Shown here: in pieces, positions 1 through 44,998 of the stretch
Layout of the letters: each line of letters begins with the position of its first letter
How positions within the stretch are numbered: the first letter of the stretch is position 1
From: Camillea tinctor
Taxonomy: Eukaryota; Ascomycota; Sordariomycetes; Xylariales; Xylariaceae
Direction: 5' to 3'
DNA length: 44,998 bases
Assembly: GCA_022578605.1 (NCBI GenBank)
Contig: MU394174.1
Span: forward strand, 1 to 44,998
The notes under the pieces: model-generated
The model's database searches: none
Seen by the model: only the letters and a program-made list of their open reading frames with translations
What the model was told of the DNA's origin: nothing
Position numbers and translations under genes: made by a program

Positions 1-3
1 AAA

Positions 4-78
<75 letters not shown>
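1..78. repeat. AAAT tetranucleotide microsatellite
   Basis: Nearly uninterrupted AAAT repeat from the window edge to about base 78, decaying into other A/T-rich sequence. It probably continues beyond the window. No coding potential. Confidence 0.95.
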
Positions 79-846
79 AAATAATAAAGTAATAAAGTAA
101 TAATAATTTAATGGTTGCATGACAAGGAAAGGAAGTAACTATATACCCCGCACATAAATAGGTTGCGCTTTTTTGCGCAACCTTAATCAGATAGTTCCTT
201 CTTTAAACACAAATATATAACCGTTTTTTACACCTGTTATTTCTATCTTTCTTAATACGTACATTTACCAACATAATTAATATAAAATAATATATATTAA
301 ATTATTAAAAAATTACTTAAATATTTAATTAAAATTATAAAAAGTATAATTTATTTATATATAAAATTTTTTTTTTAATTTTATTATATTATTATATATT
401 TTAATTATATAATAAATAACTATATTATTTAATAATATTAAAATAAATAAAAATTAAAAAATAATTTTTATAATAATTATTAAAAGTTTTTTTTTTTTTA
501 AAATTACTATAAGGTATCCACTTTGCTAAGAAATCTCCCTTAACGATAATCTCTTCATAACGATACGAAGTATGTGTTTTTTCATATCGTTATGGAGAGG
601 GTTTACTGTACCTATTAACTTTATTAACTTACTTTGCTTTAGTACCTTACCGCATTATTTTGTTTAATAATTAAGCTTATAAACGAGTACTAATGCTTCA
701 ACCGTCCGTTTGTATGCTTTTTTTTTTTTTTTTTTTTTTTTGTTTGTTTGAAAGAGGCCCATGCGTTGCCGTTATTTATTGCTTTTTTCTTCTCATCATC
801 TTGAATTATTTATTTATTTAATTTTATCATTATTTTATATCTATAC
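79..846. other. AT-rich block with hairpins, no gene
   Basis: About 265-510 is almost pure A and T with no open frame, as in a RIP-mutated or decayed transposon. Two hairpins flank it. At 160-183, 9-base arms (AGGTTGCGC / GCGCAACCT) enclose T6. At 551-599, 15-base arms (CTCTTCATAACGATA / TATCGTTATGGAGAG) have one wobble pair. A T run follows at about 719-741. No protein-like reading frame was found. The RIP/transposon origin is inference from composition only. Confidence 0.6.
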
Positions 847-2130
847 GTGCATATACATATATATACCTATGCATGCATAAATTTCCAAGCCGGCACTTTA
901 TACATTTACCCGCAAAAAGGCAGGAAAAAGGCAAGTAAAAAAGAAACAAGGGAGAGAGAGAGAGAGAGAGAGAGAAAGCAAGCCAAATATGAGAGTAGCT
1001 ACACTAACACTACAACGATATGCAGGGATGTGAGAACATTTTTTTCAATCAAATGTGGTCGGTACCTGCACCTTTTTTTTATGTACTAACCAACTAAAAG
1101 TAAATTCATACCTACACTATAAATCCTTAATGTAGCCAATGTAGCCTTACTTCTACCAAATTAGTATTAGGTTAGGTTGTTTCCTGCAAAGCACAACAGG
1201 AATAATGGCGCCGTCTCACTAACACTACGACAACCCACCACCCCCCCTTCCCCCTCCTGCCCTCCATAAACCACAACCACAACCCCCCCAGTCAATAACA
1301 TAAACGGCCCTGGGCGCTTTTTTTCAGGTGGTGGTTGACACAAAAAAAAAGAAACCCACCCACCCCCTGGTCCGGCTCCTCTGCCAATCCCTCACAAGCC
1401 TTCGTAACCCTCGTCCGTTTCTTTTCGTTGTTTCTGGCGCTGGTTAGTCGCTCTTCCAAATCGCCTGTTTTCCCTTTTTACTCTTCAATCGCCTTTCTCG
1501 CCTTTTTCCCAACTTCGTCTCACCTCTTGTCTTTCTTTTTTCTCTCCCTTCCCTCTCCCACCCTCCCCCCTCCACCCTCCTTTCGCCGACCTCGCGAGGA
1601 CGACAACCTCCTCCATTGATCTCGACAACCCCTAAATGTCCTTCGTCGCATGCTCGTCCGACGATCGAATCGAGTCAACAAGGACCTCAGGGGCCAAACT
1701 AGAGTTACAAATGCATCGCTAACAAGTTATCCGACTGCGAAACCGCCACGGCCTATCTGATCACCATTTACGCTTAAGTTTATACTAAATTTGACGATTT
1801 AATCGTCGCGCCACTCTTTTGAAGATAATAAAAATCGAAATACTATAACAATATCCACTGCCGCTGCTTGCAAGCAAGTGGCATCCGCTCGTTGACAATA
1901 TATTGTCATATTCATTCGTTCTGTATTACCCTGACACTGTGAGTCCGTCGGCCTGGAATATGGCATAGCCAAGCAAAGCAGCACACAAGACGCGCCAGGA
2001 CTGACTAGATGAAGACATCACATCCTTACTATACATAGAATTATTATTCGGTCGTTCACTGTCTGTTCCTGCTATACATAGGGACTGATCACTCAATTAT
2101 TATCGACTAATCCGCCTATACCGAACAATC
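847..2130 (+). promoter_or_regulatory. Upstream/leader region of the mucin gene
   Basis: No convincing gene. The region holds a short GA repeat (about 951-975), a C-rich stretch at 1230-1290 and a long pyrimidine-rich stretch at about 1400-1610 (CTTTCTTTTTTCTCTCCCTT type), which is common just upstream of fungal transcription starts. If transcription starts there, the mucin mRNA has a leader of roughly 500 bases or more. Start-site position is inference. Confidence 0.4.
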
Positions 2131-4752
2131 ATGCGTACGACTTCTTTGGTGGTGGCCGCCCTTGTGGCCGCCTCCTCTCTCGCTGCCGCCGAACCCGAGG
2201 ATCGACCTAAGATTTACTTCCCCAGACATATCAAGCGACAATTCACCAACCACACTCTAACGAGGTCCGAGTCGCATCCGCTGAGGACCAGCTCGGCGCC
2301 CAAGACGTCGTCTTCATCGGGCGACTCGCTAGCCGATCTGCTCTCGGGGTTGACTGGAGGTCTAGGGCTTGGTGGTTCATCCGACAGCGATTCATCGACG
2401 ACGGCGGACGTGGTGACAACGACGACGGCGCCTGCGGAGACGAATGGCACCAGCACTGCCTCGACCACATCTGGCGAGACCGATGCCTCGACCACGGAGA
2501 CGGATGATTCGACCCCATTGATTTCTCTACCCTCAATTGGTTTGAGTCTTCCCACTCTCTTGCCTACGGAATCCGAGTCAGAATCCAAGTCAGAATCCGA
2601 AACGTCGACTGTCCAGGCCAACGCGACCTCCGTTCAATCTGCCACCACCGATGCCGCTGCTTCGTCTTCGGGTATTCTGCTGGCTCCCACTGGTGTCGTC
2701 ACAGCGACGTCGACTTCCTCGAGCGGTGGTCTTCTCGACCCTCTTCTTGGTGGAGTGACGAGTCTTGTTGGCGGCGTAGCTGACCCCACTAGCTCGACAT
2801 CCACGGCTTCCGCAAATGCCACCGAGGCAACTACCACCGCGTCCGAGACGACCAGCTCTTCCGGCGGCGGTCTTCTTGACCCCATTGTTGGTGGTGTGAC
2901 GAGTCTCGTTGGTGGCGTGGGTGATTCCACCAGCCCAACACCCACAGCTTCTGCCAATGCCACCGCGCCTGAGACTACGAGTTCTTCCGGTGGGGGTCTT
3001 CTTGACCCTATCACAAGCATTCTCAACCCCGTTACCAGCGCAGTACTCCCAGGTCCAACAACTACTGCAAATGCTACCGCTGGAAGCTCAGAATCGCTTA
3101 CTACGTCATCAGGCGGTGGTCTTCTTGACCCCATTACCAGTATTCTGGACCCTGTCACGAGTGCAATCCTCCCCACGACCACTGCAAATGCTACTGTTGG
3201 AAGTTCGGGATCGCCTACTGCCACATCATCAGGTGGTGGCCTTCTCGACCCTATCACCAGCATTCTTAACCCTATTACCAGCGCAGTTCTCCCAACCGCA
3301 TCTGCGAATGCTACGGACTCGACCACCAACAGCGGTCTCTTGCCCAGCGGCATCTTGCCACCTCTACTTTCGGGTTCGTCGTCCTTCCCCGGCACCGCTC
3401 CTACGAGCAGCAGTAGCGCGGGCATTGGCTTGTCTCTCTCGCTACCCATTACGGATATTCTCCCAACGCCAACCAGCATCTTCAATGGGTCTACCAGCGC
3501 CATTCCTACCCTTAGCGTCCCGGCCAGTTTGACTTCAATCCTGCCTACTGTTACTGGAGTGCCCGCCAATACTACTGTGCCATCGGTAACGATCCCTGTT
3601 CCGGTCAACACTACGATTCCTGCTAGCACTTCTTCGTACCCTGCTCCTACCAGTGCTCCCGTAACGATTCCTCTGAACACGACGGAGCCTGCGACCACCA
3701 CGACTGAGTCCTCCTCTTCGTTCTCGGTTACTGAGGTGCCTGTAACAACGTCATCATCGACGACACGTGGATTCACCAGTCTTCCTGCCACTGCAACCAT
3801 TACGGATTCGGAGCCGCAGTATCCTACCACGCTCATTCTACCCACCACAACCCCTACCCGCACTTTTACGACTGGCGTCCCTACCAACACGGCGATGCCT
3901 TCGGGTCTTCCAGGGGTCATCTCGCCATATACTACTGGGCTGCCTGAACCTCCTGCTGATTCAATCAAGATCCAGATCTCATTTGGCTATGGAGAGAACT
4001 ATAACCACCTTTGGGAGCATTTTGATGCTGCTATGCAGATGTTCTGGGGCCTTCCGATTGCGCTTGCCTACAGTGTCGGGATTGATCCCTCCAATGTGAT
4101 GTTCCTGGAAATTAGACCGTACAACACGGAGCAGAATCTAGGCTACATCACGTCTCAGGCCGTCCTTTACTTCCCCAAGGCTCAGGTCCAGCAGCTGGCT
4201 GACGATGTCACCACGGCTAATTCTGCTTTGTATCAGCACCCCAACGAGCTGATCCAGGCCCTGACCGAGCAGATCAACCCTGCCATTCCCATCTGGGATG
4301 GAGCTGGCTTGGACGGAAGTGATAGTGGTAGCGAGAGTGACGGGGGCTCCAGCTCCACCGGCTCCCAAGACCCCTTCGATTCCGGTTCAGGTGGCCAGAC
4401 GACAAATGCGCAGAAGGGTGCGACCGCTGGTATTGCCGTCGGCGCAGCAGCCGTTGCTAGCGCTTACGGTGCTGCTATGTTTATCATTGCCCGGAGATAC
4501 AAGCGAAAGAAGCAGAGACACCAGCGGACTAGCTCAATCCCATCAGCTGACCAAATGCGACAGGCTGGTAGCCCTGCTCTGATGGGTGGTGCGCTGCTCA
4601 GTCGGGATTTCACCAGCAACCCTGGCTATGGTGGAGTGGAGGGAAATATGCGTGACAGCCAAGGCAGCGGAAGGAGTGGCATGAACAACTCAGCGCGAAC
4701 TGCGAATATCTCAGCTCCTGTTGCGGCTGAGAACTCTCTTGGCTGGAACTAA
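2131..4752 (+). CDS. msbA: Msb2/MsbA-type signalling mucin
   Basis: Single exon, 873 residues. A signal peptide (about residues 1-20, MRTTSLVVAALVAASSLAAA) is followed by a very long Ser/Thr/Pro-rich region expected to be heavily O-glycosylated. Between about residues 197 and 390 lie five imperfect copies of a GGGLLDPI... unit. A conserved globular part follows at about 612-720 (IKIQISFGYGENY, RPYNTEQNLGYITSQAVLYF, EQINPAIPIW), which is the membrane-proximal domain of fungal Msb2 homologues. One transmembrane helix spans about 763-787, followed by RRYKRKK and an 85-residue cytoplasmic tail ending AENSLGWN, an ending I recall from MsbA proteins. In the family, Msb2 acts upstream of Cdc42 and the filamentation/invasion MAP kinase pathway and is shed from the surface. 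The assignment rests on the membrane-proximal domain and tail. A paralogous mucin is the main alternative. Confidence 0.78.
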   Translation: MRTTSLVVAALVAASSLAAAEPEDRPKIYFPRHIKRQFTNHTLTRSESHPLRTSSAPKTSSSSGDSLADLLSGLTGGLGLGGSSDSDSSTTADVVTTTTAPAETNGTSTASTTSGETDASTTETDDSTPLISLPSIGLSLPTLLPTESESESKSESETSTVQANATSVQSATTDAAASSSGILLAPTGVVTATSTSSSGGLLDPLLGGVTSLVGGVADPTSSTSTASANATEATTTASETTSSSGGGLLDPIVGGVTSLVGGVGDSTSPTPTASANATAPETTSSSGGGLLDPITSILNPVTSAVLPGPTTTANATAGSSESLTTSSGGGLLDPITSILDPVTSAILPTTTANATVGSSGSPTATSSGGGLLDPITSILNPITSAVLPTASANATDSTTNSGLLPSGILPPLLSGSSSFPGTAPTSSSSAGIGLSLSLPITDILPTPTSIFNGSTSAIPTLSVPASLTSILPTVTGVPANTTVPSVTIPVPVNTTIPASTSSYPAPTSAPVTIPLNTTEPATTTTESSSSFSVTEVPVTTSSSTTRGFTSLPATATITDSEPQYPTTLILPTTTPTRTFTTGVPTNTAMPSGLPGVISPYTTGLPEPPADSIKIQISFGYGENYNHLWEHFDAAMQMFWGLPIALAYSVGIDPSNVMFLEIRPYNTEQNLGYITSQAVLYFPKAQVQQLADDVTTANSALYQHPNELIQALTEQINPAIPIWDGAGLDGSDSGSESDGGSSSTGSQDPFDSGSGGQTTNAQKGATAGIAVGAAAVASAYGAAMFIIARRYKRKKQRHQRTSSIPSADQMRQAGSPALMGGALLSRDFTSNPGYGGVEGNMRDSQGSGRSGMNNSARTANISAPVAAENSLGWN
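2719..3300 (+). repeat. Five imperfect coding repeats in the mucin
   Basis: Units start near 2719, 2863, 2992, 3112 and 3232. The first two read GGLLDPLLGGVTSLVGGV and GGGLLDPIVGGVTSLVGG. The last three read GGGLLDPITSILNPVTSAVLP-like sequence. Ser/Thr-rich linkers with NAT glycosylation sequons separate them. The last three are closest to each other, which suggests recent tandem duplication. Confidence 0.85.
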
Positions 4753-5766
4753 GCCAAGGTATACGACTGGCACGTCCGATCCGTCTTTTTATTACTAGTT
4801 TTACTTCGATACCCTTCCGCGGAGGCCTTGCTCGCTCGACCTCTTGAAGAAGAAGGGATTGCGAGCAATGTGTACCTAGGAAATGCGACTAGTGAGCATC
4901 GCTCATATTTTCTTGCCATTTATCTTCTGACACTTGTCGGTACTTTGTCTCATCTACTATGAGTTGATACCGATAACTAAATAAGTTTATAACCTCGATA
5001 TCGTCAAAATGATCATGGTCCATCTTTTATTTTTTTTGCCGACCTGGGTCTGATATCCAGGGTCCTTTTTTTATCTAATGTTTTTGTACCTAGGACGCGA
5101 TGAGGGAATAGGAGTGGTTGGAGGTGGAAGGGGGCCTTGGTGGCCCAGGAAGGGGGGGGTTTAGGTGTTGATGGAAAATGGACTCCCAGAGGGCTCGCAG
5201 CAGCATTGATTCGCCCCGGAACTGTATATTATGACCGTGACGCGTATTTCGAAGATAATGATGTCGTCGATGAAGAAATCAATTTGCAAGCAATGCGGCC
5301 CTCTGGAGTCATTCTACTATGTAATGAATTGGTCTGTCTGGCATATATTATCTACGAATAGACAAAATAAGAAACTACCTTACAGTAACTTTTTGGACAC
5401 TCACGATGTTTCAAAGCGAGACGCTGGGACGAATTGAAACGAGCCAGGAAATAGAATTGACGGTTGAGTGGGGACAACCATTAGCCTTTCTTTTATCCTC
5501 CCTTTATTCCACGCGTCTGGGGGCTTTTTTTTTCTTGCTGAGTGGCTTAAATTGACTATTGAGATCGACATCATGCGCAGACTGTTTGCATCTTAACTGC
5601 TTAACACCACGTTATTTCCCCCCAAGATTTACCGTGCTGGTAGTTTTATCGTCATCGAATCACGTAGCGGCTATGTAGGAAAAAGCGGTGCGCCGATCTT
5701 GATGGTTTAATCTAGAAGAAATCCGTAATAAATGACGACGAGCCAAGTCTCCCTAGGGCAATCATC
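4753..5766. other. Intergenic region between mucin and transporter genes
   Basis: Contains the 3' end of the mucin transcript (AT-rich after 4780) and the promoter side of the transporter gene. Short open frames around 5137-5437 lack family motifs or codon bias and are not called. A T-rich run lies near 5525-5535. Nothing else recognised. Confidence 0.5.
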
Positions 5767-7868
5767 ATGGTAGTAGCAGACGAGGCTGGCCACGACGCTA
5801 CGGCGTCTCTACTCGGAGCAACTCGGCACCGCCATCATTCCTCCCTATCCGATTCGTCTATACCAAATAGCGCACATCTTACACCAGACAGCGAAACTAG
5901 TTCGGATACCGGACACGGACAGGGCATTAACTTCGGCATTGAGGGTGCCGAGACCTACGAGCTCCAGGACCGAACCACACAGGGGCCATCTACACGTCGT
6001 GCGATCGAAGCAGAAGACGATGAAGATGAAGATGATGATGATGACGACGACGACGACGACGACGAAAAACTCAAAGATGACGGGGATGAAAGTCATCACG
6101 ACCTAGAAGGAGGCCCCCGACCGAGGCGAGCAAGCGTGAGCTCCATTGCCAGTATTCAGCTCTACACTCGCGACGAGGAACGCGCCGTCGTGCGCAAGTT
6201 CGACCGACGGCTCGTGGTTTTCCTTGCCATCTGTTATATGGTATCCTTCATAGACCGCGCGAGTGCGTTTTCCCATTGCGATTCTACGCGTTTGTTGTCT
6301 GTTCTTCGACACGCCGTTTTTGCTAACTAAACCACCCCGGTAGATATTGGTAATGCGCGTATCGCGGGTATGGAGGACGACTTGCAGACGCGCCCGCCGC
6401 AGTCCGGACTCTACGAGTGGGCCCTCACGTCCTTCTACGTCGCCTACGTCGCCTTTGAATGGATGTCTCTGCTATGGCGGCTAATTCCTGCACACGTCTA
6501 TGTCTCGCTCATCGTGCTGTCCTGGGGCGTTATCTCTTCGCTGCAAGCTGTCGTCCCCTCATATCCGGTTTTAATCTTCCTCCGCGCGCTGCTAGGAATC
6601 GGCGAGGCCGGGTTCACCGGCGTGCCGTTCTACCTCTCGTTCTTCTTTAAACGGCATGAGCTCGCTTTCCGGACCGCTATTTTCATCTCGGGTATGTGTT
6701 TGCCGTCACCGTCATGCTAGCCGCAATGATGTCTTTGTTTCGACGTATATACACATATATACACGCACATCTTTCTTTGACTTGGCAGAACACTTACCAA
6801 TTGCTCCGTACAGCGGCTCCACTAGCGACGACCTTCGCATCCTCGCTGGCCTGGCTCATCCTGAAGGTCGCCGAGAATGGACCCATAGCCCCCTGGCGCC
6901 TGCTTTTCCTGCTGGAAGGGTTCCCCTCCGTGATCATCGCCACTATCGCCTGGAGCGTGATCCCCGACACCCCGGACTCGGCCACCTACCTCACCGCGCG
7001 CGAACGACGGGTCGCCCGGCTGCGGCTCCGGCACGAGAAAGCACGCCTGAAGGGCTCGCGCTCGGCCTCGCCCCCGGCCCGGCCCCTCCCGTCGCCATCG
7101 TCGCTAGCCTCGCTAGCCTCGCTAACCCTCAAAGTCCGGGACCTGCTCTCGAGCTTCGCCGACCCCAACGCCTGGATCACGGCGACCATGTTCTTCCTGA
7201 CGAACATGGCGTACTCGTCGCTGCCGGTGTTCCTGCCCACCATCCTCACGGAGATGGGCTACACCGCCCTGCAGGCGCAGGCCCTCACCGCGCCGCCCTA
7301 CCTCGTCTCCTTCCTCACCGTGCTCGCGACCGCGCGCCTCTCGGACCGGCGCCACAGCCGCGCGCCGTTCGTGGCGCTGCCGGCGCTCGCCTCGGCGGCG
7401 GGCTACGCCGTGCTCGCGCTCGCGCAGCCGCTGCGCCTGCCCCCCTGGCTGCGCTACCTCGCCGTGTACCCCGCCGCCGCCGGCTTCTTCAGCGTCGTCG
7501 TCATCGTGCTCGTCTGGTCCATCAACAACGAGCCCTCGGAGAAGAAGGGCGGCGGCTACGCGCTGCTGCAGGCCGTGGGCCAGTGCGGGCCCCTCGTCGG
7601 CACCAGGCTGTACCCCGACGACGACGCGCCCTACTTCGCGCCCGGCATGTGGGCCTGCGCGATGGCGATGGCCGCCGTGGCCGCGTTCGCGTACCTCCTG
7701 AGGTGGTACCTCGCGCGCCGCAATAGGGAGCTGGATGTGGGTGATGGGCGGCCGGATCCCGAGGGCACGGAGGGGACGGAGGAGGAGGCGAGGGGGTTGG
7801 TGGGGGAGGGGGCCGGTGGGGAGAGGAGGAGGAGGGAGGTGAGGGATGGGTTTCGGTTTATGTTATGA
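5767..7868 (+). CDS. MFS transporter, anion:cation symporter-like
   Basis: Three exons: 5767-6262, 6344-6691 and 6814-7868, total 632 residues. Introns are GT-AG (donors GTGCGT and GTATGT). The joins restore family sequence: FIDRA|N-IGNARIAG and FIS|A-APLATTFASSLAWLI. The hydrophilic N-terminus (about 147 residues) includes an acidic run near residues 84-100, mostly Asp. About 12 membrane segments follow, starting with RLVVFLAICYMVSFIDR. The DRANIGNAR motif and the late WSINNEPSEKKGG motif are typical of the ACS family (Tna1/Dal5-type permeases), which import organic anions such as vitamins or allantoate. The substrate cannot be read from the sequence. Exon 3 is conspicuously GC-rich compared with exons 1-2. 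The C-terminal tail is short and Glu/Gly-rich. Confidence 0.88.
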
Positions 7869-8896
7869 GGTAGAGGGGGAGTGAGGGGAGTTAAGAGATG
7901 CATAGACTTATCATTTTTGGGTTTTTTTTTCTTTGACAGATCTTGGTTTGCGATATTTATTTAAATTTTTTAAGAGAAAGAGAGAGAAAGAGAGAGAAAG
8001 AGAATATAGGATGGTTAGAGATAGACCCTTTTTTTAGAGAGTATGTATTTTAGATGTTATTCACGAGTTATAGATTTATAGTAGAGTACAGTATATATAT
8101 ACCTAATTAGAAAGAATGAGAGTAAAGTTAACTACAAATCTCAACAGCTCACATGATGAATTAATAGATGTCTGATCAGCTGGTTGGATTCTTAATATGG
8201 AGTGCCAAAGATATTCACATACATACCCCTTGCCTGATACATGCGTGGTTGAAGGTGGGTAGACGGGCTGCTATGACTTGCAGATAACCTAACCTATTCG
8301 TGGTTTACTAAGTCATCCTTCTCCAAGTTAATGTATCTGAATCATTAAATAGAGGTTCAAAGTTCTATTTAATATGTGGTATCTTTTACTTAAATTAACT
8401 TACAGTTTACCTCAAAAGTTACTAGTAATAACGATGATTCGGGAGATGATAGTTACTTGAGTACTGCAGATAGATATCGCTGTTTAGATAAATCAACATT
8501 GAATAGATACCTATATAGTGTGTATGTACATATCTAAGGTAACCTGTACATACATAATCTATTTTAGTACATCACCTCAACGAATCAATTGACGGGGGAC
8601 GGAGATAAGGACCCGCTCCATGATTCTTTCCCAAGCTGAGCTTGGCAAGGTCTACCTAGCTAAGGTACTTACTTACTAAATTGCCTCTGACTAAATCGCG
8701 ACATTCTTTTTTTCTCTTCTCCAACATTTTTCCCACCTCAGTAACTGATGATAACGGCATCGCAAGCCTCTCCACCCAAGCCTCCACTCTCACGCAAAAA
8801 CCTATTCACTTCTCAAATCTTGACCATTGACTGTGCTCATCGTAGTTGCACAGTCAGAACCATTAATCCTCTCCCGCGTTTCTTCCACATTACTTT
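7869..8896. other. Intergenic region between transporter and F-box genes
   Basis: 3' side of the transporter gene, with a (GAGAGAAA)n purine repeat at about 7973-8004 and AT-rich sequence to about 8570. The last 200 bases are pyrimidine-rich and probably form the promoter and leader of the F-box gene. No gene recognised. Confidence 0.5.
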
Positions 8897-11800
8897 ATGC
8901 AACGAGAGCTTTCTGAGAGTTTAATACAAATTCAGCAGCAAACCACCTCTCCGCCCTCTCAATCCCCTTACCAATATGGCTTTCAGCACCATGCCCGTCC
9001 GAACGGCCCAGCCCATCACCTTCTACAGGAAGAACGAACGCGTAGCATGTCTCCGCGCTCTGTCCCCGGAGATGATGGCACCGGCCAGCCTGGCCAAGGT
9101 GTCAATATGCACTTCCTCGACGAAAGACTGCGCCGACTGAACGTCGAGGGCCAGCCTTCTGCTGGGTATCCCAAACCGCTAGGACACCGAATCTCCGAAT
9201 ATGAGAATGCCTTGACGCCCTCTATGCCGAAGCAGGTGCTGGGCTTCAAGGTCATCAAGCGCACTGATACCGGGTCTGATCGTGTCCACCTAACCGACTT
9301 CCCCAACGGTACGTAGTATTCTCTCCGCTTCGTCTCTGTTGCGCAACTTCTCATTGTGCTTACAGAGATCTTGACACACATCTTGTCCCACTTGCACCCC
9401 GATTCGCACGCGTCGGTAGCTCTCGTGTCGAAGCGATTCTACTCCTTAATCACTGAGCCTCATGCTTGGCGCATGGCGTTTCAGCGCTTCTTCCCCGGCC
9501 AGGATGCTCTATCGGCCCCCGCCAGATTTCAAAGTGGGACTTGGGATCAGGAGAATCTGGACAGTGTACGCTCAGAAGTTCGATACTTCACTCGTCTGAC
9601 TCCTCTTGCTTCTTGGCGAAGCGAATATCTCTTGCGAACCCGGCTCCTCCGCAGTCTCTCGAGAGGTAAGCCAGGATCGAACGCTGGAGACATCGGGTCC
9701 TCCTCACGGACTGGCCATTCTGGCAAAAAGGCTAGCGCCGTCTTGACTTACAACACCAAATTGCCGTCTATAGTGACTCATGTCCATGCTTCGTTCAAGC
9801 CTAGTGGAAAGAAGCCTCCCCGAGTCGTTCACGGCGCTGCTGATGTTGGAATCGTTAGTGCTAGTGACCCCGCTATCGGGAGAGTCGAGAAGTGGGGACT
9901 GGATGATCCTCTCGGCTTTGCTCAACTAGATGAAGTGATGCCACAGATCCTGCCGTATGGTGTTGGCGAGGGTCCTGCGGCTGTTCCTAACGTCATGGAC
10001 GTAAGTCAAACATATGGTTTTGTTGGTGGACAAGGCTTCCCTGGTGGGCGTGTCTTCTTTCGCCCAACCGGTGAATTCAGGGGCAAGTTCCTTGGGGAGG
10101 AGGCTGGTCTCATCGAAGCCCACCCCGATATTCCTAAGATCCCCGAGCTGTCCGAAGCAATATGCTCAGTTTGGATTGCGAAATCATCCTCTGTCCTCTC
10201 AATGACACAGTGGATGGTTGGCATTATGACAGGATCTTCTCTTGGAGTCATTACCACGTATGCCCTAGGTCATGATCCGTCTGGTCCACGATACAAGCCT
10301 GGTGAAATAAGTGCTCGTTGGGTAATAAGCCCGGGTGTACCTATCATTGCGATTAAAGTCGATGATAACTATACTCAGAAGAAGAAAGCCCATTACCGAG
10401 TATGGGCAGTCGCTCTGAATGCACTAGGCGAGGTGTACTACTTAAATCAACCACCCACAGGTCCTACCAGCAAATCTAAAACCGACGACAGCACTAAATA
10501 CGCCTGGCATGCGGGTCGCTCAACGTACTGGCACCTTGTTGAAGCTACGCGACGACAAGCACGTCTAGATGAATCGGGAAAAAATGCAGTTCGCGGCGCG
10601 TACTCGCCAAGATCCCCCTCCGACACAATGGACCTACAAAGAGAACAGGTCATTGCAGAGGCAAGGGAAATCGAGAAATTCCTCCGTTACAAGCCTGCAC
10701 ATTTCCGCAAAGTTTGCTATGGCTGGGATATGCGTCGAAAGTTAGAGGTTGATTTCTCAAGTGATGACGGACAAGGCGCTGGAGAAAGCATATTCGTCGT
10801 GGACTGCGCCTTGGAAGAGGACCAGATTGCTTCTCTTCGACGATACCGTCGAACCTTGACGAGTCCAGCACAAGCGGACAACATGCAAGACAGTCCCTTA
10901 GATGTTCCATCGGACATGGCACCCGCTTCCATATTCGGTGGAGGTGGGATAAGCTTTCCATTACCCAAACGGGTTCCTACCCCATCCGAAAAATCGCCAA
11001 CGCCAGACATTACCAAGTCAGGAGTACATGACTGGCTTGAGACATCATTCTTGTCAAAGGAGCTTAATAGTGTAAAAATCACCACAAGCAGCGTAGACAT
11101 GTCCCTTGTTGCTCTCATGACGTCTTTCGAAGACCCGTTGATGGAAGGCACTGGATCCACCTCTGCCTCTAGCAACCCAGGCACGCCAAATGGCCAGGCA
11201 CGTTCAGATATTCCAGGGAGACGAGCAAGGCTACTTGGGTTAGGTACAAACACGGGGAAAATACTACTTTGGAATATGCGAGAAAAGCATACCGGTGACG
11301 GTGTACATCCAATCCGGATTATCCAGACCGAGTCCCCTGAGATCTCATCTCTAGCTCTTTCAGCTCTGTACCTAGTACATGGCGGCAGCGATGGATTAGC
11401 ACAAGCTTGGGACCCTCTTGCGTCCACGTTGGATCCTATCCGTACCCTGAATTCCCGGTCGCCAGGTCGGATGCCTCGCCATTTGCTTACAATCAATCCA
11501 GCGTTGCGCGATTCCAACTTCTCAGCTGTAGGAGCTATATACCTAGATCCTGATCCTACTGTTCTTCATGGTATCATGGCTTTTGGTACATTTGTGCGCT
11601 ACTGGGCATATAGCTCTTCGAACCAAGCCACAGGCCGCAAACGTAGGCTGCGTCACTCTGGAGTCCACGGTCGTGGTAGCAGCCGGCGTTACGGCGGGGG
11701 TGTAAAGGGCTACATCGCTGCGGAGGCTGAAGAGTTGCGGAATGAGGAGGAGCACATGGCCCGGGAACAGGCTCATCTACGGTCTCGATTCGGTGTAGGT

Positions 11801-12433
11801 CTTGGTGATCTAACTGAAGAGGAAGCTCTCCTCTATGCTGAGATGATATCTCAAGAGGCCTATACGCAAGATGAGCAACGACGCACGAGTGCCAGTGAGA
11901 CTGGCTCGGCTGCAGATTTCGACACGACTTCTACAACTGAAAGCGTGGACACCGTCACTCCTGAGCCTAGTATCAATAGCACCAATGCTCCTGGACCAAG
12001 CACCGGACCCCCGGTAGACACGACATCAGAAGATGATTACGAGCGCCAGATCCAAGCCGCAATTCGTTTGTCTCTTCTTGAAAGCGGAAATGACGCAGAA
12101 CAGTCTTCTATGGGCATTAGTTCAGGAGAATACGGAGAATACGATGCCCCTTTTACTTTTAAAGAGAAGAAGGGTAAGGGGTATTCGCCTAGCTCTCCTT
12201 CATCAAGCCGTGCCCCGATGGTGAGGCATTATGAGTCATCAAATGCGGTCAGGACTAGTCCCGGCGCAGATGACCCTGTGGCGGATGATGACTTGGAGCT
12301 TGCTCTGAAATTGAGTCTCGAGGAAGAGCAGGCTAGGCAAGCAGAGCTAGCTGCTTACCAGGACTTTGAGCAGGACGAGTTTCCACCTCTGCAAGGAGAG
12401 GGGACTGGTAAGGGGAAGGGAAGAGCATTTTGA
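8897..12433 (+). CDS. F-box/WD protein with UIM motifs, Ufo1-like
   Basis: Two exons: 8897-9308 and 9366-12433, total 1159 residues. The 57-nt intron (GTACGT...TACAG) lies inside the F-box. Splicing joins LTDFPN to EILTHILSHLHPDSHASVAL, giving an F-box at about residues 134-180, which would bind Skp1 of an SCF ubiquitin ligase. The middle contains WD-like blades, clearest near residues 757-840 (GTNTGKILLWNMRE, HGGSDGLAQAWDPL). The C-terminus has two good ubiquitin-interacting motifs, near 1026 (ERQIQAAIRLSLLE) and 1111 (DLELALKLSLEEE), plus a weaker one near 953 (EEEALLYAEMISQE). F-box, WD region and three UIMs is the layout of yeast Ufo1, an SCF substrate receptor turned over with its targets. 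The long N-terminal extension and Ser-rich linkers are fungal additions. Start chosen as the first ATG; an earlier non-ATG exon is not excluded. Confidence 0.82.
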
Positions 12434-13124
12434 TATGCAAGGGGAAAAGAATAGGGGAGGTGGATGATGAATATTTCAGTTCATGTCATATCGATTGATT
12501 GATTGTCTATTTGTCGTTTTCTTTTTTTTTTTTTCTTCTTCTTGCTTCATGGAGCCTAATTAGTTATACTTTGAAGACTTGAGAACTTTCATTCTTCGTA
12601 ATTCAATATATTTTCAGTATCAAAGTGTTTTTCCCTTACATGATGTGTACTGTAAGGTACGTGTGCTGTACGGGTCACTTACATTCATGAACTAGGTACC
12701 CCCTAAGTTAGGTGGATATAGGATATTCATGCACATTGGGATAACCATTACATCATGGTCATATCAAATCACGAATATCCTTTTATCTAAACCTTTCAAT
12801 TACACGCAGGTCCACTACCTAGACTTAAGAATTGAATTTTATCAAACATGCTTTTGCTTACGTATGCTATCCTCTTTTTACCCCACCCTACCCCACCCAC
12901 CAACTTCCCCTAATCCACCTAGACCAACCAACTAACCAACCAAAGCAGAAGCCCTAAACTAGAAAGCCTTTTTGACTACTTGAAGTTTTTTTTTTTTTTG
13001 TCTTTTCCTCTCTTCGTATGGCTCTTTTATTTTCCTGTCCTTGCTATATTAATTTCCTTAAAACAGGCAGAGCTCTAACGAAAAGCAACACAATCAAAAA
13101 AGACGTGTTCCACATTACGTTTCG
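12434..13124. other. Intergenic region before the tRNA gene
   Basis: 3' region of the F-box gene (T runs near 12520-12535) followed by AT-rich DNA without a recognisable gene. The stretch just upstream of the tRNA contains CAACACAATCAA, CAA-type sequence often seen at fungal tRNA transcription starts. Confidence 0.45.
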
Positions 13125-13304
13125 GGCGTGGTGGTCTAGTGGTATGATTCTTGCTTAGGGTAGTTGCGATTGGAGAAGTTCCTTCTCTCTCTTCGCCCTT
13201 TCCTACTTGCAAGAGGTCCCGGGTTCGATGTGAGTCCTTACCTTGCTTACTACTACTCCTTATGAATATAGTCACTAATACAGCAAATAGCCCCGGCCAG
13301 GCCC
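13125..13304 (+). tRNA. tRNA-Pro(AGG) with two insertions
   Basis: Segments 13125-13160, 13208-13229 and 13291-13304 give a 72-nt tRNA. Acceptor 5' strand GGCGTGG (13125-13131). D arm and perfect A box TGGTCTAGTGG (13132-13142). Anticodon stem CTTGC/GCAAG (13150-13154, 13209-13213). Loop TTAGGG...T with anticodon AGG at 13157-13159. A 47-nt intron (13161-13207) sits after position 37, as normal for nuclear tRNAs, and contains CCT (13202-13204) able to pair with the anticodon. The T-stem CCGGG (13219-13223) and TTCGAT are then interrupted by 61 nt (13230-13290). After that come C, CCCGG, CCAGGCC and discriminator C. Without the insertion the T-loop is TTCGATC, the T-stem pairs 5/5 and the acceptor stem pairs 6/7, with G13128 opposing G13300. 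A pol III T-run follows. It may be a working gene with an odd intron or a disrupted copy. Confidence 0.8.
13230..13290 (+). other. 61-nt GT-AG intron-like insertion in tRNA T-loop
   Basis: Begins GTGAGT and ends AATAG, with CACTAATAC (a branch-site-like sequence) ending about 11 bases before the 3' end. That is the anatomy and size of a spliceosomal intron of this organism. It splits the B box after its GGTTCGA core. The boundary could shift by one base (13231-13291) and still restore a 7-nt loop. No bulge-helix-bulge structure for the tRNA splicing endonuclease was evident by eye. Confidence 0.6.
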
Positions 13305-13317
13305 TCAAACAACTTCA

Positions 13318-13327
13318 TTTTTTTTTT
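13318..13327 (+). terminator. Pol III terminator (T10)
   Basis: Ten consecutive T on the + strand, beginning 14 bases after the discriminator base of the tRNA. This is where a pol III terminator should lie if the full interrupted gene is transcribed. Confidence 0.75.
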
Positions 13328-14480
13328 GAATTTCCTTAATATTGTGATTTATATTGTACTTTTTTTTTATTTTTTTTATAAATATTTTTAGAGAACTTGC
13401 TACTATGCAGAGTGTACAGGCTAGGTAGGTATGGGTAAAGTCAACGTTTACACTTGACTAATAACCCCCTTATTGATGGAGAATATAGCATATTACCTAG
13501 GTAAAAAACAACTCATGAATATACCCCTATAAGCTTTTCCCTCCCTTTCTTTTTATTTATTTTTATCTTCATAAGGTTGAGTAGAACAATGTGTGTGTGT
13601 GCGTAGGTGTATGTTCGACTACTTTTGAATATAGATTGATTCTATACCAATATATACATATAACGAAGACTTGGATATTGTAGGCAAAGAGGGAGATGGT
13701 TTGGTTCGATAACATAGATATTCCCCTTGCCCATCATCAATCCTCATTCCGTCATTGTTTTCAACCTACTCCCTTCCTCTCCTATTTTGCCTCCCATCAT
13801 GGCCATCGCGCACTCCGTCATTATCCCCTCCCCCTCGCCCCCCTATCATCGTAAAAACAATGGACAAAATAAATCATGTTCACCTCGTACCGCCTTGCTT
13901 CACCTTTCTTCCCTCCCTCCATTATAGGATTTCCTTTTTCCTAGTCAGAGAGAGAAGTCTGATAGATCTCGATAAGGTATGCGAGTATGTAAGTAGAAAG
14001 GAAGAAACCCGATGGCCCCCGTGAACTCCGTCGCTCGTGAAAAAAGAAAAGTTTAAAAAAAAAGTTGCAAGGTATATGATAGTAAAACAAGACGATACCA
14101 GTCAAATACATATAATAGATGTATAGACAAGAAGGATGATATATGTTGTCGGACGAGATAAGTTGGTTGGTTTAGGATGGGTTAAGAGTCAGGTAGTGAA
14201 TATCGTGATCCGTGGGTATTTTTGTCTTTTTCTCGTTTCCAAACAAACTGTACTGGATCAGGTCGAAGCGTATGTGACAGATAGTAAATGGATAGGTAAG
14301 GCATAATGATGCTAATCGTAGTTGTAGCGGCGGCGTTGGTGGCGATGGCGGTAGTGGTGGTAGTGCTATGGTATAAGTAGAGAGGTAGGGTATGTATCTC
14401 TCGGATGAAATGCCCCCAAAAAGCGAAAAAGAAAAATCTTACGAGAAGGAAACAGGAGACAGCAGAGAAAAGAGAACCCT
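13328..14480. other. Intergenic region downstream of the protease-like gene
   Basis: AT-rich and pyrimidine-rich DNA with a short GT repeat near 13591-13602. It should contain the 3' UTR of the minus-strand gene ending at 14481. No reading frame with recognisable content. Confidence 0.45.
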
Positions 14481-17194
14481 CTATCTGCCCCCCGCCCCCG
14501 ACCCCCCTTCCTCCTCCTCCCAGCTATACCGCCGGTGCGCCGGCTGCGGCACATGCACGATGTCGTCGAACCCGCCCATCCGCCCCAGCGTCCGCGCCGC
14601 CTGCTGCCGCGCCTCCTCCTCGATCGTGAAGTCGCTGCCGAGCGTGTCCGTCGTGGACAGGCACCGCGAGTGGCGGTCGAACCCGCCCCCGTTGTCCCCT
14701 GCTTCTCTCGGATGCGCAGACGAAGACGATGGAACGGGCGGAGGCGGTGGGAGCGCAAACGTAGCGGGCCACGGCGGCCGCGACGGGCGCACGTTGTCCG
14801 GCAACGGGCCTAGGCACACCACGCGCGTCGGGTCGATGGGCGTGCGCTGGATCCCCCCAACGCGCGCTGCGGACGAGGACGTGGAGGACGCGGACCGCGT
14901 GCGCGTTAGAGTGAAGCGGTCGATGCTGCGGGGCGAGGGGGGAGTGCCGCCCATGTGCGGGTCCGAGGTGGACTTGGATAGCGTGCGCGTAGGCACCAGG
15001 CCCACGGAGGAGGGGAAGTCGGGCACGAAGCTGGTCCAGTCGCTCTGGGGCGACACGGGCGAGGGGAGGCGGTTGCTGTACGTGTCCTGTGTTGGGCTCG
15101 AGGCCGGGGATGGGTTCTCGCCCGGGTGCCACGTTGCCCCCGTATGGTGGTGGTGGTGATGATGATGGTTGTCCGAGGGCTCCTCCACTAGGGGCGTGTA
15201 CTGCGGCGCCAAACCGTGCATGGCCATCTCCAAGTGCAGCTTCTCCATCTCGTATGTGCTCTGCCGGTGCGGCGGCTTGCGCGCGAAGTCGGTGATGCCG
15301 ATGTGCGACATGGTCTCGGTGGCCTCGAGCTCGATCGGCTTGGTCTGCACCGGCATCTCGTACCGCTCGTGGCTCCGGTCCGCGCCCACCTCGAAGACCC
15401 CGTACTCGTGCCCGTCCCCAGTGTGCCGCTTCGACTTCCGCCAGGGCACGTTCATCGACATGCGCCACAGGATCCGGTCCACGGGGCTCCGAGGAGTGTC
15501 CGGCTCCGGCGTCGAGTACCCGTCTTTCAGCTCGTGGTCGCTCTTCGCTACCTCCTGGTGCGCTCGCTTCCGTCTGCGCAGCAGCCAGATTGCTGCGATA
15601 GCCGCGAGGCCTAGAACGCTGATACCGACCACAAGACCCGCGAGCTGTGCCTGAGTTAAACTCGCTTGCCCACCAGACCTACTTGCGGGACCAGCATAAC
15701 CACTGTTCGGTGTAAAGGCAATCGTCTGGATCGACGTATCTGTCCAGGGATCATCGGGAAACTTAGCCTGGTGTACCGAAAATGTGCTTGTCTCGTAGTT
15801 AGTGATCATGTAGGCCTCCTGTAGGAAGGATCGGCCGATGATAAACTGGCTGCTATTGTCTGCTCGCTTCAATGGGAAGTACGGAACGGCAGGAGAGCGG
15901 TATGAGATGAGGTTCTTGAATGGGTAGCGCAAGTTCTGGACAAACGCTTGAGAAGAGACGGTGATATTCACGACTCCAGGGACATCGAGGGGCTGTCCGA
16001 GGTCGTCGTGGTTGTCGGCGCTCGAGAGTGTGAAAGTAAACGAAAGATCCGGCGCGGATTGATAATTCTCCAAATTAGTAGTGTTGGGAAATACATACAG
16101 ACCGAACGACTCGTTCCATGTCAAATTGAGGCTGGCGGCAAAGCGGTCACATATGGCGGTCGGCAGCCATAGGTATGGGGTTGAACTATCGATCAGTGCA
16201 GTTACAGATTCGTTGAACCCCATCAGTGGTACTGATGACGATGTCCATGTAGTTGGGGCCTTTCCAACGTCAGACACCGACGCTGTTATCGCCCTCAGCA
16301 ATGTGCTCGGCTGTCTTGTGACAGAGTCAAGACTGAATTTGATATCGTGGGGTTCGAAACGATTTGCATCGTAGCCCCCTAGAGTCAGGGATAAGGGCGT
16401 ACCCCTTGAGCCGCCTATATTTCTATTAGAATTCGGCGATGGAGGGCTTACTGGCATCCAGTACTCACCATAGTAAGCTCCGGCCGTGTAGCCATAGCTG
16501 TGGCTAGGTATAATACCAGAGTGCTCAACCAGGGTTGAGATCGGGCTCTGTACAACAACGTTTTGGAATTTCCCAGGTGTGATACCTAGACCGAAGAATC
16601 CGGTATAGTAAGAAGTGTCGTTGATTCCAGCGACTACTTGTTTACCAAATGAAACTTGTCCCTGTTGCGCGCTGCCCTGGACAGAGACTGTTTCCATAGC
16701 ATAATCACCATTGCCTTCGTTGTCTAGATATCCCAACCCCAGCTGCCAGGGGCCCAGAGGCGACCAGCTCTGCGACGCAGAGATGTCATAAGTTCCTCCG
16801 CGGGCAGCAGTGCAAAGTGAACCTAAGCAGTGAGCATCAGCAATGCACAGGTCCGTGACCAGTCTGATCTTCAGCGCGGTGGAAACAAAAAACTTACTTG
16901 TGCCGCAACCGGTGGTCTCTACAACCCATATTTCAGAAAGGCTCGTGCTCACGGTGACGTCGATTCCTTGAGCTGGGTCCCCCACCAAGAGTCCGGTCGA
17001 GGACCAATTACCATCAATTCCGTACCTATGCCAGAATTAACAGGATGCTCTTTGTTGACTATGATGGTGTTCTTTCGAGTTGTGACTTGCCATTTCTGCG
17101 ACGGCGCGAGCCATAAAGCGCTGGGCTCGCCAGCGCAAACTAAAGCGGGCACGAGCAGCGTCCCGATAATGGCCGCGAGACGGTTCCTCAACAT
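14481..17194 (-). CDS. Membrane-anchored aspartic-protease-like protein
   Basis: Minus strand, exons 17194-17091, 17025-16898 and 16822-14481, total 857 residues. Signal peptide about 1-22 (MLRNRLAAIIGTLLVPALVCAG). The pepsin-like fold starts WYGIDGNWSS (35-44) and VGDPAQGIDV. The usual first active-site DTG is replaced by S61-T62-S63 (VTVSTSLSEIWVV). The second site keeps Asp289 as IDSSTPYLWLP. One transmembrane helix at about 472-494 is followed by RRRKR and a cytoplasmic tail of about 360 residues that is Pro/Ser-rich and has a His run near 630. Intron 2 is GT-AG. Intron 1 (17026-17090) is best read as GC-AG, with donor GCAAGT, because it gives the family join SQKW|YGIDG in frame. A GT donor at 17102 also keeps frame but drops SQKW. 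Related Pezizomycotina proteins share this layout. With one catalytic Asp absent it is probably not an active protease and may be a surface receptor or sensor. Confidence 0.8.
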
Positions 17195-20100
17195 TGTCCG
17201 GCCGTCACAACGGCTTGACATTCGCCCACGAGCGTGTAACACACAAACAGATTACCAATAGGCATTCGAATGCTTCGTGAGATTCGTCGAACCATCAGTT
17301 ACCAAATCCATCAGCGTGGTCATCGACGAAGGTGACTTGCGAATCGGTGCTGTAAGTCAGGTTAGATGTAAATGGGCGTCTTCGCTGGTGTTTCTCTCCG
17401 AGACAGTCCGGCGAGCGTGTGTGACGATTCAGCCGAATCAAAAAGAAGAAGAAGAAACTATGGCACAGGAAGAATGGATGACAACATAACATAAGCCAGA
17501 GAGACACCGAGAGGGAGGATCACCCATGGAGGAGGATGGCTCTGCCGGACCAGTCTAAGTTAGACAGAAAAGTCCTGCCTTGGGGGCGGGCTCTGCCGCA
17601 GGTCAGTGCCGCAGTCGTCAATGGTAAAGTCCCCATGTCCCATGTACGGTGCACATGTGGTCGAGTCAGGGGGACCCCTGTGTGGCTAAAGTGGCAGTCA
17701 AGGTCAAGGCCAAGGTGGTTCGTCCAGGGGCGAGGCCACGCTAGGTGGGCAAGGTGGGCTATCTGATCAAGGACCTAAACCTAGGGATCTGCAGGAAACA
17801 CTAGGTCGGTAGAAGAGAATCCTGGCCGTGTCATCCTAGATCGTACATGTAGCGTAGTGTAGTGTAGTTGTAGAAAATATATTATCTAATGTAAAGCGAG
17901 TTTTTCATCATTTATTTGTGTAGGTATACACTATGTTAGAAGTATGTACGATACGGATCCTCCATCCCCTCCTCCTCCTCTCTCTCCTAAAACCAACATG
18001 AAGTAGGCAGAGTGAGAAGAAACAAAGATTCTTCCTTCAGTAAGTTGACACTTTTGTCTCGGTTCTATTATGCTCCTGATGTAATAATTCGTCACATATT
18101 GCTTCAAGTCGATCTACTTGATACCATGTGTCGCAGCACGTTGCGTACTCATACCTACACCACACTAATATGCCCTCAAGGCCTTGTCCACAGTCTCCAG
18201 CTAATTGGGACCATCGGCATAAACTTGGGTGGACCAAGGTCTATCATAAGAGGGAATTGGGGGACTTTTAGCGTGCAACCATAACACAGTGCTGACATGT
18301 GGAGGCAGGGGACGCGCTCTTCTGCTTCTGGGCTTCTGGGCTTCTAGGCTTCTAGGCTTCTCGGCTTCTCTTGTCTGCTAAAGTCATGGCTCGGAAGGTT
18401 TACTTACTTCTAGCGGTAATATGGCAATATACACGGGACTTGGCTGAAGCATCACTATCAATGCTTGGCTTCAAACTTTGTGTGTACGTGGTAGGAATAA
18501 CACGACATGCGCCATCACATAACTCTAACTCCAAGGATAGATACAATGTAAGCGATCGATCCTTTGGTCAGCTTGTTATGACAAAGGAGAGGCTTGCGAC
18601 AGAGACCTTACTTAGGTTAGCTAAGTTGTGAGTTGTGTGTACAATTACGTGTGTGAGGGAGGCTGATGTGGTAGTGGTGTGAGGTTTTGGAGTTTGTATT
18701 TATTTTTTTAACACTTCAGGATAAAATGAGACAGGTCAGCTCTCTGATTTTGGTTTGGGGTTTTTTGCCGACGGGATATGCAGTAATAAATTTCCCTCGG
18801 CCGAGATCTTGCAGTTGTACCTAAGATAAAATATCTGTGCCATGCCGGCTAGCCCAACAACACAGTCCCTACTTACTAGATCGAAGTCTCGAGTTGACGA
18901 AATGAATCCTGCTGTCATACCGGAGTATGTCCGACCTAGAGGAAGCCCATTGAGAAGCTACACTACACTACACTGCCTAGTATCCAAATAAAATCGATTC
19001 TGGTTGGTTTCGGAGTGTTGAGGTCGAGATGGTGTTGACAATTATGGGCGCCACACTCAAGCTCGTATAAGAAAAGGAGGGGGAAATTTTGAAGATCAGT
19101 CAAGACGGAGGAGCCTTTCCGTCATTACATCTCTACGACACCTCCACTACCTAACCACCGCTATCGAAACGTGATCATCGACCCTTTCAACGTCTCATTT
19201 AGCGAACAGCCAACTCAGCAAACGAGAAAATCCTCATCGAGGTAGGCTGGGGTAAAATACGCGTCTATGCAGCCACCTGAGTATTCCTGATCCTTGTCGA
19301 CTACCCGTTACGGCGGTGACTTTGATGTATACAAACTTCCCTTGTCGACTTCCAGTATCTTATTCGTCAAACGCGCCCTAATCGAGTATGTTACGTGCCG
19401 GCTCCCGTTTACCCCCCAACGGCGGTACCGACGAGTTCAGTCTAGGCCACGTACTCTTTAATCAATCTCAAGTATTTACACACATATAGGGAACTGCGAT
19501 CGATATGCTTGACGTGCTTGATATGCTTCTGGTCTAAACACAACAGAGTAATCTACCTGAGTTACCTAAACTACTTTTGTTACATTGCCGTGTTCAAACA
19601 ATAGGGGATTCCCGGGTGAAGAAGATGACCCGAATCCAAGGGAGCTTACTAGATACCTACCAATTACCAATGCCTACCTAGATATGGTATTAGTAAACTA
19701 GGTTATATGGTCAAGTATCTACCTGGTGGAGGTTAGAGTGTTCGGTGCCTTTTTGACGAACTCATTGAGAAACATTCGATAGATTTGTATACCTATGAGG
19801 AGGTTCTCTGCATAACACTCTCATAAGGCAGATATATTACACCGGATTTGCTTCATCAATGTCGAAACTAATTCCAAATTCCACATCGCAGTTTAGATCA
19901 GCAGGCGGCCCGAACTCAGTACAATTACCGTTAACGATCTGTGGAGTGTGATGGGCAATGAGCAGAGCAGCAGGGATATTGACGCCCCACGCAGCAATAG
20001 ACATTTCTGAGTATGTAATTTTGCGGGAGCATTGTGATTTGTAACAGAGATCCTTCAATGTTTTTGGCTTTGGGTGGCTCACTACCAACAAAGTAGTCAG

Positions 20101-20978
20101 TTATTTATCATAAATACACCGAATCCGCCTGCTTCTTCTAACAGGGTGAGTAAATACTTTTCTATTCCCGCGATCAGGTATCCGAAAATGGATTTGGATT
20201 GGCCCTGCTAGCTTGACATCAATACCCAATATATTGCTTCAGACAGAATAGTCTCCGATGGTTCATTGGTCAATTAGGTATACCTATTTGTACCAATACC
20301 ATGTTCACCCTTTTTAAGAGTGACTTACAAGAAAGCCGTGGTTTTCTGCCCTTGTCTACTCATAATCTAGGTAGATACTCGAAGAACTCGGTTGTTATCA
20401 AGTATTGTAGATATCACAATGCTATAGGTTACCACCGACCAGAGACTTACATGTAGTTATGTCTACCAGGCACATAATAAATGCTAGAACCCATCTTCCT
20501 CTCTCTTTCTTATTTTCCAACGACTTTTTATGTGGCGAGAGATGTACAATACATATTTCCCCATCCCCTGCTCTCGATGCTGCATCTTTTTAGGCGCATC
20601 GAGTCGGCATCCCAAATGAACCGACCCATGGAGTGAGTTGAGCCCAGACCCCAGAACGACAAATGGTTTCGTAAGGCAATATCTTGTTATTAGGGTCCCG
20701 CGCGATCTACCTCATTACGGTATTTCTACAAAGACGTGCCGATAATGTTTTATTATCCTCCCTAGGTTCCGTCATTTAACATCCATCCGTGTCTACTCCA
20801 CCTCCAAGTGATGGAGGCCCTGATCTTTAAAGACTTGAGTGTCTCTCTGCCGCCCACCAGAGCGGATCCTACACCGTGCTTCCCACGAGTCATGTTATAT
20901 CCCACAACCTGATTCAGACCTTCGCCCATGCAATTCCCACAGGGCAGAACCGCCAAGTACCCGCCCTAACGGTCTGCG
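17195..20978. other. Long intergenic region
   Basis: About 3.8 kb with no gene I can support. The first few hundred bases are the promoter of the minus-strand protease-like gene. A tandem GCTTCT-based repeat lies at about 18317-18372. GTAGTGTAGTGTAG near 17853 has an inverted counterpart in CTACACTACACTAC near 18959. A minus-strand 84-codon frame at 19837-20091 has several Cys but no signal peptide or family motif and is left uncalled. Confidence 0.5.
18317..18372. repeat. Short tandem repeat GCTTCTGG/GCTTCTAG
   Basis: About six to seven imperfect copies of an 8-10 base unit based on GGCTTCT, all pyrimidine-skewed on this strand. No gene overlaps it. Confidence 0.75.
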
Positions 20979-23277
20979 ATGCGAGCCGTCGTGAGCGCTC
21001 TGTGGTGTGTTACCGCGCTATCAGACCATGTAATACCGTTAGTATCTGCTGTATCTGGGGCTGGTCAGTTATGACCCATTTACCTAACCCATTCCTCGTC
21101 TTGGTCGCTAGGGGGGCTATTATAGAATAGATACTGATAGCTCTATAGAGCATCGCTTTGGTCGCCTCAGCAATAAAAGAGAATCCCGCAATGATACGAG
21201 AATCGACGTCTCCACTTTGCCGGAGGACTCAATTGTGCTTGGATCGTCAAAGGCATTTGGGCTAGATGATGTGGCCGAGTCGAGCCTCGCGTTAACGAGC
21301 ACTTCATCGTACGCCACCTCATACCCAAAGACGGCGTCTTTAGCACAAGGTGTAAATCTAGCTGTGGGCAGTACGACGCATCAAGCTGCTGTGTCGTCTG
21401 AGTCTGACCAGTTTCTATCTATACTAGATTTGGGGACTATTACTACGCTGGCAAGACCACCGCTAGCATACACTTCAACACCAGCACGCACGACACGCAC
21501 GACACAGACCCCTGGGACTACTAGTTCGTTGTCGACTTCTAACGGCCCTTATCACCTGAACTCATCCTCAACAGCTTCAGTCGTTATACCGGCTAATAGC
21601 ACTTTGCCTTCATGGAACTCCACTGTTAGTCTTTCTTCGTCAACGACAACTGCGTTGACCCAAGCTAGCCCTCCTGTGCCAACTTCCAGTACAACTCTCA
21701 CATCGAGCGAAAACACCTGTCCATCGTCAGAGTCGGGTAATCGTGTCACTGTCACCTCATATTCTATCTTCTATACGTATACTACAACATGGACAGGAGA
21801 CCCCGCTGACTACACACCACCATTCCCTACTATCAGCACACCAGAACCATGCACTCCACCCAAGACGAGCCCCACCGGGCGACTCACCGTCTCGGTCTGC
21901 GACGGCACGGGCAAGACATGCACGCCTCTTCACAGTACCGGCGACCCTACTGGGGAGACGACTTACAGCGGGTTCATAGCTCCAACCGAGACGCAGACGG
22001 TCATCTTCGTCACCACCGACAAGAACCCCGCCGTGGTGTTCTCCAGCGCGACACCACCCGACTACGGCGGATCACCCGCCTCGCCGGACAGCCACGGGAC
22101 CGCCTCCGGCCGCCGTCCCCTCGCGACGCCAAACTACGGCGCGGTCACGCCCTGGGACCAGCCCACCAAGACAGCCGCGACGCCCTCCCCCGGAAAGGGC
22201 CTCCAGGGCACGTCGCCCGTCACCGTAGTCATCCAGCCCGGTGAAGTAGTGCTCAACCACGAGACATTCACCGACAGTCCCGAGCAAGCAAGCTTGACGA
22301 TCGTCGTGGGAGGCGACGGCGGCGGCAACACTTTTATTATCGACCCGTCGAGAGTAGTCGGCGGTGGCGCCACCATCACTCGACCTCCTACCAGGGAGGA
22401 AGGAGGGGTCTTCGTGCACATGCCGACCACCACCACGATAGGGGGTCTGCAAGTCGTCTATGGATCGTCCATCGCCACCATCGACGGCACAGCTTTCACG
22501 GTCGGGCCCACGCCCACGCCCGTCGTCGTCAGGGGGCAGCCGATCACAATCGGTCCCGAGGGCATAGTGTTCCCCAGCCAGACGCTCCTCGCGCCCGCGG
22601 CTCCGGGCACCTTCGGCGCGACCGAGGTGGCGGTCCTAGGCGGTGAGCTGATCACCGCGCTCGGATCTGATCGGGTCGTCATCGAGGGCACGACGGTCAC
22701 GTACGGGACGGCTTCGAGCACGCTCACCTCTGTTATAAAGGGGGAGACGCTGCTCGTGGGGCCTTCGGGCATAGTCGTCCATGCGAAGACGCTAGGGGGC
22801 GTGGCCGCGGTGTCCGGCGCAACTGCTTACGAGATGGTGGGCGGGGCCACGGTGACGAGGCTCGGCTCGACGGCCGTAGTCATCGAGAGGAGTACTTACC
22901 CCGTAGGCCGCGGTAGTGTTAGTGCTGCCGCCGCTGGCACGGTGACAGCTACGGCGGCAGGCCCGGCGGCAGAAACAGAGGTAGAAGAAGTAGTGACCAA
23001 GGTTATCGTCGTAGGCGGCGAGACCATTACCGTGGGTCCGGGGGGCGTGGCGATGTCGACCTGGACGTTAGGTATGCCGTTCGAAGACGAGCCCTGGACA
23101 ACGACTATCAGCGCCGCGAACAATAACGCGGTCATGGCTACGGCGCCGACGTCGACAGCGGCGGATTCGCCTGGTTTTGCAGCCGCGAGACCCCGGCCAC
23201 ACCGGGAACTCGGTCTTGGACTTTCATGCATAGCAATTGGCGCCAGCCTGCTAGGACCATTGCTTTTCTGGATATGA
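20979..23277 (+). CDS. Ser/Thr-rich, likely GPI-anchored cell wall protein
   Basis: Best model: exon 1 20979-21050, exon 2 21112-23277, about 745 residues. The long exon has no ATG near its start. A short upstream exon supplies a signal peptide, MRAVVSALWCVTALSDHVIP. Donors at 21042 or 21051 (GTATCT) with the TAG at 21109-21111, or donor 21064 with the AG at 21129-21130, all keep frame. CCTAAC near 21083 fits a branch site. The N-terminal half is Ser/Thr-rich and should be O-glycosylated. A small Cys-containing part (NTCPSSESGNRVTVTSYS) precedes a C-terminal region of Gly-rich beta-type repeats (GGELITALGSDRVVIEGTTV, VVGGETITVGPGGVAMSTWTL). The protein ends in a hydrophobic tail (LGLSCIAIGASLLGPLLFWI), as in GPI-anchored wall proteins. 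The repeats are common in large Pezizomycotina surface proteins of unknown function; an adhesin or wall-structural role is inference. Confidence 0.72.
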
Positions 23278-26200
23278 TGTATTTATCCAGGATATTGGAA
23301 AATAATCTCTTTATCATTCAATATGTGTCTGTCTACCAACATGTATAAGAAAGCCTTCACTTATACAGTACGAAAGCACTGGAAGCTTTCAACATCATTA
23401 TTAGTACATGATGGGCTTTCGACAAATAGTCTCCTTTGAGAGCATAGTTATCGCACCTTAAACACATAAGCCATAGGAAGCAAATAGAAAGTGTCATGAT
23501 GAAATTTACCCAGTGTATTCTCACATCCTTGCTATCATGCATTGTCATCAACATCTCGAAGATTACTGCATTAAGTAGGTAAGAAATATCTTCCCACCCC
23601 CCTAGCCATTCAAACTCGTTGAATTTGAGCTAGCCCGTACCGACGCTGAGGTTCTCAGCACGTTTCCCCCCTTTCTTCTAATGCACCCTCTTGCTTCGAA
23701 CTTATGCAGCAAGGGTTCTCCGATCCGATCACGGACACGAACGTCTGAGCTAGGACAAGGAGTTCCTGCAAGTATTGACGCAATACCTCGGTTGGTTTCT
23801 ATACACATGTACAATATATACAGAACCTATTTCTAGTGTAGTATCAAGCTGCTGGATTCAGTCGTCGTGGAAGCTCAAATAGGTAAAGGGGGCCCTGAAC
23901 TTCTGAGGCAAAGAAAGTCCCGTGCTGCTGCTGGTCTCTGAAATGCCAGGGGGTGGTCAGTCAACACGATAACTCTGTCGTGTAAGCCAGTTTCGCTTTA
24001 AGACGATTCGTGTTCCTTTCTCAGCCTTACGGTCTTCAACTTCTTTTTCCTTCACAACGTGCGAATAATTTATTGGGTTTTCCTCTTCCTTCCCCTCGTC
24101 ATGCTGTCCCTGTCAATCAGTTCCAGGGTTGGCACAGGCATCCAAGCCACTAGATACCCCCGGTCTCTTGCGGGGATGGGCAGGGCCAGGGGGCATGGAA
24201 TCGACCCGTTCACGTTCCTTTTTGTTTTGTATTTTCTTTTTCTCGGCCTGTAGGTCCAAAGAACTAGGTTCGGCACTCGAAATCGTGATCACATCATTAT
24301 CGTCATGAATATCAATGGAATCATTGGAATCCCCTGCTTCCGAAATCCTGGTTCGACTGCTTATCTCATGACATATGTACGTAATTTTGAATATATCTTT
24401 ACGGGGGAAAGGATAAGCGGTTTCAAAAAAGAAGAATATCATAGTGTTCTATTCATCACCAGAGACAACCATTTTGACCCTCTCTCGACTTATCATGCTT
24501 CGTGGTCGGGTGAAAAATGTCCTTATACGTCCGAGGAGTAACTTTTCGTGCTCAATATTAATTATTCCATTTTAACATATTCACCGGTGATCCCTCGGAG
24601 CATAGTGGTGCCAATATCGGACCTCTCCACCCTCCTCTCCATTTTTCCCTCTTAGACGGAGGGTCACGAGGCCACACAGCAATATACCTCTTCCCACTGC
24701 CCCTCCCTCTATCGCTAAATTTTGCTGCGTCGCATGGATGTGTGGTCCTTCGATCCTTACAGCCTATCTCTTTATTCGGTTTCTTTTCACATCTCTTTGA
24801 ACATGTATAAGTCGGGAATTTCTTGTAGAGCGGCGTGAGCCATTGGCGAATAGATCCATCCTAAGCCCGGAATCAGGCCAGGTTTGTTCAGATCCTCCCT
24901 GTTGTGCGATCCCGCCATGACGGGCGGCCTACCTCATCCAGGAAGTGAAGCCCGTCTTCACTTTATATATATTGCCATTATACGCCTGCCATGGAGCTTC
25001 TCCAATGTAGAGAAAGAAAGAATCCTGGGCGTAGCAATATAGGTACCGTTACGGTGGACCGGGTGTGCGAGAGCATATTACCCGCCCCGGCTTTTATACC
25101 TAGCTCTCCATACCGGGCTCGTCACCTCCGCGGGTTAGAACTGCGGCACAAACGCCTATGTGCATGGCGAGAGGTCATTACGGAGAGATTCTCTCTGTAT
25201 AGCATAGAAACGTCCCATTCACGGCGCAAAGTAACTTGTAATCGACCTCGCAGGTGGGTAAGTCTGCAAGCTAGAGGCGCAGCCAGCTCGACCTTGGAGA
25301 GGGTGCTTCCCCACCTGTCTATGGATTTCCGAACCCGCGCAAGATCCAGCTAGAATGAAAGCAAGTTCCAAGTTCAAGTCTTGTTGGTTCATGTATTCTA
25401 ATCTTGGCACGATCGGTGGGCTTTCCCTTATTTTGCACTGCATATTGTAAGCGCCGCATGGGAGCGCATGCTCCGCTAGGATGCAGGAGGAAGCACGCGC
25501 TCCCTTTTTAAAGAACATTCTTCTCAGCTTTCTCTGCATCTTTTGGTATCCAAATCGTAGGAAGAGTAATAGCGCTTCCAGCTTCTATCTTTAAACATGT
25601 AGTTTAAAATACTACATGTTGTTGGTTTAACTGCAGGAGGCTGGTGGCTTAGATGGTTTTTCACGCTTTGGGCTGCTGCATCCCACCTGGACAGCAAAAG
25701 AGGATTATAACAAGTGTTAAAATTCTTGATGACTACTTACTGGCCTAGTCTATGGCCTTTGCCAAATATCTCCAGGTATCCTTCTCTGTTTACCACTTCC
25801 AAGGTTGGCCAGTTCCTGGAGGTTTATGGAAATTGTTTCACCACTCAGGCAAAAGGAATACGCCTGCTTCCACAGAGCCAACATCAAGATCAGACTCCTA
25901 GAGTGGCACAGAAAAACGTACCGTGTTAGTATGGTGAGCATCATATGCACATGTGCTTGCGTGAGTCAAGAGCAATATAGAATGCTGAATAGCAGCACAC
26001 CGCTGTAACATAAATGTCTAATGTGCTATTAGTTAGTGTTTACTATAATCAACAAGAACATACTAAACCCCATACGTTTTCACCTGTGAAAGGTCATCAA
26101 GTAACTAGAAGAAAATATCTAAAGTAATTTTGTCATAGAAGTGCTGCTGCTGATACCTTGTGTTCCGCGTGCCAGAGCTATAACATGTGGTAATTTAATC

Positions 26201-27680
26201 TTGACATATCTGTAACCTTCCTCATACCCGGGAATTGTTTACGTTATACATAGCAGTAGTGTGTATATACCTATTATCATGAGGGACGTATCAAGCGTTT
26301 AGGTAATCACGATGGTATTGTGCAAAGAACTAGATTACAATCACATGCGATGCCGCTACATATAAAATACACAATAGTTTTAGAATCGTACATATTGTTA
26401 AACCAGAATGAATTGTCCATGTTGTATATAGGTGATATCATACTGACAAAACAGTTCAAGCAAGTGATTAGAAGTCTAAACAAAGTTGAAACTATACCTG
26501 CAACACCGTGTACATAACGACACGAAGCTTACCATGAACGTAACCAGGGCGTTATTAATACATACGATACCATAAATGCATACGTATGTTTCGATTTGTC
26601 TTTGCCTCCTAGCTCTATTTATTCATTCTGTCTTCCAGAGTTTTCCACCAACTCAGCAATCAACCCTCCCATTATCTCTAATAGTAACGCCCCCCTTATA
26701 GGTTACTGCACATATTTTCAGAAGCCAATCCCCTTTCCTCATGGCAAATGTGAACATGTAATGATGTGAATCATCATCATGACTACCACTAATACATAGA
26801 TCCTAGCCGGATCTCTATAAAAACTCAGAGCATTACTGCTCCTATTCTTATTCTTGTTGCTGGGGGGATATGCTGTTTGCGGTCCTGACACCTCTGAAAA
26901 AGGAGTTAATGTCACGGACTATATAAGAGCTAATTATCAAACGACAATTGGCATATGTCTTTTGTCTCCACAGTTAAAGACTAACAGATTTTAATCATGT
27001 AGGTAGAACTTGGGTGTGAGCTTCCTGTTCCAGAGCCCAGGGCATGAGTAAATCAGACAATTGCGAACAGGTAATACGGTGTCTCTAGTTTATAAGCGTA
27101 GGAGGTAAAACACTGAAATATCTAGGTTACTCATGTCACTTTCATAAACAACGACATAAGTTGATCTCTGTATTCAAAGCAGCAAGCACCCTTCCCTCAC
27201 CCGTTAGGGGGTAAAGAGATATTGGCCAGGTATAATATGGGATATGGCGATATGGCAGATATTATTAATTCTAATCTTCTATACAGAAACAACGCGGTTG
27301 CCATAGCTTTTACCAGATGTATTGTGATATTGAAAAATATGATAAAGACACGTCATCGGTGCTTTCCCTTTTCTCATAAGACATAACCTAACCTACATGA
27401 TTCACAGCGAATACCCGATATCATAATACTATTCACAAAACATAACATGGGCCAGCTTATAGCATATGATCAGACACGAAACTTTTGCCCAAGGCAGATA
27501 ATCAGCTCTTATATATGTAGGTATTGATGCTTGGTACCCAAGACAAGGGGCATACATCAGCAAATTCGGGAGCGGCTATCTACCGATGAATGCAACGGAC
27601 GTTGTTGCATCCCATCACTAACATGCTTGGCTACCTATGTTTAGACGGCCTGAAGCCATATTACCGGTAACCTCTCAAGT
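23278..27680. other. 4.4-kb intergenic region
   Basis: No gene supported. Open frames are short and lack motifs. One minus-strand frame (24113-24442) has acidic then basic low-complexity sequence but no recognisable domain. A perfect inverted repeat is at 25594-25620. The right-hand part is AT-rich. The region may hold decayed mobile elements, but I cannot identify any by eye. Confidence 0.45.
25594..25620. repeat. Perfect 10-bp inverted repeat
   Basis: AACATGTAGT (25594-25603) and ACTACATGTT (25611-25620) are exact reverse complements separated by TTAAAAT. It could form a hairpin or be a dyad binding site. Neither neighbouring gene is close. Confidence 0.8.
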
Positions 27681-30646
27681 CTACCATACTTCTTCCCGGT
27701 AGAGAATTCTTGAATGGAACTGGGCTTTGGCCGATTCCTGGTCGGCAGCCATACCACCGATTACCATTGCATCGTAGAGCGCTTGTCGGACGGCAACGGG
27801 CATTCTCCCCGAGCTACCACATAGGTATACCATAGCTCCTCTCACGAGGAAATCGCATACTCGATCCGCCTGTTCACGGATACGGTCCTGGACATATATT
27901 TTCTGCCTCTGATCCCGTGAGAATGCTGTAAAGACTTCAATACCCAAGAAGTCCCATTCTCCCTTGAAAAAGTAGTCCGCATTAGAATTCCGGCCACCGA
28001 AAAATAGAAGGGTGTCTCCCCCGGCATTCTGACCTCCGTGCCGCCGATCCCATATAAGGGAGCGTATTGGCGCAATGCCGGTGCCCGGCCCGATAGCCAG
28101 AAGTGGCTTGTTAAACGCATACAAATCTAGGCTGTCCTGTTGTCTCTGACCTATTTGAATGTCTGTATCCTCTTGGAGCGAATCCACATACCTAGAACAA
28201 AGCCCCTGCCTTGTTTTTCGTAGCACCGTTTTATACTTAACCAACGCCACCAGTAGCTCAACCCGCGTGACTCCTGGCCGGGTGTCTTTCATAAGATCAC
28301 CGCCACTGGCTATGCTGTACTCGCGACCTCGTATAACGGGGAATAGGGATGGGATGTGCTGGTAAGGGATCTGAACTGATGGGAAATCCTGAAGCACTTC
28401 TAGGATAGACCGTCGAGGCCGCGAAGTATAATCATAAAATTCGTCTGAGAACACTGGGTTGGCAAACTCTTGAAGCCTCTCTCGGTGCGCAGGGTCTTCC
28501 GTGTAAAAGGCTATCTCCTCGAAGAATACGCGCTTCGGAATCGACGTTATGTCGTAATTATGGAGAAGTAGGTCGCGCAAGGTAGAACGAGGTACAGGAT
28601 ATAACCCCTTGGGATGAGTAGAGATGCCGTCGTAGTCATTAGAGCGGTGTTCAAATGGCTTGTCGGCAACATCACCCCAACCCATGAGGTCGATAAGAGC
28701 TTGTACGTCCTCGGGGAAGTTTTTGGGATACAAGACAACTACGTCTCCTGGGACGTATATGAACCTCTCTATCTCATGACCAGACTGCTTTTCAAGTGGA
28801 TTTTCTGATCCCTTTACTCTCGGAAAGACACGAAGCGTTAAATGACGAACGTCTTGCCAATGACTGTTTGGGGTGACACGGACATTTCTTTCTACAGTGG
28901 CAATCCATGACCCAGGGATTGGGAGAAGAGTATCTGGTGCTGTTTGGTGAGGTTTGTCTGTGTCTTGGAGAGAATACACTGTAGTATGATCTCTTAGTAC
29001 ATTCGGTCGATCTAAGATATCTATCCCGCCCACAATGTTGTTCGCCGTTTGCTCTGAGAGGCGAGCTGAATGGGTTGGGCTGTTGATACTCATACGCTCT
29101 ACCTGGTGTACCTGCCGTAAGGTCTCGGGATCGCGGGTGTCAGGATGACTGTAAAGCGCAGCAGTATCATCGAGAACCTGCTGCTGATTATCCCGTTTGT
29201 CTTGGGTTGACTTATCTTCCCGGTGCGCTTTGTCATTGGGATTTTCAGAAGTAGTGGGTTGGGTATCACCCTCGTTCAGGGTGTTATCATGTTCAGACAT
29301 GATCACGTCTGTAGAATCCATGGCCGGTAATAACTCAATCGTGTATTTGGGAGGAAGCTGTACATCAAGCGGTATGGGCAACAAGCCTTCAGGCAAAGGA
29401 TAGTTCGCCCGGAGATGGGCGCGCAAACTGGTTGACCACGGCAAGAATGCAGTATCAATGCTGCATGATCGTTGGTCAAGGACCCAAGCAATTAGAAATG
29501 TTTCAAGTACGACGGGGAACCGGGGAAGGGAAAAAAAAAGGGTCAAACATACCCGTCTTCGTGACGTTCATCAGCTTCGCCGCGGGGAAAGAACTCGATT
29601 GCCCCAAGCTGTTCAAGTCGTTTGTGAAGCTTCCTAACCGCCCAGTTATACCTATGACAAGAACACAGGCCGAGAGTGAGTTATTTGCTTGGTAAAGTTT
29701 GTTGTCTTTTTAGCCACAAGCATGTGATAGCTTAAGACCCAAGGGGTACAAGAGAGGAATAGGGAATTAGAAAAGGAAAAAAGACAAACGCCAGGTCACA
29801 TACTTGGAATATGAGCTGTCACCGAGACCAAATGTGGTGAAGTTGAGGTTTCTGAGACAGCTAGGTGGTAACCGTTTGCGAAGAAGACTCTTCCAAAATT
29901 GACGTGCGTTCTTGGGTACTTCGCCCTGGCCAGTGGTGGAAACAACAAATATGACGAGAGGGTAGCGGAGTAACGCGCTCTAGATAGTATGACAGAACAT
30001 GTTATCGAAAGAATTCCTATTGTTGGATGTTGGATGTTTGGTGTTATGCTCTCCAGGACAACCGAATACACAACAAGTACACTCAACTAAAGAAAAAAAA
30101 GGAAAGAAAGAAAAGTAACCAATAAGGGGAGGAAATTGGGACAATTCCCATTCTTTTGATTATTCATTTATTCTCATTCATTCAATGCCATATTTCCTTC
30201 CTCCTCCTCTTCTTCTTTCCCCCCCCCTGTCTCTTCTCTTCTTTTTATTCCGTAACTGAAAAAGACACCAACCGACTTAGACGAGAAACCAGAAACCAGA
30301 AACAAGAGGAAAAGAACAAGAGGGAAAGGTAGTCACATAGTTATTTTCTAAAAAGGGTAAATATGAATGTGGTCAGAGCGCTCAGTGGAATCCATGCCAT
30401 GCTTTACTCCGTAATTGTGTTGTATGAACTTGACCAGCTTTAACTTACCAGCTCTACATCATTCATCTCACAGACCAACGTTTGAAAGCGCAGTCTTTCC
30501 GCGAGGCGGCCAAGATCACCTGCTGCATCCTGACTATTCCCGGTTTCGGAGCCATAGAGGATGAGTACTCTTCGGTTGTCTACTTGGTTGTCTTGGTTGT
30601 GCGTGGTGGTTGAATTATGATCCAAAGACATAATAGAATTAGACAT
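27681..30646 (-). CDS. TAH18: NADPH-dependent diflavin oxidoreductase (Tah18 type)
   Basis: Minus strand, exons 30646-30449, 29979-29804, 29651-29553 and 29460-27681, total 750 residues. The flavodoxin-like FMN domain (about 27-165) shows LILYGSETGNSQDAA, FVVSTTGQGEVPKNA and TFGLGDSSYSKYNWAVRKLH; each exon join restores family sequence. A poorly conserved acidic/polar linker of about 150 residues follows. The FAD domain starts near PIPGSW (about 338) with REYSIAS near 541. The NADPH domain has GPGTGIAP near 615 and the C-terminal aromatic in REEVW. In yeast, Tah18 passes electrons from NADPH to Dre2 for cytosolic Fe-S cluster assembly. Introns use GTAAGT or GTATGT donors. The first is 469 nt, long for this organism. 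Translation could instead start at the ATG at 30631. The leader is CT-rich on the coding strand. Confidence 0.9.
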
Positions 30647-33600
30647 AAATCAGAAGAGGAGAGGAAGAAGGAGGCAGAAAAGAGGGAAGAGGAAAGGGGA
30701 AAGGGGAAAGGGGGAAGAGGGAAGAGAAAAGATATAATAAGTACTAGGTAGGTAGGTAAGGCTCTGGTTCTGGTGTAAGGCTGAGGCAACATAGGAAAGA
30801 TTGACGAAGGGGGGTTAAAAAAAGTTAAGACATCTGATGAGTCTGGAACCTGCCCACTATGCAAGTCAGGATCACAAGCAAGTTGGAACCTTATTAGCTT
30901 ACTTAGCACGTATCTAATGGAGTAGTGCCTACCTGACTAAAAGGTGCTAAAAAAAAAAGGAAAAAGAACTCGCCTATGATGGAATTATGTCATAAGCTCG
31001 ATCAAATTTTGACCCCGCCGAAAACGGCATCAGCTGTAAGGATCTCACCTGTGCCTAAACATGCTTAAAATTTCATATGCGATTTACTACCTCGAATGCG
31101 GGGGATGGCAGCGTGCCACTAGGTACTAGTTACTACGATACGTAGTATATCTGTATCACTACTTAGTACATACATAAGCTATGTATCACCCACAGCCTGT
31201 ATATAGTATTGTTCATTTATTGACAACCATACCTCTTACACACGAAGTTAAGATATACTATATACTTATCAGAACCGCGATAGTTTAGGTCAATATCTAC
31301 ATGATAAGCCCTTATGTACTGGTTTCCGGGCCAGCGAGGTAGTATTATACATAAGTATGTACATGTGGTTTGAGTAGAATCATGTCTGTTGGTTGACTTG
31401 ACTTATTCGATGCAATGCATTTGCATGACATGACACATGAGCTTGATGAGGCTCTAAAGGAGACTGATGCCATGACCGGATTCGCCCGCAAGGCTGCAAA
31501 GTAACCTCACGAAATTATCTTTCTGTGGATCCAGGGGGGACAAACTGACTCCATTAACCCCTAATGTTTAAGACAGGACGGAAACGGCTGCATGGGGCAC
31601 TCGAGCGCCAGTCAATAAGTTCTTCGGCAAAGCTGTTCAGGGGGACCAAGCCTTGCGGAGGCCTGTTACACGTATATCTAATAAGTTGCATGCATATATA
31701 TACATACAATATATGTTACCTACTTGTATTCAAATGCATGACAAAAAATAATGTGAAGAATAGGGAGGGGAAAAGAAGTAGAGGGACCAAAGATGATCTG
31801 CAACTAGGAAAGATAGGTGCATTATCGACAAGGAGATCGCATCGAAATAATTTAATAAGTCATGCCTAAATATAGTGTAGGTAAAAGAGTCACAAAGAGT
31901 CAGGAGGTCGTTTTCGATTTTTGGCGAATACTTTAGGTTATCTTTATTAGGGGGGTCGTCTACTAGCTGAAGGGCTGAGCCATCATTCTAGCAACGGATA
32001 GGGTGGTTCTAGTAAACACCCCATGTCATACTTGACAACCCCAGAATCTTCTCTCAGAGCTTCCAGAACGCACGACCACCAGTTTGTTAGGTTAGTATGT
32101 TGTAAGCCGAACTCTCCCTTCTGCCCTCCGTCAAAGCTGTTTAGAGTTTCAACTACCTGCTTCCGCGCTGGGACATCTTTTTACCATTGAAGAATTTATA
32201 CCCGCAGTTGAGCTTTCCTCTCAGACATTGTGTTATACTGCTACAATAGAAGTTGCAGCTTTTTAAACAAGATGCAGGTGAGCTGTTAAACTTCCTTAGC
32301 TACAAAATTATCATCAGACTCGTGCAGTCGCAGGCACCACACACGGACCGCAGACCGCCACCTCCCTCTTTTATCGGTGTAGACCTTTTTTTTTTTTTTT
32401 TTCCTTTTCTTCTTCTTCTCTCTCTTTTTTTTTTTCTCTTTACGAGAACACATGAGAAATGGCGCAATTTGCTGTTTTCATGCGTTGTAACGAAGTAGGT
32501 CGGTAAACATAGATTTCAACAACGTTACCACTTTGTTCAGAAAAGAAGTAAAATAGATGCTGATCTCTGGCACGTCCATGCGGCAATATGCACAACACGG
32601 CCTCGTCGCATCTCGGAATGGTCATCTCAATCTACCTTGCGTAACCCGAAAATGTCATCATGGTTCCAACTCCATACTTCAGTCTTTATCGGAAAGGACC
32701 ATCCTCGAAATAGCCGTAGACACGGTATATACAGGTAGGTAGGTAGGTAGGTAAGCAGGTATCTTGAGCTAGACGGGCTGACCTTCCAGTATGCACTCTT
32801 AAGTACTTACCTAATCTATACCTGACTTAAAGTACCTGTGGGTTCGGCAAGATGCGTCATTCGCTAGTATTAGTTAGACACTTCGAGTGTAGTGGCTCGA
32901 GTAGAAGCTCGGATAGAACAACTAGATTCCATGGACGGATTAAATCCTATCGTACATATGTCACCGGAGAATTTATAACCTCTACACATTCACCAGGTTA
33001 TGGCATTACTACATAAGTAAATATGTAAGTAAGACAATTGGTTTCCGATATATCTGTCGAGTATGGTATGTTCGTGTGCTCATGTGATCAATACACCTAT
33101 TTTTCATTGTCATTGTCATTTATACAAGCTTGGTTAAATAGGCGCCGGGTTGGGAACTAGTGTCATAAATCTATCGTACCGCATGGCTACCAAACCCGTT
33201 AGTTGGCTGCTGGCTCACCTTGCGTTCGACAGCGTGGCCTAGAGACGATCTAATCCGTCTAGGCTTCAACCTACATACAAATACATACATCCCTCGAGGC
33301 ATGACACTTGTCAATCGGAACACGGATACTTTTCTTACCTAGGTAAGCGAGGAATAGGTCATTCGCCGCATTCACCCCCTCCGAGTTGTAATATCCGGAC
33401 CGCAACTAGCCAATGTCTATCCTTGTGGTACGTATAGGATGCGTGTGAATGGGGGAATGGGGGGGTTGAGTACCTATAGCAGTCAATGGATTGATTCATT
33501 GAATGTGATGGGACGGTGCAAGGCAGGTCCAAACAATGGCCGTTTCCGATGGCCGGTATTGGATTCTTCGTGATCCATTCATTCATTCACTTTTAAACTA

Positions 33601-34630
33601 GTAGCATCGTTGATTGGTATTTGAGAACAAAGCATGCGTACCTTATTACCTTTGATGTTTCTTTTGCAGATACCCAATCGCTTTTAGGTAGCTACTACCT
33701 CTTTACGTACCCCTTTAACCTATGACCATCTTTGTACTGTAGGTACTTCCAACACTTCAAGTTACTTACTTACTACATAACCACTACATAACCTACCTAC
33801 CTACATTACATGTATGTACTTACCAAAGAACAACCCAACCTATACTTACCTACGTATATCCATCCCCCCCCTGCTCCACGTAGATTCCTCCTTTTTATTT
33901 TTTATTTTTAGGTACCTAACCTTAAGGTGGGAAGTCTTAGGTTCAAGTTACTACTAGTTCTCTTTTCCAACCTTTGAAGTTTAGGTAGGTACTGCCTAGA
34001 TACCTGCCCTACCTTACTCTCTTGTGCCCCCCTCCTCTAAGTTTATCTGGCAGAGAACCTGCGTCGCATCTTACGATTGATCAATTGCGACTGCAAAACA
34101 AATCTTCTGTCACCCTTCTACTTCCTCCTATTTGGGAATTCCTCTGCTACCGCTGCCAATCATTTCGGTTTCCACCAGCCACAGCCACAGCTGCCTCCTA
34201 CCTTACCGACCTTTGAGACCCACTACAAAGCAAGGTACGTGTCCTCCCCCGCTGCTGATTGGCCCACTACCCCCTTCCCGAATCAACATTCACTCTCACC
34301 ACGCCTGCCGTGTACCTATCCACCACGGGCCCACACAAGAAACACCCTGACCCTTAAAAATTTCTGGCCTTCGATCGTCTTTTTGTCCTTTCTCCCTTTC
34401 CCCTTCACACCTCTCAATCCACATCAAGTCTCAAGCTCGCTCTTGTGTCACAAGTCAACACCCATCTCAAGTCTTTCCATCTCTCTAGGGCACGTAGCCA
34501 CCCTATTCCTCCCCCGACATTGTTCACGAGTTCAATTCTGAACCCAACCAACGTCTCTTAACGTCCATCTAACACATCTTGTCATCAACCCACCCTCAAC
34601 TAATCTTCCACTCCCATCCCACCAGACAAA
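30647..34630. other. 4-kb intergenic region
   Basis: The left part is the purine-rich (+ strand) leader and promoter of the diflavin reductase gene. The middle has only short open frames without motifs, T/CT-rich runs at 32383-32440, and many AGGTA/TACCT tetranucleotide tracts (for example 32734-32754 and 33792-33803). The last 400 bases before 34631 are pyrimidine-rich and look like the leader of the RRM gene. No gene recognised. Confidence 0.5.
32734..32754. repeat. AGGT tetranucleotide repeat
   Basis: About five tandem AGGT units. The same motif in either orientation is scattered through most intergenic parts of this window. Confidence 0.8.
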
Positions 34631-36238
34631 ATGGCTACCACCGTGGAGAAAGTTGCCGACGCCGCCGTCAACGACGTTACGAATGCTCTGAGCAATACAT
34701 CTCTCACCGGCAAGGACGAGAACAAGGATGCCGTCCATGCCAGTGCCGCCGAGGGTCGCCGCCTGTACATTGGCAACCTCGCATATGCGACAACTGAGGG
34801 GGAGTTGAAAGAGTTCTTCAAGGGCTACCTTGTGTAAGTCGCCTGCTTCTGCCTCCTACGAGTCTAATCATACCTGCACTTTTTTTTTTTTTTTTTTTTT
34901 TTGGCTCTGGAGAGAATGCATCTTGCCGTCAAGCCTGTATAGAGCCATCTTCACTTGTTGCCTGTTTGGTGTTGAGGTGCGGATTTAGCCTGTGGTCGCG
35001 AATCGTTTGTGCCTTCAGTCATGCAAATTCAACTGGCTGCTACGATTTTGATATGCTAGATATTTTCGGTGGTTGAGCAGGCGTACTTTTTGCGATGCCG
35101 ATTTTAGGGGATTTCATGAAGGGTTCCTTCACCGCCACAAGGGACGGCTTGCACCCTTTGCATCCATTTTGCCACCTTTTATACCTCTAACCAATCTGAT
35201 CAACTTGGGACACTAACATATTTGTAGTGAGTCCGTCTCCATTCCCAAGAACCCTCGCACCGACCGACCCGTTGGCTACGCTTTTGTTGATCTTTCTACT
35301 CCCACCGAGGCTGAACGTGCAATCGCCGAGCTGTCTGGTAAGGAGATTATCGAGCGCAAGGTCTCTGTTCAGCTTGCTCGCACTCCTCAGCCTGCTGGTG
35401 AGAAGGCCGAGGGAGCCACCAACGGTGAGGGTGGTGCGGAGGGTTCCAAGCGCCGCGCTTCGGGTCGCGGTCGTGGTCGCGGCCGCGGCCGTGCTGGTCG
35501 GACTGGTCGTGGTGGAAGATCTGTATGTTATAGCCCCCAAACGTACCTATGACTAATTTTGGGCAAGAAATGCTAACTTGGGATTTAGGATGGAGGAAAG
35601 GATGCTGTTCCTGCAAATGAGGAGGCCACTGATGCTGCCGCCGCCCCTGAAGCCACTGAGGTTCAACCTTTAACCGACATTACCAACAAGGTCGATACTG
35701 ACAAATCTGAGAAGAATGATAAGACCGATAAGACGAAGAAGGGGCCAGTTCGTGAGCGCCGAGAGCGTGGCCCGCCAGCTGATGGCATTCCCTCCAAGAA
35801 CAAAGTTATGGTTGCGAACCTGCCCTATGACCTGACTGAGGAGACTGTATGTTAACCAATTATGCGAATGCTTGAATTTCTACTGACCTGTTACTATAGC
35901 TCAAGGAGCTCTTCAAGGCTTACGAGCCTTCATCTGCCAAGATCGCCCTCCGACCTATCCCGCGATTCATGATCAAGAAGCTGCAGGCTCGTGGAGAGCC
36001 CCGTAAGGGCCGTGGCTTTGGGTTTGTCACCCTTGCGTCCGAGGAGCTGCAGCAGAAGGCTGTTGCTGAAATGAACGGCAAGGAGATTGAGGGCCGTGAG
36101 ATTGCTGTCAAGGTTGCCATTGACAGCCCTGACAAGACGGACGAGGAAGCCAACATTCCTGCCGAGACCGAGACCACTACCGCTGCCACCACCACCACCA
36201 ATGGTCAGGAGGCAGCTACCCCTGCCACTACTGCCTAA
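34631..36238 (+). CDS. RRM-RGG-RRM RNA-binding protein, Sbp1-like
   Basis: Four exons: 34631-34833, 35228-35522, 35589-35846 and 35900-36238, total 364 residues. RRM1 (about 45-120) has RNP2 LYIGNLAY and RNP1 VGYAFVDL. An Arg/Gly segment (about 142-166, GRGRGRGRGRAGRTGRGG) follows, then an acidic/Lys-rich linker. RRM2 (about 239-320) has VMVANLPYDL and RGFGFVTL. The C-terminus is Thr/Ala-rich. RRM, RGG and RRM in this order matches yeast Sbp1, a translation repressor that binds eIF4G and acts in mRNA decapping; equivalence here is inference from architecture. Introns are GT-AG. Intron 1 (394 nt) interrupts RRM1 and carries a T22 run. A second intron falls just after the RGG segment. Nucleolin-like proteins are the main alternative. 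Confidence 0.85.
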
Positions 36239-37761
36239 TTTATTAGCAACCTCTCGGCAACACGAGCTTATTTTCAGATGAGAGGTGGACCCATCATGTT
36301 ATTGCTATCACCATTGGGGAAACATCTTATCAAGGCCTCGTGTTGATCGAGCCTTTCGCAACGAACAGCGTCGGATGGTCCGTTGTTGATTTCATGATAG
36401 TTACGAAACCGCAAAGCAGCAGCAAATATGGCTTCGGATATCATCAAGGAGAGGTTTGTGGAAGAGTTATTTCACTGCATCTCTGATAGACGTCTCGACC
36501 ATCATGCTGCAGCTTTTGGCACAAATATTAATTTTTCACGAACGAGTTCCCGAGTCCCATATGAATCACGCATTGTACACTAGGTGATGCCCGGAAAGGC
36601 GTTAAGGGGACGAAAAAAAAGCTAAGCCCCCGAGCGTAATAAAGATATGACTGAATGATGCATTCCTCGCTGTTTTAAACACAGCCTTTTAGTATTGTGA
36701 TATGTGTAAGCCTTATTTATGGTCCACATTTCCGAGGAAATGGGATCAATTTATTGCAGGACCCAAGTGGTCACGTTATAATGGATGCAGGTCCTTAGAC
36801 TTTGTTGGTGATAGGTATACGAGACACAATGTATTGTTACAGCTTAGGGGGTATGTGAGTGGTCGGTCGGGTTTTAAAGATGCAGAGTACATAACAAACA
36901 CCCAAGCATACAGGTACACTTGTCAATATGTAGGTGCATTGCATACATACGTCAACTTCAGCACATGGCCGCCCAAATCAACGGATTCCAGTGGTTAAAC
37001 AGCCATGGTTGGTGGACCTGATGCTGGCGTACATAACGGCAAATATTCTACTAACGTAAATGTTGAATATTGAATATCTAGGTAGCTATGCAAAATTCAA
37101 TATTGATTTATAGGAGTTGCTTGCTTGCTTGCAGGTGCTATATGACCCGTGCACACTGAGAGCCAAAGGGGCAGACCGAAGGTTTTTGGCTAAGCTGATT
37201 GGTGGTGCCAACTTACTAAAGGGGGACATTTCCCCAGGGGTAGTCGCAAAACGAAACATGGATTGTAGGTGTCGACTTCAGGTTGAAAGCTGGTCGGATT
37301 AGTAGTAATAAAAAAGGATATTTACCTACTAACTACCTACATAAGCACTTACCTAGTACAAATTACTTAAATCCAGACTCCCTTCTCTTCGCTTGGAACG
37401 ACATACCTACCACACTACTTAGCTACCTAAATAAGACCCCGTTGCGACAAAAAAACAAAAAAAAAAGACGCCACAGCACTGGCATCGATGCTAAATCCGG
37501 TCTCTGTGGATAATTGTACTCCGATATCCCTATTCTAGACTTTGATCCTGTGACTTTTCTTCCTGCCGTAACATACGCACACACACACATTCACACTCGC
37601 ACAACTACACGTAGACACGTACGCCAAACGTGGATTCGGCAAAGATATCTTTCGCGATAACTCGCCCTCCAATAGGCGCATACCAACCTGGACGCAAGGA
37701 AGAAAATAAAATAAAATAAAATAAAAAAAACTCTAGACCCTCCAAAATACCGTCGCCTGTC
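36239..37761. other. Intergenic region between RRM and ArfGAP genes
   Basis: 3' UTR of the RRM gene followed by AT-rich DNA. Small inverted repeat AATATTGAAT (37066-37075) / ATTCAATATT (37095-37104). A CA run at about 37577-37589 and an AAAAT run at about 37705-37729 lie upstream of the ArfGAP start. No gene recognised. Confidence 0.5.
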
Positions 37762-39060
37762 ATGGCATCAAAATCCCCAATGTGGGAGGTGGACCCGGAA
37801 ACTCGTTCCAAGGTGCGTGCTATCAAACCAATTGCTATCCATTGTCGGCTGGGCTTCATCTATTGTGATAATAGACCTATTCTGACTGATTCCACGGTAT
37901 TTATAGCTCCTCGCGATTCAAAAGACAAATAACAACAACGTTTGCTGCGATTGCAATGCCCCCAATCCGCAATGGGCCTCCCCGAAATTTGGGGTTTTCA
38001 TCTGCCTCTCGTGCGCCGGTGTCCACCGCGGCCTTGGAGTCCACATATCCTTCGTCCGATCCGTCACCATGGACGCCTTTAAGCAGGCCGAGATTGAGCG
38101 CATGCGTCTAGGAGGCAATGTTGGATGGAGATCGTTTTTCGAGGAACACGAGGATACGAAGATGCGCGGCCTGACCTGGGACGATGCCACGATTGCCGAG
38201 AGATATAGCGGAGAGGTCGGCGAGGAGTGGAAGGAACGCCTAGGTGCCAAGGTTGAGGGCAAGGAATATGTGCCCGGCGCGCGCAAGAGCAGCACATCGC
38301 AGCCCTCTGCTGCGAAACCCCAGCCGAAGCAGATCAGCAGGTCTGGGACGCCCTTAGCGGGCAGCCGGAGCCGGACAGAGAGCCCAAACCGACCGGGCGT
38401 GAAGGCGAAGGTCGACGACAAGTACTTTGCGCGGCTCGGGGAGGAGAACGCGGCGCGGTCGGCGGACTTGCCACCTAGTCAGGGAGGCAAATACGGCGGC
38501 TTTGGCAATACGCCTATGCCTGACAAGAGTAGTAATGGCAGCGCGATGCCCGATCTTGGAGAGTTGCAGAAAGATCCCGTGGGAGCACTGACGAAGGGTT
38601 TCGGCTGGTTCGCGTCGACCGTAGGCAAGACGGCCAAGGGGTTCAACGATGATTTCCTCCAGCCTACGGCTAAGCAAGTGAGTAATAATATCATTCGCAA
38701 GCGCCTCACAGTTTTCCGGCGCTTAAACATCAATACTGATGGTAGACACAGCTGTCCGAGTCGGATTTTGCCGCGCAAGCACGAAATGCCGCCGGCAACG
38801 TAGGCAAAGCAGCACAGGCCGGGGCCTTGAGCGCACAGGAACGATTTAATCGGTTCGTCGAAGGCTCCGACGGCGCTGGCGGCACCAGGCAGCCCATCGA
38901 CGATAGCAAGAAGGCGTTTTGGGACGACTTCTCAGCCGTGGCTGATCAGCGACATGGCACGGGACCCAAGTATAGCTCGATCGGCACCTCAGCTATGGGC
39001 AAGGCGCCCAACAAGAACGCGGCGCAAAGCAAGAAGGACGACGAATGGGACGACTGGTAG
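37762..39060 (+). CDS. GCS1: Arf GTPase-activating protein (Gcs1/ArfGAP1 type)
   Basis: Three exons: 37762-37812, 37907-38677 and 38752-39060, total 376 residues, close to the family norm. The ArfGAP zinc finger begins [18 protein letters not shown] and continues [20 protein letters not shown] (C-x2-C-x16-C-x2-C). The conserved arginine (HRGLGVH) and RSVTMD are present. The middle is Ser/Pro/Lys-rich. The region [19 protein letters not shown], with amphipathic character, recalls lipid-packing sensor helices of ArfGAP1. The protein ends DDEWDDW, as in Gcs1 proteins. It stimulates GTP hydrolysis on Arf1 in COPI vesicle traffic at the Golgi. The short first exon ([17 protein letters not shown]) joins in phase to [11 protein letters not shown]. 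All introns are GT-AG. Confidence 0.93.
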
Positions 39061-39920
39061 ATTCGGGGTAGCATTGTACTGGGGAGGTAGATAATTCTTT
39101 GTGAGAGGTAGAAGGTTTTCTTTCTTTCTCGTTTTTTTTGTTCACCCCTTTTTGGCCTGCGGGAATTGGAGATTCGCATCTATATATCTACGGGAAAGGA
39201 TACAAATTCACGTATTTGTATGATTATAGTGGAGTTCCTGGGTAGCGTATATATACATATACCTTTTATACTAGTTACACCTTTGGACTATGAAGAAGTA
39301 AAGAGTTGCTAGAAGAATTACTTAGAGCTGTTAGGCAGTCCAGTTATGTAGTTAAGGGAAAGGAAGGGGCAAAATAACCTAGGATGCATACCCCTTTCTT
39401 GAGGGGTTGTTGAGGTTACTGTCCTGATTTGTCGCGTTAAGATGTGTCCCAAGTTAGCTATACGAGAAGTTGAACGGGCAACGAACTTTTAAATCCTATT
39501 ATTATGCAATTCCAGATTACCTATAGCTACCTACATGACTTGAGGGATACACTTTCACAAGCATATAACTTAATAAGGAGGTTATGGTAGTATAACGAAT
39601 TGCTAGTTACTAGGTCCACTACATGCTCATAAGCATCACGTGGGGGGTTGAGTACTAGTGAGTAGGTATTAAGTACTACCTACTATTAACCCGAGGTCAA
39701 GGGTCCGGCTATTGCCGGTCTCGCTGCCCTCTTTTTTTTTTAAACTGCGCTGCTGCGTCATGTAATCGATACTGTAGTATCAATTGACCGGAGCTCGGTT
39801 AAAAAGTAGTTAAACTTTAAGTTACTTCGAAGTTGCAGCAACCAGCTTCGACTCCAGCTCCCTACTTACACTCTCTACCCTCCGTAGCCAAACAGCGGAA
39901 AGTAACGATTTCTTTTCGCC
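39061..39920. other. Intergenic region between ArfGAP and ETF-beta genes
   Basis: AT-rich 3' region of the ArfGAP gene and upstream region of the ETF-beta gene. A T9-10 run lies near 39731-39740. No gene recognised. Confidence 0.45.
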
Positions 39921-40861
39921 ATGTCTGCATTACGGATTCTAGTCCCTGTCAAGCGGGTAATTGACTATGCGGTAAGCTTCTATCGAGTATATTTGTATTA
40001 TCATCCCTTGGTTCCCGTTTTATCCCGCTCTGCGTCCCGGCCTCCGATGTCGAACTTCTTTGTCGTGATGCTTCTTTCCATCCGATCCACAACGCTAATT
40101 GCAGAGGGTCTCCCTCCCTTCTCATCCTATAATAGGTCAAACCACGTGTCAACAAGGCCCAGACGGGTGTCGAGACGGCCGGCGTCAAGCACTCGATGAA
40201 CCCCTTCGACGAGCTCTCAGTCGAGGAGTCGGTGCGCATCCGCGAGAAGAAGTCGGCCCCCGGCGGCGTTGAAGACATCTGCGTGATCTCGGCGGGGCCG
40301 CCCAAGGCCGCGGACGTTCTGCGCACGGCGATGGCCATGGGCGCGGACCGGGCTGTCCACGTGGACGTGAAGGAGGGTGAGGACCTGGAGCCGCTGACGG
40401 TGGCCAAGCTGCTACGGGCGGCGGTCGAGCGCGAGAAGAGTAACCTCGTGATCCTCGGCAAACAGAGCATCGACGACGACGCGGCGCAGACGGGCCAGAT
40501 GCTGGCGGGCCTACTAGGGTGGCCGCAGGCTACCCAGGCGAGCCAGGTGCGCTTCGAGGACGGCAACCGCGTCCTCGTCACCAAGGAGGTCGACGGCGGC
40601 GTCGAGACCGTCGCCGCGAAGCTGCCCATGGTCATCACCACCGACCTACGCCTCAACGAGCCCCGCTACGCTAGCCTGCCCAACATCATGAAGGCGAAGA
40701 AGAAGCCCCTGGTGAAGCTCAGCCTCAGCGACCTCGGTGTCGCCAACGAGAGACGGCTGAAGGTTGTCAAGGTCACGGAGCCGACGCCCAGACAGGGAGG
40801 TGGAAAGGTTGAAGATGTGGACGGACTGATCTCGAAGCTAAAGGAGTTGGGCGCGCTATAG
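39921..40861 (+). CDS. Electron transfer flavoprotein beta subunit
   Basis: Two exons: 39921-39971 and 40136-40861, total 258 residues, the usual length. The 164-nt GT-AG intron joins MSALRILVPVKRVIDYA to VKPRVNKAQTGVETAGVKHS. Family features: SMNPFDELSVEESVRIREK, CVISAGPPKAADVLRTAMAM, LGKQSIDDDAAQTGQMLAGL, and the ETF-beta signature VTKEVDGGVETVAAKLPMVI (about 166-185). The C-terminal RRLKVVKVTEPTPRQGG fits the family. With the alpha subunit it carries electrons from acyl-CoA dehydrogenases to ETF-ubiquinone oxidoreductase in the mitochondrial matrix. The start of the protein is very near the conserved core, as in homologues imported without a long cleaved presequence. Exon 2 is GC-rich. Confidence 0.95.
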
Positions 40862-41983
40862 ATGGGGAGGATAGGGGGTAGTGGAATTTAGTGGGACAGG
40901 TAGAAAAAAAACAAAGTTTTTGCCTTGTTTGCCTGCGGTGTACAATGAAGACCAAAGAACTATCATCTCGGGGGAAAGAGAGGCAGGGAAAGAGAAAGTT
41001 TTCGCTTCCATTGGCCATTGGTATATGTCAATTGTTGGCAGCGCGGAAATGCCACAATCTTGTGATAGAGGAGTCTTTGGTTTAACATGGAATCGGTATT
41101 ATAGGCGATTCAGGAAAAGGGGGTCGGCTTGAGGAGATATGCTACGGTATCCTACGATATAACCTAGTCCTTTGGAGGGCATCTTGAGATAGGTCCTCGG
41201 ATAGGGGAAATATTCTCCACGGGGTTTCTATCTAGCACAAGTTGACCAAGCTAGATAGAACCGGAACGATTGGGGTGTGCAATATACTAAGCAACATTTA
41301 ACAGAAATTCAATACACTTAACAATAACGCTCTATTAAACCTTGCCTGCTAGTAAGACTCATGTTTACTACTCAAGCATTTTTTTATGCTATGTTAGGTA
41401 ACATTCCCTACGGAGGGAGATGCTGTATTCATGTAACCTCAGGTAATATCGATTTGTCCAATATAAAACCTCTCTAATCAGAACACTGTATAGTACCTAT
41501 TACATGTCGATTGCACGCCTAAAACTATCATACAAGAAGCTCACGTGCATCGTAGGACTAGTCTCGATCTCTAATTTTATTTCGTAAAAATATTGGTGTT
41601 GATAACCATGACTAGACAAGAATTCCCGCGACAGTGGAGTACTCACGGGGCGGTTTTAGACGAAGAAAAAGCTCTTATACAAACAAGCTCCCTAGTACAA
41701 TCACTAGACCGGTATGACAGAGTAAAAGGGGTGAGGGAGTTTAATAAGAAAAAAAAAAAAAAAAAAAGGACAGCTTAGAGAGCCGCTTTCGGTGGTACAT
41801 GAGTAAGTAGGGCGCCGGGGAAAGTCAGATAGCACTTTATTTAAAGAATTGCAGAAGCTGTGATTGGGTCAAAAGCTATTAACAAACTTAAAGTGGGGTA
41901 TCAACTAGACTAATCGTGTGCTAGTGCAGCTTCCACTTCAGAATTTTCGCAGCCCGATATATTCTTTTTAGCCAGTCAGCCCG
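40862..41983. other. Intergenic region left of the MITE-like element
   Basis: 3' region of the ETF-beta gene, then AT-rich DNA with an A17 run (about 41751-41767). Short open frames near 40881-41132 and 41593-41778 have no motifs. No gene recognised. Confidence 0.45.
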
Positions 41984-42218
41984 ACGTCAAAAAACACCCG
42001 ACTCTCATTTGGATAGTCATGAACTTTAATAATTATTTTCGTGCACCAAATCAAGTAAATAAGTTATAAAAATTTTAGAATAAGAAAAAGAATGTTTTAA
42101 TTAACCTAATCATTTATGTTAAAGTTAATATTCTGCATAACTATTTAGTTATTGTGGTTTTAGTAAAGGACATCATTAGTTGAAAGTTGAGGGTGAGAGT
42201 CGGGTGTTTTTTGACGTC
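41984..42218. mobile_element. MITE-like element with perfect 25-bp TIRs
   Basis: Bases 41984-42008 (GACGTCAAAAAACACCC...) are the exact reverse complement of 42194-42218 (...GGGTGTTTTTTGACGTC). The 185-bp interior is very AT-rich and has no reading frame. Small size, long perfect ends and no coding capacity fit a non-autonomous DNA element. I see no clear target-site duplication at the ends; GCCAGTC occurs outside both ends (41973-41979 and 42224-42230). Flanks are AT-rich intergenic DNA. Confidence 0.7.
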
Positions 42219-42511
42219 TTTCTGCCAGTCCATTGATTTCTTACCTCTCCCCACCGATGATTACATACTTACAAGGGACCCTACCTACTATCTATTCTGA
42301 CCTAACCTAGTACTTTTTAACCTTTTTTTTCATCTTTGCTTTCTCCTTCAACCCCAAAAAATATCTAACCTGAGTATTTCTTTCTTCTCCCCCTCCCATC
42401 CTTCAAACTTGACCCTTATAAAATTCAAACCCCTAGCTCCACAGCTTTCTCCCACATTGCCCTGACTATCCTCTTCGCCGATTCTGGTTGAGAAATACCA
42501 CAGTAGCCCTT
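42219..42511. promoter_or_regulatory. Promoter and leader of the CPA1 gene
   Basis: Pyrimidine-rich tract at about 42320-42415 followed by a short leader running into the uORF start at 42512. The transcription start probably lies near the end of the CT-rich tract (inference). The MITE-like element ends about 290 bases upstream of the uORF. Confidence 0.45.
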
Positions 42512-42830
42512 ATGAACGGGCGCTCGTCAGTCTTCACATCACAGGTACGTCTTGCCATTGATTGCCCACTTGGTTTTGAAGGGGGGAGGGGGTTTCATGG
42601 TGGATAACCTCACAATGCCTGATGCCATTGGGGAGCAATCGCCCCTCGCATTGGTAGTCAATTGGTGGCATCAATTACTCTGGAACCACCATGTGTGCTC
42701 TCTGCTCCGTATCAATCTCTGCCTTTTCGTGCAAACCGTCTCCCTAGTACCTATAGCCCTCTGCTAACACTTCATTCTATAGGATTATATCTCTGGTCCG
42801 TCTTGCTATTCCCAAACCCCCAGAACGTGA
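42512..42830 (+). CDS. Arginine attenuator peptide-like uORF
   Basis: Exons 42512-42544 and 42783-42830 encode 26 residues: MNGRSSVFTSQ, then after the intron DYISGPSCYSQTPRT. The first part is nearly identical to the Neurospora arg-2 arginine attenuator peptide, and Asp12 (needed for stalling in studies of that peptide) is kept. The second half does not match the conserved LSDHLWRALNA-type ending; the conserved Trp is absent. The 238-nt intron is GTACGT...CTGCTAAC...TATAG and lies exactly at a codon boundary. In the family this peptide stalls ribosomes when arginine is high, lowering translation of the downstream synthetase subunit. Whether this version still stalls is open. Confidence 0.7.
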
Positions 42831-42946
42831 CTCATCGCTCTAGGAATTACTAACATCAAGACCAGACCACTTGTGGCGGGCTCTCTCCGCTTAGGAGGCC
42901 ATTGACTAACCCTACAAACCTCACTTGATTACTTTTACAACTTTCC

Positions 42947-44391
42947 ATGTTCTCCCGATTGGCGTCCCGGGCCACCAAGCCCGCAGCCTTTGCTGCTGCT
43001 GGGCTCAAGCCCCAGGCACGACCCCTTTCCACCACCGCCTACCTGGCCTCCAAAGCTACCCAGGGTAGCAAGGGCAGACAGATGCCCAGGGCCATCTCTC
43101 GAGCTACCGCCCCTGTTTCGGGCATTGATGCCACCCTGACTATCCGGGTAAGCTATGATTAGGTTTATTGGTGTTTTCCCCATCCACCCCTGCTAACTGG
43201 AGTTCGAAGGATGGCCCTGTGTTCCACGGCACAGCTTTCGGTGCCAACTCGAACATCTCGGGCGAGGCCGTCTTTACCACCTCCCTTGTCGGCTATCCCG
43301 AGTCTATGACCGACCCTTCATACCGTGGCCAGATTCTGGTCTTCACTCAGCCGTTGATTGGAAACTACGGTGTCCCCTCTTCTAAGCGTGACGAGTGGAA
43401 TCTGTTGAGATATTTCGAATCCCCTCATATTCAGTGTGCTGGTATCGTCGTAGCCGATGTGGCCGAACAGTACAGCCACTGGACAGCCGTGGAGAGTTTG
43501 GGTGCTTGGTGCGCCCGGGAGGGTATCCCTGCCATTTCCGGTGTTGATACACGTGCTATTGTCACCTATCTCCGAGAACAGGGATCTTCCCTTGCTAGGA
43601 TCTCAGTTGGAGATGAGTACGACGCGGACGAAGATGAGAGTTTCGTCGACCCTGGCCAAATCAACCTCGTCAAGAGAGTCAGCACCAAGGCCCCATTTGT
43701 TGTTGAAGCCCATAACCCCAAATTCCACATCGCCCTGATCGACTGTGGTGTTAAGGAGAATATTCTCCGGAGCTTGGTGAGCCGTGGTGCTAGCGTGACT
43801 GTGTTCCCCTATGATTTCAAGATTCAGAAGGTAGCGGACAACTACGATGGAGTTTTCATCTCCAACGGCCCCGGTGACCCCACCCATTGCCAGGACACCG
43901 TTCACAACCTTAGGGTCCTGATGGAGACTTCTCAGGTGCCTATTATGGGTATCTGTCTAGGCCATCAGCTTCTTGCGTTATCCGCGGGAGCACGAACTAT
44001 CAAGCTTAAGTACGGTAACCGTGCTCACAACATCCCCGCACTCGATATCACTACCGGCCAATGTCATATCACCAGCCAGAACCATGGTTACGCCGTTGAC
44101 TCCAGCACTCTCCCCAGCGACTGGAAGGAGTACTTCGTCAACTTGAATGACGGTAGCAATGAGGGTATGCGCCACACCACTCGGCCTATTTTCTCCACAC
44201 AGTTCCACCCCGAAGCCCGCGGTGGCCCGATGGACAGCGCATACCTCTTTGACAAGTATATCGAGGATGTCGCAGCCTTCAAGGCTTGCCAGGCGGTATA
44301 CAAAGACAACCGTCCTTCCCAGTTCATGCTTGATATCCTCAGCAAGGAGCGTGTTGGCGTACAGCCCGAGCTTCTGGCTAGTGCTGCTTAA
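42947..44391 (+). CDS. CPA1: Arginine-specific carbamoyl-phosphate synthetase, small subunit
   Basis: Two exons: 42947-43147 and 43210-44391, total 460 residues. The 62-nt GT-AG intron joins IDATLTIR to [15 protein letters not shown]. The N-terminus ([20 protein letters not shown], Arg/Ala-rich, no acids) is a mitochondrial presequence. The first half is the small-subunit domain ([35 protein letters not shown]). The second half is a class I glutamine amidotransferase: oxyanion strand FISNGPGDP, nucleophile Cys316 in [10 protein letters not shown], and catalytic His400/Glu402 in [12 protein letters not shown]. It releases ammonia from glutamine for the large subunit to make carbamoyl phosphate for arginine synthesis in mitochondria. 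The uORF at 42512 implies arginine-dependent translational control (Neurospora arg-2 model). Confidence 0.96.
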
Positions 44392-44880
44392 ATTCGGGTT
44401 TTGGCCAGACACTGGTCTTTTTGTTCATTCCTATGGTCTGTTAGTCTTTTGATGGATGGATGGGCAGTTAGTGGTCGAAGAGGGTCACAGGTTTTGGCGT
44501 CAACTGCAATTACTGTTCTTATCTATGCCTAGGTGAAATTGAACTCTGAATGGGATCATATTTCTGATACTAAAAGATAGCAATATCGATATCTCGATAC
44601 CGTGAGATAAGTAATTCCTAGCCACATATAACTTGTAAAACTTCTCGGGAGGTAGGGAAACACTTATGAAAATAGTAGTCAAAAGAGTTGTGATATTAAA
44701 GTGAGGTCAATCTTCCATCCTATTTTAGACTGAGATGGAATGACATCAAAGCTACGAAAGCAGTTTCTAGAAATAGGAGCTTGTTTCCTTCCATCCGAAC
44801 CTTTGGCCCTGTCTCATCCCCCCCCCCCCTGGGCTCTAAAAATCAAACCAAGCACAGTGAAGTAAGTATGTGTGCGTGTT
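44392..44880. other. 3' flank of the CPA1 gene
   Basis: AT-leaning 3' region with a C11 run near 44819-44829. No gene recognised. Confidence 0.45.
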
Positions 44881-44998
44881 AAAAAAAAAAAAAAAAAAAA
44901 ATTTAAAATAAAATAAAATAAAATAAAATAAAATAAAATAAAATAAAATAAAATAAAATAAAATAAAATAAAATAAAATAAAATAAAATAAAATAAAA
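44881..44998. repeat. Poly-A run and AAAAT microsatellite
   Basis: A run of about 20 A followed, from about 44906 to the window end, by a regular AAAAT pentanucleotide repeat that probably continues beyond the window. Confidence 0.95.

Follow-up and report, generated by a model that had tools for sequence, protein, structure and literature searches.

The genome of the fungus Camillea tinctor (Xylariales) contains tRNA genes that are interrupted within the T arm, and the inserts concerned are most likely spliceosomal introns residing in pol III genes. In eukaryotes the introns of nuclear tRNA genes generally follow position 37, where a protein endonuclease (SEN) excises them. One gene for tRNA-Pro(AGG) and three for tRNA-Lys(CTT) carry GT-AG inserts elsewhere, and we predict that the spliceosome takes these out, though we hold this with less confidence for the Pro copy than for the class. 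It is probable, moreover, that they represent a second eukaryotic route of tRNA splicing, in which the spliceosome would turn pol III precursors with T-arm introns, encoded by several genes of one nuclear genome, into functional tRNA-Lys and tRNA-Pro, and in which one Pro precursor would need both machines. The original prediction had raised a spliceosome-type intron in a pol III gene as one reading of the Pro insert alone; at the level of sequence that reading has stood, and it is strengthened by the three Lys genes and by an intron in the U6 gene.

Within the window, the whole stretch of 44,998 nucleotides that was analysed and that represents contig C124 of the assembly (44.69 Mb in 154 contigs), the tRNA-Pro(AGG) gene at 13125..13304 is split twice, and the layout originally predicted for it was confirmed base for base (Table 1). 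The anticodon intron of 47 nt follows position 37, and the second insert, which starts with GTGAGT and ends with TAG, lies in the T loop between T59 and C60. When the latter is removed, ARAGORN calls a tRNA-Pro(agg) with a 47-nt intron, and the 6/7 acceptor stem, the discriminator C and the T10 run are all present. Neither the anticodon intron nor the insert of this gene contains a T run of four or more. The B box is split by the insert and matches the consensus at 9 of 11 positions, down from 11 of 11, so that this copy could be transcribed weakly; the A box and the T10 run are retained. Among the four interrupted genes the Pro gene is the weakest candidate for expression. Predicted folds of this gene lacked a cloverleaf both with and without the insert and were left out of account.

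Table 1. Features of the interrupted tRNA-Pro(AGG) gene (positions in the window) and of other loci in the assembly (contig:position)
Feature	Location	Strand	Remarks
tRNA-Pro(AGG) exon 1, from the 5' strand of the acceptor stem through position 37	13125..13160	+	First 27 positions identical to L004, and to L002 and L003 except position 4
A box TGGTCTAGTGG, predicted pol III promoter	13132..13142	+	Pattern match; same in the uninterrupted copies
Anticodon-loop intron, 47 nt, canonical place	13161..13207	+	In the uninterrupted copies this place holds introns of 47, 23 and 21 nt
Exon 2, from position 38 through T59; GGTTCGAT within it is the initial portion of the B box	13208..13229	+	
GT-AG insert, 61 nt, predicted U2-type spliceosomal intron, T loop 59/60	13230..13290	+	Unique register; removal restores the tRNA
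5' splice site GTGAGT (predicted)	13230..13235	+	Hexamer shared with 3 of the 17 homology-placed mRNA introns
Branch site CTAAT (predicted), in CACTAATAC; branch A at 13278, 12 nt before the 3' splice site	13275..13279	+	
3' splice site TAG (predicted)	13288..13290	+	Insert reads GTGAGT...CACTAATACAGCAAATAG
Exon 3, C60 to position 72 (13291-13303), and discriminator C (13304)	13291..13304	+	CCCCGGCCAGGCCC, identical to L004
T10 run, predicted pol III terminator	13318..13327	+	
U6 snRNA gene (L048, 1501-1660)	C10:489447-489606	+	Only one above cut-off
tRNA-like 83-nt matches	C3:72998, C44:30378, C147:2617, C140:2647, C109:73157, C101:39911		Covariance search

A search of the whole assembly with the Pro gene as query, together with the count and alignment of tRNA-Pro(AGG) genes that had been suggested alongside the original prediction, identified three more genes (L002, L003 and L004), all with an unbroken T arm reading GGTTCRATCCCCGG across the site. 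Because the uninterrupted copies read in this way, the Pro insert has only one possible register and its ends are fixed. No target-site duplication was found at the Pro insert, the ends of which share no base with the flanks. Over the 72 positions of the tRNA body, comparison of the window gene with the three copies shows 2, 2 and 3 differences; none of these is private, and all 72 of its positions occur in at least one uninterrupted copy. The combination of bases G4, T28, A40 and G68 (numbered in the 72-nt body) is special to it among the four genes. Judged from its letters, the tRNA body of the window gene shows no decay, the expected mark of a pseudogene, beyond that of the other copies. 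The G-G mismatch of the acceptor stem (positions 4/68) is common to the window gene and L004, and the 6/7 stem is therefore not peculiar to the window gene. When run without introns ARAGORN misses the window gene and the uninterrupted copies alike, and with introns allowed it reports a tRNA at all three copies (L002 being miscalled as Leu) and none at the window gene. Rfam likewise reports no tRNA in the window at the gathering level, for which the cut-off is 29 bits; scores for the three copies are 41.9-49 bits.

Removal of the inserts restores a cloverleaf in tRNA-Pro(agg) and in the three tRNA-Lys(ctt) genes. This was observed in a splicing test in which no insert position was specified beforehand: each GTNNG...YAG pair spaced 45-110 nt apart was removed in silico and ARAGORN was run on each product. 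From 59 long stretches (275,827 bases, some overlapping, both strands) the procedure generated 13,805 spliced sequences, and a tRNA spanning the junction appeared in four of them. One is the Pro gene with 13230-13290 taken out and the others are the three Lys genes; in all four the splice coincides with the predicted ends. The stretches include the four loci along with 30 others chosen for tRNA genes, and the count is consequently silent on the genome-wide frequency of such inserts. The same test on 68 short pattern-match loci returned nothing beyond the four controls.

Seven tRNA-Lys(CTT) genes were found by searching the assembly with tRNA-Lys(CTT). Four of these (L028-L031) are unbroken in the T arm and contain an anticodon intron of 8 nt, and the remaining three (L078, L079 and L080) have no anticodon intron and a T arm that is broken after G52 (52|53) by GT-AG inserts of 66, 63 and 61 nt, all different in sequence. 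Anticodon intron and T-arm insert are mutually exclusive in this tRNA (4/7 versus 3/7), and the window Pro gene has both. The 5' splice sites of the Lys inserts read GTTAGT, GTGAGT and GTAAGT, and their branch-like motifs CTAAC, CTGAC and TTAAC place the A 15, 15 and 13 nt, respectively, from the end of the insert. In contrast to the unique Pro register, the ends of the Lys inserts can be slid over 4-5 registers, one of which is GT-AG. The three Lys inserts may go back to one ancestral insertion and so should not be read as three independent events. Compared with shuffled sequences their interiors give z values of 1.0, 1.8 and 3.1 for the three pairs, with the splice signals kept; interiors so little above shuffles combined with persisting signals are the pattern expected of introns retained for their splice signals. 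The Lys introns sit just before the B box, and the last G of the intron completes an 11/11 B box. Both tRNA-Lys(TTT) genes that were found are uninterrupted, and one pattern for an interrupted Lys gene had 0 matches in the collections viral_contigs and genome_contigs, neither of which is meant for fungi.

Downstream of the tRNA, all seven Lys genes have a common 3' trailer, CAA-TCC followed by a hairpin and then a T-run, with the T-runs located 41-48 nt downstream of the genes. The hairpin is represented by six distinct sequences, in which pairing holds for 95.2% of cells; both sides are changed in five of the seven stem pairs, a value reached by 7 of 500 shuffles and compared with 0-1 in slid controls. 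The covariation score was reached by none of 500 shuffles, and the number of pair types was unremarkable (96 of 500 shuffles as high), though the test covers seven genes only and related sequences can exceed shuffles. That the interrupted Lys genes share this covarying trailer argues against their decay.

To place the inserts among the mRNA introns of the host, homologous proteins were aligned to ten gene regions in a splice-aware manner that required GT-AG ends and had no other splice preference. The 17 introns with 5/5 homologue support were counted, two with 3/5 support and several minor ones were dropped, and at least three of the 17 that look like alignment artefacts (starting GTCAAA, GTCGCC and GTTAGG) were left in; ab initio intron sets, based on hexamer coding scores or on ungapped peptide joins, were too noisy and were left out. 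The 17 introns measure 48-122 nt (median 70), a range within which the tRNA inserts of 61-66 nt fall. YTRAY occurs 6-35 nt from the end in 13 of the 17, the nearest such site lying at 12-17 nt in 9 of these 13, and CTAAT, CTAAC, CTGAC and TTAAC are all among the host sites, CTAAT occurring in homology-placed introns of L036, L042, L043 and L044. The host signal is loose nonetheless, in that 4/17 introns lack YTRAY at this distance and only 4/17 start with GTNAGT. From branch A to 3' splice site the distance is 12 nt in Pro, 15, 15 and 13 nt in Lys and 11 nt in U6. In their GT and AG ends, branch distance and length the inserts conform to U2-type introns and are predicted to be spliceosomal. 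Chance was gauged on 105 kb, both strands, which give 627,328 segments of 61, 63 or 66 nt; 2,342 begin with GT and end with AG, and GTNAGT...YAG with YTRAY 6-35 nt from the end is found in five, one being the Pro insert itself, in tests framed after the inserts had been seen. TTTT is absent from the four tRNA inserts and from the U6 intron and present in 9/17 host introns, and its absence is in keeping with genes through which pol III has to read.

A covariance search for tRNAs gave 63 matches, 62 above the cut-off, and three of them are the interrupted Lys genes. No T-arm inserts were seen in the remaining matches, where the low-scoring, repeat-like L159 and L160 have no ARAGORN gene; the list is incomplete, as the four Pro genes are missing from it. 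The pattern GGTTCRAN{0,4}GTRAGT had 36 matches versus 39 in the reversed control, one of them in the window, and the other 35 have no upstream A-box-like motif and yield no tRNA when spliced. Patterns for an intron just before the B box, in which TAAC, TGAC or TAAT is followed at a distance by YAGGTTCRANYC, gave 16, 15 and 64 matches against 12, 10 and 13 in reversed controls. Of the 16 TAAC matches two are Lys genes and one is a normal tRNA-Ser, and the 13 examined gave no new case; of the 15 TGAC matches one is a Lys gene and four resemble a dispersed repeat, and the 10 examined gave no new case; and of the 64 TAAT matches one is a Lys gene, and no new case came from 10 that were examined or from five more located within stretches examined for other matches (two in L119 and one each in L123, L127 and L129). 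By their letters, the rest of the 64 are mostly dispersed repeat.

This dispersed repeat, which contains TAATAGTAAGTGTAGGTTCGATTC, is present in L119, L123, L127 and many of the 64 TAAT-pattern matches, and in L119 two copies face each other to form a long inverted repeat. It carries a B-box-like GGTTCGATTCC and may thus be tRNA-derived or pol III-related; the copy in L127 is called by ARAGORN, and not by Rfam, as a doubtful tRNA-Tyr(ata). Separately, tRNA-like matches of 83 nt scoring 22.5-45 bits occur on six contigs (L068, L071 and L158-L161; Table 1). L068 and L071 are near-identical, and ARAGORN calls them tRNA-His and tRNA-Tyr; a repeat family derived from a tRNA is suggested by this.

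Other readings of the inserts differ in how well they accommodate these data. The foremost is that an intron-like piece of 61 nt entered one of four redundant Pro genes and that no tRNA is made from it, a possibility we regard as unlikely. It draws on the existence of the three uninterrupted tRNA-Pro(AGG) genes and on the B box cut to 9/11; in addition, passages of a review (PMC4090602) hold that eukaryotic tRNA genes with a short insertion in the D or T arm, in most cases single members of a large synonymous set, are supposedly pseudogenes, with algal and nucleomorph exceptions. A pseudogene is nevertheless at odds with a tRNA body whose every position is found in uninterrupted copies, with the rarity of the full set of intron signals and with the same kind of insert in three tRNA-Lys genes that have covarying trailers. 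The recent disrupted copy that the original prediction had entertained is weakened by the body match, and the three intact copies and the damaged B box leave it a possible fate for the Pro gene.

It is considerably less probable that the inserts are second tRNA introns that the tRNA splicing endonuclease cuts at a bulge-helix-bulge (BHB). The same review describes, in the passages available, introns outside position 37 in the tRNA genes of nucleomorphs, including the T arm, and similar non-canonical introns in Cyanidioschyzon merolae, with several introns in one gene (PMC4090602), and at the GT-AG register the central helix of the inserts here forms 3-4 of 4 pairs. The outer helix, however, forms 1 of 4 and the inner helix 0-2 of 4 pairs at this register, though the canonical anticodon-intron controls do no better and the geometry is therefore not decisive. 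Nor would such cutting lead one to expect GTNAGT, YTRAY and YAG to recur in four inserts whose interiors differ. According to those passages the ectopic introns of Guillardia are 3-24 nt long and those of C. merolae are held to depend decisively on BHB motifs (PMC4090602); the inserts here differ from both in being 61-66 nt long and in carrying the three splice motifs. Their positions at 59|60 in Pro and 52|53 in Lys, along with the spliceosomal signals, also set them apart from canonical SEN introns, of which the window Pro gene and its uninterrupted copies each have one, the 47-nt intron fitting the canonical place.

The nearest precedent for a spliceosomal intron in a pol III gene is U6 of Schizosaccharomyces pombe, for which a passage in PMC8917221 describes an mRNA-type intron in a pol III transcript that is removed by the spliceosome. 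The U6 gene of C. tinctor resembles it in having a GT-AG intron: it is split after ACAGAGAAGAU by 60 nt reading GTAAGT...CACTAACATACTCACAG, within which lies a core B box, GTTCGAATC. The SRP RNA is uninterrupted, and introns are therefore not present in every pol III RNA here. The cases reported here depart from S. pombe U6, a part of the spliceosome, in that the host RNA is a tRNA encoded by dispersed genes of two isoacceptors, and in that the Pro gene adds an intron of the endonuclease type. Spliceosomal introns in other stable-RNA genes of fungi, though not in tRNA, are indicated by the title of a work cited in PMC11782384 (an mRNA intron in the 18S rDNA of deuteromycetes) and by part of a paper on introns associated with snoRNAs (PMC3596301).

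Splicing is usually coupled to pol II, and on this general ground the interrupted loci could instead be transcribed by pol II as intron-containing non-coding RNAs, the product being the spliced RNA and not a pol III tRNA. We consider this very improbable, as the A box and T-runs remain in place, with full B boxes in the Lys genes, the inserts are free of T runs of four or more, in contrast to 9 of the 17 homology-placed mRNA introns, and U6 provides a pol III precedent. Delivery of the intron by a mobile introner-like element, a source that had been suggested originally and for which part of PMC12730881 provides a rationale in that it credits introners with intron creation across diverse eukaryotes, is the least credible proposal, since the genome search for relatives of the insert recovered only the insert itself in the 44.7-Mb assembly (E up to 10, though diverged copies can be missed), which largely contradicts it unless the family has decayed past recognition, the Pro site lacks a target-site duplication, and the Pro interior resembles neither the U6 intron nor any Lys insert (against shuffles, z -1.6 to 0.3, with Lys and U6 at 1.0 to 3.1 among themselves).

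Under the spliceosomal reading that we favor, pol III would transcribe the tRNA together with its T-arm intron, and branching and lariat removal by the major spliceosome would then yield a normal tRNA. In the Lys genes, the final G of the intron would rebuild the first base of the B box and so keep the promoter whole. Excision of the 47-nt anticodon intron of Pro would be a separate step carried out by the tRNA splicing endonuclease, and the Pro transcript would consequently need both splicing machines. With its intron of the same type, the U6 gene points to a way by which RNA made by pol III could gain access to the spliceosome, a route that is established in fission yeast. Each of the two tRNAs also has uninterrupted genes (three for Pro and four for Lys), and none of the interrupted genes therefore has to work.

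Among the open-access literature matches listed, which were judged mainly by titles and the beginnings of abstracts and within a scope that mostly excludes subscription papers, none reported spliceosomal introns in tRNA genes. The part of the tRNAscan-SE 2.0 description available presents the search for non-canonical introns for the archaeal mode (PMC8450103), and genes such as the Pro and Lys genes described here are thus easily missed. The procedure of splicing in silico and then running ARAGORN, which gave no extra match in 13,805 trials, is applicable to every fungal genome. If the inserts are spliced, tRNA gene counts would be wrong wherever gene finders skip such genes, the spliceosome would have to compete with tRNA folding, end trimming and the endonuclease for structured precursors made by pol III, and part of the tRNA supply of this fungus would depend on the spliceosome.
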